Origin: Alphaproteobacteria bacterium | GTDB lineage: Bacteria > Pseudomonadota > Alphaproteobacteria > Elsterales > Elsteraceae | DNA: 59,691 bases | Reading direction: 5' to 3' | Assembly (NCBI GenBank): GCA_004292755.1 | Contig: RDXE01000047.1 | Coordinates: 1 to 59,691 of the forward strand | Shown: positions 1 to 59,691 of the stretch, one piece after another | How the letters are laid out: each line of letters begins with the position of its first letter | Numbering within the stretch: position 1 is the first letter of the stretch | The notes under the pieces: generated by a model | What the model saw: only the letters and a program-made list of their open reading frames with translations | Databases searched by the model: none | What the model was told of the DNA's origin: nothing | Made by a program: the position numbers and the translations under genes

Positions 1-2810
1 TGCGGTGCTGGTCCAATTGCTCAGCGATCTCGCCAATCCGATGTCGCTGTGTCTCGGTTGCGTCGGGAAACGGAAATGGGTCGAAGCAGCGGGATTTTGA
101 ATAGCGAGGGTCATTCCCCATTCCAAGCCACCCCCCGGCTCTTAGCGCCCATCTTGAATGGACTGAAGACGAGAGTACTCCCAGAATATAAGCGTCATTT
201 ACTCCAACAACCACCAACATGTTATCTGGAATCAACATGTCATCAAGAAACTGGAAAACACGATGTTTCGCAGTCTCAACGGTCACCAGATAACTACTTA
301 GTTCACTCACTGCCTCTCGCAATTCTTTTCTCGGTTCTCCGAATATCCACCAATTGTCGCGATAGCTAGCACGATTATTATATGCTCGGACCGGCTTCAC
401 CGTCATCAAGAGATGTTGATAGACCTCTGGGAAGCGCCTGCGCACGTCATCTGCTGAGAGGCCGTACAGATCAATCACCATAACGCCACGCGTTACGGTA
501 GTGCCGGATGTGCTGTTCCAAGCCTGGGCGGCGGCCCAGTCCGAGGCCCTTTGCTTGGTCTGGCGTTACGATAAACCCAGACCCGTGAAGCTTAACGCCC
601 GGAGAACACAGCCCTTCGTTTGCGAGAAGCGCGCGTGCAGTTGTCACATCAGGCCCAACGGTCAAATCAGAGTGAATCCGGCCCTGTCGGTCTTTCAGCG
701 TAATGCGGGGTTCGTCTGTCTCTAGCGCCTCTTCCCTGATCACTTCCCGCAAAACGCCGTCATGGCTACCGCGCTCCGCCACAGTCATTGCAATACGGAC
801 AGCGGCTGCATCTGGGGTTGCTTTGGTCCAGGGATGATCTGGGATCGCCATCACCAACGAGATTGGTTTTTTGGCCGAGCAATGGCGCTCAATCGTCCGA
901 CGCTGAAACACCTGCGAGATCGAGTTGGTGGTGACCAGCCCAAACCTACGCAGGCGGGTATTTCTTCGGGTCAATAACTCAGCGGCATGGTCCCACCAGT
1001 ACATCACAAGGTCGGCTGAATCATTCATCTTTGGATGGGCTGCCCACAGGGCCTCGGCCTCTTCGTCTCCAAGGCGGGACCGCAAGTCTTTACCACCGAT
1101 GAAGGGCGGATTGCCGACAATGAAGTCAGCCGAGGGCCAGTCCGGGCGGCGTGGATTGGTGTAGCGATAAACCTCCCGTGGACTACCATCGGGAAGCAGT
1201 TTGGTGATTGGGCGGCCCTGGTCATCGCGCACTAAAGTCTTCTCGCCAGAAAGCACAGCATTCATCACTTGAATATTCTTGAAGGCTTTCAGGATCGGCT
1301 CCGATGGCATGCTGGTTTGGGTTCGGATGTGCCATTGCAGGAACCCAATCCACAGGACAAGCTCTGCAATTGCAGCGGCACGTGTGTTCAACTCCAACCC
1401 CAAAAACTGGTGAGGATCGACCGTGAGCCCCTCGAAACCAGCCAAAACTTCTTGACCCCCGAGATCTGTCAGCGCTTCTAGAACCTCACCTTCCAGTCGC
1501 TTCATCAACTCAAGTGAGACATAGAGGAAGTTTCCGGTACCACAGGCCGGATCCAGCACACGGAGATCGCAGAGTTTGCGATGAAATCCTTGAACTGTCT
1601 TCACAGCATCTGCCGGGCGGCCTTCCATCTTCTGGCGCTGTGCGGTCGACAGGGCTGCGGCCCAATCTCGGCGTAGAGGCTCGATCACTGTCGCAATAAC
1701 CAATCGCTCGACATAGACTCTGGGAGTGTAGTGCGCACCCAGATTGCGGCGATCATTTGGATCGAGTGCTTGTTCCAGCAGCGTCCCGAAAATTGATGGA
1801 TCGACATCGCGCCAGTCATGAGTCGCAGCTTGGCGAAGTTCTGCAATAGCCTCCTTCGACAAGGGTAGCACGGTACGGCTTTTAAAGAATTGTCCATTGA
1901 ATCGCTTGACTCTAGTCTCCAAGGCCATTGCGAAGCCACCGTCATTCATTGCTTCCCAGAGCTGGCCGACTAATGGTTCGAGTTTTTCCGGTGCATCTTC
2001 ACACCGTGCCAGCAGCTTCTGAAAGGATTTATGCGGCAGCAAACCGCTATCTTCGGCAAACATTGTGAACAAGCAACGCATCAGGAACAGCGCAACGTCT
2101 TCCGTTGGCAGGCAACTGTCCTCCAGGGCCTTCGAGACCGTCGCGAGACGCGTTGCAATGTCACGTGTAACCCGGGCGGAGCGCCGAGCGGGATCCAATG
2201 CCATTGGATCAGACCAAATCGCCCGAAAACGCTCTTGAATAGCAGGCTGACGCAACTCCTCCAGATAGATTCGAAAACTCTGCCGATCCGGAAATTGATC
2301 ATAGGCTTTGCCGTCCCGCCGAAAATTTGCGTAAACCTCAAAACAGTGGCCAACATCACACACTAATATGAATGGCGGTGGCGTGTGATCCTTTGGCAAC
2401 CACCGAACATACCCTTCGGCTTGCTGACGCGCATTCAGCATCAAATCATCCCATCGCCGATCTGCAGTTCGACGCCCCAAGACTTTTGGCTCAGCCGACG
2501 GCACACCACTATGGTTGGGCAATGCTTTTGCCCCAAATTGGCGGGACTGTTTCGCCTCAAGAACAAAGCAGTCCCGCTTGTACAAATCGATACGTCGATG
2601 AGACTTCGCGCCATTGCGCAACGTCTCAACAACAGCACGTTCAAAGACATAGTCGTTCGCCGCCGTGTCAGCATCGGCAGGGTCCGGAGCGGGCAGATCA
2701 AGCGTCGCGCACAGCTCGCTCAAAAACAGGGCATAGTTTGCGCGTTCCTGGCCGCCGATGCGACCGCTCCAGCGCTCAATGAAGAGATCAATCTGCTCAG
2801 GGGCTGTCAT
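1..2810 (-). pseudogene. MmeI-like type IIL restriction-modification enzyme, frameshifted and cut by window edge
   Basis: The intact part (471-2810, 779 codons) reads as a fused nuclease-methyltransferase. Near residues 70-95 there is a PD-(D/E)xK-like stretch (RRIDLYKRDCFVLEAKQ). Around residue 420 lies SAM motif I (LDPACGTGNF), followed by the adenine-methylase motif NPPF (IVGNPPFIGG). That frame stops at 471-473, just after HIRHYRN. From about 490 down to 1 the family's C-terminal part continues in another frame (RGVMVIDLYGL, then RDNWWIFGEPRKELREA, then SRCFDPFPFPDATETQRH) and runs off the window. Homologues carry about eight residues between YRN and RGVMVIDL, so roughly 23 bp seem to be missing. 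Family enzymes cut and modify DNA with one polypeptide. This copy probably lacks its target-recognition C-terminus and is inactive, unless the shift is a sequencing error. Confidence 0.85.
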
Positions 2811-3085
2811 GCTGGGCAGGCTAATCGTGGCAGCGCAGATGGTCTACACGGCATGCGGGGAGGGCGGGCTAATCCTGGGAATGAAGGAGGCGCAGCACGC
2901 TGCCTTGATCGGAAGCGCCCCGGCATGATCCGGGCAAGCTGGGAGCCCAAGTTGGCGTGGTACCTGCCGGAGTGGTGGAGGACGGTCGAGCCAGCATACC
3001 GATCTCAGATGGTCAGCAATCTTCCGGCCGAGCCGCCAAATCCCTTGCCAGCAGGCCGACATCTGAGTAGGGTCCCGGCCCTGGC
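2811..3085. other. intergenic region between the R-M gene and tRNA-Thr
   Basis: This 275-bp stretch would hold the promoter of the leftward R-M gene and of the tRNA. I see no convincing gene, terminator or repeat in it. Open frames on both strands lack recognisable protein features. Confidence 0.5.
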
Positions 3086-3160
<75 letters not shown>

Positions 3161-3241
3161 GTGATTTCCTTGAATGACCGCCTCGTTGCGGGTGGCCGCG
3201 TCACCCCGGCTGGGGTTGGTGCGTCACACGCACTCCCTGTG

Positions 3242-4276
3242 TCAGCGCTGCACCAGTTGGTGGCGGAGGATTGTGCGCACGGGGCTAGCGTGATCCAGCG
3301 ACAGCGCTTGCACGGCATCGGCAATCGCGGGGCCAAAATCCGCATAGGGGACGCGAACGGAGGAGAGCCACGGCGCGATCCAGTCGTTGAGCGGATTGTC
3401 GTCAAACCCGAAAACGACCACATCCTGTGGCACCTGTAAGCCAGCATCGCTCAGGCGCCGGTGGGCGCCGTAGGCCATCAAGTCGCTGGTGCAAAAAATA
3501 CCTGCGGGACGGGGGGCCGAGGCCAGCAGCGCCTCCGCACCGCGATAGCCGATTTCCAGATGGTCGCCCGTGCCGCCAAAGATGTGAGCGTCGATGATCG
3601 CCCGGCCTAGCGCGCGGGTGCGCTCCACAAACCCCTCGATCCGCATGCCGGTGGCCGACGACCAAGGTGAGCCGTGGAGCAGTGCGAGCGGACCGGAGAC
3701 ACGCCGCACCAGGGCTTCGGCAACCTCCACGGCGGCACCTTTGTTATCGATGCCAACGAACGGGGCCTGCGGGTCGCCCGGCGCCAAGCGATTGACAAAC
3801 AACAGCCGGTCACCGCGCGGTCGCGCCGCGTCAAGACCAGGACTGGCGACGGCACCCAGCAGCACGGTCACATGGGCGCGGTGTGCCCGCATCTCCAGAA
3901 GATACTCATCCTGCAATTCCGGGCGGTCATGGGTGTCGCACAGCAGCATCACCAGACCACGCTCGCGCAATGCCATCTCCACCGTGGCTGCAATCGCTGC
4001 CATGGTTGGGTTGGCAAGGTTGGCGGCCAACACCGCGACCAATCGGCTTTGCCCAATGCGGAGCGTGCGCCCCGCACTCTCCGGGCGATAGTCGAGGTCG
4101 CGGATCGCCGCGTTCACCCGCGCAATGGTTTCGGCTGACGCCTTGTTGGCAACGCCATTCACCACCCGCGACACTGTCGCAATGGAAACACCGGCGCGCT
4201 GAGCCACAGCTGCAATGGTGGGGCGGCCTGACCGGCTGGATGGTGGGCGAGAGTGCGCGCGGGTCATCGTGGGCAT
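3242..4276 (-). CDS. LacI-family transcriptional regulator
   Basis: The N-terminal helix-turn-helix (TIAAVAQRAGVSIATVSRVV) with its hinge is typical of LacI/GalR repressors. The rest is a periplasmic-binding-protein-like effector domain of normal length (about 344 residues in total). The frame is open to 4303, but the ATG at 4276 (MPTMTRAHS) or 4267 puts the HTH at the usual distance from the N-terminus. Neither start has a clear ribosome-binding site. The gene is divergent from the sugar ABC/GH2 operon, and a LacI-type palindrome lies in the gap at 4315-4328. It is therefore very likely the local repressor, sensing the transported sugar or a derivative. The effector cannot be named from sequence. 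Confidence 0.92.
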   Translation of the reverse strand: MPTMTRAHSRPPSSRSGRPTIAAVAQRAGVSIATVSRVVNGVANKASAETIARVNAAIRDLDYRPESAGRTLRIGQSRLVAVLAANLANPTMAAIAATVEMALRERGLVMLLCDTHDRPELQDEYLLEMRAHRAHVTVLLGAVASPGLDAARPRGDRLLFVNRLAPGDPQAPFVGIDNKGAAVEVAEALVRRVSGPLALLHGSPWSSATGMRIEGFVERTRALGRAIIDAHIFGGTGDHLEIGYRGAEALLASAPRPAGIFCTSDLMAYGAHRRLSDAGLQVPQDVVVFGFDDNPLNDWIAPWLSSVRVPYADFGPAIADAVQALSLDHASPVRTILRHQLVQR

Positions 4277-4277
4277 C

Positions 4278-4306
4278 TTGTGTCGGCATCGGAAACAGAG
4301 CAAGAT
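4278..4306 (+). promoter_or_regulatory. candidate sigma70 promoter of the sugar ABC/GH2 operon
   Basis: TTGTGT (4278-4283), a 17-bp spacer and CAAGAT (4301-4306) make a plausible -35/-10 pair. It would place the transcription start near 4313, immediately before the LacI-type palindrome. The assignment rests on spacing and position only. Confidence 0.45.
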
Positions 4307-4314
4307 GCGTGCGG

Positions 4315-4328
4315 GGAAAACGTTTACC
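4315..4328. promoter_or_regulatory. LacI-family operator palindrome
   Basis: GGAAAACGTTTACC is a 14-bp dyad with one mismatched pair and the central CG typical of LacI/GalR operators. It lies at the predicted transcription start of the operon and 38 bp upstream of the binding-protein ATG. The LacI regulator is encoded divergently next door. The arrangement fits steric repression. Confidence 0.75.
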
Positions 4329-4366
4329 TAATCAACCCACAAAACGCTCCAAGGGGGGAGACAACC

Positions 4367-5659
4367 ATGAGGTGCCTGACCGGCCTGACCGGCCTTGTTG
4401 CTGCAGGCATGCTGGCGACTGCGCCAGTCCATGCCCAGCAGCTGACGATTTGGCATGACCTTGGCGATAACGGCATTGCCTGGTTCCAGCGCATGGGTGA
4501 GGAGTTCGCGCGCACGCGCCCAGGCGTGACCATCCGGTCGCAAAGCTTTCCGACTGAGCAGTGGTTCGGTCGGGTCATCGGTGCAATCAACACCGACAGT
4601 GCCCCGGATTTGATTTTCAACAACTACGAACGCGTGATCCGGGTGCAAAGCCAAACCAACCGGCTGCTGGACATGCGTCCGGTGCTGGCGGCCTCACCCG
4701 ATCGCACGTTCTTGGGCGAGGCAGAATTGCGCGTCGCCACCTACCGCAATCGCATGCTGATCATCCCGATCCAGCGGGTGCAGATGGCGCTGGGGGTTCG
4801 CAAGAGCTGGCTGGACCGGGCCGGCGAGCCATTCCCACAAACCTGGGACGATGTTCAACGGGTGGCGCGCAAGTTTAAAGAGAACCCACCACCGGGCTCA
4901 ACAGCCGCCAATACCTTCGGGTTCGCGCTCCAAGCCGCACGACCGCGCGACTTGATCCACATGCTTGACCTGTTCGTGTTTGGCTCCGGGCTGGAGCACA
5001 CGCTGATCGATCCCGCTGGCACGATCACCATTGACCGCCCGGCCCATGCGCGCGTCCTGCAGGAGTTTCTGCGCACCTATACCAGCTATGGCTTTGTGCC
5101 GCCTGACACCATCAATCACTCCTTCACCGAGATGTATCAGGTGATTGAGGGCGGTCGGGCAGGCATGTTCCGGGTTGGCGATTGGAACGTGCGCCGATGG
5201 GAACAGCCCAACACGCTCGGCGGCGACTTCGTCGTCGGCCCCTGGCCGCGATTTGAGGCGGGCCGAGAGAATGCCGTCGTGGCAGGCGGCATGCGCGGTG
5301 TTGCAATCCCAGAAAACTCGCCCAACCGGCAGTTGGCCCAGGATTTCGCCCGCTTCATGCTCTCCCAGCCCGCGCAGCAAGCCTCGCTGGAGGTGATGGG
5401 CGCCTTTGTTCGCAACGACCTGAATGTCTCGGCGTTGACGCCGCTGCAGCAATGGTTCGCCCGCGCCCAGCATCGCCTTGTCCCCTCCGACTTCCCAGAG
5501 GCAACGCACGCTTGGTATCCAGAGTTGGAGGCCGCATTCCACCGGCGGCTGCTGACCGGGATCGCCAATCCACCGGCGAATGGTGACTGGTCCGCCTTCA
5601 TCACTGCCACCGCGCAGGAGATGCGGGAAGCAGCACAACGCCTGTCGCGCAACAACTAG
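4367..5659 (+). CDS. carbohydrate ABC transporter substrate-binding protein
   Basis: This 430-residue precursor has a clear Sec signal peptide (start MRCLTGLTGLV, cleavage after VHAQ) and the layout of family 1 extracellular solute-binding proteins (LTIWHDLGDNG, then TWDDVQRVA and a C-terminal helical domain). The ATG at 4367 is chosen because a purine-rich ribosome-binding site (AAGGGGGGAG) sits just upstream and the signal peptide starts there; the frame itself is open from 4253. It is the first gene of a five-gene operon with two permeases, an unknown protein and a GH2 glycosidase. It should capture an oligosaccharide or glycoside in the periplasm. The exact ligand is unknown. Confidence 0.9.
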   Translation: MRCLTGLTGLVAAGMLATAPVHAQQLTIWHDLGDNGIAWFQRMGEEFARTRPGVTIRSQSFPTEQWFGRVIGAINTDSAPDLIFNNYERVIRVQSQTNRLLDMRPVLAASPDRTFLGEAELRVATYRNRMLIIPIQRVQMALGVRKSWLDRAGEPFPQTWDDVQRVARKFKENPPPGSTAANTFGFALQAARPRDLIHMLDLFVFGSGLEHTLIDPAGTITIDRPAHARVLQEFLRTYTSYGFVPPDTINHSFTEMYQVIEGGRAGMFRVGDWNVRRWEQPNTLGGDFVVGPWPRFEAGRENAVVAGGMRGVAIPENSPNRQLAQDFARFMLSQPAQQASLEVMGAFVRNDLNVSALTPLQQWFARAQHRLVPSDFPEATHAWYPELEAAFHRRLLTGIANPPANGDWSAFITATAQEMREAAQRLSRNN

Positions 5660-5681
5660 GCCGCGATCCGGTCCACCCCAG

Positions 5682-5712
5682 GCGGCGGGGGCCCACTGGC
5701 AGCCCCCGCCGC
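5682..5712 (+). promoter_or_regulatory. intercistronic stem-loop between binding protein and permease
   Basis: GCGGCGGGGGC (5682-5692) and GCCCCCGCCGC (5702-5712) form a perfect 11-bp stem with a 9-nt loop and no T tract. Such hairpins after a binding-protein gene usually protect the upstream mRNA and dampen permease expression, so that binding protein exceeds permease. This role is inferred from position. Confidence 0.7.
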
Positions 5713-5744
5713 AGCGGTCTGTTCCTGCGAGTGTTGAGGCGCCC

Positions 5745-6650
5745 ATGGCTTTGTCTCGGCTTTCGGCCACCCTTCGCCTGTTGTGGCGCGAGCGGATCTT
5801 CTATGCCTTCGTCGCCCCATTCGCGGTGATCACCATCCTGTTTGGCATCTGGCCGATCCTATTGTCGATCCAGGTGTCGTTCACAGCCTCTGCGACAGCC
5901 CTGCGCGCCACACCGACATGGGTTGGATTTGCCAATTACTGGACCATCTTTGCGGACCCCTTGTTCACGACGTCGTTATGGCGAACCCTGGTCTATACCG
6001 GCCTCAGTGTGGTCGCAAACCTTGCCTTCGCCCTGGCACTGGCGGTGCTGCTGGACTCAACACTGCTGCGCCGTGGCAACATGGCAATCCGGGTGGCTTT
6101 GTTTCTGCCAGTGGTGACACCAGATGTTGCCGGTTATGTGGTGTGGCGTTGGCTGTTTGATCGATCATTCGGGGCGGTCAATGCTGGCCTTGACATGTTG
6201 GGACTGCCCGCCTTTGGTGGTTTATCGAGTCCGGCCACGGCGACAGCGGCGATTCTGATTGCGGAGCTATGGCATCACTCTGGCTTTTACATGCTGATCT
6301 TTCTGGCAAACCTTGCCATCCGCGACAAGCAATTGGAGGAAGCCGCAGCCATAGACGGGGCGACGCCCTGGCAGATCTGGCGCCTGATCATCCTGCCCCA
6401 GCTGAAGCCAGCCCTGCTGATCAATGCGGTGTACGCCACCATTCAGTTCCTGAAAACCTTCACGGTTGTCGTCGTGATGACCAAGGGTGGACCAAATGAC
6501 CAAACCAATTTCGTCAGCTATTACGCATACCAGTTGTTCGACCAGGGTCGCTACGGTGAGGCCACGGCGATGGCAACCATTCTGTTCTCCATCATCATTG
6601 TATTGTCGTTAAGCATGCTGTGGATCAGTGAGCGGAGTGGCACGAAATGA
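5745..6650 (+). CDS. sugar ABC transporter permease (MalF/UgpA type)
   Basis: About 301 residues with six hydrophobic segments and the EAA loop that docks the ATPase (EEAAAIDGATPWQIWRLI, then LPQLKPAL). The ATG at 5745 gives a normal N-terminus (MALSRLSATLRLLWRERIFYAFVAPF); the frame is open further upstream but there it covers the intercistronic hairpin. Its TGA overlaps the ATG of the second permease. It is an inner-membrane channel subunit. No ATPase gene is present nearby, so a shared ATPase encoded elsewhere must energise the system. Confidence 0.92.
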   Translation: MALSRLSATLRLLWRERIFYAFVAPFAVITILFGIWPILLSIQVSFTASATALRATPTWVGFANYWTIFADPLFTTSLWRTLVYTGLSVVANLAFALALAVLLDSTLLRRGNMAIRVALFLPVVTPDVAGYVVWRWLFDRSFGAVNAGLDMLGLPAFGGLSSPATATAAILIAELWHHSGFYMLIFLANLAIRDKQLEEAAAIDGATPWQIWRLIILPQLKPALLINAVYATIQFLKTFTVVVVMTKGGPNDQTNFVSYYAYQLFDQGRYGEATAMATILFSIIIVLSLSMLWISERSGTK

Positions 6651-7492
6651 CCAGACGCAGAGCACGACGCCTCCTCCTCGGTGCTTTGGCCTATACCGCG
6701 GCATTGCTGGTCGCCCTGGTCTTTTTGTATCCGTACTGGTGGATGCTGGTCGGGGCATTTCGGCGGACGCGCGATGTGCTGTCCAACCCCCTGCGCTTGG
6801 TGCCCGAGCAGATTGACTTCGGGGTGTTTGGCGAGATCGCGCGCATCGGTGGCGTTGATTTGTGGGTGTACGGCGTTAACTCGCTGCTGATCACCTCGGC
6901 ATCCACGGCCGTGTCGGTCGCAATCACAGCCCTGGGGGCCTATGCCTTGGTGCGCCGCCCCACTCTGCCGGGCTTCAAGCTGCTGCGCGCGGGCTTCCTG
7001 GTCACCATCATGTATCCCTACATGCTGTTGCTGATCCCGGTCTATGTGGTGATGTTCAAGTTGGGGCTGTTGGGTACCTATGCTGGCATCATTCTGTTCT
7101 TGGCCTTAGGGCCGATTCAATTTTTCTTGTTTGAGCAATTCTTCCGCGCCATCCCACCAGCCGTGATTGAAGCGGCACTGATCGATGGTGCCAGCGAGGT
7201 GACCATCCTGACCCGGATCGTAATGCCAATGGCGGCACCCGTGGTCGCAACGGTGACCTTGATCACGTTTTTGCTGAACTGGTCGCAATGGTTCCCAATC
7301 CTGGTCATCTCCCGCGCGTCAGACACTTACACACTGCCAGTTGCCTTGTTGTCGATGAACACTGAGCTTGGCTCCAACTTCCAGGGCATTATGGCGCTGG
7401 CAGTCCTCACCACACTTCCGCCAGCAATTCTGTTCGTGATCGCGCAAAAGCGCGTGATGGCGGGCATGGCACAAGGGGCCGTCAAGGGATGA
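6647..7492 (+). CDS. sugar ABC transporter permease (MalG/UgpE type)
   Basis: This 281-residue integral membrane protein pairs with the preceding permease. It has an N-terminal hydrophobic segment after basic residues, and the EAA motif reads VIEAALIDGASEVTILTRIV followed by MPMAAP. The start overlaps the upstream stop (ATGA), and its own stop overlaps the start of the next gene in the same way. Translational coupling of the two permeases is therefore likely. Confidence 0.92.
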   Translation: MTRRRARRLLLGALAYTAALLVALVFLYPYWWMLVGAFRRTRDVLSNPLRLVPEQIDFGVFGEIARIGGVDLWVYGVNSLLITSASTAVSVAITALGAYALVRRPTLPGFKLLRAGFLVTIMYPYMLLLIPVYVVMFKLGLLGTYAGIILFLALGPIQFFLFEQFFRAIPPAVIEAALIDGASEVTILTRIVMPMAAPVVATVTLITFLLNWSQWFPILVISRASDTYTLPVALLSMNTELGSNFQGIMALAVLTTLPPAILFVIAQKRVMAGMAQGAVKG

Positions 7493-8649
7493 CCAGTTTG
7501 GCTGCACGCCGCCCATCCGGGCTTGATGACCTTGCTGCCCGGATCGATCAGGCCCGCCACGCCACATTGGCTTGGTTGGACAGGATGGCCTTGGGCGACA
7601 TCGCACGCGGTGTTCATCGCATCTCCGCCCATCACGATCCTCAGGCATGGCCGGGTGTGCTGCTGCCCGGCAGCTATAATGCGATCCTCTGCCGGGATTT
7701 GATCGGCGGGCTGGACGACTGGAGCGACGCAGACAAAGCCGCCACCATCACCTGGCTGGAACAAGCGCGGCTGCCCGATGGACGCTTTCGCATCGCGGGC
7801 ATGACCGATGCCGACGTGTTCAAAAAGCCCGATCCAGTCGAGACATGGCGGTACATTGATTTCCACGTCACCAATTACACGCTGGGTGCGATTGCGGCAC
7901 TTCAGCCCGACCGACCGGCGGTGCTGGCATTCGCTCGGCCCTATCTCGATACGCATCATCTCTTGGCGTGGCTCGGGCTGCGCGACCTGCGCGACCCCTG
8001 GCAGGAGGGCAACAACATCGTGAACCTCGCCAGCTTCCTGTTGTTGATCGAACAGCAGGGCAACGCTGCCGAGCGCGCCTTGGTGCAAGCAGCGTTTGAC
8101 ACGCTGATCGCCTGGCATGATCGCCATCGCGAGCCGACCACTGGCTTCTGGGGCGTTGGCCAGTTGAGCGATGCGACCCAGTTGCTGCACGCCTTCGCTG
8201 GGTCGATGCACAACTTCCACATCTGGTATCAGCGCGATTTACCGCTGCCGGGGCAGGCGGCAGCGGTGGATTATTGCTTGTCGCTACCGCCCAGCATCCA
8301 CAGCGCCTGCATCGATGTGGATGCCGTGGATGTTCTGGTGCATGGCCACCAGATGCTCGATCACCGGCGAGCCGAAATTGAGCACTGGTGCCGTCAGCTG
8401 CTAGGCGCGCTGCTAGACCGTCAACACGCCGATGGCGGGTTCTCAGACGTTCAGCATGGCATCCGCCGCCAGGATGGCTGGGTCCATGGCTATGCCGAAC
8501 CGCAGGGACTATCCAACACCTTCGCCACATGGTTCCGCTGGATCGCGATTGCGATGATCGCGGACCTGCTCTGGCCAAACCGTTGGCCCTGGCGGTTTCG
8601 ACAGATGATCGGCATTGGCTATCGCAAGGCATGGCGTCATGACCGCTGA
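7489..8649 (+). CDS. uncharacterised protein of carbohydrate operon, possibly an alpha/alpha-barrel
   Basis: I do not recognise this 386-residue protein. It has no signal peptide and no obvious membrane segment. It is rich in Trp, His and Asp, with recurring helical segments and patches such as LEQARLPDGRFR, QHADGGFSD and GFWGVGQLSD. These patches resemble the turns of (alpha/alpha) barrels found in unsaturated glycosyl hydrolases and terpene-cyclase-like folds. It is coupled by ATGA to the permease and overlaps the GH2 gene by 11 bp, so it should act with them, probably on the imported glycan in the cytoplasm. The function is inference from context only. Confidence 0.7.
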   Translation: MTSLAARRPSGLDDLAARIDQARHATLAWLDRMALGDIARGVHRISAHHDPQAWPGVLLPGSYNAILCRDLIGGLDDWSDADKAATITWLEQARLPDGRFRIAGMTDADVFKKPDPVETWRYIDFHVTNYTLGAIAALQPDRPAVLAFARPYLDTHHLLAWLGLRDLRDPWQEGNNIVNLASFLLLIEQQGNAAERALVQAAFDTLIAWHDRHREPTTGFWGVGQLSDATQLLHAFAGSMHNFHIWYQRDLPLPGQAAAVDYCLSLPPSIHSACIDVDAVDVLVHGHQMLDHRRAEIEHWCRQLLGALLDRQHADGGFSDVQHGIRRQDGWVHGYAEPQGLSNTFATWFRWIAIAMIADLLWPNRWPWRFRQMIGIGYRKAWRHDR

Positions 8650-10417
8650 CGATCCGTTCGCCCATCTGCACGACGAAGACTACGCGAGCCCCTTTGACCA
8701 GCTGCGCGTGGGCCATGCGCAGTTGGTGCAAACCGGTGGGCGGCTGACGGAGCCGGTCAACGGGCCGTGGCGCCTTACCCTCGATTTGTTCGATGAGGGG
8801 TTGCGTCAGCGCTGGTACGCCGATGATGACACACCCCCCTCCCAATGGGCGCTGCCACGGGACTATGACGTGGAGGCGGGGGAGCCTGTGCCCGTGCCCT
8901 CGTGCTGGAACCTGTTGAAGCCGCATTGGTACCAGTTCGAAGGAGCGGGCTGGTACACGACCATGCTACCCTGGACACCTGGACCGCCGGGGGAGCGGGT
9001 GGTCCTTCAGTTCGGCGGCGCAGCGTCCCACGCCCTGGTCTTCTTGAACGGGCAGTGTGTCGGCGGCCATGCCGGGGCCTCAACCCCGTTCTCCATCGAA
9101 ATCACGCAAGCGATCCAGGCAGGCCCGAACCGCCTGCAGGTGATGGTGGAAAATCGGCGGCGCGCCGACCGCGTGCCCATGCACCATATTGACTGGTTCA
9201 ACTATGGCGGACTGTACCGCTCCGTTGAGCTGCTGCGGCTGCCCCAGGTGTTTCTCCGCCGGGTTGCAGTCGGCTTGGTTCCAGGCTCCAACGGGGGGCG
9301 GGTGTTCGTTGAGGTGGTGGCTTCCGATCCCATCGACGCCGAGGCCGAGGTGATTTGGCCGACCGTGCAGGAGGAGCCATGCAGGGTTCAGATTCGAGCG
9401 GGGCGCGGACGGATTGAAATTGCCGCACAGCCGCGCCTGTGGTCGCCCGCCTCCCCCACCCTGCATGATGTTTTGGTCACCTCGGGCCAAGACCGCTGGC
9501 AGGAGCGTATTGGATTTCGGGAGATCATCACCCGCGGACACGACATCCTGCTCAACGGGGAGCCGCTGTTCCTGCAGGGTGTGTGTGTGCATGAGGATGA
9601 CGAGGCGGTGGGCAAAGTCTCCACCCTCGACGATGTCGAGCGGCGCCTAACCCATGCGCGCGAGCTTGGTGCCAACTTCCTCCGCCTCGCCCACTACCCC
9701 CACCACGAGCATGTCGCGCGGCTCGCCGATGCCGTCGGTGTGCTGCTGTGGGCCGAAGTACCGGTCTACTGGGCCATCGACTTTGCCGATCCGGCAACCT
9801 ACTGCGACGCTGAAAACCAGTTGCTGGAGTTGGTGACGCGCGACGTCAACCGGGCCAGCGTTATTCTCTGGGGTGTTGGCAATGAGAATGCCGACACTGA
9901 CGCCCGCTATCGCTTTATGCGGGACCTGGCTGCCGCCGCCCGTGCTGCCGATCCAACGCGCTTGATCACGGCCGCCTGCCTGATCGACCGGGAGCGCTTT
10001 GCCATCGCCGACCGATTGGCAGAGCATCTCGACGTGATCGGCCTCAACGAGTATTTCGGTTGGTATGAGCCAGATGTCTCCGGCCTCCAGCGCTTGATCG
10101 CGAACTCTGCACCCGACCGGCCAGTGGTGATCAGCGAAACCGGCGCCGACGCCAAGGCAGGCCACCGCGGCACCGGTCGGCAGTTGTTCACGGAGGACTG
10201 GCAGGCGGAGTTCTTCCGCCAGCAATGGCACGTGGTGCGCGGCACCCCCTGGATCCGCGGTTTCGCCGCCTGGCTCCTCTATGATTTCCGCTCCGAGCGC
10301 CGACAAACCCGCTTCCAGCGCGGCTATAATCGCAAAGGGCTTATCGCTGAAGACAAGGTGACAAAAAAACTGGCATTTGAAGTTCTATCCGCACTGTTCC
10401 GGGAAGAAACCCGGTAG
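8639..10417 (+). CDS. glycoside hydrolase family 2 beta-glycosidase (beta-galactosidase/beta-glucuronidase type)
   Basis: 592 residues in the GH2 order: an N-terminal sugar-binding jelly roll (from about residue 60, FEGAGWYTTM onward), an immunoglobulin-like domain, then a TIM barrel. The general acid/base sits in WGVGNEN (Glu416) and the nucleophile in VVISETGAD (Glu500); the barrel also shows LRLAHYPH. No signal peptide is visible, so it should act on imported material in the cytoplasm. The ATG at 8639 is preferred over the in-frame codon at 8615 because it overlaps the previous stop like the other junctions. It ends the LacI-controlled operon. Galactosidase versus glucuronidase activity cannot be decided here. 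Confidence 0.88.
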   Translation: MTADDPFAHLHDEDYASPFDQLRVGHAQLVQTGGRLTEPVNGPWRLTLDLFDEGLRQRWYADDDTPPSQWALPRDYDVEAGEPVPVPSCWNLLKPHWYQFEGAGWYTTMLPWTPGPPGERVVLQFGGAASHALVFLNGQCVGGHAGASTPFSIEITQAIQAGPNRLQVMVENRRRADRVPMHHIDWFNYGGLYRSVELLRLPQVFLRRVAVGLVPGSNGGRVFVEVVASDPIDAEAEVIWPTVQEEPCRVQIRAGRGRIEIAAQPRLWSPASPTLHDVLVTSGQDRWQERIGFREIITRGHDILLNGEPLFLQGVCVHEDDEAVGKVSTLDDVERRLTHARELGANFLRLAHYPHHEHVARLADAVGVLLWAEVPVYWAIDFADPATYCDAENQLLELVTRDVNRASVILWGVGNENADTDARYRFMRDLAAAARAADPTRLITAACLIDRERFAIADRLAEHLDVIGLNEYFGWYEPDVSGLQRLIANSAPDRPVVISETGADAKAGHRGTGRQLFTEDWQAEFFRQQWHVVRGTPWIRGFAAWLLYDFRSERRQTRFQRGYNRKGLIAEDKVTKKLAFEVLSALFREETR

Positions 10418-10689
10418 TGTCTGGGTGCCATCAAACGCAGATGGACGGGCGCGGACCTTGTATCAATACTCATATATCTGTAACAATATTTTGTTTGATG
10501 TAAATATTATTCTCATCTGAGTTGCGGCCTCGGTTTGACTATTTGGACAACACGAGACTACGACCGAAGGCCAACGCGCGAGGTCTGCAGTTGAGTCGAA
10601 ACATCTCCGGGCGCTTGCCAGGGCGACCTAGAATTCGTACTCAATCGACGTCGCTCATAAAACTTTGGTTCATTGCGGATGGGTGAGCT
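10418..10689. other. AT-rich intergenic region before the DUF488 cassette
   Basis: Base composition drops abruptly after the GH2 stop (around 10450-10510 it is strongly AT-rich). TTGTAT, a 17-bp gap and TAACAA in that block could form a promoter for the cassette. No gene is recognised. The change in composition marks the probable left edge of an acquired segment. Confidence 0.5.
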
Positions 10690-11211
10690 ATGAAACATCA
10701 GGTACTCTTTACGATTGGGTATGAGGGCGCAACCGCTACGGACTTCTGGGCGACGCTGCGCATAGCTGGCATACGAAACCTGATCGACATCCGAGACGTC
10801 CCAGTTTCGCGAAAGCCCGGATTCTCGAAAAAGGCTTTGTCGGAAAGTGCAACATCCCACGGTGTAAGCTATTTTCACTTAGCGGCGCTCGGTGATCCAA
10901 AAGAAGGCCGAGATGCAGCTAAGAGAGGCAATCATCAGTTATTTCGTGAAATCTTCACTGCCCATATGGAGACGATGACAGCACGGCAGGATTTATCAAA
11001 AGCTATTGAATTAACTGGCGAGGCACCGTCTTGCCTATTGTGCTATGAGCGTGATCCGCTCGTTTGCCACCGCTCCATTGTCGCCGCTTGCATAGTACGG
11101 CGGAATGAGTTTCGCTTGTTCCACCTTGGCGTGCACGCTGAGCTTTCACTCCAATCACCGTCAACACAGAGGCGCCATGAGTCTCGCGATTTCGCAGCCG
11201 GGAAAAACTGA
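10690..11211 (+). CDS. DUF488 family protein
   Basis: 173 residues starting MKHQVLFTIGYEGATATDF, the typical beginning of DUF488 proteins. It also carries the family's diagnostic cysteine/histidine signature (CYERDPLVCHR, Cys118, Cys126, His127). The family is widespread and of unknown biochemical role; the conserved residues suggest a catalytic or metal-binding site. Its 3' end overlaps the next gene by 35 bp in another frame, so the two are co-expressed. Composition is more AT-rich than the flanking chromosomal genes, consistent with transfer. Confidence 0.8.
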   Translation: MKHQVLFTIGYEGATATDFWATLRIAGIRNLIDIRDVPVSRKPGFSKKALSESATSHGVSYFHLAALGDPKEGRDAAKRGNHQLFREIFTAHMETMTARQDLSKAIELTGEAPSCLLCYERDPLVCHRSIVAACIVRRNEFRLFHLGVHAELSLQSPSTQRRHESRDFAAGKN

Positions 11212-11950
11212 AGCCGTAATTATCATTAAGGCGGCACCCCAAGTTGGAACACGATCTGGAGAAACCGTTTGCTGCGCTGCCATCGATATCTATGGCAAGT
11301 GGCATAGACTTTACCCAGTATCATTTCGTCATCTTGACGATGGTCAGAAATTTGGCCGCTGGGATCGGGTTGAATTTCGCTGGCGGACGCCAAAAGATGA
11401 CCCGAGGATCGAATCGCGTCGCATTGATCAACATAGCCTAAAAATAATCGGACAGATAAAAGAAAGTGAAAGGTCTGGCTTTCTGGCCAAGTCAATCGTC
11501 ACTAGCCTGGAAAATGAGCGAAAGCAAGGTCGTAGTCTTGCCCTCTTAAAGGCACACATTACCGATTTTCGGATTGAACCAAAGACCGACAGTGATATTC
11601 TTGAACAAAAGGCTAAATTCGACTCACTCCGGGCACAGCCAGATCTGCTGAACACCAAACCTCTAATTCCCTATAGTCCGTGTCCCTACAAATTTAAGTA
11701 TCGGTATCGAACAGATGACGGGATTCGGGAAGGAACGTGCCAAGATTGGGAAATCGAGGCAACATTCTTTAAGTGGTCAAAACAATACGGGGAAAACGCT
11801 GCACTTGAAATGATGAAACAACGTTTTGGTGAGGAGTACCCTCGAAAGGGAATGCTACTCGCGATGGGAACCCACTCTCAATATCCAGACACATGGTTAA
11901 TCAATGGCATAATTCGATTTGATGACACTCGACAACTGTCATTATTTTGA
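11177..11950 (+). CDS. uncharacterised protein coupled to DUF488
   Basis: 257 residues from the ATG at 11177 (MSLAISQPGKTEAVIIIKAAPQ), which lies inside the end of the DUF488 gene. The frame is open from 11105, but that extension lies wholly within the upstream gene. The protein is soluble, with strongly charged central segments (IKESERSGFLAKSIVTSLEN) and a Cys pair (SPCPYKFKY and GTCQDWEIEA) about 20 residues apart. It has a tryptophan-rich C-terminal half. I do not recognise a family. The tight overlap and the shared foreign composition argue that it works with the DUF488 protein. Confidence 0.75.
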   Translation: MSLAISQPGKTEAVIIIKAAPQVGTRSGETVCCAAIDIYGKWHRLYPVSFRHLDDGQKFGRWDRVEFRWRTPKDDPRIESRRIDQHSLKIIGQIKESERSGFLAKSIVTSLENERKQGRSLALLKAHITDFRIEPKTDSDILEQKAKFDSLRAQPDLLNTKPLIPYSPCPYKFKYRYRTDDGIREGTCQDWEIEATFFKWSKQYGENAALEMMKQRFGEEYPRKGMLLAMGTHSQYPDTWLINGIIRFDDTRQLSLF

Positions 11951-12024
11951 AAGCCCACAATCAGGGCGTCGACAGGTGATTTGCTTTACTGCTACAACGC
12001 AGAATGCAACCATCCACAGGTCAA

Positions 12025-12048
12025 GCGCCCAGATTGAGAACTGGACGC
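12025..12048 (-). terminator. weak hairpin downstream of mreB
   Basis: GCGCCCAG and CTGGACGC can pair with one mismatch around an 8-nt loop. It lies just past the mreB stop on the minus strand and before the end of the rightward cassette. No T tract follows, so termination is uncertain. Confidence 0.3.
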
Positions 12049-12070
12049 CTCTCCCTGCACTCCGGTTCGC

Positions 12071-13195
<1,125 letters not shown>

Positions 13196-13209
13196 TTACA
13201 GCCTCCGCG

Positions 13210-14754
13210 TTACGCCGTCATCGCCTCTGGTGCGGTGCGCTGACGCTTCACCAGCAGTTTGTTCAAGGCATGCACATAAGCGCGCACGGACGCAACAATC
13301 GTATCAGGATCGGCGCCCTGACCGTTGACGGTTTTGCCGTCTTCCTCCAGACGCACGGTCACTTCTGCCTGTGCGTCGGTGCCCTCGGTGACAGCATGAA
13401 CCTGGTAGAGCTGCAGGCGCGCCTCGTGCGGGACAATGGCGCGCACGCCATTGAAGGCAGCATCGACTGGGCCGTTGCCCTGGGCCGTGACGCTGCGCGG
13501 CGTGCCGTCGACATCCAGGGTCAACACAGCCTCCTGCGGGCCTTCACTGCCGCAGGTGACGCGCATGCGCACGAACTGCACCGTGTCGTTGGCACGGCCC
13601 ACTGTGTCTTCCACCAGCGCCAACAGGTCTTCGTCATAAATCTGGCGCTTGCGATCGGCCAAATCCTTGAAGCGCTTGAAGGCATCGTTCAGGGCGTTGT
13701 CGCCCAACTCCACCCCCAACTCCTTCAAGCGCTGCTTGAAGGCGTGGCGCCCCGACAACTTGCCCAGGACGATGTTGGAACGCGGCGGCAGACCCACTGA
13801 TTCCGGTGTCATGATCTCATAGGTGGCGGCGTGTTTCAGCACACCATCCTGGTGGATGCCGCTTTCATGGGCGAAGGCGTTGGCGCCAACAATCGCCTTG
13901 TTCGGCTGCACCGGGAAGCCAGTGACGGTGGAGACCAATCGCGACAGCTTGGTGATGTGCTCGGTCTTCACACCCGTGGTGTAGGGCATGCGGTCAGGGC
14001 GCGTGCGCAACGCCATCACCACTTCCTCCAGGCTGCAATTGCCGGCCCGCTCGCCCAAACCGTTGATGGTGCACTCAATCTGCCGGGCGCCAGCCGCCAC
14101 CGCAGCCAGCGAATTGGCCACCGCCAAGCCCAAATCATTGTGGCAATGCACGGAGATCACGGCCTGATCGATGTTCGGCACCCGGTTCATCAGCATGCGA
14201 ATCAGATCCGCGTACTCTTCCGGAATGGTATAGCCAACGGTGTCGGGGATATTGACCGTGCGGGCACCGGCGCGGATCGCCGCCTCCACGCAGCGCGCCA
14301 GGAAGTCGGCGTCGGTGCGGCTGCCATCCTCGGCCGACCACTCCACATCATCACACAGGTTGCGGGCGTGGCTGACGCTGTCGATGACATGCTGCAACAC
14401 CGCCTCCGGCTCCATCTGCAGCTTGTACTTCATGTGCAGCGGGCTGGTGGAGATGAAGGTGTGGATGCGCGGGCGCACCGCGCCCTTCAACGCTTCGGCA
14501 GCGCGGTCGATATCCTTTGCATTGGCGCGCGACAGGCCAGCGACGGCCGCATTGCGCACCCGTCCGGCGATGGTGCGCACGGCCTCGAAGTCGCCATTGG
14601 AGGCGATGGGGAAACCAGCCTCGATCACGTCCACACCCATCTCATCGAGGGCGATGGCGATCTTCAGCTTCTCATCCAGGTTCATGGAGGCGCCGGGCGA
14701 CTGCTCGCCATCGCGCAAGGTGGTGTCGAAAATGATGACGCGGTTGGACGACAT
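13210..14754 (-). CDS. leuA: 2-isopropylmalate synthase
   Basis: The 514-residue enzyme condenses acetyl-CoA with 2-oxoisovalerate, the first committed step of leucine synthesis. The N-terminal HMGL-like TIM barrel carries the metal and substrate motifs ([14 protein letters not shown], then [15 protein letters not shown] with the HxH ligands, and [13 protein letters not shown]). The C-terminal part, from about residue 390, is the leucine-binding regulatory domain. The ATG at 14754 is chosen over the upstream GTG (14760) because GGAG lies 8 nt before it. That Shine-Dalgarno is buried in a hairpin (14762-14787), which could limit translation. Confidence 0.97.
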
Positions 14755-14761
14755 GATCACT

Positions 14762-14787
14762 GCTCCGAAAGATCAACGGATCGGAGC
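14762..14787 (-). promoter_or_regulatory. hairpin masking the leuA ribosome-binding site
   Basis: On the minus strand GCTCCGA (14787-14781) pairs perfectly with TCGGAGC (14768-14762) around a 12-nt loop. The 3' arm contains the GGAG that serves the leuA ATG at 14754. This geometry would block ribosome access unless the stem is opened. Whether a ligand or an upstream leader controls it is unknown. Confidence 0.55.
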
Positions 14788-15130
14788 GACCTGTCAGCGG
14801 ATCAATTACGAGGGATCGCACCGGACGGGTCGCTGTGGCAACCAGAACCCCCCTGAACGACGCCCCGGCGTGGGTGACCATCGTCACGCCAGACCGGCAG
14901 GACACGCGTTCAGGGGCGGCTAAGTCGCAGCCCCGCGGTGGTAAGAAGACCGGATGCACCCAACAGGACCCGAGCACCCCGAACCGTACCCCAAGCGCAG
15001 TCGGCCGCAGCAGCGGCAGCACTAATGCGGTTGGAACGAACGGCGCAGGTCATTCAGGGCATCCACTCACCCGGCATTGTTGCCGGACGGAAAGCTTTAC
15101 GCGAACAGCAGCGTCACGGCAAGAGGCAAA
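14788..15130. other. leuA upstream region
   Basis: Between leuA and the ornithine decarboxylase terminator there are about 340 bp. They must hold the leuA promoter and leader on the minus strand. I see no protein-coding gene and no obvious leucine-rich leader peptide, although a short frame reading MVTHAGASFRGVLVATATRP precedes the hairpin. Confidence 0.4.
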
Positions 15131-15160
15131 GCGGGCCGCCAATCCAGAACAGCGGCCCGC
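15131..15160 (-). terminator. terminator after ornithine decarboxylase
   Basis: GCGGGCCGC (15131-15139) and GCGGCCCGC (15152-15160) form a perfect 9-bp stem 13 bp beyond the decarboxylase stop. On the minus strand it is followed by TTTGCCTCTT, a loose T-rich tail. Confidence 0.65.
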
Positions 15161-15173
15161 GTCGCCAGACCCA

Positions 15174-16457
15174 TTAGATGCAGTACGCGCGCAGCGGCGG
15201 GAAGCCGTTGAAGGCAACCGCGCAGTAGGTGGTCGTGTAGGCACCGCAGGCGAGAATGCGCACTTTATCGCCAGCGCGCAGCGCCTTCGGGAGTTCATAG
15301 TGTGTCTTTTCGTACAGGATGTCGGCGCTGTCGCAGGTCGGGCCGGCCAGGATCACCGGCACGGTTTCGCTGCCATCATGCTCCGTCTCGATCCGGTACT
15401 TGATCGACTCGTCCAGGGTTTCGGCCAGACCACCGAACTTGCCGATGTCCAGATACACCCAGCGCTTGTCGTCGGACGCGTCCTTGGTCGAAACCAGGAC
15501 CACTTCCGCCTCAATCACGCCCGCGTCGCCAACCATGCCGCGACCCGGCTCGACAATCAGGTCCGGCATCTGGTCCGGGAACGCGCGGCGCACGGCCTCG
15601 ATCACAGCTTGCCCATAGGCACGCACGTCCGGCACTTCGGTGCGATAACGCGACGGCATACCACCGCCCAGGTTGACCAGCCGCAGGTTCAGCCCACGCT
15701 CCGCCACTGTGCGGAACAGGGACGCCACCTGGGCCAGCACCACATCCCACTGCGCCAGATCGGTCTGTTGCGAGCCGACATGGAAGGACACGCCAATCGG
15801 CTCCAGCCCACGCTCGCGCGCAGCCAGCAGCAGGTCAGCAGCCATTGCAGGCGAGCAGCCAAACTTGCGCGACAGTGGCCATTCAGCCCCATCGCACGAC
15901 ACCAGCACACGGCAGAACACCTGCGCGCCGGGGGCGGCTTCGGCCAACTTGTCCAGCTCTTCAGCGGAATCAAACGCGAACAGCCGCACACCCTTGGCAT
16001 AGGCGTAAGCGATGTCGGATTGCTTCTTGATGGTGTTGCCGAAGGACAACCGCTCCGCCGGGATGCCAACACCCATGCAAATATCGATCTCGCCGCGCGA
16101 CGCAACGTCGAAGTTGGAACCGCGACGAAGCAACTTGCGCAGGATCGACGGCTCAGGATTCGCCTTCACAGCGTAGTAAATCCGAGCCGGCGACAGGCCT
16201 TCCGACAAGTCGATGTAGTTGCGTTCCACCAGGTCCAAATCGACCACAAGACACGGAGTCTGTGGCTGCTCCCGCGCCAGAAAGGCCGCGATCTTGGGGC
16301 TGACGCCACCGCGCTCGATTGGTTGCGGCGGGACCACCTGCAAATTCGGGCGGCGGTCGCGACGGGTCTTCGGCGCCTGCGGCGCGCGAAGTGGAACAGA
16401 AGATGAACCGGAATTGCGCAGACGGGTGGCCGAGCCACCCTTGTCGGATGCCAACAT
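15174..16457 (-). CDS. ornithine (lysine/ornithine) decarboxylase, PLP group IV
   Basis: A 427-residue fold-III PLP enzyme converting ornithine (and perhaps lysine) to putrescine (cadaverine) for polyamine synthesis. Visible motifs are the PLP lysine in YYAVKANPEP (Lys98), FDVASRGEID, the substrate-loop HVGSQ, the phosphate-binding GGGMPSRY, VEPGRGMVG, and the inter-subunit active-site cysteine in GPTCDSADI. The ATG at 16457 follows GAGGGAGC; the frame is open farther upstream through the leader. The first 45 or so residues are basic, Pro-rich and probably disordered, longer than in most homologues. It is monocistronic, with its own leader and terminator. Confidence 0.93.
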   Translation of the reverse strand: MLASDKGGSATRLRNSGSSSVPLRAPQAPKTRRDRRPNLQVVPPQPIERGGVSPKIAAFLAREQPQTPCLVVDLDLVERNYIDLSEGLSPARIYYAVKANPEPSILRKLLRRGSNFDVASRGEIDICMGVGIPAERLSFGNTIKKQSDIAYAYAKGVRLFAFDSAEELDKLAEAAPGAQVFCRVLVSCDGAEWPLSRKFGCSPAMAADLLLAARERGLEPIGVSFHVGSQQTDLAQWDVVLAQVASLFRTVAERGLNLRLVNLGGGMPSRYRTEVPDVRAYGQAVIEAVRRAFPDQMPDLIVEPGRGMVGDAGVIEAEVVLVSTKDASDDKRWVYLDIGKFGGLAETLDESIKYRIETEHDGSETVPVILAGPTCDSADILYEKTHYELPKALRAGDKVRILACGAYTTTYCAVAFNGFPPLRAYCI

Positions 16458-16474
16458 CGATTGCTCCCTCTCGG

Positions 16475-16492
16475 TACCGGCCTTGCGGCCGG
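16475..16492 (-). promoter_or_regulatory. GNRA-capped hairpin in ornithine decarboxylase leader
   Basis: Just upstream of the ribosome-binding site the minus strand reads ACCGGCC-GCAA-GGCCGGT, a perfect 7-bp stem closed by a GCAA tetraloop. Alphaproteobacterial ornithine decarboxylase genes are known to carry structured leaders (the speF RNA motif). I cannot confirm from sequence alone that this leader belongs to that family. Confidence 0.5.
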
Positions 16493-16610
16493 TTCGAACC
16501 AAAAAGGACGCGACCGTCGTTGCATAACCACAGGGGGCCAGCGGCACGTGCGTAAGCGTCGTGGGGGGATGATTGAAACAGATTGCCCGGCGACGCAAGC
16601 CTCTTTTTAC

Positions 16611-16638
16611 AAAAAAATGATGGCGAGTTCATCGCCAT
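16611..16638 (-). terminator. intrinsic terminator or attenuator between PAS gene and decarboxylase
   Basis: On the minus strand ATGGCGA-TGAAC-TCGCCAT (16638-16620) is a 7-bp stem followed, after CA, by seven Ts. It lies 30 bp after the PAS gene stop and about 150 bp before the decarboxylase start. It either ends the cobS-to-PAS transcript or attenuates the decarboxylase. An 18-codon frame (16663-16607, MSVAGPDFNGDELAIIFL) runs through it. Confidence 0.75.
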
Positions 16639-16666
16639 TGAAATCCGGCCCTGCCACACTCATGAC

Positions 16667-17239
16667 TCAATCAGCCCCCTCATCCTCTGGGGGATTCAAT
16701 CCGATTGAGAGCCATCGAGCCCGCTCAAACACCCGCATAAAGGACGGGCGCCCGCCGGGCTGCGCATCTGGGTTGAATAGTAGCAGCATATCTGCACGCT
16801 GAGCTGTGCTGGCCACGGGCACCAACAGGCGCCGGTAAAACACCTGCTCCTCCCCTGCGCGAACGAACACGCGATGCACGCAGGGATGCGGTGCACGCAG
16901 AGCTGCATGGAAATCCACCAGCTGGGAATCCCGATAGGCTGGCGGACGGTTCTCATCCAAGTAGGCGGCATCCTCGTGGGAGCGCTCGCCGATCTGTTCG
17001 CCGCGCAGCCGCACGCGCAAGCGCCCCTCGGCTGTCATTTGATACAGGCAGAGCCGTCCGATGTGGCGGCGCAAGGCCAGGGGATCAATGGCAGCACGCG
17101 GCAGCGCACCATCGGCGCGCGCCAACCCGCGATACCAGTCGAGCATGCCCAGAATTTCAGGATCGCCCTCAATGGTCGGCTCATACGGCTCAGACCAGAA
17201 TGCCACCGCGGTCACTGTTTCCTCGCTCCCGTTGGTCAC
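16667..17239 (-). CDS. PAS domain protein (PAS_5 type)
   Basis: A 190-residue single-domain protein resembling the short alphaproteobacterial PAS_5 family, with segments such as ILGMLDWYRGLA, LALRRHIGRLCLYQM, RVRLRGEQIGE and YRRLLVPVAS. No kinase, cyclase or DNA-binding domain is attached, so its output is unknown. The start is a GTG at 17239 with no strong ribosome-binding site. It is the last gene of the minus-strand run from cobS and is followed closely by an intrinsic terminator. Confidence 0.7.
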   Translation of the reverse strand: MTNGSEETVTAVAFWSEPYEPTIEGDPEILGMLDWYRGLARADGALPRAAIDPLALRRHIGRLCLYQMTAEGRLRVRLRGEQIGERSHEDAAYLDENRPPAYRDSQLVDFHAALRAPHPCVHRVFVRAGEEQVFYRRLLVPVASTAQRADMLLLFNPDAQPGGRPSFMRVFERARWLSIGLNPPEDEGAD

Positions 17240-17306
17240 GGGTTAACTTTCAATCACTCTAAAGTGAGACAGCGGCAAACACCAGCGACACCCGAGCAGA
17301 TAGTTC

Positions 17307-18290
17307 CTATTGCGCAGGATCTTGCAGCAGCCGAAACTCCAGCAGCTGGGTTCGTTGCCACACCCGCTGATAGTTGTCGTCTGACAGCAACAGAAGACGG
17401 GTCTCGCCAGTCGGGGCTCGCCAGGCGACTGCCGCTTCAATGTTGTCAATGGCAAGCGGATGGTGCAGCAGCGCCAACTCCTCCCCCCGAACCTCGGCAC
17501 CGGCGCTGAGCGCCGCAGCCGCCACCCGCACCAACCGGATGGACCACAGCGACAAGGGACCGAAGCCGCGCTCAATCACCATCAGGTCGCCATCAGGCAG
17601 GGCAGTTGCGCCGGAGACGGCATGGCCGTCGGCCGCGGTGTAGCGAAAAGGCTGCCAGTCCCCCTCCCCGCCGACCCAACCTTGGCCGGAGGTTTCCATC
17701 ACCAACACCAGCCGACCGTCGGTCAACCGGGCCATCGCCTCCAGGCCGCGGTTGGAGGTGACTTCTGTCGCCCCTGGCACTTGCAGTTGCGCTGCGGCAC
17801 GGCCGCCCACCGTCTCATAGCGCCAGATGCGGCCGCGGGTTTCAAAGGCAACCAGGGCTGCGCCGTCCGGCAGCAACACCACCTCCTCCGCATCACGGAA
17901 CGCAAGGCTCATGACGGCTCCGTTGCGGCTCAACAACGGTCCAAGGTGGGCAGCACCGATGCCGACCAGACGCCCTGCCTCGTCGCGTTGCAACACCCCC
18001 TCTAACCACCAGCCCCGATCGGAAACCGCGACGAGACCCTGCCCATCGGGTCGAAGTGCAAGGCCAGACCAGCCGCCGAAGCGCACCGACGGCGCACGCA
18101 AGGTCACGCCGCCCAAATACTCCAGACGTCCGAACCGCGGGGCAGTGGGACGGGCGGGGTCCAGGGTGACCGGATCAGCCGTCACGGCGATGGGGACAAG
18201 GCCCGGCGTGTCAGCAGGCCAATCCTGTTGCGCGCAGGAGATCAGCAACAAGGGCGCCAGCAGCGCCGCTACACCACGGATTCGAACCAC
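17307..18290 (-). CDS. esterase-like activity of phytase family lipoprotein
   Basis: 327 residues beginning with a lipoprotein signal (LLLISCAQ, lipobox cysteine near residue 19). The rest is beta-propeller-like sequence matching phytase-like proteins (RFGRLEYLGGVTLRAPSVRFGGWSGLAL, VSDRGWWLEG, SNRGLEAMARL, DNIEAAVAW). The family is named for weak esterase-like activity; the natural substrate is unsettled. It should be anchored in a membrane facing the periplasm. The GTG start at 18290 overlaps the end of the TPR glycosyltransferase gene by 22 bp, so the two are coupled. Confidence 0.82.
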   Translation of the reverse strand: MVRIRGVAALLAPLLLISCAQQDWPADTPGLVPIAVTADPVTLDPARPTAPRFGRLEYLGGVTLRAPSVRFGGWSGLALRPDGQGLVAVSDRGWWLEGVLQRDEAGRLVGIGAAHLGPLLSRNGAVMSLAFRDAEEVVLLPDGAALVAFETRGRIWRYETVGGRAAAQLQVPGATEVTSNRGLEAMARLTDGRLVLVMETSGQGWVGGEGDWQPFRYTAADGHAVSGATALPDGDLMVIERGFGPLSLWSIRLVRVAAAALSAGAEVRGEELALLHHPLAIDNIEAAVAWRAPTGETRLLLLSDDNYQRVWQRTQLLEFRLLQDPAQ

Positions 18291-20125
18291 GCCATCAGTC
18301 CGTCAATCGCCGCATGGTCGCGCGCAATACGCGGTAGCGCCGCTTGGATCGACAGCCCCTCCTCCCGCCGCTCGCGGGCCGAGGCGACCAAGCCAGCCAC
18401 CCGCGCCACCACTGCCTCAGGCGTTTGAGCGATCAGCGAGTCGAGCCCCATGCGCATCAGCAGCGCGGCCCCGAAGCGCCCGCGCATCAACCCACCGGCG
18501 TGGGTGACCAGGGGCAACCCCGCAACCATCGCCTCAATGGCCGTGTTGAACCCGGCGAAGTCCATGCTGTCCAACGCCAGATCAGCCGCTGCCAGCACGT
18601 GGCGAAACTCCGCCAGCGACAGGCGAGGCAGAATCATCACGTGCTCTTCCAGCAGCAGCCCGGCCTCAGTGAACGCCCGGTCCAAGCGCAGGCGGAACGC
18701 CGTGGTCACATGCTCCGAGCGGTGAGCGAAAAACACCATCAGCGCCGATGGTGCCTGCTGCGCAATCGCCACCAGCACAGCGTCGCGCTCCGGGCGATGC
18801 TTGAACAGGCTATGCGGGCAGGCAATCAACACGCGGTCAGTCGGCAGGGCATGGTCGGCCCGCGCCGCTGGTGTCACCCTCCACTCCGGCGCCTCCAGCC
18901 ACACGCCCAGATTCGGCAGAGGCACCAACTGTTCGGTGTAGTGGTCGGCGCCGTCTGCTGGTTCCAACAACGCGCCGGAGAGAAAATGGCTGATGGTCGG
19001 CAGGCCACTGGTCTGCGGGTGCCCCCACGCCACGGCCTGGACGGGCGCAAGCGGCGTCCCCGCCAGCATCAGCGCCATGGGGTCGATGCCGAGTTCCGGG
19101 AAAATCACCACATCTGGCTCGCGGGCGCGGATCGCCTCGGCCCAGCCGCGCCGGGTTTTACCCTCAAGATCGATGCTAGCAACCCGCTCGGCTGCCCATC
19201 GGGTTTCATCATCGACACCGGGGGCGGTGCCGAACAGATGCACCTCGACCCCGCGAGACGGCAACTCACTGACCCAGCCGCGGGTGATTGCATTCCACAC
19301 CGAGTGGCGCCGCAGATGGGCCGCGACAATCGCCACCCGCATTGGCCGCGCCGCGCGGCTCGCCCGGCGCACCTCCGCGGGAACGGCGAGTTCGGCTGCA
19401 GTCAGCAGGCTCTGTGGGTCCGCGGCCACCAGGGCGTCGACCATCAAGGCGCCCAACTGCGCTTGCAGATCTCGATCAGACTGGCCCTGATAGGGCAGAT
19501 AGAAGGGCTGCTGCGAGCCAATGGCGCTGGCCCCCGCAGCGAGGTGGGCAGGATCGGCGCGCCAAGTGCGGTCCAGCGCCGCCAGCGCCTCAGCATAGTG
19601 GCGGCGACTGGCTGCTTCCTCAGCGGCATCGGCGGGAATCACCGGCAGAGCGGTCACCACCGCCGCGAGTTCAGCCTGTGGCATGGTTGGCTGCAGCGCC
19701 AGTGCCGCTTGATGCGCAGCACGAGCGGCGCGCATATCGCCTTCCATCTGATGGGCCAAACCCAGGTTAAACTGAGCTTCGGCCATTTTGGGGTCCAGCC
19801 GGGCAGCCGTGCTGAAGGCGTGGATGGCATCCTCGCCCTGCCCAGCCTGCAAGAACACCGTGCCGAGATCATTGTGAAAGCGGGCCACTGTCGGCCGCTG
19901 TTCAATCGCCGCCAGGATGTGGGCGTGCGCGCCGTGCAAATCGCCCCGGGTCAGCAACAACAGCCCCAGCAGATCGCTGGCGTCTGGCTGGTTGGGGACA
20001 GCGGCCAGGATCTGTCGATAAATCGACTCGGCCTCGATCAGACGACCGGCTTGATGGTGACCGAGGCCAATGGCAAGGGCTTGGTCCAGGGAGACGGCGC
20101 GCGTCTCGTCGCCTTCTCCTGTCAC
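18269..20125 (-). CDS. TPR-containing O-GlcNAc transferase-like glycosyltransferase
   Basis: 618 residues. The first 160 or so are tetratricopeptide repeats (IYRQILAAVPNQPDASDLLG, FHNDLGTVFLQAGQGEDAIH, AEAQFNLGLAHQMEGDMRAA). The C-terminal half resembles the SPINDLY/OGT catalytic region (LGIDPMALMLAGTPLAPVQA, then HPQTSGLPTISHFLSG, and DFAGFNTAIEAMVAGLPLVT). Such proteins transfer a sugar to protein Ser/Thr or take part in surface glycan assembly. It lies 17 bp downstream of cobT and overlaps the next gene, so it is probably part of the same transcript, although no functional tie to cobalamin is obvious. The start codon is GTG. Confidence 0.85.
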   Translation of the reverse strand: MTGEGDETRAVSLDQALAIGLGHHQAGRLIEAESIYRQILAAVPNQPDASDLLGLLLLTRGDLHGAHAHILAAIEQRPTVARFHNDLGTVFLQAGQGEDAIHAFSTAARLDPKMAEAQFNLGLAHQMEGDMRAARAAHQAALALQPTMPQAELAAVVTALPVIPADAAEEAASRRHYAEALAALDRTWRADPAHLAAGASAIGSQQPFYLPYQGQSDRDLQAQLGALMVDALVAADPQSLLTAAELAVPAEVRRASRAARPMRVAIVAAHLRRHSVWNAITRGWVSELPSRGVEVHLFGTAPGVDDETRWAAERVASIDLEGKTRRGWAEAIRAREPDVVIFPELGIDPMALMLAGTPLAPVQAVAWGHPQTSGLPTISHFLSGALLEPADGADHYTEQLVPLPNLGVWLEAPEWRVTPAARADHALPTDRVLIACPHSLFKHRPERDAVLVAIAQQAPSALMVFFAHRSEHVTTAFRLRLDRAFTEAGLLLEEHVMILPRLSLAEFRHVLAAADLALDSMDFAGFNTAIEAMVAGLPLVTHAGGLMRGRFGAALLMRMGLDSLIAQTPEAVVARVAGLVASARERREEGLSIQAALPRIARDHAAIDGLMAWFESVV

Positions 20126-20142
20126 GTCAGTCTCCTGTCACG

Positions 20143-22014
20143 TCAGGCTGCCCGGCGGGGGCGGCGCACCTGGCGCACGGGGGGTGCTTCCTCAAACAAC
20201 TCAGCCAACTTGTCCAGCATGGTCGTGCCCAGCTGCTCGACATCCACAATGGTCACCGCGCGTCGATAATACCGGGTGACGTCGTGCCCAATTCCGATGG
20301 CGACCAAGTCGACGGGAGAATAGCGCTCAATCCGGTCAATCACGTCGCGCAGGTGGCGCTCCAGATAATTGCCGGGGTTGACCGACAAAGTGCTGTCGTC
20401 CACCGGCGCACCGTCAGAGATCACCATCAGAATGCGCCGCTGCTCTGGTCGACAGATCAGCCGTTGGTGCGCCCACCACAGCGCCTCACCGTCGATATTC
20501 TCTTTCAGCAAGCCTTCGCGCAGCATCAGCCCAAGCGATTTGCGGGCACGCCGCCACGGGGCATCAGCCGACTTATAGACGATATGGCGCAGATCATTCA
20601 GGCGACCGGGCAAGGGCGGTTTACCGTCGGCCAGCCAACGCTCCCGACTTTGACCACCCTTCCAGGCGCGGGTGGTGAAGCCCAGGATCTCAACCTTGAC
20701 CGCGCACCGCTCCAGCGTACGGGCCAGGATGTCAGCGCTCATCGCCGCGATGGAGATTGGACGGCCCCGCATGGAGCCGGAATTGTCGATCAGCAGCGTC
20801 ACTACTGTGTCGCGGAAGTCGGTATCCTTCTCCAACTTGTAAGACAAGGCGTGGGTTGGACTGACCACCACCCGGGCTAGGCGCCCGGCATCCAACAAGC
20901 CTTCCTCCAGATCGAAATCCCACGACCGCTGTTGCTTCGCCAGCAGACGGCGCTGCAAGCGATTGGCAAGTTTGGAGATAACCCCCTGCAAGGCAGTCAA
21001 TTGCTGATCCAGCAGGGCCCGCAGGCGGGTCAACTCTTCGGGATCGCAGAGGGTTTCTGCATCGACGACTTCGTCGAACTGAGTGGTGAAGGGTTTGTAG
21101 TTGACCTCCGGCCCGTCGATGGAACGGCGCGTGTCCCGTGGCGGTGGAGGGCTATGGGCGGGGCGATCTTCGCCCGTCCCCGGCCCATCCTCGCCATCCT
21201 GTTCTTCGCCCTCGCCATCGGCGTCATCGCCAGGCGTCATATCCTGTTTGCTGCTCTCGCCCGTGTCCTTGCTATCGCCGCTGTCATCCTTGCCAGCTTC
21301 GCCGCGGACTTCTTCTTCGCCAGGCCCGCCCTCGTCCTCTTGGTTGCCCTCGTCTTCGCTGTCTTCGCCAGAGGGCTCGTCTTCGCTCGCTTCCAGATCG
21401 AGGTCAGCCAACACCCGGCGCAGACGACGACCGAACTCGTCCTGGTCCGCCATCAACGGCGCCAGCGCATCCAGACTTTGGCCGATCTTGGTTTGAATCC
21501 AGGGACGCCACAATTCCACCACTGCGCGGGCGGCATCGGGCGGCGGCATGCCCGTCATGGCTTCACGCGCCAATAGGCGCAGCACTTCGGCCAAATTGAC
21601 GTCGGTGCGTTCCTGTTGCTTGTCGAGGCCTTGGCGGCGATAGCGATGATCGAGCGCCGCATCCAGATTGGCGGCCACTCCCATCATGCGCGTAGCACCC
21701 AACGCCTCGCAGCGCGCTTGTTCGACAGCTTCAAACGCCGCACGCGCCGTTGGACTGTTCGGCAGGCGGCGCTGGTGGGTGGCAGCATCGTGATGGCGCA
21801 GACGCAGAGCAATCGCGTCCGCCTCGCCCCGCACCCTGGCCACGTCTTCTGCTGGCAGCGAGCGCGGAGGCATCGGCAACCGCGCACGTTTGCCGCTGAG
21901 ACCTGAGGCTTCCGCCGCGTACACCACCTCGACTTCGCCCTCGTGGGCGACGGCGCGCAAGGCTGCGGCGGTTGCCCGCTTGAACCGTTCGATTGGGTTG
22001 TCCTGGTCGGCCAT
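20143..22014 (-). CDS. cobT: cobaltochelatase subunit CobT
   Basis: 623 residues. With CobS and CobN this subunit inserts cobalt into hydrogenobyrinate a,c-diamide in the aerobic cobalamin route. The architecture is standard: an N-terminal helical region, a long acidic linker (about residues 210-300, runs of Glu/Asp/Gly) and a C-terminal von Willebrand A domain. The MIDAS motif is DNSGSM (Asp410), and ISDGAP follows later. CobT and CobS form a AAA+ chaperone-like ring. cobS lies 6 bp upstream. CobN, the catalytic subunit, is not in this window. Confidence 0.96.
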
Positions 22015-22020
22015 TGAGGG

Positions 22021-23025
22021 TTAGGCCGCCTTGGCCAGACCCGGCTTGGCACCCTGCTTCAACTCGCGCCCGAAGCAGCGCTGGAAGTATTCCGCCACCA
22101 CGGACCGTTCCACCTCGTCGCACTTGTTCAGGAAGCTGACCTTGAAGGCAAAATCGACGTCGCCGCCAAAGATCCGCGCATTCTCCGCCCACGTGATCAC
22201 CGTGCGGGGGCTCATCACTGTTGAGACGTCACCCGCCACGAACCCAGCGCGCGTCAAGTCCGCACAGGCAACCATGTGGCGGATCATCTTGCGACCGTCA
22301 GCCGTGTCATAATCCGGTGACTTGGACAGCACGATCCGCTCTTCCACCTCACTGGGCAGGTAGTTGAGTGTGGCGACGATGTTCCAGCGATCCATCTGGC
22401 CTTGGTTGATCTGCTGGGTGCCGTGATACAGGCCAGTGGTGTCCCCCAACCCCACGGTGTTGGCTGTGGCGAACAAACGGAATGCCTTGGAGGGGCGGAT
22501 CACGCGGTTCTGGTCCAGCAGCGTCAGCTTGCCTTCCACTTCCAACACGCGCTGGATCACGAACATCACGTCTGGGCGACCCGCATCATACTCGTCGAAC
22601 ACCAAGGCAACGGGGTGCTGCAGCGCCCAGGGCAGCATGCCCTCCCGAAACTCCGTGATTTGCTTGCCGTCCTTCAGAACAATCGCGTCCTTGCCGACCA
22701 AATCGATCCGGCTGATGTGACTGTCCAGATTGATGCGGATGCACGGCCAATTCAGGCGCGCGGCCACCTGCTCAATGTGCGTGGATTTGCCCGTACCGTG
22801 ATAGCCCTGGATCATCACGCGACGATTGAAGGCAAACCCAGCGAGGATTGCCAGCGTCGTCTCTGGGTCAAAGTGATAGGACGCGTCCCGTTCTGGCACG
22901 TATTCAGAGCGGGCGGAGAACGCCGGCACGCGCATGGGGCTGGCGATTCCAAACACCTCTTGCACAGACACTTCGGTATCGGGCAGGGCGCTTTCTGGCA
23001 AACCGGAGGGCAGTTCGGCAGTCAT
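22021..23025 (-). CDS. cobS: cobaltochelatase subunit CobS
   Basis: A 334-residue AAA+ ATPase of the MoxR/CobS type. Walker A is GYHGTGKST (residues 74-82), Walker B is VALVFDEYD, and sensor 1 lies in [10 protein letters not shown]. It powers cobalt insertion together with CobT and CobN. It heads a minus-strand run cobS-cobT-TPR glycosyltransferase-phytase-like-PAS. I see no cobalamin riboswitch in the 305 bp upstream. Confidence 0.96.
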
Positions 23026-23330
23026 CGGACGTGGATCATCCTGGCACGGGAACGGAGAGCGAGAACACCATCGGCGCCCCGCTGGGTCAAGCGTCGCTTA
23101 TGCGATGCAGGACAGCACCAACCTAGACCGCGCGGAGCCGAGGGGAAGCCGCTGCAATGGGGCTTTCGCCAAAGCGCTGAAAAGAAGGTGAGTTTGTTTG
23201 ATGATCTCGCTTTAATATGCATTCAGGAAGCTGCCCGCGTATCATTTATCAGGATACGAGGAAATTTCCCCTTGGCTGACGCCTATCACGATGATAGGTG
23301 TGCTTTCACGAACAGGGAGGACCGTCGCAG
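23026..23330. other. divergent region between cobS and the toxin-antitoxin-like pair
   Basis: The right half turns AT-rich and holds two dyads. One is CGTATC-N9-GATACG (23238-23258); the other is listed separately. The left part should contain the cobS promoter. No gene is recognised. Confidence 0.5.
23282..23298. promoter_or_regulatory. dyad upstream of the DUF4258/HTH pair
   Basis: CCTATCA-CGA-TGATAGG is a perfect 7-bp inverted repeat 32 bp before the DUF4258 start. With the neighbouring dyad it is a natural candidate operator for autoregulation by the HTH protein. This is inferred from position and from how such pairs are usually controlled. Confidence 0.5.
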
Positions 23331-23681
23331 ATGCGACACAACCAACCTTGGACGCCTACTCAAGCAACTGAATGCATCAGGAGGTATGCAAACGCTGAGG
23401 AGTTAAGTTTGACGTGGAGCGATCATGCCAAAGAGCGCCTCATGGAACGCGGCCTCTTGGAAGGTGATATACGTCACGTCTTGGAATGTGGCTTTGTCAC
23501 GAAAAATGGAGAGCCCACAAAAACAGAAAAGCTCTTCAAGTATACAATGGAAGGATCAACCCCTAACTCAGAAAATAGAAAGATTGGGGTAGTGGTCATT
23601 CCATACAAGCACGGCGTAACACCTGGCTTTCGTATTGTCACAGTAATGTGGATGGATGAGCCGGGTACCGGAGGGAGTTAA
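23331..23681 (+). CDS. DUF4258 family protein, putative toxin
   Basis: 116 residues from the ATG at 23331, preceded by AGGGAGG; the frame is open slightly upstream. The segment LTWSDHAKERLMERGLLEGDIRHVLECG is characteristic of DUF4258. The C-terminus contains a compact beta sheet (KIGVVVIPYKHG, FRIVTVMWMDE) of the BECR/RelE-like type. DUF4258 proteins are commonly toxin partners of HTH antitoxins, probably RNases. The next gene begins 1 bp after its stop and encodes an HTH protein. Composition is less GC-rich than neighbouring genes. Confidence 0.75.
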   Translation: MRHNQPWTPTQATECIRRYANAEELSLTWSDHAKERLMERGLLEGDIRHVLECGFVTKNGEPTKTEKLFKYTMEGSTPNSENRKIGVVVIPYKHGVTPGFRIVTVMWMDEPGTGGS

Positions 23682-23682
23682 G

Positions 23683-24129
23683 ATGGCTAAGTATCACTAC
23701 ACGCAATGCGGGCTGCCAAATGTGTGGCTGGACGGGTTGACGACGACGACGACCGATGACGGCGAGGAATTGACCATGATCCCCGCGGTCAAGCGGTTGC
23801 ACAAAGCCCTTGCTGAAGCAATCATTGCTCGTCCCGGCTCATTGAGCGGCGCGGAGTTGCGCTTCTTGCGCACAGAAATGCGTAAGACGCAGGCGAACCT
23901 TGCCCCACTGGTTAGCAAGGATGTCCAAACGATTGGCCGCTGGGAGCGCGGAGAGACGGCGATTGATCGCAACGCCGATGCCGTGATCCGCTTGCTCGTG
24001 GCTGAAGCGCTCGCGCTTACCATGCCGCGAGTGGAGGACGTTGCGCGCAACGCCGCCGCCACTGAAGACCGCGTGGTGGTTTACACCGTGGACGGCAGCG
24101 ATCCAACCAACCTGCGGGTGGCGGCGTAA
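23683..24129 (+). CDS. HTH (XRE/MqsA-like) protein, putative antitoxin
   Basis: 148 residues from the ATG at 23683. The N-terminal part (MAKYHYTQCGLPNVWLDG) resembles short substrate- or toxin-binding segments of MqsA-like antitoxins but lacks their zinc cysteines. The C-terminal half is a helix-turn-helix (LRFLRTEMRKTQANLAPLV, then VQTIGRWERGE). It follows the DUF4258 gene with 1 bp between them, the usual toxin-first order of HigBA/MqsRA-type modules. It probably neutralises the toxin and represses the promoter through the upstream dyads. Confidence 0.78.
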   Translation: MAKYHYTQCGLPNVWLDGLTTTTTDDGEELTMIPAVKRLHKALAEAIIARPGSLSGAELRFLRTEMRKTQANLAPLVSKDVQTIGRWERGETAIDRNADAVIRLLVAEALALTMPRVEDVARNAAATEDRVVVYTVDGSDPTNLRVAA

Positions 24130-24133
24130 CAGG

Positions 24134-24153
24134 TGATCCCGACCTAGGGATCA
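24134..24153 (+). terminator. hairpin after the HTH gene
   Basis: TGATCCC (24134-24140) pairs perfectly with GGGATCA (24147-24153) across a 6-nt loop, 5 bp beyond the HTH stop. There is no T tract. The remaining 100 bp to the thioesterase start show nothing else clear. Confidence 0.4.
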
Positions 24154-24251
24154 GTGGGAACCAGAGCGTCATGGCGGGAAGGCTTGTGAGCCACTTCACT
24201 TGGTGACAGGCTTCCGGGCGTTTCCTCTGATCCGCCATCGGAGACCAACTG

Positions 24252-24692
24252 ATGCCGCCCTCACCGCGTTTAGAAGACTTTCCTCATAGAACCTTCGACA
24301 AGCTACGCTACGCTGACACGGATCGGCAGGGGCACATCAACAACCGTGTGTTCTCAACCTTGTTTGAGACTGGTCGGGTGGAGATGCTTTACGGCGGCGA
24401 AGCACCGCTGCATGGGGTTGATTGCTCCTTTGTCATCGCGCGCCTCGCGATTGACTTCGCCTCAGAGCTGCACTGGCCGGGAACCGTGCAGATCGGCACT
24501 CGTGTGGCGTCGGTCGGGCGCAGTTCCATCCGCCTGGAACAGACACTGTTTCAAGCGGGCCGCGCCGTTGCTTCGGCTGAGAGCGTGATTGTGCATGTTG
24601 CAGCAGCCGATGGCCGCTCCAGCCCCCTGACCGATGCTGCGCGCGAGGCCCTTCAAGCCTATCACGCACCCGCGCCGGAGGCATCGGCATGA
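24252..24692 (+). CDS. acyl-CoA thioesterase (4HBT hotdog family)
   Basis: 146 residues with the hotdog-fold active-site region RYADTDRQGHINNRVF, in which Asp and the HxNN context match 4-hydroxybenzoyl-CoA thioesterase-like enzymes. It probably hydrolyses an acyl-CoA. Its stop overlaps the ATG of the SDR gene (ATGA), so the two enzymes are co-translated and may share a pathway. The substrate is not predictable from the sequence. Confidence 0.85.
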   Translation: MPPSPRLEDFPHRTFDKLRYADTDRQGHINNRVFSTLFETGRVEMLYGGEAPLHGVDCSFVIARLAIDFASELHWPGTVQIGTRVASVGRSSIRLEQTLFQAGRAVASAESVIVHVAAADGRSSPLTDAAREALQAYHAPAPEASA

Positions 24693-25447
24693 CAGAGGCG
24701 TTGGCCACCCCCGCAACCTCGCATCGGACCGTGCTGATCACCAACGCCCTTGCCTATACGGGCCCTGGTGCGGTGCCAGCGCTGTTGGCTCGTGGCATGC
24801 GGGTCGCCTGCCATGATCCAGCCTTCGCGGATTCAGCAGCGCGGGAGCGCGCGCAGTCCCATTGGCCGGAGGCGTTGCTGCTGCACGAGACCGATCCCGT
24901 CGCAGCGGCAGCAGAGGCGACCGCGAGTTTTGGTGATCTGGAAGCGGTCGTCTCTAACGACGTCTATCCCCTCTCCCCCCGCCCCATTGAGAGCCTGGAC
25001 CTGGACGACCTGCGCCGGACCTTCGAGGCGGTGACTGTCACGCCGATCCGCCTCGCGCAGGTGGTGCTGCCAACCATGAAGCAGCGGCGGCGGGGTGCCA
25101 TGGTGTTTGTCACCTCCGCCCGTGAGCGCAAGCCCGAGCTTGGCTATGCCGTGCCAACCACGGCACGGGCAGCCACCACGGCCTTCGCCAAGGCTTTGGC
25201 GCGGGAGGCGGCCCCCTATCAGGTGCAGGTGACCGTGGTCGCCCCCAACTATCTGGAAAGCGAGCTGTATTACCCCCGCGCCCGCTTTGTTGATGATCCC
25301 GTCGGGCGGGCTGAGATCGCCGGGCTCGTTCCCTTCGGACGCTTGGGCACACCGGTCGAGGTTGGTGCGCTGATCGCGTTTCTCGCCTCCGGCACGGCGC
25401 CGTTTGTGACGGGTCAGGTGATCGATTTCACAGGTGGCTGGCCTTAA
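24689..25447 (+). CDS. SDR-superfamily protein related to halohydrin dehalogenases
   Basis: This 252-residue Rossmann protein lacks the glycine-rich NAD(P) motif TGxxxGxG. In its place is TNALAYTG (Thr18 to Gly25), which fits the T-x4-(F/Y)-x-G halide-pocket motif of halohydrin dehalogenases. Other similarities to the HheC type are VACHDPAF, VSND, APNYLESELYYP and a C-terminal FLASG...TGQV...GG. The HheC triad is Ser, Tyr at +13 and Arg at +17. Here Ser143 and Arg160 are kept but position 156 is Pro, with Tyr at 153. It may be a divergent lyase-type SDR or have lost that chemistry. An ordinary reductase role is unlikely without the cofactor motif and YxxxK. Confidence 0.75.
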   Translation: MTEALATPATSHRTVLITNALAYTGPGAVPALLARGMRVACHDPAFADSAARERAQSHWPEALLLHETDPVAAAAEATASFGDLEAVVSNDVYPLSPRPIESLDLDDLRRTFEAVTVTPIRLAQVVLPTMKQRRRGAMVFVTSARERKPELGYAVPTTARAATTAFAKALAREAAPYQVQVTVVAPNYLESELYYPRARFVDDPVGRAEIAGLVPFGRLGTPVEVGALIAFLASGTAPFVTGQVIDFTGGWP

Positions 25448-25454
25448 CGATCCC

Positions 25455-26888
25455 TTACGGCAGACGGGCCAGCAGGCGCACCAGCCAGCGCACGCGGGGG
25501 GAGAACAGGCTGCGGCTGAGATACTCCCCCGCCGCGCGCTTCGGCGCCTCGGAGAGGGTTGGATAAGGCAGCATCGTGCGGGCGATGCGGGACAGCCGCT
25601 CCCGCTCCGCAACCGCACGGCACCAGGGGGCGATCAGCTCGCCCGCATGCGGTCCCAGAATGTGGACGCCAACCACACGACCGCGCTGCAAGATCAGCCG
25701 CACCGAACCCTCGCCCGTGCCATCGGCGAGGGCGCGGTCATTGTGCTGGAATGACCATTGAGCCACCTCGGTCGGCACGCCCGTGGCGCGCGCCTCGGCC
25801 TCGGTCAAGCCAACGCCAGCGAGCTCTGGGTCGGTGTAGACCACGCGCGGCACTGCGTTGTGGTTGGCCCGAGACGGCACGCGAAACAAGGTGTTGAGGA
25901 TCACTGTGGTGGCATGGCTGCCCGCCACATGGGTGAATTGCGGGCCGCCCGCCACATCGCCCGCCGCAAACACCCGGCGGTTGGTGGTACGCAACCGGCG
26001 ATCCACCGTGATACCGCGTGGGGTCCAGGCAATGCCCGCTTGCTCTAGCCCCAACCCCTCCAACTGCGCGACGCGCCCGGTCGCGACCAACAGATGGCTG
26101 CCAGTCACTGTCTGGCCATCGGCGAGGGTGACAGTCGGCACACCGTCCGCCCAACCAACTGCGGTGGCCGCCACCCCCTCATTCACCGTGACACCGATGG
26201 CGCGCAGGTGCTCGCACAGTGGCGCCACGAGAGCGGCCTCCTCCCGCGCCAGCAGACGCTGGGCTTCGATCACGGTGACCTGACAGCCAAGCAACTGATG
26301 CGCCTCTGCCAGCTCAACGCCAATAGCACCGCCGCCCAGGATGATCAGGTGGCTGGGCAGGGTGTCGCCCTGAAACACCGTTTCATTGGTCAGATAGGGG
26401 CCATCGCGAAGCCCAGGGATCGGCGGGATGGCAGGGCCAAGACCGGCTGCCACAACGGTCCAGCGTGGCGTCAGACGGGTTTCCTGGCCGGACGCCTCGC
26501 GCGCAATCAACTGGGTGGGGGAGATAAAGCGCGCTTCCGCCTTCAGCACGGTGGCGCCCAGGCTGCGGTAGCGCTCCTCCGAGTCCACCGGGGCTATTGC
26601 AGCAATGGTCCGACGGACATGGGCTTTGACTGCAGCGGCGTCGATCCTGAGGCCATCCACCTGGACCCCAAGTGCCGCCGCACGACGCACCCGCTGGGCT
26701 GCGTGGGCCGCGGCTAACAAGGCCTTGGATGGCACGCAGCCGACATTCAGGCAATCGCCGCCCATGGCGCCCCGTTCGATCAGCACCACGGCTGCACCCA
26801 ACTGCGAAGCCCCCGCAGCAATCGACAGGCCCGCGGCTCCTGCGCCGATGATCGCCAGATCGCAGGCAAGCTCGGTCATGGCAGTCAT
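25455..26888 (-). CDS. FAD-dependent pyridine nucleotide-disulfide oxidoreductase
   Basis: About 477 residues, of the mercuric-reductase/dihydrolipoamide-dehydrogenase type. The FAD-binding DLAIIGAGAAGLSIAAG comes first, then the redox-active CLNVGCVPSK, the NAD-binding ILGGGAIGVELAEA, VFAAGDVAG and the dimerisation domain. The ATG at 26888 overlaps the TGA of the TVP38-family gene (ATGA), so it is preferred over 26918. It lacks an N-terminal heavy-metal-binding domain and the C-terminal Cys pair of true MerA, so mercury reduction is unlikely. This pairing with a TVP38 membrane protein recurs in bacteria; the joint role is unknown. Confidence 0.88.
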   Translation of the reverse strand: MTAMTELACDLAIIGAGAAGLSIAAGASQLGAAVVLIERGAMGGDCLNVGCVPSKALLAAAHAAQRVRRAAALGVQVDGLRIDAAAVKAHVRRTIAAIAPVDSEERYRSLGATVLKAEARFISPTQLIAREASGQETRLTPRWTVVAAGLGPAIPPIPGLRDGPYLTNETVFQGDTLPSHLIILGGGAIGVELAEAHQLLGCQVTVIEAQRLLAREEAALVAPLCEHLRAIGVTVNEGVAATAVGWADGVPTVTLADGQTVTGSHLLVATGRVAQLEGLGLEQAGIAWTPRGITVDRRLRTTNRRVFAAGDVAGGPQFTHVAGSHATTVILNTLFRVPSRANHNAVPRVVYTDPELAGVGLTEAEARATGVPTEVAQWSFQHNDRALADGTGEGSVRLILQRGRVVGVHILGPHAGELIAPWCRAVAERERLSRIARTMLPYPTLSEAPKRAAGEYLSRSLFSPRVRWLVRLLARLP

Positions 26889-27586
26889 GGCTGGATCTCC
26901 GCTGCGGGTCGCTTCCATCGCCGCACCACCACCGGCACAATCGATAAGGCGGCCAACGCTAGGATTGGCAGCAGCACCGGTGCAGACACCAACACGGACA
27001 CGTCCGGTGTGTCGCCCCGCGCCAGCACCTCATCCAGGCCAACGCCGATCCAGGCCAGCACTGCTGAGCCAGGGATGATACCCAACGCGGTGCCCATCAC
27101 ATACGTGTCGACCCGCATGCCAACCAAGGCAGGCAGCAGATTGACCAACCAGAACGGCATCGCTGGCACGAGCCGCAGCACGAGAAGATATTGCAAGGGG
27201 TGGCGCGATAGCTCCGCCAGCACCTGCGCCCCAACGCCCCGTGCTTTCGCTCGCAGCACCTGACCCATGGCAGAGCGCGCGGCGAGAAACAGCACCGTAG
27301 CCCCCAGCGTCGCCCCGATCACAATGCCCAGCGTGCCAAGCCACACGCCAAACAGAAAGCCACCGGTGATGCTGAGCACGGCACCACCCGGCAGCGAGAC
27401 GGCGGTCGCAACGGCGTACAGGCCAACGAATCCCAGCCATACCGCCAACGGTTGGGCAGCCACCAGACCGTTCAAGCGTTGACGCTCCACCGCCAAACGC
27501 TCAAAGCTCAGCCACTCCCCCGCACCCAGGGCGAGGGCCGTGACCAGACCTGCCGCCAGCAGCAGCAGCGGCAACCACCGCCTCAC
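26885..27586 (-). CDS. TVP38/TMEM64 (DedA-related) membrane protein
   Basis: 233 residues from a GTG at 27586 (VRRWLPLLLLAAG). The frame is open for another 450 bp upstream but that part overlaps rpmH and has no matching features. There are about five hydrophobic segments, and the family core is seen in SLPGGAVLSITGGFLFG and LRLVPAMPFWLVNLLPALVG. Relatives act as scramblases or in membrane homeostasis. It is translationally coupled to the flavoprotein downstream and divergent from rpmH. Confidence 0.82.
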   Translation of the reverse strand: MRRWLPLLLLAAGLVTALALGAGEWLSFERLAVERQRLNGLVAAQPLAVWLGFVGLYAVATAVSLPGGAVLSITGGFLFGVWLGTLGIVIGATLGATVLFLAARSAMGQVLRAKARGVGAQVLAELSRHPLQYLLVLRLVPAMPFWLVNLLPALVGMRVDTYVMGTALGIIPGSAVLAWIGVGLDEVLARGDTPDVSVLVSAPVLLPILALAALSIVPVVVRRWKRPAAEIQP

Positions 27587-27703
27587 GACTGCGCCATCCC
27601 GTGCGGCGTCCGCACCACAGCCAAGCGCGCCAGTATTGACGGGGGCAGGGCAATGGTATAGGCACTCGCGCTCGATTTTTGCCGAAACCCGGAGACACCA
27701 GTC

Positions 27704-27838
27704 GTGAAGCGCACCTTTCAACCCTCCAAGATCGTCCGCAAGCGTCGGCACGGGTTCCGCGCGCGTATGGCCACCGTTGGCGGCCGGAACGTCATCAATG
27801 CCCGTCGCGCCAAGGGGCGCAAGAAGCTGTCGGCCTAG
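27704..27838 (+). CDS. rpmH: 50S ribosomal protein L34
   Basis: This 44-residue basic protein ([20 protein letters not shown], then [20 protein letters not shown]) is unmistakable L34. It begins with GTG at 27704 after GGAGACACC. It opens the conserved rpmH-rnpA-yidD-yidC-engB cluster. Confidence 0.97.
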
Positions 27839-27912
27839 GGACTGCCAACCCCTGCCGCTCCACTGGGAGCTGCAGGGACGTAGTCTTAGGTTCGCTGCAA
27901 GGGGCCAGTTGG

Positions 27913-28257
27913 TTGCGCGGTCCGATACCACATCTGTCGCGACGCGCTGAATTCCTCCGGGTTGCAGCAGCGCGGCGCAAATGGGCGGCACCAGGATTGG
28001 TGCTGCAGGTGGCGGCGCGCGCCGATACATCTGGCCCACGGGTTGGATTCACCGCCTCGAAGAAAGTGGGCAACGCCGTCGCGCGCAATCGCGCCCGGCG
28101 GCGACTGCGCGCTGCGATTGCCGCCGTGGCGGCGGGCCGGGTGCGCGACGACATCGATCTTGTCGCCATCGCCCGCGACAAAACGCCGACACGCCCCTGG
28201 CCAGCCCTGTTGGCGGATCTGGAGCAAGCGCTGACCCGGCTGAAGGCCTGGCGATGA
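27913..28257 (+). CDS. rnpA: ribonuclease P protein component
   Basis: The 114-residue basic protein assists the RNase P RNA in maturing tRNA 5' ends. The family signature is [20 protein letters not shown] with the preceding [11 protein letters not shown]. No ATG is available at the right place. The TTG at 27913 is chosen because AAGGGG lies 8 nt upstream and it gives a normal N-terminus. Its end overlaps yidD by 4 bp. Confidence 0.93.
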
Positions 28258-28508
28258 GTGTGGCGGCCAAGCTGCTGCGGCTGCTCGTGCTGCTGTACCG
28301 CTACACTTTGAAAGCGGTCCTCCCACCCTCCTGCCGGTTTGAGCCCAGTTGCTCGGCCTACGCGCTGGAAGCCCTCAGCCGCCATGGCGCCATCCACGGC
28401 GGATGGTTGAGCGTGCGGCGCATCTGTCGTTGCCATCCGTGGGGCGGAATGGGATACGACCCCGTGCCGGACGCCAAAAGCCAACGGCTGCGCTGTTGGC
28501 GCGTCTAG
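28254..28508 (+). CDS. yidD: membrane protein insertion efficiency factor YidD
   Basis: 84 residues with the family core [19 protein letters not shown] and a downstream [15 protein letters not shown]. The three conserved cysteine positions are present. YidD is a small inner-face membrane-associated factor that helps YidC-dependent insertion. The ATG overlaps the rnpA stop (ATGA), and yidC starts 57 bp later. Confidence 0.95.
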
Positions 28509-28565
28509 ACCCTCGTTGACCCTGTCAGCATTCCTTTTTCAGCATCACTCCTGCGGAAGCCTCGG

Positions 28566-30338
28566 ATGGAACAGAAGAATCTGATCATCGCGATCGTGGC
28601 TAGCCTAGCAATCCTGCTGGGCTTTCAATTCTTCTACGAGATACCGCGCCAGCAGGCAGCGCAGGAAGCGCAGCGCGCCCGGCAGGCGGAACTGGCCGCT
28701 CAGCAAGCCCTGCAGAACCCGGCGACACTGCCAGCAGCACCCGGTCAATCGGCTGGCCTCAATGCTTTGACACCGACTCTGCCGGGGGCAACACCGTCAG
28801 GTCTGGTGCCAGCCCAAGCACTGACCCGTGCGGACGCGCTGGCCCGCTCCGAACGGCTGGCCATCGACACGCCAAAGCTGTTCGGCACGCTGCCCCTGAC
28901 CGGCGCGCGGATCGATGATCTGCACCTTCAGCGCTATCGCGAAACCGTCAATCCGACATCCGAAAACATTGTGCTGCTGAACCCAAGCGGGCGTCCCGAC
29001 GCCTATTTTGGGGAGACGGGCTGGATCGGTCAGGCCGGGCTGAAGCTGCCGTCAGCCGATACCGTGTGGACCGCAAACCGCCGCACGCTGGTGCCCGGTC
29101 AGCCGGTCACCCTGACCTGGGACAATGGCGAGGGGCTGCGCTTCACCCGGGTGGTGGAGATTGACCAGGACTACATGATCACCGTGGTGCAGAAGGTGGA
29201 GAACACCAGTGCCGCGACGGTGACGCTGGCACCCTATGCCCGCGTTGCCCGCTCCGGCACGCCGGTTACCCAAGGCTTCTTCATCCTGCATGAAGGTTTG
29301 ATTGGCGTGTTGGACGGCGTGCTGCAGGAGCACACCTACAAGGACATGCAGGGCGACCGTCGCATTGAAGGCCGCACCACCGGTGGCTGGCTTGGCATCA
29401 CCGACAAGTATTGGCTGGTGGCTCTGATCCCGGACCAGCGGGAAACAGTCGCCACCCGCTTCATCCACGACATTGCAGGCGGTGGCGATCTTTATCAGGT
29501 CGATTATCGGGGCACCGAGCGCACGATTGCCCCCGGCACCGTCGCGGAAACGCAGCACCGCTTCTTCGCTGGCGCCAAGGAAGTGGCAACCCTCACCCGC
29601 TACAAGAATGAGGTTGGCATTACCTCCTTCGATTTTGCAGTGGATTGGGGCTGGTTCCACTTTCTGACCCGACCGATCTTCTACCTGCTCGAAATTATTC
29701 AGGGATTGGTTGGCAATTTCGGCGTCGCCATTTTGTTGCTCACCGTCCTGATCAAGGGCTTGTTCTTCCCGCTGGCGAACAAGTCCTACGTGATGATGAG
29801 CAAAATGCGCGCCCTCACGCCTAAAATGACCGAGCTGCGGGAAAAGTACGCCGAGGACAAGCAGCGCCTTCAACAAGAAATGATGCAGCTGTATAAGTCT
29901 GAGAAGGTCAATCCGCTGTCAGGCTGTTTGCCGATCCTGTTGCAGATTCCCGTGTTCTTCGCCCTCTACAAGGTGCTCTTCGTCACCATTGAGATGCGGC
30001 ACGCGCCATTCTTTGGCTGGATCCGCGATCTGTCAGCGCCGGATCCCACCTCGATCTTCAACTTGTTCGGTCTGCTGCCCTATGACGTGCCGGGCTTCTT
30101 GCTGTCGGTTGGCCTTGGCATTTGGCCGTTGATCATGGGCGTGACCATGTGGGTGCAGCAACGCCTGAACCCGCCACCGCCAGACCCGATTCAGGCGCGC
30201 ATCTTCGCGTGGATGCCGGTGATCTTTACCTTCATGCTGGCAGGGTTCCCCGCGGGTTTGGTGATCTACTGGGCGTGGAACAACCTGCTGTCGATTGCTC
30301 AGCAGAAGGTGATCATGCACCGGATGGGCGTGTCCTAA
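28566..30338 (+). CDS. yidC: membrane protein insertase YidC
   Basis: 590 residues. The first transmembrane helix (LIIAIVASLAILLGFQFFY) is followed by a long periplasmic beta-sandwich domain typical of Gram-negative YidC. After about residue 360 come the five conserved helices of the insertase core (GNFGVAILLLTVLIKGLFFP, LPILLQIPVFFALYKVLF, WMPVIFTFMLAGFPAGLVIY). It inserts and folds inner-membrane proteins with or without Sec. Only 4 bp separate it from engB. Confidence 0.98.
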   Translation: MEQKNLIIAIVASLAILLGFQFFYEIPRQQAAQEAQRARQAELAAQQALQNPATLPAAPGQSAGLNALTPTLPGATPSGLVPAQALTRADALARSERLAIDTPKLFGTLPLTGARIDDLHLQRYRETVNPTSENIVLLNPSGRPDAYFGETGWIGQAGLKLPSADTVWTANRRTLVPGQPVTLTWDNGEGLRFTRVVEIDQDYMITVVQKVENTSAATVTLAPYARVARSGTPVTQGFFILHEGLIGVLDGVLQEHTYKDMQGDRRIEGRTTGGWLGITDKYWLVALIPDQRETVATRFIHDIAGGGDLYQVDYRGTERTIAPGTVAETQHRFFAGAKEVATLTRYKNEVGITSFDFAVDWGWFHFLTRPIFYLLEIIQGLVGNFGVAILLLTVLIKGLFFPLANKSYVMMSKMRALTPKMTELREKYAEDKQRLQQEMMQLYKSEKVNPLSGCLPILLQIPVFFALYKVLFVTIEMRHAPFFGWIRDLSAPDPTSIFNLFGLLPYDVPGFLLSVGLGIWPLIMGVTMWVQQRLNPPPPDPIQARIFAWMPVIFTFMLAGFPAGLVIYWAWNNLLSIAQQKVIMHRMGVS

Positions 30339-30342
30339 CCGG

Positions 30343-30993
30343 ATGGCTGATCCTGCACCACTGGACCCTGAGGTGCTGGAAGCCGGGCGGCTGTTGTTCG
30401 CCCGGCCTTGCCAGTTCGTCTATGCCGTCGCCACCCTGGACCGTCTGCCGCCACCGGGTCTGCCGGAGGTGGCAATGCTTGGCCGGTCCAATGTTGGAAA
30501 ATCCAGCCTGATCAATGCGTTGACAGGACGCAACGATTTGGCACGGGTGTCCAACACGCCAGGGCGGACCCAGCAATTGAACTTCTTTGATCTGGCGGGG
30601 CGCCTGCTGCTGGTCGATATGCCGGGCTATGGCCACGCCGAGGCACCGAAGTCGGAGATTGCCCGCTGGACCGCGCTGATTCGCCAGTATCTGCGCGGTC
30701 GCGTCCCTTTGAAGCGGCTGGTGCTGCTGGTCGATGCCCGCCATGGCCTGAAACCGATTGACCACGAGCAGATTACGGAACTGGACCGGGCCGCTGTCGC
30801 CTGCCAGATCGTGCTGACCAAGGCCGACAAGGTGCGCGGCGGCGACCGGGCTCGGCTGATCGCGGACACTGAGGCAGGCTTGAAGCGCCACCCCAGCGCG
30901 TTCCCCCAGGTGCTGCTCACCTCCTCCGAGACAGGCGCCGGGATACCGGAACTGCGCGCGATGATTGCTGAGTTCGCGTTGCCCGCAGCCTGA
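30343..30993 (+). CDS. engB: ribosome biogenesis GTPase EngB (YihA/YsxC)
   Basis: A 216-residue GTPase with G1 GRSNVGKSS, G3 DMPGYG, G4 TKADK and G5 TSS, the set expected of EngB. It participates in assembly of the large ribosomal subunit. It closes the rpmH-to-engB cluster; the next gene is unrelated. Confidence 0.96.
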   Translation: MADPAPLDPEVLEAGRLLFARPCQFVYAVATLDRLPPPGLPEVAMLGRSNVGKSSLINALTGRNDLARVSNTPGRTQQLNFFDLAGRLLLVDMPGYGHAEAPKSEIARWTALIRQYLRGRVPLKRLVLLVDARHGLKPIDHEQITELDRAAVACQIVLTKADKVRGGDRARLIADTEAGLKRHPSAFPQVLLTSSETGAGIPELRAMIAEFALPAA

Positions 30994-31095
30994 TCCGGGT
31001 TTCGAATGCGGCAGTGATTGCAGCAGTGTCCGTTCGGGCCGCTTTGGCTGATCGCCGGGCGCCAATGGCTCTGGTCGCCCCTTCGCGGGCCAGCC

Positions 31096-31737
31096 ATGCT
31101 GGCCGCCATGAGCCTTGATCTTGCAACCCTGCCCACATTTGACCCCCGCCCCGCCACTCTGACAGGGCAGCGCGTGCTGCTGCGTCCGGCCAGCCTGGAG
31201 GATGCCCCAGCCCTGGCGGCGGCCTGTCCACCCGGCACAACCCAGTGGTTTCCCGTCCCCGTGGATGACGAGGCAGCATGGCGTCGTGTGCTGCCGCTGG
31301 CGCTGTCCCAGCAGGATCAGGGCAACGAAGTGGTGTTCACCATGGTGGACACGACAACCGGCCAAGTGTGCGGCAGTTCGCGCTACATCGCGATTGAACG
31401 GGTCCATCGGCGGTTGGAGATCGGGTGGACTGTCATCGGCCCGGCATGGCACGGCACCGGCATCAACACCGAGGCAAAGCTGCTGATGCTGGGGCATGCT
31501 TTCGACACGCTGGGGGCAACCCGAGTTGAGTTTAAGACCGACAGCCTGAATACACGCAGTCGGGCCGCCCTTCGGGCAATTGGTGCGGTGGAAGAAGGCA
31601 CCTTCCGCAATCACATGGTGGTGCCGGGCCCACGGCTGCGCCATTCCGTTTACTTCTCGGTCATCCGGGAGGAGTGGTCGGACGTGCGCGCAGGCCTGCG
31701 AAACCGCTTCCAACGTCAACACCCAGCCTTTGCCTGA
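31096..31737 (+). CDS. GNAT N-acetyltransferase (RimJ/RimL type)
   Basis: About 213 residues with the RimJ/RimL-like layout: LTGQRVLLRPASLEDAPAL at the start, CGSSRYIAIERVHRRLEIG mid-protein, and the acetyl-CoA region IGPAWHGTGINTEAKLL. It acetylates an unknown amine, possibly a protein N-terminus. Either ATG 31096 or 31108 could be the start; neither has a good ribosome-binding site. It appears to be a single-gene unit. Confidence 0.82.
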   Translation: MLAAMSLDLATLPTFDPRPATLTGQRVLLRPASLEDAPALAAACPPGTTQWFPVPVDDEAAWRRVLPLALSQQDQGNEVVFTMVDTTTGQVCGSSRYIAIERVHRRLEIGWTVIGPAWHGTGINTEAKLLMLGHAFDTLGATRVEFKTDSLNTRSRAALRAIGAVEEGTFRNHMVVPGPRLRHSVYFSVIREEWSDVRAGLRNRFQRQHPAFA

Positions 31738-31768
31738 CACGACTTGGCTGCTAGGGTCCCCTTTCGAA

Positions 31769-31795
31769 GCCGGGCGCGCCAAACCGCAGCCCGGC
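31769..31795 (+). promoter_or_regulatory. hairpin upstream of TRAP operon 1
   Basis: GCCGGGC (31769-31775) and GCCCGGC (31789-31795) form a perfect 7-bp stem 22 bp before the dctP-type start. It could be a terminator for the GNAT gene without a T tract, or a leader structure. Confidence 0.4.
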
Positions 31796-31817
31796 CAGTC
31801 GGGAGGGAGACCCTGGA

Positions 31818-32783
31818 ATGAAGCGTTGGCTTTCCGCCGCAGCTGTGGCGGCAACCTTTGCGTTCGGTGCTGCGAACGCGCAAACCAACTGGACGATCAG
31901 CCATCCGCTGCCCACCGCCAACACCCACTACGGGGCTGGCGCCACGGCGTTCAAAGAAGCAGTGGAACGGCTGACCAACAATCGCATCCGCGTCACCATC
32001 CAGCGCAATGACAATGAGCGCGAGATGATTGAGAGCATGCAGATCGGCACGCTCGACGCTGCAATCACCTCCACTGGTCCGATTGGGAACTTCGTTCCGG
32101 ATGTCCGGATCGTCGATATCCCGTTCCTGTTCCGGGACTATGACCACGCCCGCGGTGTGCTGGACAGCCAGATCGGTCAGGACCTGCTAGCGCGCTTCAC
32201 GCCTCGTGGCATCATCGCACTGGCCTGGACCGAGAACGGCTTCCGCAATCTGACCAACAGCCGGCGCGAAGTGAATTCGCCCGATGATGTGCGTGGCTTG
32301 AAGGTGCGCACGATGGAGAATCAGGTGCACATGCGCGCCTTCTCCACGCTGGGCGCGCTGCCGACGCCGATGGCGTTCTCTGAGCTGGTGCCTGCCCTGC
32401 AACAGGGCACCGTGGATGGCCAGGAAAATCCGCTGTCCGTGATCATCGGCAACAACCTGAACCAGGTGCAGCGCTTCATCTCGCTGACCCGCCACGTTTA
32501 CTCTCCGGCTGTGGTGATGATGGCGCCGTCCAGCTTCACTCGGCTGTCTGCTGCTGATCAGGCGTTGGTGCGCCAAGCAGCGGCAATTGCAGCCAAGGCC
32601 CAGCGCGACAAGGTGTCGTCTGACGAAGCATCGGGCGTTGAAGAGCTGCGTCGGCGCGGTATGACCGTCAACACCAATGTGGACACGGCCAAGTTCGTCG
32701 AAGCCCTGCGCCCGGCGTTTGCTGAATTCGGTCGTGAATTCGGCGCCGACAAGATCGCCGCGATCCAAAACTGGAAGCCATAA
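31818..32783 (+). CDS. TRAP transporter substrate-binding protein (DctP family)
   Basis: 321 residues with a Sec signal peptide (MKRWLSAAAVAATFAFGAAN, cleavage near AQT). The DctP fold is visible in LPTANTHYGAGATAFKEAVE, the segment VRGLKVRTMEN with its conserved Arg that contacts the ligand carboxylate, and LQQGTVDGQENP. It is periplasmic and captures an organic acid. It heads an operon with both TRAP membrane subunits and a class II aldolase, so the ligand may be a sugar acid or hydroxy acid processed by that enzyme. Confidence 0.93.
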   Translation: MKRWLSAAAVAATFAFGAANAQTNWTISHPLPTANTHYGAGATAFKEAVERLTNNRIRVTIQRNDNEREMIESMQIGTLDAAITSTGPIGNFVPDVRIVDIPFLFRDYDHARGVLDSQIGQDLLARFTPRGIIALAWTENGFRNLTNSRREVNSPDDVRGLKVRTMENQVHMRAFSTLGALPTPMAFSELVPALQQGTVDGQENPLSVIIGNNLNQVQRFISLTRHVYSPAVVMMAPSSFTRLSAADQALVRQAAAIAAKAQRDKVSSDEASGVEELRRRGMTVNTNVDTAKFVEALRPAFAEFGREFGADKIAAIQNWKP

Positions 32784-33283
32784 TGGCTGCCGCGGTGCGC
32801 ATCTTCCTCACGATAGAGCGGGCGTTGACCCGCGCTATCCTCTGGGCGGCGTGCCTCGCCATGACAGTTGCTGTCGTGGCGGGGGCGTTCCAGGTGATCA
32901 CCCGTTTCCTGTTGGAGCGGCCAGCCACTTGGACTGAGGCATTGGTGCGCACCGCGCTGATTTGGATGGCTCTGTTGGGCTTGGTGGCAGCGATCCGGTC
33001 CGGCGCGCTGGTTTCCATCGACCTCTGTCACCGCTTGGTGAAGGGGCCGTGGAAGCGGCTGATTGAGACTGTCCACTTGGTCTGTACCGTCGGCTTGATG
33101 GGCATCACCGCGTGGTACGGCTGGACCATGGCGGAACGGGTGCGCTTCCAGACCCTGGCCGGGTTGGAAATCTCCATCGCCTGGGGCTATGCCGCCATCC
33201 CCATCGGCTCGGCGCTGGCGATCGTTGCCGCGATTGGTCAGTACCTTGACCGACGCAATGAAGAATTAGATCAAGCGGTTTAA
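32783..33283 (+). CDS. TRAP transporter small permease (DctQ family)
   Basis: A 166-residue protein with four transmembrane helices, with the DctQ-like stretch RFLLERPATWTEALVRTALI. Its ATG shares a base with the dctP stop. It forms the membrane complex with the DctM subunit encoded next. Confidence 0.92.
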   Translation: MAAAVRIFLTIERALTRAILWAACLAMTVAVVAGAFQVITRFLLERPATWTEALVRTALIWMALLGLVAAIRSGALVSIDLCHRLVKGPWKRLIETVHLVCTVGLMGITAWYGWTMAERVRFQTLAGLEISIAWGYAAIPIGSALAIVAAIGQYLDRRNEELDQAV

Positions 33284-33294
33284 GGAATCCTCCC

Positions 33295-34572
33295 ATGGCA
33301 TCTGTGATGTTGGCCGTGATGTTGGGGCTGTTTGCCCTCAGCGTGCCGATTGCCATTGCAATTGGAATCGCAGCCCTGGTGGGGCTTGAATACTTTACGC
33401 GCTTTCCGCTGCTGGTGATGGCTCAGCAGATTTATGTCACGTTGGATCGATTTCCCCTGGCAGCAATTCCCTTTTTCATTTTGGCTGGCAACATTATGGA
33501 GGTGGGTGGCATCTCCCGCCGATTGGTCGAGTTTGCCAAGTCGCTGGTCGGCGGCATCCAGGGCGGTCTCGCCATCACCTGCGTGCTGACCTGCATGATC
33601 TTCGCTGCGATTTCTGGCTCGTCGGTTGCCACCACCTTTGCGATCGGCTCGATCTTGATTCCGGCCATGGTCAAGCATGGCTACCCCGTGCCTTTCGCCG
33701 CTGCGCTGCAAGCAACGGCCGCCGAGCTGGGCGTCGTGATTCCGCCCTCCATCCCAATGATCCTGTTCGGCGTTGCCACGCAAACCTCGATCCCGGAATT
33801 GTTCATCTCCGGCTTCGGGCCGGGATTTTTGATCGCCGGGGCGTTGTCGGTGTATGTGTTCCTATGGTGTCGACGCACGGGCAACGGCAAGAATGACGGC
33901 GATGGCCGCCTGTCCGTTCTGACGGCAACTCGGCAAGCGGCGTGGGCGCTGTTGATGCCGGTGATCATTCTGGGCGGCATTTATGGCGGCGTGTTCACGC
34001 CAACCGAAGCCTCTGTGGTGGCGGTGGTGTATGCCTTGATCGTCGGCGTGGTGATCCATCGGGAGATCACTTGGCCAATCCTGCTTAAGGCTGTGGAGAA
34101 GTCAGTCATTTCCTCGGCTGTGATCATGATGATCATTGCCATGGCTGGGCTGTTCTCCTACTTGCTGAATCGCCAAGGCGTGCCTGATGCGATTGGGGAG
34201 TGGCTGGTTGCCACCTTCCAATCACCTGCGCTGTTCATGCTGGCGGTTAATCTGTTCTTGTTCGTTGTCGGGATGTTTGTGGAGACGTCGGCTTCAATCA
34301 TCGTCCTGGCGCCAATCTTGACCCCCGCTGCGACCGAGCTTGGCATTGATCCCGTCCATTTTGGCACAGTGATGGTGGTGAACTTGGCGCTTGGAATGAT
34401 CACCCCGCCCTTTGGTGTGAACCTGTTTGCCGCCTGCCAAGTGGCGCGCATCGGCATCGATAAGATCATCCCGCCTCTAATCCCCTTCGTGGCGGTTATC
34501 TTCACCTGCTTGATGGTGATCACCTATGTGCCGGAATTGGTGCTATTCACCCGCGACCTCGTCTTCCGCTAG
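33295..34572 (+). CDS. TRAP transporter large permease (DctM family)
   Basis: 425 residues, about twelve hydrophobic segments. DctM landmarks are FFILAGNIMEVGGISRRLV, FAAISGSSVATTFAIGSIL and GVVIPPSIPMILFGV. It is the Na+-coupled channel subunit. The ATG follows GGAATCCTCCC 11 bp after the DctQ stop. Confidence 0.95.
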   Translation: MASVMLAVMLGLFALSVPIAIAIGIAALVGLEYFTRFPLLVMAQQIYVTLDRFPLAAIPFFILAGNIMEVGGISRRLVEFAKSLVGGIQGGLAITCVLTCMIFAAISGSSVATTFAIGSILIPAMVKHGYPVPFAAALQATAAELGVVIPPSIPMILFGVATQTSIPELFISGFGPGFLIAGALSVYVFLWCRRTGNGKNDGDGRLSVLTATRQAAWALLMPVIILGGIYGGVFTPTEASVVAVVYALIVGVVIHREITWPILLKAVEKSVISSAVIMMIIAMAGLFSYLLNRQGVPDAIGEWLVATFQSPALFMLAVNLFLFVVGMFVETSASIIVLAPILTPAATELGIDPVHFGTVMVVNLALGMITPPFGVNLFAACQVARIGIDKIIPPLIPFVAVIFTCLMVITYVPELVLFTRDLVFR

Positions 34573-34575
34573 CCC

Positions 34576-35349
34576 ATGACCGACGCCGACGCTCGCCTCG
34601 TCTCCCACGATCTGGCCCGCCAGACGCTGCCGGACGAACCCATCAGCGCCGCCGAGTGGCAGGTGCGGCGCGATCTTGCTGCGGCCTACCAGTTGTGCGC
34701 GCGCTTCGGCTGGGATGATCTGGTCTACACCCACCTGTCGGCACGGGTGCCGGGGGTGGCGGACCGGTTTTTGTTGAACCCCTTCGGTCTCAGCTTCGCA
34801 GAGGTGACGGCCGACAATCTGGTGAAGATCGATGGCAAGGGCCGCCTGATCGGTAGCCCACCCTATGGCGTCAATGCCGCTGGCTTCACCATCCATGCCG
34901 CTGTTCATGACGCGCGCCCCGAGATTGACGCCGTCATCCATCTTCACACCGAAGCCGGGATGAGCCTGTCGATGCTGGCGGAGGGGTTGCTGCCACTGTC
35001 GCAACACGCGCTGCGCTTCTACAACCGCATCGCCTATCACGATTATGAAGGCATCGCCCTCAGCGCCGCCGAGCGGGACCGGTTGACGGCCTCGCTTGGC
35101 TCCCACAAGGCAATGGTGCTGCGCAACCATGGCACGCTGACCTGTGGCGCCACAGTCGCGGAAGCCTTTGTGTTGATGGTCTATCTCGAAAAATCCGCCC
35201 GCACCCAATTGGCCGCCCTCGCCACGGGCCGTCCCCTCACCACCCCCACCCCAGAGGTGTGCGAGTTAACCGCCCGCCAATTCGAAGCCGACGGCATCCC
35301 CCCCGGCAGCCGCGAATGGCCTGCGCTGGTGCGGATGTTAATCACCTAA
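34576..35349 (+). CDS. class II aldolase/adducin family protein
   Basis: A 257-residue enzyme of the zinc-dependent fuculose-phosphate-aldolase/adducin fold. The metal-binding HLHTEAG and the later LRNHGTLTCG are present, as is FLLNPFGLSFAEV. It starts 3 bp after dctM, so it is cotranscribed with the TRAP genes. It probably acts as an aldolase, epimerase or decarboxylase on the imported acid. Some members lack activity, and the substrate is unknown. Confidence 0.85.
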   Translation: MTDADARLVSHDLARQTLPDEPISAAEWQVRRDLAAAYQLCARFGWDDLVYTHLSARVPGVADRFLLNPFGLSFAEVTADNLVKIDGKGRLIGSPPYGVNAAGFTIHAAVHDARPEIDAVIHLHTEAGMSLSMLAEGLLPLSQHALRFYNRIAYHDYEGIALSAAERDRLTASLGSHKAMVLRNHGTLTCGATVAEAFVLMVYLEKSARTQLAALATGRPLTTPTPEVCELTARQFEADGIPPGSREWPALVRMLIT

Positions 35350-35433
35350 TGGCAGGGCAGAGATTCCATGTCGGTGATTGCCGAGAGAGTTTTTATCCGT
35401 CATTAGATTGATTAACACCTTCGTAAGGATTGA

Positions 35434-37118
35434 ACCCGCATTTCCCAGATAGCCGCGCGAATTCATGACGAAGACCGAAGATTATGATATAAGAATCAAT
35501 GTGTTGTAGGTGTTTGGAGCGGCTGGTCATGGAGGTTGTGACGGGTGAACTGGAAACGGGCAATCTGCGGGTCGCTTTCGACCGCCGCCTCAAGCTGGAG
35601 TTCCATGGATCACGGGTCATGTCGGATGCCGGGTTGCTCGCCTTCCGGGAACTGGACGATGCCCTTGGCTTGACCGAGATGGTCGGGCAAGTGCTGGCCG
35701 ACTTGAGGACCGGCAAGAACAATCGCCACACCCTGACGGCGCAATTCCGGCAATCGGTGTTCGGCCGCCTTGCCGGGTACGAGGATGTCAATGACGCCGA
35801 CCGCCTGGGCTATGACCCGGCGATGCGCTGGATCGTCGGCGGCCGGGCAGTGACCAAGGAAGCCGCTTCGACGAGCTAGATGGGGCGCTTTGAGACCGAG
35901 GTGCTGACCGACAAGGCCAACGTCGCCGTTCTGGCCGACCTGTCAGGGACATGGATCGACGCCGTTCATGCCCGCCGCTCGACCAATGTCGTGGTGCTCG
36001 ACATGGACTCAAGCGTCAGCCCAATCAACGGCAAGCAGGAAGGCACCGCTTACAACGGCCACTTCGGCTGCACCTGCTACCATCCGCTGTTCGTCTTCAA
36101 CCAGTTTGGCGATCTGGAACGGACCACGCTGCGGTCCGGCAATGTCCACAGCGCCGATGGCTGGCGCTCGGTGCTGGAACCTGTGGTGGCGCGGTATCGG
36201 GACCGGACCAAGCGGCGGTTCTTCCGGGGTGATGCCGCCTTCGCCCTGCCCGACCTGTACGACTATCTTGAGGCCGAGGGCTACAAGTACACCATCCGCC
36301 TCGAGGCCAACGCTATCCTTTAGGGTCATATCGCCCACCTGCTGAAACACCCCGTCGGCCGTCCGCCTCTGCATGTTCAGCGGTTCCATGCCAGCTTCAG
36401 TTATCAGGCCGGATCGTGGAGCCGGAAGCGGCGCGTGGTCGCCAAGGTGGAGTGGCATCCCGGCGAACTGTATCCCCGTGTCGGGCTTGATCCGCTTCGC
36501 GGCTCAAGCGTCACCAACCTGACCCGGCCCGCGAACCGCATCGTCGCCTTCTACAACCAGCGCGGCACGGCGGAGCAGTGGATCAAAGAAGGCAAGAACG
36601 CGTTGACGTGGACGCGGCTGTCCTGCGGCACGATGAAGGCCAACGCCGTGCGGCTCCAGCTTCACGCCCTGGCCTACAACCTGTGCAACTTCCTGCGCAC
36701 GCTCGCCCTGCCGGAGGAGATGGAAAGCTGGTCGCTGACCACGATCCGCGAGAAGGTGGTGAAGATCGGCGCGAAGGTGATCGCCCACGCGCGCTACGCC
36801 GTCTTCCAGATGGCCGAAGTGGCTGTGCCCCGTCACCTGTTCCGGCGCATCCTCGACATGATCGACGATTTGCGGCGAAGAGAACCAACGCCATGCTGAC
36901 GGCTGGAAGCGGTCGTACGACGCAGGCGACAGGTGAAGTCTGCCCTCATTGTGGCAAAGTTAGCAAGAAACGCACAACTGGGGCGTGTTATCGCGGTCTG
37001 AACGCGATTCTGCTGCGACGGACGTTGTCGTTACGCGCTTCCCGCTTCCAAGAGGACCAAAGCTGGGCTATTCTGCCATCAATCAGGGGGGATGGGCCGC
37101 CTATCTGGGAAATATCGG
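35434..37118 (+). mobile_element. IS1380-family insertion sequence
   Basis: About 1685 bp, the normal IS1380 size. The ends are inverted repeats sharing a perfect 13-bp core: ATTTCCCAGATAG at 35440-35452 and its complement CTATCTGGGAAAT at 37101-37113. A few further matching bases lie on both sides (ACCCGC versus CCGAT outside). TTGA flanks both ends (35430-35433 and 37119-37122), a plausible 4-bp target duplication. It sits just downstream of the TRAP/aldolase operon and at the left edge of a low-GC segment. Its transposase gene is interrupted twice. Confidence 0.88.
35529..36899 (+). pseudogene. IS1380-type transposase interrupted by two amber codons
   Basis: One uninterrupted frame of 457 codons carries the complete family sequence: RLKLEFHGSRVMSDAGLLAF at the start, AASTS, MGRFETEVL, DMDSSVSPINGKQEG, KRRFFRGDAAFALPDLYDYL, FYNQRGTAEQWIKEGKNAL and LQLHALAYNLCNFLRTL near the end. 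It contains in-frame TAG codons at 35877-35879 and 36321-36323. At both places homologues usually have Gln (TS-Q-MGRF and AIL-Q-G), so each looks like a CAG to TAG change. There are no frameshifts. The product is probably non-functional unless amber codons are suppressed. Confidence 0.88.
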
Positions 37119-37212
37119 TTGATGCGAATCGGAGCAGAAATCGAAGTAAGTCTCCGCAACGCGATTTGCGGACCAAATCGCAGCACAGCGGTACGGTGGG
37201 AAGGAGGAGAAA

Positions 37213-38226
37213 ATGTCAAACGCGTGGAAACTGAGGAAACTGTCGCAGCTTTTGCTTTTGGCACAGTTTCCTTTTGCTTTTTTGGGTACCGCATTCGCCG
37301 CCGACTTGTGTCAGAACAGATATGTGGCAGAGCAGACTTTTGCAACGCGTGAAGTGAGTATGACGCAGCGCTTGAACGATGTAAAGGCCACTGAAAGTCT
37401 TCTGAAGGCGCTGTGGCCGCAACATGGATACAAATTGATCGATTTCTGCCAGGGAAACGGGATTTTTGCAATTGTAGGTTATGTAATTGATTCGATGGAA
37501 TTTGGTATAAAACCATTTTTTTATGAAGATTTAAGCACCCAGTATCTGCAAGACTCCCGAATTATCGACGCACTTACATTTTCGCTTCTTGATCGTAAGA
37601 CTCTTACGTGGAATTATTCTTCAGCTATGACTAAGGCGCCGAGAGCGTCTTCAGTCACCGTTGAGGCATTCAGCGCATATGCAAAATTTATCACCACTCC
37701 TTACATAGATGAAGAACTTAGTATTTCTTGGTCCGAATTGATTGCTCTGATCCAGGCCGCTGTTGATGACGTAGATAGAATGTTAGCGTCAAGTCGTGGA
37801 TCTGAGGATGTGGTGACCCAGCGAATGATTGCACGTACTGTATTAAGGGCTATCCAGATGGTATTTCTTATCGACTATTACAATAGGTCTCCCAAGATTG
37901 TCGATAGCGAAATAGAAAAGTATCGGAATTTTTTAACGAGATTTATTCATGTGATTAATGCATCTATAACCCTACTGGAATCTAGCTCGTATGCAGTTAG
38001 TCGCAATCTATCTAGTTTTATGCTCCTTGTGCGACCATTTGTTTCTTGTAGTCTAGACTATCTGAAAGACTGTACAGAGGAAATTAGTAAAAGCGAGGCA
38101 GTACTCGACGAGCGGTTAGGGAAGTTTCGTGCTCCGAATGACGCGGATCATAACTTTTTTTACCTCCTAAAGACACAAGTTGCTGGATATATTCCCCGAT
38201 CAATCCGCGGTCTCTCTGTGCGATAA
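37213..38226 (+). CDS. unknown low-GC protein with signal peptide
   Basis: 337 residues from an ATG preceded by a strong ribosome-binding site (AGGAGG, 5 nt spacing). The N-terminus looks like a Sec signal (LRKLSQLLLLAQFPFAFLG, then TAFAADLC). The rest is largely helical, with no motif I recognise. The gene is far more AT-rich than its surroundings and begins 91 bp after the IS right end. It was probably acquired with or near the IS. Partner genes are limited to the small frame downstream. Confidence 0.6.
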   Translation: MSNAWKLRKLSQLLLLAQFPFAFLGTAFAADLCQNRYVAEQTFATREVSMTQRLNDVKATESLLKALWPQHGYKLIDFCQGNGIFAIVGYVIDSMEFGIKPFFYEDLSTQYLQDSRIIDALTFSLLDRKTLTWNYSSAMTKAPRASSVTVEAFSAYAKFITTPYIDEELSISWSELIALIQAAVDDVDRMLASSRGSEDVVTQRMIARTVLRAIQMVFLIDYYNRSPKIVDSEIEKYRNFLTRFIHVINASITLLESSSYAVSRNLSSFMLLVRPFVSCSLDYLKDCTEEISKSEAVLDERLGKFRAPNDADHNFFYLLKTQVAGYIPRSIRGLSVR

Positions 38227-38243
38227 CGTATCGAGATTGAAGA

Positions 38244-38579
38244 ATGTCAACGCAGTTACCCGGGATGAGCCAGCTTTTCTGCATCGGCACAACCCAAGAC
38301 ACGGTCATAAACATCATTATTAGTCCAGTCGCACATGCCGGAGCCTCGCATATGTTCCAGTGCGTATTTCAACCAAATGTCATCAGCAACGGGCTACAAA
38401 TGCCATCACAAGGAAACAATGCACTGGATGTTTTGCAGTCTGCAATCGCTTTTCTAAGAAACTGCGGTGTGTCCATAAAGATTCTTCGATCAGATTCGCA
38501 ATATTTGTATATTCAACAGTCGGATGTGATTAAATATTGTGCCGAAAACTACATTCAGTATGACCCTACTCCTTGCTGA
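38244..38579 (+). CDS. unknown small low-GC protein
   Basis: 111 residues, 17 bp after the preceding gene and equally AT-rich. The sequence has no recognised domain; LDVLQSAIAFLRNCGVSIKI and SDSQYLYIQQSDVIKYCAEN suggest a small alpha/beta protein. The ribosome-binding site is weak (GAAG). It may be real because composition and spacing match the upstream gene, but support is modest. Confidence 0.45.
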   Translation: MSTQLPGMSQLFCIGTTQDTVINIIISPVAHAGASHMFQCVFQPNVISNGLQMPSQGNNALDVLQSAIAFLRNCGVSIKILRSDSQYLYIQQSDVIKYCAENYIQYDPTPC

Positions 38580-38617
38580 GTACGGGCAGAGCGAGAAGTA
38601 GCCAAGACCACCTGTGG

Positions 38618-39220
38618 TTAAACCCGCATTACCCGGTCGGCAACCCGGGCGAGCAGGGCGTCATCGTGGCTGATCACCAACAGGGCTGGCCGAGGCGAGA
38701 GGGTGAGCAACGCCTGCCAGAGCTGGGCGGCAGCAATGGCGTCCAGCATGGCGGTTGCTTCATCCAGGATCAGCACCCGTGGGGCAACCGCGAGCGCACG
38801 GGCGAGGCAGAGGCGCTGTAACTCGCCACCGGAGAGGTCCGCAGGCAGGCGGGTCAGCCAGGCGGGCTGGATGCCGATGGCGTCCAGCAGTACTGGCGAC
38901 GGCGCCGCCCCCTCGCTCAGGATGCGTGCACCAGTCCAGCGCGGATTGACGGCCAACTCCGGCGTCTGGGCGATCCATTGCACGGGGTGAAGCCCGCGGC
39001 GGGGCAGCGGGGCGCCATCCAGGGTGATGCGGCCCTCAACGGGCAACAAATCCCCTGCCAACAGCCGCGCCAGGGTGGTCTTGCCCCGGCCCGAAGGGCC
39101 AGCGAGACCCAGCACCTCCCCCGCGGCAAGCGTGAGGGAGAGGCAGCGAAACAGGAATGGGTCGCGGGGGGACCAGCGAAACCCCAGCGCGTCCGCCCGC
39201 AGACCCTCGGCCCTCACCAT
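38618..39220 (-). CDS. peptide/nickel ABC transporter ATP-binding protein (second, short)
   Basis: 200 residues with Walker A GPSGRGKTT, signature LSGGELQRLCLARAL, Walker B VLILDEATAMLD and the switch His in LLVISHDDALL. The ATG at 39220 overlaps the end of the previous ATPase gene (ATGGTGA). It is much shorter than the usual DppF subunit (about 320 residues) because it ends right after the nucleotide-binding core and lacks the oligopeptide C-terminal motif. It is the last gene of the five-gene operon and next to the low-GC insertion, so 3' truncation is possible. Confidence 0.88.
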   Translation of the reverse strand: MVRAEGLRADALGFRWSPRDPFLFRCLSLTLAAGEVLGLAGPSGRGKTTLARLLAGDLLPVEGRITLDGAPLPRRGLHPVQWIAQTPELAVNPRWTGARILSEGAAPSPVLLDAIGIQPAWLTRLPADLSGGELQRLCLARALAVAPRVLILDEATAMLDAIAAAQLWQALLTLSPRPALLVISHDDALLARVADRVMRV

Positions 39221-40155
39221 GATCGCGGCCGGTGGCAGCGCACCCACCCCTCCTCCACGCGGCGCAGCGGTGGCGCGGTGGCACAGTCCGGTCCGGCTGC
39301 GGCACAGCGCGGTCGAAATCGGCAACCGTCACCCTCGCCATCACCATCGCCGGCGGGGGGATGACCCGCCAGCGGCTGAAAGCTCTGGCTCGGCAGCGCC
39401 TGCCACAGCGCATGGCTGTAGGGATGACGCACTGCCCCCTGGGCCAGGGCTGAGCCTGCCACCTCCTCCACAGTCTGCCCGGCGTAGAGCACCACCACCC
39501 GGTCGGCGAGGCGGAGGACTGTCGCCAGATCGTGGGTGATCACCAGCACGCCGCGCCCATCATCGGCAAGGCCGCGCAACAGATGCAGGGCATGCAGCGT
39601 CGCCTCGGGGTCGAGACCGGTGGTCGCCTCGTCCGCCAACAACAGATCAGCCTGGCCAACCGTCGCCATCGCCGCGAGCGCCCGCCGCGCCATACCGCCC
39701 GAGAGGGTGTGGGGATGCTGGCGTGCCACGGCCTCACCCAAGCCATACCGGGCAAGCTCGGTGCGCACAGCGGCCACGCGCAGGTCAGCTGGGACACCAC
39801 CGCGACGGGCGGCTGCGACCAACTGGGGGCCGATCCGGCGAACAGGGTCGAGGTGGGTTAAGGTTTGCGGCACCAAAGCAATCCGTCGTCCGCGCAGGCG
39901 CGCGAGCACTGGTGGGGTCAGCACCGTCCCCTCAAACTGGATCACACCGCTGACGGCCGCGGTGGATGGCAACACGCCCAGCACCGCCTGGGCCAGCACG
40001 CTCTTACCCGCCCCCGAGGCCCCAATCAGCGCCACCATCTCGCCCCGCGCAACGCTAAGGGAGACGTCGGCTAGCACCGTCACCCAGCGCTGCCGCCACC
40101 ATCCAGCGCTGCGAAAGCGCACGGACACGTGGTCAACGGATAGGAGCGGGCTCAT
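39214..40155 (-). CDS. peptide/nickel ABC transporter ATP-binding protein (first)
   Basis: 313 residues: Walker A GASGAGKSVL, signature LSGGMARRALAAM, Walker B LLLADEATTGLD, switch VITHDLA. The C-terminal oligopeptide-type motif CRFRPRCAAAGPDC is present. It powers uptake with the second ATPase. Its start overlaps the upstream permease by 4 bp. Confidence 0.93.
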   Translation of the reverse strand: MSPLLSVDHVSVRFRSAGWWRQRWVTVLADVSLSVARGEMVALIGASGAGKSVLAQAVLGVLPSTAAVSGVIQFEGTVLTPPVLARLRGRRIALVPQTLTHLDPVRRIGPQLVAAARRGGVPADLRVAAVRTELARYGLGEAVARQHPHTLSGGMARRALAAMATVGQADLLLADEATTGLDPEATLHALHLLRGLADDGRGVLVITHDLATVLRLADRVVVLYAGQTVEEVAGSALAQGAVRHPYSHALWQALPSQSFQPLAGHPPAGDGDGEGDGCRFRPRCAAAGPDCATAPPLRRVEEGWVRCHRPRSW

Positions 40156-40988
40156 CCGGCCCGCCCCTCGGGCCGCAGCAAGGCAGCCAAGTCATTGCCC
40201 AGGCGATCAAAGCCCAACACAACACACAGCAAAGCCAGCCCCGGCAGCGCCGCCAGCCACCACGCCCCGGCGTTCAGCGCGCGCATGCTCTCGGCCAGGA
40301 TCACGCCGATGGCGGGCAAGTGGGGCTCCAGACCAAAGCCCAGGAAACTCAACCCCGCCTCGTGCAGGATCGCGTGCGGGAACATCAGCACAAATCCGAC
40401 TGTGACCTGCGGCACCAGATGGGGCAGCAGGTGGTGGCGCGCGATCCACCAGCGACTGCGGCCAAACCGACGGGACTGACGGACATAGGCCGCACCCAGA
40501 AGACTCTGCACCTCCGCCCGCACCAAGCGCGCAAGGCGGGGCCAGTGGGTGGTCCCGACGGCAATCACCACGGCATCCGCACCACCGCCGAGAGCCACGG
40601 CAACCAGGATCAACAACACGAGATGCGGCAGACCCAGCAGCAGATCGATCACCATCGCCACCGCTCGGTCAAGCAAGCGCCCACCCAGGGCGGCCAGCAG
40701 GCCAAAGCCAAGCCCCAGCACCGCCGCCATGCCAGCCGCCAGCAGGCCGGTGCGCAGCGATAGACCAAGCCCTGCCAGGGTGCGTGCCAGCATATCCCGC
40801 CCCAGCAAGTCAGTGCCGAAGGGTGCGGCAAGGCTGGGCGGTAGCAGCCGATTGGCCGCCGACACCTCCGCCCCCTGAGGTCCTGCCACCAACGCTGCCA
40901 GGACGATGGCGATCAGCCCGCCGCTGATCAAACCGGCGCGCATCAGCAAAACAGGGCGCGGTGCGCCAAATGGCAGGGCGAGGCTCAT
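40152..40988 (-). CDS. peptide/nickel ABC transporter permease (DppC type)
   Basis: 278 residues with the DppC/OppC landmarks PFGTDLLGRDMLARTLAG and the EAA-like loop around YVRQSRRFGRSRWWIARHHL. About six membrane segments. It overlaps the genes on both sides by 4 bp. It forms the inner-membrane channel with the DppB-type subunit. Confidence 0.93.
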   Translation of the reverse strand: MSLALPFGAPRPVLLMRAGLISGGLIAIVLAALVAGPQGAEVSAANRLLPPSLAAPFGTDLLGRDMLARTLAGLGLSLRTGLLAAGMAAVLGLGFGLLAALGGRLLDRAVAMVIDLLLGLPHLVLLILVAVALGGGADAVVIAVGTTHWPRLARLVRAEVQSLLGAAYVRQSRRFGRSRWWIARHHLLPHLVPQVTVGFVLMFPHAILHEAGLSFLGFGLEPHLPAIGVILAESMRALNAGAWWLAALPGLALLCVVLGFDRLGNDLAALLRPEGRAG

Positions 40989-41995
40989 GCGCCCTCCCGC
41001 TCCTGGTGGCCCATCTCCTGATATCTGGGATCAATCAGACGGTGCAGCACATCGGCGATCAAATTGCCCAGGAACACCAGCAGCACTGCCACCAGGGCAA
41101 TCGCCAGCAGCAGCGGAGCATCGCCACGCAAGCCCGCCAGCACAGTCGCCTGCCCCAGGCCAGGATAGGCGAAGGCCTGCTCCGCCAGGATGGAGCCGCC
41201 AAACAACTCCCCCAGATGGGCGGCGTGCAGCACAATCGCCGGCAGTGCCGCATTCTTGACCCCGTGGGTCAACCCCACCCGCCAGCGCGGATCCCCATGG
41301 GCAAGCGAGAGACGGGCATAGTCGCTCTCCATCACCTCCACTTGGCGGGCCCGCGTGTGCAGGGTGACTTGCGCCACACCCAGCACCGCAAGGGTCACCA
41401 TCGGCAGCGCCAAATGGCTCAAGCGATCGGCGAGAGTTGCCTCCTCGCGCAGCACACCCAGAGGCAGGGCGCAGCAGGTTGGCGCCCAGCCCAACTCCAC
41501 CCCCACCACGGCAATCAACACCAAGGCGATCCAGAAGGTGGGGGCCGACGCGAGCGTGAGGGCGTAGAACACAATTGCCCGGTCCAGCCAACTGCCGGGA
41601 TAGGTTCCAGCGGCCAGACCAAGACTGAACCCGATCAAACCCGACACCACAAACGCCCCCGCCATCAAGCTGAGAGAGGTGCCTGCCCGCTCCACAATCA
41701 CCGCGGCGACGGGCGCGTTGAACACGGAACTCCAGCCGAAGTCGCCAGTTGCGATCCGTCCCAGCCAGGTCAGCGCCTGCTGCCAAACCGGCTGATCGAA
41801 CCCCCAGCGCGCGGCGATCAAGGCCCGCTGTTCCTCACCCAACCGCGCGACAGCTTGGTCGATGTAGGCATCGATCGGGTCGATGGGAGACAATGCCAGC
41901 AGCAGGAAGGCGGCAAGGGCCGTGGCTGGCAACACCCAGATCAGCTGCACCAGACGCCGCAGCACCAGATGCGCCACCTGCCCTGCAAGGCTCAT
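40985..41995 (-). CDS. peptide/nickel ABC transporter permease (DppB type)
   Basis: 336 residues from the ATG at 41995, which overlaps the binding-protein stop (ATGA). The frame is open to 42085 but the extension lies inside the upstream gene. DppB landmarks are VLRRLVQLIWVLPATALAAF, RARQVEVMESDYARLSLAHG and FAYPGLGQATVLAGLRGDAP. Confidence 0.93.
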   Translation of the reverse strand: MSLAGQVAHLVLRRLVQLIWVLPATALAAFLLLALSPIDPIDAYIDQAVARLGEEQRALIAARWGFDQPVWQQALTWLGRIATGDFGWSSVFNAPVAAVIVERAGTSLSLMAGAFVVSGLIGFSLGLAAGTYPGSWLDRAIVFYALTLASAPTFWIALVLIAVVGVELGWAPTCCALPLGVLREEATLADRLSHLALPMVTLAVLGVAQVTLHTRARQVEVMESDYARLSLAHGDPRWRVGLTHGVKNAALPAIVLHAAHLGELFGGSILAEQAFAYPGLGQATVLAGLRGDAPLLLAIALVAVLLVFLGNLIADVLHRLIDPRYQEMGHQEREGA

Positions 41996-43572
41996 CCGCA
42001 GGTCCACCGCCACGCGGTCACATTGTGCAGAATGGGCATGCCATGGCCATGCGGGTGAATCTGTGCCGCGCCGAGATCCAGGCACTCATGCACAAAATAC
42101 ACATGGCGGAGATTAACCAGCCACGCCCAGGCGGTGTCGCCCGCCATCCCAAAGCCCGTGCTGCCGTTCCATTGGGCGGCCTGCCAATGGATCAGAGACG
42201 CTTCCACCGAGGTGGCGCGTTGGGCTGCGTCCAGATGGGCATCGACGGCCGGGTTGTTGTACCACCCGGCGTTCAACGAGCCGCGCCCGGCCAAGCTGGA
42301 GTGGTGAAGATTGAACATCTCCTGCGGGGTATGTGCCCCCCAGCCAAACAGGACAGCGTTGCTGTGCTGCAAACGCCGGATTTCGTCCCACGCCCGGCCC
42401 GAAACATCGATGCGAATGCCCAGGCGCTTGGCCTGATCGGCAACACCCAGGGCCAGCGCTTGTCGGGTCATGTCAGACGCTGGGTAGAGCAAGGTGAACC
42501 GGGCCGCTTGGCCGGCCTTCTCGCGCACACCCGATGGGCTGTCACGCCAGCCCGCCGCCTCCAACACCGCGCGCGCGCCAGCTAGGTTTGCATCCGGCAA
42601 GCGCTGTTCCGGCTCATCCCAGGGCAAGCCATCGGCGACCCCGAACGCGGGATCACCCCGCCCGCCCAGCGCCAAACGCACCAATTCCTGGCGGTCCAAC
42701 CCGATGGCGAGGGCGCGGCGAATGGCCGGGTCGGCCGTCACGGCATTGCCAACTGGGGCGCCGGTTAGGCTGGTCGCACCCGACGGCGGCACCATCGGGA
42801 ACATCACACCGCGATTGTCGACAGTGCGCCGCTCCTCCACCCGCAAGTGGCGGAGGGTTTGATTGGCAAGAGCGGGGGGCACGGCCACCAGATGCAAGCG
42901 CCCAGCCCGCGCGGTCGCCAGAGCCGCATCCTCACCCGCCTGCAACAGCACCAGACGGCGGAACTGCGGCTGTGGGCCAGACCACATCGGGTTGACTTCG
43001 ACAATCAGCTGCTGGTCTTCCTGCCATTCCACCAAGCGGTAGGGGCCGGAGCCAATGGGACGGCGCGCATAGCCAGGGCCATGGGCCGCGCGCGGCACAA
43101 TGCCCAGGGTTGCCATCGTGTTGACGATGGTGATCTGCGACCGCTTCAGGTGCAGGCGCACCGTCGTGTCATCCACCACCTCCGCCCGGTCTAGGATGGT
43201 GAGGTCCACCCGGCCACCAGCCCGGCTCGCCGCCTCATAGGTGTAGGCAACATCGGCAGCGGTCACGGGGCTGCCGTCGGAAAAGCGCATGTCGGTGCGC
43301 AGCGTGACGGTCCAGATCAATCCGTCGTCGTTGACCGACCACGCAGTCGCCAACTCCGGTACCAAGGACAGATCAGGATTGCGGCGGATCAGGGTTTGAT
43401 GAAACAGGGAATGACCATAGGTGCCCCACCCAAGGGTCGGGTCAAACCCGTCGCGGGACAACTGACCAACCGCCAGGACCAACCGGTCCGGCACCTGCGC
43501 CTTGGCAGGAAACGCTGCCGCCAGCGCCATCGCCATCGCCATCGCCAAACCGGCTGCTGTTGACCGCCACAT
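41992..43572 (-). CDS. peptide/nickel ABC transporter substrate-binding protein
   Basis: 526 residues, family 5 extracellular solute-binding protein with a signal peptide (ALAAAFPAKAQ). Family signatures include GWGTYGHSLFHQTLIRRNPD, YEAASRAGGRVDLT and GSGPYRLVEW. It heads the operon binding protein-permease-permease-ATPase-ATPase. The ligand could be a dipeptide, oligopeptide or nickel chelate; no histidine-rich nickel site stands out. Confidence 0.92.
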   Translation of the reverse strand: MWRSTAAGLAMAMAMALAAAFPAKAQVPDRLVLAVGQLSRDGFDPTLGWGTYGHSLFHQTLIRRNPDLSLVPELATAWSVNDDGLIWTVTLRTDMRFSDGSPVTAADVAYTYEAASRAGGRVDLTILDRAEVVDDTTVRLHLKRSQITIVNTMATLGIVPRAAHGPGYARRPIGSGPYRLVEWQEDQQLIVEVNPMWSGPQPQFRRLVLLQAGEDAALATARAGRLHLVAVPPALANQTLRHLRVEERRTVDNRGVMFPMVPPSGATSLTGAPVGNAVTADPAIRRALAIGLDRQELVRLALGGRGDPAFGVADGLPWDEPEQRLPDANLAGARAVLEAAGWRDSPSGVREKAGQAARFTLLYPASDMTRQALALGVADQAKRLGIRIDVSGRAWDEIRRLQHSNAVLFGWGAHTPQEMFNLHHSSLAGRGSLNAGWYNNPAVDAHLDAAQRATSVEASLIHWQAAQWNGSTGFGMAGDTAWAWLVNLRHVYFVHECLDLGAAQIHPHGHGMPILHNVTAWRWTCG

Positions 43573-43662
43573 AGCCCCCTCCCACGGTATGAGGAATTGA
43601 TCAAAACCTCATACTGCGGGAGGGGCCAGAGTGCACGCTGTCGCAGTTGGCACACCCCTCGG

Positions 43663-44955
43663 CTACTGACCAACCATCTGGGTTGGCAGCCAGAGCACGA
43701 TTTCTGGCACCAGCGTGACCAGAATGACCAGCACCACCATCACGATGAAGAACGGCAGGGCGTGCCACGCCAAGGTGAGGATGTTGTGGCCGGTGATTCC
43801 CTGCAGCACGAACAGATTGAAGCCGACCGGCGGGGTGATCTGCGCCATCTCCACCACCAGCACGATGAAGATGCCAAACCAGACGGGGTCGATGCCTGCT
43901 TTTTGGATCAGTGGCAGCAACACAGCGATGGTCAACACCACCATCGAGATGCCGTCGAGGAAGCAGCCCAGCACAACGAACACCAACGCCAGCACGAAGA
44001 TGAGCATGCCGAACGACAGGTTCAGACTGTCGACCCAAGCGGCCAAATCCCGCGGAATACCGGTCAAGCCGATGCCGAGGGACAAGAACGCAGCCCCACC
44101 CAGGATCAACCCGATCATGCAGGTGAGACGCGTTGCGGACAGCAGCGAGTCCCGAAAGGTCAGCCAGGTCAGCGTGCGTTGTAGGGCCGACAAGAGCAAC
44201 GCCCCCAGCGTGCCAAGGGCAGCACTTTCCGTCGCCGTTGCAATGCCGGTGTAGATTGAGCCCAGCACGAGACCGATCAAGCCAACCGTCGGCAGCAAAT
44301 GACGGCTGGCATAGATCTTCTCCCGCAGGCTCGGCACGCTGGCGGCAGTCGGGATGGTGTCGCGATAGCGCAGCGACCATAGCGCGATGTAACCAGAGAA
44401 CATCGCTGCCAACAGCAAGCCCGGAATCACACCGGCAACAAACAGCTTACCAATGGAAACGTCAGCCGCGACGCCGTAGACGATCATAATGATCGATGGC
44501 GGGATCAACAGGCCCAAGGTGCCCGCTCCGGCCAGCGAGCCAACAATCATCCCCTCGGGATAGCCGCGCTGACGCAGCTCTGGGATGGTGATCTTGCCAA
44601 TCGTGGCGCACGTCGCCGCCGAGGAGCCTGAGATCGCCGCAAAGATGGTGCAGCCCACGACATTGGTGTGCAGCAACCGCCCGGGCACAGCGGCAAACCA
44701 GGGGGCCAAGCCAGTGAACAGCGCGGCTGAGAGCTTGGAGCGAAACAAAATCTCGCCCATCCAGATGAACAGCGGCAGTGCCGTCAGACTAAAGCTGGCG
44801 CCACTTTCCCACATCGCGTTGATCATCAGGTTGGTGATCGGGCGATCGGTGAACAGCACCATCGCCAGTGCGCTGACCCCAACCAGCGACAAGCCGATCC
44901 ACACACCACCAGCCAGCAGCACGAACATGCCGAGGAGCAGGAGGAAAATGTCCAT
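43663..44955 (-). CDS. TRAP transporter large permease (DctM family), second system
   Basis: 430 residues, about twelve membrane segments, with DctM landmarks GCTIFAAISGSSAATCATIG, LGLLIPPSIIMIVYGVAADV and a C-terminal ITPPVGFNLFVLQGI. It is the last gene of the leftward TRAP operon that faces the oxoprolinase gene. It probably imports the acid handled by that enzyme. Confidence 0.94.
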   Translation of the reverse strand: MDIFLLLLGMFVLLAGGVWIGLSLVGVSALAMVLFTDRPITNLMINAMWESGASFSLTALPLFIWMGEILFRSKLSAALFTGLAPWFAAVPGRLLHTNVVGCTIFAAISGSSAATCATIGKITIPELRQRGYPEGMIVGSLAGAGTLGLLIPPSIIMIVYGVAADVSIGKLFVAGVIPGLLLAAMFSGYIALWSLRYRDTIPTAASVPSLREKIYASRHLLPTVGLIGLVLGSIYTGIATATESAALGTLGALLLSALQRTLTWLTFRDSLLSATRLTCMIGLILGGAAFLSLGIGLTGIPRDLAAWVDSLNLSFGMLIFVLALVFVVLGCFLDGISMVVLTIAVLLPLIQKAGIDPVWFGIFIVLVVEMAQITPPVGFNLFVLQGITGHNILTLAWHALPFFIVMVVLVILVTLVPEIVLWLPTQMVGQ

Positions 44956-44964
44956 GGTCGCCCC

Positions 44965-45516
44965 CTATTCCACGCGCAAGGGTTCAGCCCCAGCCGAGGG
45001 CTGCTGGGCACGGCCCGCTAGGCTCTCAACCAAGGCCATGAGAAACGAGGTCGCCAGGGCGACAAAGCCCAGTGCGAACACCGCCTGGGGAATCCATAAG
45101 GGTGTGGCGTCAGTCGCTGAGGAAACTTCGTGGAAGTCCCACGACAACCACGCCATGCGCAGCGCGGCATAGGCCAACCAGCAGGCAATTCCGGTGCCCA
45201 CCGCCAGCGCTGCCACGTCCAGAACCCGACGCGGCAGGCCGGACAGGCGCTCCAGCACCAGGGTCACCCGGATATGCTCACCGGCCGTCAAAGTGGCCGC
45301 CAACGCCAAGCTGATGGAGGCCGCCATCAAGTATCCGGCATAGGCATCCAAGCCTCGGACAAAGAACCCAAACACCCCCCCGGCAATGCCCACCAGGATC
45401 ATCCCGAGCAGACCCACCAGACACGCGGCGGCCAAGGCCAACAACCCGCGTTCACAGGTGATACGCAGTGCACTCCCACCCCGCCCGCCATCTGGCGCAG
45501 CTTCCGACTGTGACAT
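44965..45516 (-). CDS. TRAP transporter small permease (DctQ family), second system
   Basis: 183 residues from the ATG at 45516 (MSQSEAAPDGGRGGSALRIT), four hydrophobic helices, and the DctQ-like segment TLTAGEHIRVTLVLERL. It lies between dctP and dctM with short gaps. The frame is open to 45558 but that extension has no features. Confidence 0.88.
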   Translation of the reverse strand: MSQSEAAPDGGRGGSALRITCERGLLALAAACLVGLLGMILVGIAGGVFGFFVRGLDAYAGYLMAASISLALAATLTAGEHIRVTLVLERLSGLPRRVLDVAALAVGTGIACWLAYAALRMAWLSWDFHEVSSATDATPLWIPQAVFALGFVALATSFLMALVESLAGRAQQPSAGAEPLRVE

Positions 45517-45582
45517 GGTCAACTCCCCAGACGCCGGGGGGTGCCGTTGGGCGACCACCCCGGCGGCTGCCTCCCAGTTGCG

Positions 45583-46596
45583 TTAGCTCTTGAATGGTGC
45601 GAGCAAGGCAGCGCCATCGGCACCGGCACGGGCTTCCCAATCCCGCGCCAGTGTTGCCCCGATACGCCGCAGCCCATCCCTCAAGCGCGGCGAGGCTTCC
45701 AGGACCTGCACGCCGTTGCGGCGCAGCTCAGCCGTTGCCGAGGCTGCAGCCTCGCGCGACATCTGCCAGCCCCGGCGTTCAGCTTCGGCTGCAGCGTTCA
45801 ACACGGTTGTCTGTGTCGCCTCTGGCAAGGCCCGGAACGCCCGGTCGTTGACCAGGACCGCGTTCTTTGGCAGCCACGCCTGGATGTCGTAGTACACTTT
45901 GACGTCGGTCTCCCACACTTTGGAGTCCACGCCCGTCACAGCCGAGGTGATCATCGAGTTGACGCGACCAGTCGCAAGCGCCTGGCTCAACTCCGCCGCT
46001 TGGATGGTGGAGATGGTCGCCCCCACCAACTCGCCAAAGCGCGCAGCCGATGGTCCGTAGGAGCGGAAGCGCAAGCCGCGCAAATCTTCCAGCTGGTCGA
46101 TGGTGCGCGCGGCATAGAGGCCCTGGGGCGGCCACGCGACGGAGAACAGCAAGCGCAGGCCCGCGCGCTGCAAGCGCGCCGCGATCATGGGACGCGACGC
46201 CGTCAACAACCGCTCGGCTGCCTCATAGCCAGTGACGATGAACGGCAGGCTGTCGGCGCCGAAAATCGGATCCTCGTTTTCCAGCGCGGGCAGGAACACT
46301 TCGCCAATCTGCACGTCGCCGGTTTGCACGTTGCGGCGGATCTGCGGCAGCGGCAGCAGCGAGCCACCGGGATGCACCACGATCTCCAGGCCACCGCGGG
46401 TGGCGGTCTTCACCTCCTCCACGAAGGTGGTGATGTTGCGGGTGTGGAAATTGCCCGCCGGATAGGGGGTGGGCATCTGCCAGCGCACTGCTTGCTGTGC
46501 CAGGGCAGGCAGACCAGCGCCACCCGCCAAACCCAATCCCGCGACCCCTGTCAGCACTGCCCGGCGGCTCGGCGCCAGCGTCATCCGTTGCGTCAT
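45583..46596 (-). CDS. TRAP transporter substrate-binding protein (DctP family), second system
   Basis: 337 residues from the ATG at 46596, 6 nt after GGAGGGG. The N-terminus is a twin-arginine type signal (SRRAVLTGVAGLGLAGG, then LPALAQ), unlike the Sec signal of the first TRAP binding protein. DctP features include ARTIDQLEDLRGLRFRSYG and the hydrophobic ligand cleft. It heads a three-gene operon divergent from the oxoprolinase. The ligand may be 5-oxoproline or a related cyclic amide acid, inferred from the neighbour. Confidence 0.9.
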   Translation of the reverse strand: MTQRMTLAPSRRAVLTGVAGLGLAGGAGLPALAQQAVRWQMPTPYPAGNFHTRNITTFVEEVKTATRGGLEIVVHPGGSLLPLPQIRRNVQTGDVQIGEVFLPALENEDPIFGADSLPFIVTGYEAAERLLTASRPMIAARLQRAGLRLLFSVAWPPQGLYAARTIDQLEDLRGLRFRSYGPSAARFGELVGATISTIQAAELSQALATGRVNSMITSAVTGVDSKVWETDVKVYYDIQAWLPKNAVLVNDRAFRALPEATQTTVLNAAAEAERRGWQMSREAAASATAELRRNGVQVLEASPRLRDGLRRIGATLARDWEARAGADGAALLAPFKS

Positions 46597-46654
46597 GAAC
46601 CCCTCCATAGGATCCGGCCACCTGGCCGACACGCCGACATCCATTTGCCGTCGT

Positions 46655-46693
46655 GTTGACACTTTATCGACAAAATGTCTTCTTGCTGTCAAC
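46655..46693. promoter_or_regulatory. 39-bp nested symmetric operator between TRAP operon and oxoprolinase
   Basis: Reading outwards from position 46674 the sequence is symmetric: GTTGACA (46655-46661), 7 bp, GACA, 3 bp, TGTC (46676-46679), 7 bp, TGTCAAC (46687-46693). The inner GACAAAATGTC and the outer arms share exactly one centre. This is the shape of a dimer-of-dimers or extended dyad operator and would serve both divergent genes. Confidence 0.7.
46663..46692 (-). promoter_or_regulatory. candidate promoter of the second TRAP operon
   Basis: On the minus strand TTGACA (46692-46687) is followed after 17 or 18 bp by CGATAA or GATAAA (46669-46663). The consensus -35 is part of the outer arm of the symmetric operator, so a bound protein would cover it. 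Transcription would start near 46657, giving a leader of about 60 nt. Confidence 0.5.
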
Positions 46694-46731
46694 GCACTCT
46701 TGCGTTGGATCGAGACCGGGGAGGACAGGCG

Positions 46732-49700
46732 ATGACCGCAGCGACAGATCATGAAGCATCCGCGAGGCAGCAGCAGACGACAGGCCTCGCGCCGTCCAAA
46801 GGCCGCTGGGACTTCTGGATCGATCGTGGAGGCACCTTCACCGACATTGTCGCCCGCGACCCGAAAGGCCGCCTGCACACGGCCAAGCTGCTGTCTGAGA
46901 ATCCGGAGCGGTATCGCGACGCAGCCGTGGCGGGTATCCGCCAGTTCCTCGGTGTTCCGGATGGAACCACAATTGACCCTGCCCTGATTGGCGAGGTGCG
47001 GATGGGCACCACGGTCGCCACCAATGCCCTGCTGGAGCGCAAGGGCGACCAAACCGTGCTGGCGATCACTGAGGGCTTCGCCGATGCGCTGCGCATCGGT
47101 TATCAGGCCCGGCCCGACATTTTTGCGCGCGACATTCGCCTGCCCGACGCGCTCTACACCCACACGATCGAAGTGTCTGAGCGGCTGGATGCTCAAGGCA
47201 GCGTGGTCACGCCGCTCGCCCTGGCACCCTTGGAAGCACAGCTGGCGGCCGCCCATGCAGCGGGTTACCGCGCCGTTGCCATTGCCTTCCTGCACGCTTG
47301 GCAGAACCCCAGCCACGAGCAAGCCGCAGCAGCCGTGGCCCGCCGCCTGGGCTTCACTCAGGTGACCTGTTCCCACGAGGTCGCCTCCACCATGAAGTTT
47401 ATCCCGCGTGCCGACACGGCCGTGGTGGACGCCTATCTGACGCCAGTGCTGCGTCGGTATGTCGATCAAGTGGCCAGCGCGCTGGGCGGTGCGGACCTGC
47501 GGTTCATGGCCTCCTCCGGCGGATTGATGGCGGCTGATCGGTTTCAGGGCCGTCAGGCAATCCTGTCGGGTCCAGCCGGAGGGATCGTCGGTGCCGCCCG
47601 CACGGCCGAGGCAGCAGGCTTCCAGCGCATCGTCACGTTTGACATGGGCGGCACCTCAACCGATGTCGCCTACTATGCGGGCCGCTACGAGCGCGTGCTG
47701 GACACCGAAGTGGCGGGCGTGCGGGTGCGCGCGCCGATGATGCTGATCCACACCGTGGCTGCGGGTGGTGGCTCGATCTGCCGGTTCGATGGCACCCGGC
47801 TGCGCGTTGGGCCGGAGTCGGCAGGAGCCGATCCAGGACCCGCCTCCTACCGGCGTGGTGGACCGCTGACGGTGACCGATTGCAATGTGCTGATCGGCAA
47901 GCTCGACCCCCGCTTCTTCCCCAAGGTGTTCGGCCGCACGGGCGACCAGCCGCTGGATGCCGGTGCCGTACGCGCGCGCTTCGCGGAGGTGTGTGACGAG
48001 ATCGCGCGTGAAACCGGCCGCCGAATGACGCCGGAGGCCGTGGCCCAGGGCTTCCTGCGCATCGCGGTGGAAACCATGGCGAGCGCCATCAAAACCATCT
48101 CCGTCGAGCGTGGTCACGATCTCGCCGACACTGCGCTGCAGTGTTTCGGCGGCGCTGGCGGCCAGCATGCCTGCTTGGTCGCCGATGCGTTGGGGCTGGA
48201 CACAGTGTTTGTGCACCCGTTTGCGGGCGTGCTGTCGGCCTATGGCATGGGGCTGGCCGAGTTGCGCCACATTGCCGATAGCGCCATTGAGGCCCCGCTC
48301 TCCCCCACCCTCACCCCGCGTCTGGCCGATGCGCTGGCGGCCCTGGCAGAGGGCGCACGCCGTGCCCTGGTGGCGCAAGGGGCCGCCGCCGAGCGCATCA
48401 TGGTTGAGCCGCGCGCCCGCTTGCGGGTGGCAGGCTCCGACACTGCCCTCGACATCGCAGCCGATGATCTCGGGCTGCTGGAGACCCGCTTCGCCGATGC
48501 CCACACCGACCGCTTTGGCTTCTACCCAGCCGGTCAGGGCCTGATCGTTGAAGCGATGGTGGTGGAAGCCACGGCCACCGGTGGCGACGTCGACGCGGCG
48601 TTGGAGGAACCACCGACCCGCACCACTGCACTTGCCACCATCGGCGAGGCGCAACTCGCCATTGAGGAGGAGCGGCGGGCCGTTCCCGTCTATGACACCA
48701 CCCACCTGCGCACCGGCGACCGGATCGTTGGCCCAGCCCTCATCATCGAAGCGATCGGCACCATCTCCATCGAACCAGATTGGACCGCCGAGGTGCGCGA
48801 GCGGGGTCGCATCGTCTTGCGTCGCACGGTGCCGCTGCGCACCGGCTCAACCTTGCCCACCGAGGCCGACCCCGTGATGGTGGAGGTGTTCGATCACTTG
48901 TTCATGGCCATCGCCGAACAGATGGGGGCCGTGCTGCAAAACACCGCCTATTCGGTCAATGCCAAGGAACGGTTGGATTTCTCCTGCGCGGTGTTCGATG
49001 CCACCGGCGGTTTGGTGGCCAACGCCCCCCACATGCCGGTGCATCTGGGCTCAATGGGGGAGAGTGTTCGCACGATCATCACCAGCCGCGCCGCGACCTG
49101 CCGTGCGGGTGACGCCTTCATGCTGAACGCCCCCTATGCCGGCGGTACGCACCTGCCAGACATCACCGTGGTTGCGCCGGTCATGGTGGCGGGGGATGAG
49201 CGCCCCGCCTATTGGGTTGCCGCCCGCAGCCACCATGCCGATGTTGGCGGCATCACCCCCGGCTCGATGCCGCCGAACTCCACCCACATTGAGGAAGAGG
49301 GGGTGTTGATCGAAGACTTCCAGCTGCTCGACCGCGGCACACTGCTGGAAGGGGCGGTGCGCCGCCTGTTCGCCTCAGGCCGCTATCCTGCGCGCAATGT
49401 GGAGCAGAACCTGGGCGACCTGCGCGCTCAGCTTGCCGCCTGCACACGCGGTCAGCGCGAACTCCAGGCGCTGTGCCGTCGCTACAGCCGCGCCGTGGTT
49501 GACGCCTACATGGGCCACGTTCAGGCCAATGCCGAAGAGCAGGTGCGCCGCGCCATCGGCACGCTGTCCGATGGTCAGTTTGTGCGGGATCTGGATGATG
49601 GCTCGCGCATCGCCGTCGCGGTGTCGATAGACCATACGACGCGCAGTGCCACCATCGACTTCACTGGCACCTCGCCCCAGCAGCCGAACAACTTCAACGC

Positions 49701-50409
49701 CCCGCTGTCGGTGTGCCGAGCCGCGGTGCTGTACGTGTTCCGCACTCTGGTGACCGACAAGATCCCGATGAATGAGGGGTGCTTGAAGCCTCTGTCGCTG
49801 ATCGTGCCCAAGGGCTCGATGCTCGACCCTGTCGCCCCGGCAGCGGTGGTGGCAGGCAATGTGGAAACCTCGCAATGTGTGGTCGATGCGCTGTACGGCG
49901 CCTTGGGTGTGCTCGCTGCCTCCCAGGGCACGATGAACAACCTGACCTTTGGCGATGCCCGCCGCCAATACTACGAAACCATCTGCGGCGGTGCGGGCGC
50001 TGGGCCGGGCTTCCACGGGGCCTCGGCCGTGCAAACCCACATGACCAACAGCCGCCTGACCGATCCTGAGGTGCTGGAGTGGCGCTTCCCCGTGCGGCTG
50101 GACGCTTTCCGCATCCGCACCGGCTCTGGCGGGCGCGGCCAATGGAGCGGCGGCAATGGCACCACCCGGGTGTTGACCTTCCTGGAGCCGATGACTGTCG
50201 CGCTTTTGTCCAACAACCGCCGCATCGCCCCCTTTGGCCTTGCCGGGGGTGAATCCGGCCAACCCGGTCGCGCCTGGATCGAACGCGCCGACGGCACCCG
50301 CCACCCCCTCGGCGCCACCGACCACAGCGACATGGCGGTCGGCGACCGCCTGATCGTCGAGACCCCCGGCGGCGGCGGCTACGGCACCCCTCTCGCCGCA
50401 GCCGCCTAA
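46732..50409 (+). CDS. 5-oxoprolinase/hydantoinase, fused HyuA-HyuB
   Basis: 1225 residues from the ATG at 46732 (ribosome-binding site GGGGAGGA). The first 700 or so residues are hydantoinase [19 protein letters not shown] (phosphate loop of the actin-like fold), [31 protein letters not shown]. From about residue 713 the protein is hydantoinase B ([20 protein letters not shown], then [27 protein letters not shown]). Fused enzymes of this size hydrolyse 5-oxoproline to glutamate with ATP; separate-subunit relatives act on hydantoins. It is cytoplasmic, divergent from a TRAP operon and next to a symmetric operator. The substrate remains to be shown. Confidence 0.93.
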
Positions 50410-50415
50410 CCGGGC

Positions 50416-50450
50416 GGGGGAGGAAGGGTCGGGGTACCCCTTCCTCCCCC
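50416..50450. terminator. bidirectional hairpin between convergent genes
   Basis: GGGGGAGGAAGGG (50416-50428) pairs over 13 bp with CCCTTCCTCCCCC (50438-50450), loop of 9 nt. It fills most of the 48-bp gap between two convergent genes and can act from either side. There is no T tract, as is usual in GC-rich genomes. Confidence 0.65.
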
Positions 50451-50457
50451 ACTCCGC

Positions 50458-51495
50458 TTAAGCCGCCTCAAACAACCTGCCATTCACTGTTCCAAGCCAA
50501 GCGGTGAGCGGGATGTCTTCCTGGCGGAGAAAGCCTTGGGGTGGCAGGCTGCCCGCACGGACCAGTGCTGTTGTCCAGGCGATCGCGGTGCGTTGGCGGC
50601 CCAACAGGGTCCGCGGGCGGAAAGCGCGGACATATTCCTGGCGGGATAGGCGCCCAGCGATCACGCCTTCAGAGGCGATGTGGACGTAGACAATATCCTC
50701 CGTCACCGGGGGTTTGGCGTGGACCAGGATGGCACCGGCCTCGGCCCGACGCTCGCGCATCAACAACTCGTGGAAGAACAAGTTCATCAAGTCCGCATGG
50801 CCAGGGTAGCGGATGGTTTTATAGTCCAGATTCGCCACCCGGCCCAAATAGGTGTCACACATCGTGCCCAGACCCCCGGAGGTGGTGAACGCCTCCAGCT
50901 TGACGCCATCGATGTAAAGGGTCTCCAGCCACTCCATCGGCGAGACCAGTTTGCGGTGACCGTCTTCGATCACCTCGCAATCATTCAAGTACTCGTTGAC
51001 CACACCCTCCGGCGACCAGTTGAAGGCATAGCCCATCCGGCCCGTCGGGTAGCGCGGCAAAGCGCCAACCCGCATCCGGCAAGAGCGGCACTGGTCGAAC
51101 CCCGCGATCTGTGCGGCTGCAACGATGCCCACCAGGCCCGGTGCCAAACCACATTGCGGCGCCATCACGCCGCCTCCCGTCTCCGCCAAAGCCTGGATGG
51201 CGCGGGTGGTCGGCACGTCCTCGGTCAAGTCGAAGTAGTGGCAGCCCTGACGGTGGGCAATGCGCGCTAGGTCCGCATTCAAGTGGTAGGGCAGGCAGGA
51301 CAGGACACCATCGACTGTCGCCAATAGATCAGTCAGCGCCGCGCTGTCGGTCACATCCACCAGAGTGACTGGCATCGACAGCGGCACCGGGGGTGCAGCC
51401 CGATCACAGGCCAGCACCGTAAACCCTGCGTCAGCCAGCAACTCAGCCGCCAACGCCCCAACTTTGCCCAAACCCAACACGGCAACCCGCTGCAT
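50458..51495 (-). CDS. saccharopine dehydrogenase-family oxidoreductase
   Basis: 345 residues with an N-terminal Rossmann motif (VAVLGLGKVGALAAELLADA) and the family's catalytic-domain features (QGCHYFDLTEDV, MAPQCGLAPGLVG, GALPRYPTGRMGYAFNWSPE). The best-fitting role is an amino-acid dehydrogenase or reductase of the lysine 6-dehydrogenase/saccharopine group. It is divergent from an Lrp-type regulator, which often controls a neighbouring amino-acid enzyme. The substrate cannot be fixed here. Confidence 0.82.
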   Translation of the reverse strand: MQRVAVLGLGKVGALAAELLADAGFTVLACDRAAPPVPLSMPVTLVDVTDSAALTDLLATVDGVLSCLPYHLNADLARIAHRQGCHYFDLTEDVPTTRAIQALAETGGGVMAPQCGLAPGLVGIVAAAQIAGFDQCRSCRMRVGALPRYPTGRMGYAFNWSPEGVVNEYLNDCEVIEDGHRKLVSPMEWLETLYIDGVKLEAFTTSGGLGTMCDTYLGRVANLDYKTIRYPGHADLMNLFFHELLMRERRAEAGAILVHAKPPVTEDIVYVHIASEGVIAGRLSRQEYVRAFRPRTLLGRQRTAIAWTTALVRAGSLPPQGFLRQEDIPLTAWLGTVNGRLFEAA

Positions 51496-51618
51496 TGTTT
51501 CCTCCCCTCGTTGACAGGCACAGGATCACGCAGCGGGGCGTCAGTCGGAATGCTGGAATTGGGCGCAAACTGTGCAATCTGGTGGCAATTCGCTGGCGTT
51601 TCTGGCATTTTGACAGAG
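51496..51618. promoter_or_regulatory. divergent promoter region with possible Lrp-type dyad
   Basis: The 123-bp gap between the saccharopine-dehydrogenase-like gene and the Lrp-type regulator contains TTGGGCGCAAACTGTGCAA (51557-51575). Its ends are complementary (TTG..C and G..CAA). It is a weak candidate operator for the regulator; promoters for both genes must lie here. Confidence 0.35.
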
Positions 51619-52071
51619 ATGGATGACTTGGACCGCTCCCTCCTGGCCCTGCTGACCCGCGACGCTCGGCAACCGGCAGCCGCCTTAGCGGCGGCGCTGC
51701 AGGTGTCGCGGGCAACGGTGCAGGCGCGCATCGCCCGGCTGATCGCCTCCGGCGCGATCCGCCGCTTCACCATTGACGCCGGGCCGGATGCGACGCCGGG
51801 CGAGGTCAGCGCTTTCTCGCTGTTGAAGCTGGCGAGTGGCGATCCGCGCCCCAGCTTGACGGCCCTCGGCCGCCTCGCGTGGGTGACCAGCGCACACACC
51901 ATCAACGGCGCCTTCGATCTGGTGGTGGAGGTGCGCTGCCCCTCCCTGCCCGTGCTGGATCAGGCGTTGGATGCCATTCGCGCGCTGCCAGCCGTGCTAG
52001 AAACTCAAACGCATATTCGCCTGGCAGAAGTGCGCACCGCTGGCGGATCAAGGCGCGTGCCCAGCGGCTAA
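51619..52071 (+). CDS. Lrp/AsnC family transcriptional regulator
   Basis: 150 residues from the ATG at 51619 (MDDLDRSLLALLTRDARQPA). The N-terminal HTH (AAALQVSRATVQARIARLIA) and a C-terminal RAM-like ligand-sensing domain match Lrp/AsnC regulators of normal size. The frame is open from 51511, but the HTH position favours the later ATG. Its likely target is the divergent dehydrogenase gene, with an amino acid as effector. Confidence 0.87.
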   Translation: MDDLDRSLLALLTRDARQPAAALAAALQVSRATVQARIARLIASGAIRRFTIDAGPDATPGEVSAFSLLKLASGDPRPSLTALGRLAWVTSAHTINGAFDLVVEVRCPSLPVLDQALDAIRALPAVLETQTHIRLAEVRTAGGSRRVPSG

Positions 52072-52145
52072 TCAATTCCCGCGCCGCTGAAAATCCACTA
52101 CACCGGGGCGGCGGCGCGACAGGCCGCTCCCGACAGGACGCTTCC

Positions 52146-52682
52146 ATGACCGATCAGACCACTTCCGCCCCGTCTCCGCGCCGCCCGCGCATTGTCTCCT
52201 CCGCGCACTTGGTGTCGGAGCAGTCGGCTGAATTGTCGGAGTTCGAATTCGGCATGATCATGGTGTCCAATGCCTTCAACCGGTGGGTGGTGCGCTGCAT
52301 GGCCGCTGCGGGTGTCCAGGATGTCAGCGCCGTCGACGTGTTGATCTTGCACACCGTCAACCACCGGGATCGGGAGAAGCGACTGTCCGACATCGCCTTC
52401 GTCCTCAACATCGAGGACAGCCATGTGGTGAAATACTCATTGAAGAAGTTGATGCGCCTGGGTCTGGTACAGCAGCGCAAACTGAGCAAGGAAGGCGTCT
52501 ACCGCACCACCGATGCCGGGCAAACCCTGTGCCGCCGCTATCGCGAGGTGCGGGAGAATTGCTTGATCGCCGCGCTGGGCGACACAGACGTCGGCAATGA
52601 TTTGATCGGTGATTTGGCGAGCCACTTGCGCGCCTTGTCGGGGCTGTACGATCAAGCCTCCCGGGCGGCCACCACGCTTTAA
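52146..52682 (+). CDS. MarR-like winged-helix regulator
   Basis: 178 residues from the ATG at 52146. The winged-helix region reads VSAVDVLILHTVNHRDREKR, then SDIAFVLNIEDSHVVKYSLK and KLMRLGLVQQRKLSKEGVY, typical of MarR-type DNA-binding proteins of the PF13463 kind. There is no transporter or enzyme right beside it that is an obvious target. The oxoprolinase/TRAP dyad at 46.7 kb is one possible site, unproven. Its stop codon overlaps the convergent phosphofructokinase stop. Confidence 0.85.
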   Translation: MTDQTTSAPSPRRPRIVSSAHLVSEQSAELSEFEFGMIMVSNAFNRWVVRCMAAAGVQDVSAVDVLILHTVNHRDREKRLSDIAFVLNIEDSHVVKYSLKKLMRLGLVQQRKLSKEGVYRTTDAGQTLCRRYREVRENCLIAALGDTDVGNDLIGDLASHLRALSGLYDQASRAATTL

Positions 52683-53692
52683 CCCGCGGGCAGCCAGACC
52701 CCCGCCGCCCGCGCCATCGCCACCTCAAGGCCTGCGGGCTCCACCGGTCGTGCGGCGGCTGCGATTGCGGCCAGCGGCACCGGCACAGGCCGACCGCCCT
52801 GCCACAGAATGGCGGTGTCGTCGCCCCCGGTCGCCACAGCTGCAATCGCAGCAGTGGCGAAGGCAGCGGCCAGCAAGCGATCTTCGGGCACCGCAGGGCC
52901 ACCGCGTTGCAGGTGCCCCAACACTGTGGCGCGGGCGGTGCGACTGGTCAGCCGCTCCAGCGTCTCCGCCACGGCGACGCCGCGCGCCGCCCCCTCGGCA
53001 ACCACCACCACAGCCGATGGTGCGTGGCTTAGCCGCTGGGCAAGGGCGGACCAGTCCTCGGGGTTTTGCAGCGGCAGTTCGGGTATCAGCACAGCATCGG
53101 CTGCCCCTGCCGTCGCCGCGGCCAGCGCCAAATGACCAACGGTGCGGCCCATGGTCTCCAGCACCAGCAGCCGGTCGTGACTGGCAGCCGTTGTGGCCAA
53201 ACGGGCGACCGCCTCGGCCGCAACCGCAACAGCACTGGCAAAGCCAATCGTGCGCTCCGACCCCGTCACATCATTGTCGATGGTTTTCGGCAAACCGATC
53301 ACCGGCACCGGCGTGCGCAATGCCAGCTTGTGTGCCATGCGCAAGGTGCCATCGCCGCCAATCACGATCACCGCCTCGGCCGCGATCTGGGCCAGGGCGG
53401 CGGCCAGCTGATCCCCACGATCCACCCGCCCGCCTGCCTCTGGCACGGCGAAGGGGTCAAGGTCCGAGGTCGCCCCCAGAAAGGTCCCGCCCTCGGCCAT
53501 GCGCGCCGCTGGCACGTCGGCGGCGGTGAGGCCGCGCACCGCAGGGGGATCGGCCAGCAAACCGCGGAAGCCGCGTTCAATGCCCAGCATCGTCCACCCG
53601 CGCTGGTGGCCTGCCAGAACCAGACTGCGCAGCGCAGCGTTGAGACCCGGACAATCGCCCCCGCTGGTCAGCACGGCCACCCGCTTGCTCAC
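52679..53692 (-). CDS. pfkA: 6-phosphofructokinase
   Basis: 337 residues from a GTG at 53692 (MSKRVAVLTSGGDCPGLNAA); the longer frame to 53758 adds sequence without family features. Motifs are TSGGDCPGLN, GGDGT, and PKTIDND with the catalytic Asp. In E. coli numbering residue 104 is Gly, as in ATP-dependent enzymes, while residue 124 is Lys, as in PPi-dependent ones. This combination is known in some ATP-dependent PFKs. It commits fructose 6-phosphate to glycolysis; the phosphoryl donor should be tested rather than assumed. Confidence 0.92.
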   Translation of the reverse strand: MSKRVAVLTSGGDCPGLNAALRSLVLAGHQRGWTMLGIERGFRGLLADPPAVRGLTAADVPAARMAEGGTFLGATSDLDPFAVPEAGGRVDRGDQLAAALAQIAAEAVIVIGGDGTLRMAHKLALRTPVPVIGLPKTIDNDVTGSERTIGFASAVAVAAEAVARLATTAASHDRLLVLETMGRTVGHLALAAATAGAADAVLIPELPLQNPEDWSALAQRLSHAPSAVVVVAEGAARGVAVAETLERLTSRTARATVLGHLQRGGPAVPEDRLLAAAFATAAIAAVATGGDDTAILWQGGRPVPVPLAAIAAAARPVEPAGLEVAMARAAGVWLPAG

Positions 53693-53840
53693 ATCCGCCC
53701 CCGCCGCCTGTCCACGCCTCAACCATAAGGGTTGTATCATCCGCTGCCTGGGCCACACCTATATCATTTTGTGGAGGCGGCAGTTGCATTGGCGGAACGG
53801 TTCGGCACAGTATTCGGGGCGTTGCCACGGAGACTGGTCG

Positions 53841-55043
53841 ATGGACTTAAAGCGCATTTTCCCGCCAGGAGCCGTGCTGTTTCGCGAGGGAACCATCGGT
53901 GACACCGCCTATATTGTTGAGCGCGGATTCCTCGATGTCACAGTCGTCCGGTTGGGTGAAGTGATTCGCGTTGCTACATTAGGGCCTGGTGAAATTGTCG
54001 GTGAGATGGCTCTGATTGATGATCGACCGCGCTCTGCGACCGTTACGGCGACCAGTGAAACCGAAGTGATGGTGATCCGGCGCGAGCAGATTCAGAACCG
54101 CTTGCGCAATGCCGATGTCATCACTGGTGCCCTCTTGCGCTTGACCCTCAATCGGTTTCGCACCCTCCAGCGGACCATGGCGGGCCATGACCAGACCACA
54201 GATAACGAGAATGACCCGCTTTCGCACAAAGCGTTTGGTCTGGATGACCCCTATGAGCGCGCCCGCGAGCGCTTGATTTTGGAACAAGAGCTGCGTGAAG
54301 CGCTGGAGTCCCGACAGTTCTTCGTCCAGTTCCAGCCGGTGGTGGCCCTGGCCGACCATTCCTTGCGCGGCTTCGAAGCCCTGATCCGCTGGCGCCATCC
54401 GGAACGCGGCCTGATCAGCCCTGGTCGCTTCGTGGCCTTGGCGGAGGAGGCGGGCCTCATCCACGCCATCGATGGCTGGATGGCGCGCTCTGCCCTGGAT
54501 GGCCTGTACCAAATCCATGAAAGCGCCATGGCAGCGGGAAACCCGAAGCCGTGGCTGAGTGTCAACTTGTCGGGCACACGGTTCGTCGATGACACGCTGG
54601 TCTCCACCCTGCGCCAAGTAGTGCAAGACAGCCGCATCGACCCCAACTTTGTGACAGTAGAGATCACTGAAGGCGTGCTGATCGATTCGCCCACCGTGGC
54701 AGAACCGATCCTGCGGGCCCTGAAGGAAACCGGGCTGACCGTGGCGCTGGACGATTTCGGTACCGGTTATTCCTCGCTGTCCTACCTGCAACGCTTTCCG
54801 ATTGATGTGATCAAGATCGATCTAACCTTCATCCGCCGGATGATGGAGAATGAAACCAGCCTGCAGATTGTCCGCGCCATTGTCGGGCTGGCGCAAGCAC
54901 TGCACATCCGTGTGGTGGCAGAAGGCATTGAGACACCCGATCAAGCCGCCATGCTGTTGGGCCTCGGCTGCCCCATGGGCCAGGGATATCTGTTCGGCCA
55001 CCCGCTCGACCTTGCTGACGCCATCGCAATGGCATCGCGGTAG
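53841..55043 (+). CDS. cyclic-nucleotide-binding/EAL-domain c-di-GMP phosphodiesterase
   Basis: 400 residues from the ATG at 53841. Residues 1-120 form a cNMP-binding domain (FREGTIGDTAYIVERGFLDV, and a phosphate-binding cassette GEMALIDDRPRSATV that retains Glu and Arg). From about residue 140 follows an EAL domain with all main catalytic motifs: EALIRW, NLS, EITEGVL, DDFGTGYSSL, VIKID and VAEGIET. It should degrade c-di-GMP under control of a cyclic nucleotide or similar ligand. No GGDEF domain is attached and no membrane segment is present. The frame is open upstream but the ATG follows GGAG. Confidence 0.9.
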   Translation: MDLKRIFPPGAVLFREGTIGDTAYIVERGFLDVTVVRLGEVIRVATLGPGEIVGEMALIDDRPRSATVTATSETEVMVIRREQIQNRLRNADVITGALLRLTLNRFRTLQRTMAGHDQTTDNENDPLSHKAFGLDDPYERARERLILEQELREALESRQFFVQFQPVVALADHSLRGFEALIRWRHPERGLISPGRFVALAEEAGLIHAIDGWMARSALDGLYQIHESAMAAGNPKPWLSVNLSGTRFVDDTLVSTLRQVVQDSRIDPNFVTVEITEGVLIDSPTVAEPILRALKETGLTVALDDFGTGYSSLSYLQRFPIDVIKIDLTFIRRMMENETSLQIVRAIVGLAQALHIRVVAEGIETPDQAAMLLGLGCPMGQGYLFGHPLDLADAIAMASR

Positions 55044-55069
55044 GATCGAAGCGACTGACCCGACCGGGC

Positions 55070-55756
55070 CTAGTCCTGGTCAACCCCAGCAAAGCTGCCG
55101 CGAAACGCATCGAGTGCGGTAAACCCGGCTGGGGAAAGGGTGTAGCGCCCGCGCTCCAGGCGGGCGAACCAGCCGTAGACATCGCGCTGGAGGATCCGTG
55201 CCGCATCGGTGATCCCCGTCGCTGCCGCCAATTCCCGCGGGCTGGCAGACCCCTGACGGTTCAAGACGTCGGCCAAGCGCAGGGCCGCTTGTCGGTAGGC
55301 AGTGACCAGTTTGACCCCGGTTGAGCCTGCGATGTTCGGATCCCCCTGACGGCGATCAAACTCCCGCAGCAGACGACGGCGGCGGCGAGGGTCCTGGCGC
55401 GGCCGGTAGGGACCGGGCTCCTCCAGGACTTCGACCGTCGGGCGACCAGTGCGCCGCGCGATCACCAGCAAGCCAAACCCAATCAGACGGCACAGCTTGC
55501 GCACCCGCCGATCATAGGGACCCGTGTCGCGCCGCGCTTCGGCTGGGACGGCCAGATAGACCAACTCTGCGACCGCCAACCGGTCCACCGCCTGCAAGAC
55601 CAAGCCCAGGGTCAAGCGCTGCTTGAGTTCCACCACCACTGGCGGCTCGTCCCCACGCCGGGCGACTAGGTCACAGCCCTCAACTTCTGACTTCACCTCA
55701 TAGCCCAAGCCCTCCAGGAAGGCTTTGACGGGCAGGGCCAGATCGGTCTCAGCCAT
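55070..55756 (-). CDS. DUF2161 family PD-(D/E)xK phosphodiesterase-type protein
   Basis: 228 residues from the ATG at 55756. The N-terminal half has a nuclease-like core: Asp in GCDLVARRGDEPP, then VVVELKQRLTLGLVLQAVDR, i.e. the D...ExK arrangement of restriction-endonuclease-like enzymes. A basic region (PRRRRRLLREFDRRQGDPN) is followed by a C-terminal winged-helix-like part (ASPRELAAATGITDAARILQ). The family is common in alphaproteobacteria and uncharacterised. The upstream ATG at 55765 would sit directly on the ribosome-binding site, so 55756 is preferred. Confidence 0.8.
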   Translation of the reverse strand: MAETDLALPVKAFLEGLGYEVKSEVEGCDLVARRGDEPPVVVELKQRLTLGLVLQAVDRLAVAELVYLAVPAEARRDTGPYDRRVRKLCRLIGFGLLVIARRTGRPTVEVLEEPGPYRPRQDPRRRRRLLREFDRRQGDPNIAGSTGVKLVTAYRQAALRLADVLNRQGSASPRELAAATGITDAARILQRDVYGWFARLERGRYTLSPAGFTALDAFRGSFAGVDQD

Positions 55757-55781
55757 GGGTGCCATCCCCCAGACAGCAGAA

Positions 55782-55809
55782 CGGCGCCGGAGCAAGTGCC
55801 CCGGCGCCG
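55782..55809 (-). terminator. terminator of rpsD
   Basis: CGGCGCCGG (55782-55790) and CCGGCGCCG (55801-55809) form a perfect 9-bp stem 26 bp beyond the rpsD stop. On the minus strand TTCTGCTGTCT follows. It lies directly upstream of the DUF2161 start. Confidence 0.6.
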
Positions 55810-55835
55810 CATCCACACTCCGATCAAACCAAAGC

Positions 55836-56450
55836 CTAGCGAGAGTAAAACTCGATCACCAGGTTCGGTTCCATCTGCACCGGGTACGGCACATCGGCGA
55901 GCTTGGGCGCGCGCACAAACATGCCCTTGAAGGCTTGGGTGTCGACGGAGATGTAATCGGGCACATCGCGCTCCGGCGACTGCATGCTCTCCAGCACAAC
56001 GGCCATGTTCTTGGCCGTGGCCGACAACTCAATCACATCATTGTCCGACACTTGGTAGGACGCGATGTTGACGCGCTTGCCGTTCACCTTGACGTGACCG
56101 TGGCTGATCAACTGACGGGCGGCGAACGGCGTGATCGCAAACTTCATGCGGTAGATCACCGCATCCAGCCGACGCTCCAGCAGCTCAATCAGGTTCTCGG
56201 AGGTGTCACCCCGGCGACGACCGGCCTCGGTGTAGAGGCGGCGGAACTGACGCTCCGAAATGTTGCCGTAGTAGCCCTTCAGCTTCTGCTTGGCCATCAG
56301 CTGCACGCCGAAGTCCGAGGTCTTCTTGCGCCGCTGACCATGCTGGCCAGGGCCGCCCTCGCGCTTGGTCACTGGGCTCTTGCCGCGGCCCCACAGATTG
56401 CACCCGAGGCGGCGGTTGATCTTGTACTTGGACTCGGCGCGCTTGGTCAT
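55836..56450 (-). CDS. rpsD: 30S ribosomal protein S4
   Basis: 204 residues, the primary 16S rRNA-binding assembly protein. The N-terminal [20 protein letters not shown] and the S4 domain ([20 protein letters not shown], then [20 protein letters not shown]) are unambiguous. There are no zinc cysteines. It stands alone rather than in an alpha operon, as is usual in alphaproteobacteria. Confidence 0.98.
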
Positions 56451-56570
56451 CGGCTCTCTCGGCGTGAGGTCGTCAAAACTCGAAGGTCTCGCTCAGGGCC
56501 GGAGTGCCCCGATGCGGAGGCGCGAACAATACTGATCGGCCGCAGGCTGTCAACCCCGCAGCAGCAGGAG

Positions 56571-58718
56571 TCAGCGCCGAAGGATCACGAAAAAGTCGCG
56601 GTTGTCGTTCGCCGACACGAACTTCAGCCCACCCGCCGGGTCAGACTGCGCCATGGCAGTGTCGACGTGGGCCGCCACCACGCCGCCTTGACCATCGCCG
56701 CGGTAGACGGCCGCGTAGGTTAGGTCTGGGCTGTTCATGTCGAGGTGCATCGCCTCCCGGCAGCCATAGGCCTGGAACACCCGCGCCATGGCAGAGGGTG
56801 TCGCCGCACTGAACTGCGCATAGACCAGCCAGCGCCTTTCCCCATCGGGCAGCAGGCAGGCACCTGACCGGAGGGAGCGCAGCACCCCACCGGCCCCCGA
56901 CGGGTTGAGCGCGCCAGACCAATTGCCCGACCCCCACTGCCGCACGAACGGGTGCGGGTCTCCCTCCTGGATGATCGGCACGCCGTTCTGGCGGGCAAAG
57001 CGCAGGCGGGGCAACAGGTTTGCGTCTTGCGGAGTCCACACCCGCAACTCGATGCGCCCGTCCACCGTGCCAAACAAGGTGGCGAGGCCCGGTTGGAGAC
57101 GGCTCAACACCACGCCTGCCTCAACGAAGCCATAGTGGCTGCCGGAATTGGCCGTCGCGAAGGGACCGGCCCGAAAGGCGCCATGCTCGCGCTTGAAGCC
57201 AGCGGCGAAGGCACCGACCAGCCGCTCCAACTCGGCAGGCCGCACCATGCCGACGCGCGCCAGCGGCGCGACCGACCCAAAGCCATCGGGTCCTGGCCCA
57301 GGCTTTGCCCCCTCGTAGCGGCGGGACCACTCCACGGCGGGGTGGTTGGTGCCGAGCCGGAAATCCACCGTCATGCGATCCAGGTCAAAGGCAACCAGAC
57401 GCACCACAGCCGGTGCCTCCACCTCATCCAGCGGTGCAACCCGGTCGGAGAAGGATGTCAGCAGGTCCTGCGGTACCAAGTTGGCCGCCATCACGCTGAC
57501 TGCCACGCCCGGTGTGCGCACGACTGGATACCAGCGACCGGCCTCCAGTGCCCCCTCTCCTGCTGTGGGAACCCCCAGGCGACCGCGGGTCAACCGAGCG
57601 CCCCGGCGCGCCGCGTCCAGCCGGGCCGAGGGCGGCATGCCACTGGCATCGCCATCGCTGGCAACGCCACGCTCTAGCTGCGCTACCTCCAGATCGGCAT
57701 CGCGGCCAAGAGTGCTTTTATAAAGGTCGATCGCTCGTTCACCCAGGTCGCCTGTGGAGCGCAGCAACGCCACCACGGCCTCCTGCCGGGTGCGCCAGCC
57801 GCCACGTTGGCTCAGCACCAGCAACTGCCCCTGGCAGTATGGGGTGACAGGTGCTTGCAGGTCGCGGAATGGATCCCGGCCTTGGCTGTCGAAAACAGGG
57901 CAGATCTGGCGACCGCGCGCACTGGTCACCACCAGCCCCTCGGCTGTGACCGCGAGCGTTTGCTCCAGCGGGCGGGGGTTTTCCAGGTGCACCGGCGCGA
58001 ACTCAGTGCCATCGCGGTACAGCAAGAACCAATGATTGACGGCCGCATTCAGCGACACCAGCCGCAAGCGGCGTCCACCACTGAGATCCACTTGCTCCGT
58101 GCGTTGATGGGCCTGCAGTGCCAGGAAGCTGCTGGCCGGTGCCATCGGAATGGCGGTTGGCGCAGTCATCACAGTTGATGGGACTGGTCGCGGCGGAGCC
58201 GCCGGCACAGCGACTGCGGGCGCAGAGGCTGCAGGGGGACCAGAGGCTGCAGGGGGACCAGAGGCTGGCAGAACCGCTGGCGCTGGCGCTGCAGCTGGCA
58301 CGGCGGTTGGACGCGGCGGAGCCGGAGGGGCGAGCGCTGGCGTTGGCCGCACCACAGCTGGTGCCGCGACCGGCGCCGGTGCTGCTGGCGCCACGGGTGC
58401 TGGTGCCGCGGGGGTCACCAATGGCACGGCGGGAGGAGTGGGCGCACCATGGGCTGGCACCGAGCGCGGCAACACCAAAGGCACAATGTCCTGCGGCGCC
58501 TGGGCAACATAGGGCGATGGGTAGGTGCGCGGATTCTCGGCCTGCTCTGGATCATCTTCCATCCGCACAGCGGCGGATGGACTGCCCACCAGCACGTCGG
58601 CCACCGCCATCGCGCCGATGGCGGCGAAAGCCGAACAACACACGGCAACAGCCATGAGCAGGAACGCACGACCCCAGCGTTCCACTGGCGAGCGGTCTTT
58701 GGGATCGATGTCCGACAC
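56571..58718 (-). CDS. large anchored protein with Ala/Pro linker and phosphodiester-glycosidase-like C-terminus
   Basis: 715 residues starting at a GTG (58718). A single N-terminal membrane segment (AFLLMAVAVCCSAFAAIGAM) is followed by about 130 residues of Ala/Pro low complexity, then two globular regions. The last 200 residues recall phosphodiester glycosidases (DUF2233/NAGPA-like): AFAAGFKREHGAF, DGRIELRVWTPQDANLLPRL, a WGSGN turn, RSGACLLPDGERRWLVYAQF, and FQAYGCREAMHLDMNSP. The protein should be periplasmic, tethered by its N-terminus. The central region (about 215-450) is unrecognised. Function is inferred from a pattern of motifs only. Confidence 0.6.
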   Translation of the reverse strand: MSDIDPKDRSPVERWGRAFLLMAVAVCCSAFAAIGAMAVADVLVGSPSAAVRMEDDPEQAENPRTYPSPYVAQAPQDIVPLVLPRSVPAHGAPTPPAVPLVTPAAPAPVAPAAPAPVAAPAVVRPTPALAPPAPPRPTAVPAAAPAPAVLPASGPPAASGPPAASAPAVAVPAAPPRPVPSTVMTAPTAIPMAPASSFLALQAHQRTEQVDLSGGRRLRLVSLNAAVNHWFLLYRDGTEFAPVHLENPRPLEQTLAVTAEGLVVTSARGRQICPVFDSQGRDPFRDLQAPVTPYCQGQLLVLSQRGGWRTRQEAVVALLRSTGDLGERAIDLYKSTLGRDADLEVAQLERGVASDGDASGMPPSARLDAARRGARLTRGRLGVPTAGEGALEAGRWYPVVRTPGVAVSVMAANLVPQDLLTSFSDRVAPLDEVEAPAVVRLVAFDLDRMTVDFRLGTNHPAVEWSRRYEGAKPGPGPDGFGSVAPLARVGMVRPAELERLVGAFAAGFKREHGAFRAGPFATANSGSHYGFVEAGVVLSRLQPGLATLFGTVDGRIELRVWTPQDANLLPRLRFARQNGVPIIQEGDPHPFVRQWGSGNWSGALNPSGAGGVLRSLRSGACLLPDGERRWLVYAQFSAATPSAMARVFQAYGCREAMHLDMNSPDLTYAAVYRGDGQGGVVAAHVDTAMAQSDPAGGLKFVSANDNRDFFVILRR
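58224..58259. repeat. 18-bp tandem duplication in the Ala/Pro linker
   Basis: The unit AGAGGCTGCAGGGGGACC occurs twice head to tail (58224-58241, 58242-58259), and a third partial copy follows. It encodes a repeated Ser-Gly-Pro-Pro-Ala-Ala unit. The repeat keeps the reading frame and could vary in copy number between strains. Confidence 0.85.
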
Positions 58719-58939
58719 CAGCGTCTTCCAATCTGCGTTGCCCTACCGTCATAATTCTACTCTGAGGACAGGGCGTTGCCAAACCGGGCGAATCGGATTT
58801 CATCAATCCTGTGCCAAATCCGCAACAGCCACCGTGACCCTCGCGCCACGTTGGGCGGGTCACGGCAACAACCGGCGTGCGACCTTTCGGTTTTCATCAC
58901 GGCTTGTTGGTGCGCTGCACACATCCCTAAGGTGTCGGC
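58719..58939. other. divergent intergenic region before the response regulator
   Basis: A gap of 221 bp separates the large anchored protein from the LuxR-type regulator. It must contain both promoters. I see no repeat, RNA or strong dyad. Confidence 0.4.
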
Positions 58940-59563
58940 ATGGCATTCGAGGTAATCGTCGCCGACGATCATCCGATGGTTCGCGCCGCCCTGCGCGGCG
59001 CGATCGAGACCGGTTTCCCGGGCGCGCGGGTGATCGAGGTAGGATCGCTGGACGCGGCGGAGTCGGCTGTCCAATCTGCCGAGCCTGATCTGTTGCTGCT
59101 GGACCTCAACATGCCGGGCATGGACGGGTTTTCAGGCCTCGCCGGATTTCGGGCCCGTCATCCGGCTGTCCCAGTGATGATCGTCTCAGCCGCGGCCGAA
59201 GCACACCATCGCCGCGCGGCCGAGCAGCTGGGGGCAGCAGGGTATGTGCCGAAATCCGCACCGATGGAGGAATTGACGGCTGCCATCGCCGCGGTGCTGG
59301 CAGGCGAGGTCTGGTTCCCCGACCTTGGCGACGCCCTCGACCCCGCCCCCGCCGGTGGCCTGCCCGACCTCACCCCCCAACAGCAACGCGTCCTCGCGCT
59401 GATGAGCGAGGGGAAGCTGAACAAACAAATCGCCCACGAGATGTCGGTCTCCGAGGCCACGGTGAAGGCCCACGTCACCGCCATCCTGCGCAAACTGGGC
59501 GTCCACAGCCGCACCCAAGCCGTGATCGCCGCGCGCAAGGCGCTGGGGTTGCCGGTGGGCTGA
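58940..59563 (+). CDS. LuxR/NarL-type response regulator
   Basis: 207 residues. The receiver domain has the acidic pair in VIVADDHPMVR, phospho-acceptor Asp55 in LLLLDLNMPGMDG, Ser83 in the Thr/Ser position and Lys105 in GYVPKSAP. The C-terminal LuxR HTH (LTPQQQRVLALMSEGKLNKQ, then IAHEMSVSEATVKAHVTAIL) is complete. No histidine kinase is adjacent in this window. It should be a phosphorylation-controlled transcription factor. Confidence 0.94.
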   Translation: MAFEVIVADDHPMVRAALRGAIETGFPGARVIEVGSLDAAESAVQSAEPDLLLLDLNMPGMDGFSGLAGFRARHPAVPVMIVSAAAEAHHRRAAEQLGAAGYVPKSAPMEELTAAIAAVLAGEVWFPDLGDALDPAPAGGLPDLTPQQQRVLALMSEGKLNKQIAHEMSVSEATVKAHVTAILRKLGVHSRTQAVIAARKALGLPVG

Positions 59564-59583
59564 CCCCCGCCGAGCGGGAAGCC

Positions 59584-59691
59584 TCACACCCAGCACGGAT
59601 GCCCAGGCACCGGCAGTCGCGCTTCCAAAATCGTGCCGGTTTCAGACTCGGTGATCACCAACCGGTGCGGATCGGCGGGGTCGAAGGCGAG
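59584..59691 (-). CDS. 3' end of a gene, possibly SMP-30/gluconolactonase-like
   Basis: A frame open from the window edge to a TGA at 59586-59584 encodes LAFDPADPHRLVITESETG, TILEARLPVPGHPCWV. ITESETGTIL is reminiscent of SMP-30/gluconolactonase/LRE-like propellers. Only 35 residues are visible, so the assignment is tentative. It is convergent with the response regulator. Confidence 0.45.
   Translation of the reverse strand, partial: LAFDPADPHRLVITESETGTILEARLPVPGHPCWV

Follow-up and report, generated by a model that had tools for sequence, protein, structure and literature searches.

A tandem array of 11-bp units as the putative operator of a MarR-fold regulator beside genes for 5-oxoproline uptake and hydrolysis

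According to a 2026 paper (PMC13274462), the regulation of bacterial 5-oxoproline metabolism had previously been unstudied. The system treated there, that of PxpR from Corynebacterium glutamicum, involves a local sensor-regulator of a cluster for 5-oxoproline uptake and 5-oxoprolinase with divergent genes, and it combines a GntR-type protein, a 17-bp inverted repeat, an APC transporter, and the PxpABC enzyme (PMC13274462). The alphaproteobacterial locus analyzed here likewise appears to be under local control; however, it comprises a MarR-fold regulator, a TRAP transporter, an array-like operator, and, across loci, mostly an OPLAH-like enzyme. A second point of reference is LdtR of Liberibacter and Sinorhizobium (NF047395), a MarR-type winged-helix regulator that is a distant profile relative of the regulator considered here. 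LdtR is a broad regulator, whereas the present one looks local, and the published LdtR site, ATATTCCTTGTATTTTAA, is AT-rich and, unlike the array described below, contains neither a TGTCGACA-type core nor an 11-bp period. Finally, the Bordetella pertussis proteins DctP6 and DctP7 (2pfz and 2pfy) resemble the solute-binding protein of the present locus over the whole length of the sequence, and they are reported to bind pyroglutamate (cited in PMC12344293). A search of mostly open-access literature revealed no paper describing the regulator, its operator, or the motif, and the switch formed by regulator and array seems to be undescribed so far.

The window, namely, the whole stretch of 59,691 nucleotides that was analyzed, contains three TRAP transporter genes on the minus strand: dctM for the large membrane subunit (43663..44955; PF06808), dctQ for the small membrane subunit (44965..45558; PF04290), and dctP for the solute-binding protein (45583..46596). 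The dctP start at 46596 is divergent from that of a plus-strand gene (46732..50409) encoding a 5-oxoprolinase of the fused hydantoinase A/B type, in which the HydA_N, HydA, and HydB domains (PF05378, PF01968, and PF02538) are found in a single chain, as in OPLAH-like enzymes. The closest solved relatives of the window DctP are 2pfz and 2pfy, matched at full length with E values of 3e-88 and 3e-82, followed by 6wgm at 6e-67 and then by a fall to 1e-17. By sequence similarity, this protein belongs to the pyroglutamate-binding DctP subfamily, and its predicted ligand is pyroglutamate. Elsewhere in the window are the C-terminal fragment of a DDE transposase (36435-36899; PF13701), followed by an orphan 337-amino acid ORF that matched no Pfam model (37213-38226), and a gene in which a cyclic-nucleotide-binding domain is joined to an EAL domain (53499-55043; PF00027 and PF00563).

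The region between dctP and the oxoprolinase gene contains, at 46655-46693, the sequence GTTGACACTTTATCGACAAAATGTCTTCTTGCTGTCAAC, which an earlier note on this DNA had described as a 39-bp nested dyad. On re-reading, the outer arms (46655-46661 and 46687-46693), the inner arms (46669-46672 and 46676-46679), the shared center at 46674, and the equal gaps of 7 bp all proved exact. With up to 3 mismatches allowed, a search of the window and one of the 4.2-Mb genome each returned a single occurrence of the pattern. Nevertheless, symmetry by itself is weak evidence for the function of the site. Nested dyads with an inner arm of at least 4 bp and an outer arm of at least 7 bp number 8 in the window, as compared with a mean of 3.3 expected from first-order random sequences of the approximately 60-kb window, and the site lies outside the best-matching centers of the window when these are ranked by symmetry. 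The chance of such a dyad in a 134-bp intergenic region of the same composition is about 0.001.

Conservation, in turn, is decisive. In G001, a genome of the same genus, the gene pair recurs and 36 consecutive bases of the site are unchanged, followed by two changed bases and then TGTCAACGCAC, whereas the intergenic remainder outside the site has diverged. The distant alphaproteobacterium G048 has the same divergent gene pair with TTGACGTTTTGTCAA in between. Since G001 keeps the dyad and its 11-bp units recur in dozens of orthologous loci, the site is a real, conserved, and functional control element. The earlier note had named conservation upstream of orthologous gene pairs as the test of its proposal; this was checked, and the site survived. 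That the symmetry arose by chance in a promoter gap rich in A and T would be consistent with the fact that nested dyads of this size arise about 3 times per 60 kb, but this reading is refuted by the conservation in G001 and in the orthologous loci and by the held-out matrix tests given below, and we regard it as extremely improbable.

The dyad is better described, on the basis of sequence comparison, as a tandem array of 11-bp quasi-palindromic units of the form TTGTCGACAA + A. A simple scan for TTGAC-N5-GTCAA dyads was informative in alphaproteobacteria but failed to pick up most of the other arrays, and this prompted the description in tandem units; across the order, the exact dyad pattern was found in the genus of the window alone, and a flexible unit matrix was needed. 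In fits of a 3-unit motif with periods of 8 to 26 from random starts, carried out on 37 dctP-regulator intergenic regions of other species, a period of 11 bp scored 30.1 and the runner-up 20.8. The unit matrix was trained on 43 dctP-regulator intergenic regions of other species, with the window sequence left out. The 4-unit array of the window, starting at 46653, scored 18.3 with this matrix, as compared with a mean of -28.1 (sd 7.4) for shuffles, and its 4-unit sum ranked first over all window positions.

The four units differ in quality. Unit 1 (46653..46663; GTGTTGACACT) holds the left outer arm and scores +3.9, and unit 2 (46664..46674; TTATCGACAAA), the best of the four, contains the left inner arm and scores +13.7; both are identical in G001. 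Units 3 and 4 fit the matrix weakly. Unit 3 (46675..46685; ATGTCTTCTTG) contains the right inner arm, has a degenerate right half, and shares 10 of its 11 bases with G001; its score of about 0 is nonetheless about 2 sd over the window mean (-17.1, sd 8.2, for the symmetrized-unit matrix). Unit 4 (46686..46696; CTGTCAACGCA) holds the right outer arm and also scores about 0. Two further units, ACGCCGACATC and CATTTGCCGTC, with symmetrized scores of +6.7 and -9.2, may tentatively be added as a weak extension at 46631..46652. Immediately to the right of the array is an inverted repeat, CAACGCA-CTCT-TGCGTTG (46690-46707), most of which is kept in G001 with a changed loop.

The trained unit is nearly its own reverse complement, with a correlation of 0.86 between the matrix and its reverse complement. 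Since the array consists of an even number of such quasi-palindromic units placed one helical turn apart, the two nested dyads about 46674 follow. The earlier note had seen in the nested symmetry a sign of two cooperatively bound dimers or of two contacts per half-site: the regulatory site itself is real, whereas its symmetry is a by-product of the four units. The number of units in other species is 2, 3, or 4, most commonly 3. Divergent dctP/regulator loci, mostly of Burkholderiales, contain rows such as ATGTCAACAAA TTGTTGGCAAA TTGTCATGATG, and the arrays of L215 and L222 have the same GTTGACA/TGTCAA borders as the window but three units. MarR-type operators have inverted TTG...CAA halves, to which the unit TTGTCGACAA is similar. 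A canonical MarR operator, however, consists of one 16-20-bp inverted repeat or of well-separated ones, whereas the array is made up of 2-4 tandem units of 11 bp. In many dctP-regulator intergenic regions, among them those of L093, L097, L103, L107, and L130, a conserved block, GGTGTTTTCCCT, is found next to the array on its dctP side (about 12 bp); it is possibly the site of another factor or part of the dctP promoter.

There is a close link between these arrays and a single regulator gene, located in the window at 52146..52682 on the plus strand. Of the other dctP orthologues, some are preceded by related dyads and others are not, and all nine array-positive genomes outside the genus possess an orthologue of this regulator. 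In three further genomes the regulator is present and the matched dctP is without the dyad; there the array is found beside the regulator or oxoprolinase genes instead. The regulator gene adjoins dctP or the oxoprolinase gene in most genomes, and in G001 it lies directly 3' of the latter. In alphaproteobacterial dctP upstream regions, which were selected via dctP and hence free of regulator-based selection, the array was detected in 9 of 10 regulator-linked cases (z 4.7-9.8) as compared with 0 of 19 others; in the tenth regulator-linked genome, G195, it is the oxoprolinase gene and not dctP that the array precedes. Alphaproteobacterial loci picked by the regulator alone also contained arrays in most cases.

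When GTDB genomes were scanned with the family alignment, 80 regulator loci were obtained from Alpha-, Beta-, and Gammaproteobacteria, most of which contain dctP, the regulator, and the oxoprolinase gene together. All 77 above-threshold arrays in these loci (1.15 Mb) are situated at most 450 bp upstream of the regulator, dctP, or oxoprolinase gene; as similarity to the regulator was the basis for collecting these loci, such counts are inflated by related species and perhaps include a few duplicates between collections. Among the 67 loci outside the training set (0.9 Mb), 48 had an array at a threshold of 18, and 62 of the 64 arrays detected were just upstream of the same three genes; the remaining two occupied other positions, in each case in a locus of a distant paralogue. 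The arrays are thus placed nearly exclusively beside the regulator and its partner genes. At the loosest threshold, 12 of 110 regulator loci were without a detectable array, some of them probably owing to contig ends. In three others of these, L083, L084, and L091 (about 7921-7980), the half-site has apparently changed: these PxpABC loci contain units in 11-bp phase with another core (ACGTATACGAT and TTGTATTCGAG), which suggests that the recognition sequence may have shifted within the regulator family. L226 encodes a distant regulator paralogue (32% identity) and has two arrays, at 6420 and 10061, of which one precedes the paralogue gene and the other is close to genes for isochorismatase and MOSC-domain proteins; the array code may reach beyond 5-oxoproline. 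In the genome of the window, no array was found in the stretch surrounding a second regulator paralogue (G000:C18:1680-2159, 30% identity) or in the 14 kb around a dctP paralogue (G000:C17:17598-18575, 51%), and none of the scored two-unit pattern matches elsewhere in this genome extends to an array.

This distribution also bears on a reading in which the site is a back-to-back pair of boxes for a response regulator of the OmpR/PhoB type, with 11-bp direct repeats of TGTCA-like half-sites. The left arm on the minus strand, TGTCGATAAAGTGTCA, looks like a Pho box. The units are, however, quasi-palindromic, as judged by the matrix correlation given above, the arrays are almost confined to loci of the MarR-fold regulator, the window contains a single site, and the genome-wide pattern matches include no comparable array. 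The Pho-box reading was set aside as very improbable.

The product of the gene at 52146-52682 (P0003) matches PF13463 (HTH_27) and none of the MarR Pfam models. Its AlphaFold2 model (pLDDT 88) has helices at 28-55, 62-75, 80-86, and 92-104, then a wing, and further helices at 123-144 and 151-177. Among solved structures, AbfR matches the model best (Z 15.1), ahead of other proteins of the MarR, SlyA, and OhrR types, and the fold is common to AbfR (4hbl/5hlg), SlyA (3q5f), and Escherichia coli MarR (5h3r). According to the model, this protein is a member of the MarR fold superfamily, in which a winged helix is flanked by N- and C-terminal dimerization helices. Its identification as LdtR was rejected: it is not matched by NF047395 at the curated NCBIfam cut-off, the best match to that model within the family being one of 69 members at an E value of 6e-4, and the published LdtR site differs.

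The earlier note had pointed to two nearby candidates, one MarR-like and one Lrp-like, as readers of the site. The former, the protein encoded at 52146-52682, is favored as the most likely reader, as the array follows its gene across loci. Two unrelated genes separate it from the oxoprolinase gene in the window (50458-52071), namely, a saccharopine-dehydrogenase-like gene on the minus strand and the Lrp/AsnC-type gene on the plus strand (about 51547-52071). That the Lrp/AsnC-type protein reads the array might be argued from its position in the same cluster, its AsnC-type HTH and ligand domains, and the use of helically phased degenerate sites by Lrp proteins too. Its gene, however, has no homologue in the 80 regulator loci or in the loci checked in other genomes, where the arrays are nonetheless kept, and this candidate is missing from all other loci; we give it almost no weight. 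Because the saccharopine-dehydrogenase-like gene is likewise without a homologue in any other locus, both genes look like local insertions, and after a search of all loci they were rejected as conserved partners.

The enzymes encoded beside the regulator provide information on the substrate. Among 111 regulator loci, 87 contain the fused oxoprolinase, 17 contain PxpABC, 7 contain neither, and none contains both; in G058, for instance, the regulator gene is found beside pxpB, pxpC, and pxpA, the genes of the unrelated 5-oxoprolinase PxpABC. As a non-homologous enzyme of the same activity replaces the fused oxoprolinase, this exchange is strong evidence for 5-oxoproline as the putative regulated substrate. 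As PxpABC takes its place in other loci, the fused hydantoinase-like enzyme encoded next to the regulator is also predicted to be a true 5-oxoprolinase.

We consider it probable that the array is the operator of the regulator encoded at 52146-52682, and that both would form a local 5-oxoproline-responsive switch for uptake and hydrolysis. The proposal of the earlier note that one protein switches TRAP uptake and oxoprolinase together gains support from the conservation and the regulator association and is the most likely reading. The four units would occupy a single face of the DNA in the divergent dctPQM/5-oxoprolinase promoter region, and the regulator, presumably a dimer, would place its recognition helices in successive major grooves and fill adjacent units cooperatively, thereby covering promoter elements of both genes. 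A pathway substrate, most likely 5-oxoproline (pyroglutamate), would then be bound by the regulator and cause its release from DNA, with joint induction of uptake and of hydrolysis to glutamate. The array with its 11-bp period, its conservation and placement, the MarR fold, and the enzyme exchange come directly from the computation, whereas we infer from them that the regulator binds DNA, that it represses and does not activate, and what its ligand and stoichiometry are.

The promoter elements themselves were less clear than the earlier note had assumed when it assigned consensus -35 boxes to both directions: a consensus scan found no promoter-like pair in either direction, and the plus-strand TTGACA lacks a convincing -10. 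By eye, a weak candidate dctP promoter is seen on the minus strand inside the array (46663..46692), with TTGACA at 46692-46687, an 18-bp spacing, and GATAAA at 46668-46663, which agrees with the -10 consensus in 4 of 6 positions. No good -10 element stands out in the window, so that the covering of promoters by the regulator is presumed. The same regulator and array may also serve activation or dual regulation, or the ligand may be another cyclic amide or acid. LdtR, the distant relative, is reported to activate or repress according to site position (PMC5481520), and caprolactamase and acetophenone carboxylase, whose models match the window enzyme far below cut-off, are also members of the oxoprolinase family. 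Nevertheless, DctP is nearest to pyroglutamate binders, two non-homologous 5-oxoprolinases alternate beside the regulator, and the array overlaps promoter-like elements in many species, so that we consider these variants unlikely, and retain repression in response to 5-oxoproline as the preferred reading.

More tentatively, and in our view with less than even prospects, the MarR-fold subfamily may bind 11-bp arrays as a cooperative row, with one recognition helix per helical turn and not one dimer per palindrome. Arrays of 2, 3, or 4 units, odd numbers included, would then tune the switch, and the subfamily would be a general proteobacterial 5-oxoproline sensor controlling two unrelated 5-oxoprolinase types. 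A dimer centered between two units would favor even arrays, whereas one centered on a unit would favor odd ones.

We rate the system as a local catabolic switch composed of a MarR-fold protein and an unusual operator. For a fold that is considered to bind in dimeric form, odd-numbered arrays pose a concrete structural problem. The analysis provides a candidate regulator and operator for the 5-oxoproline pathway in many Alpha-, Beta-, and Gammaproteobacteria, together with a testable recognition code.
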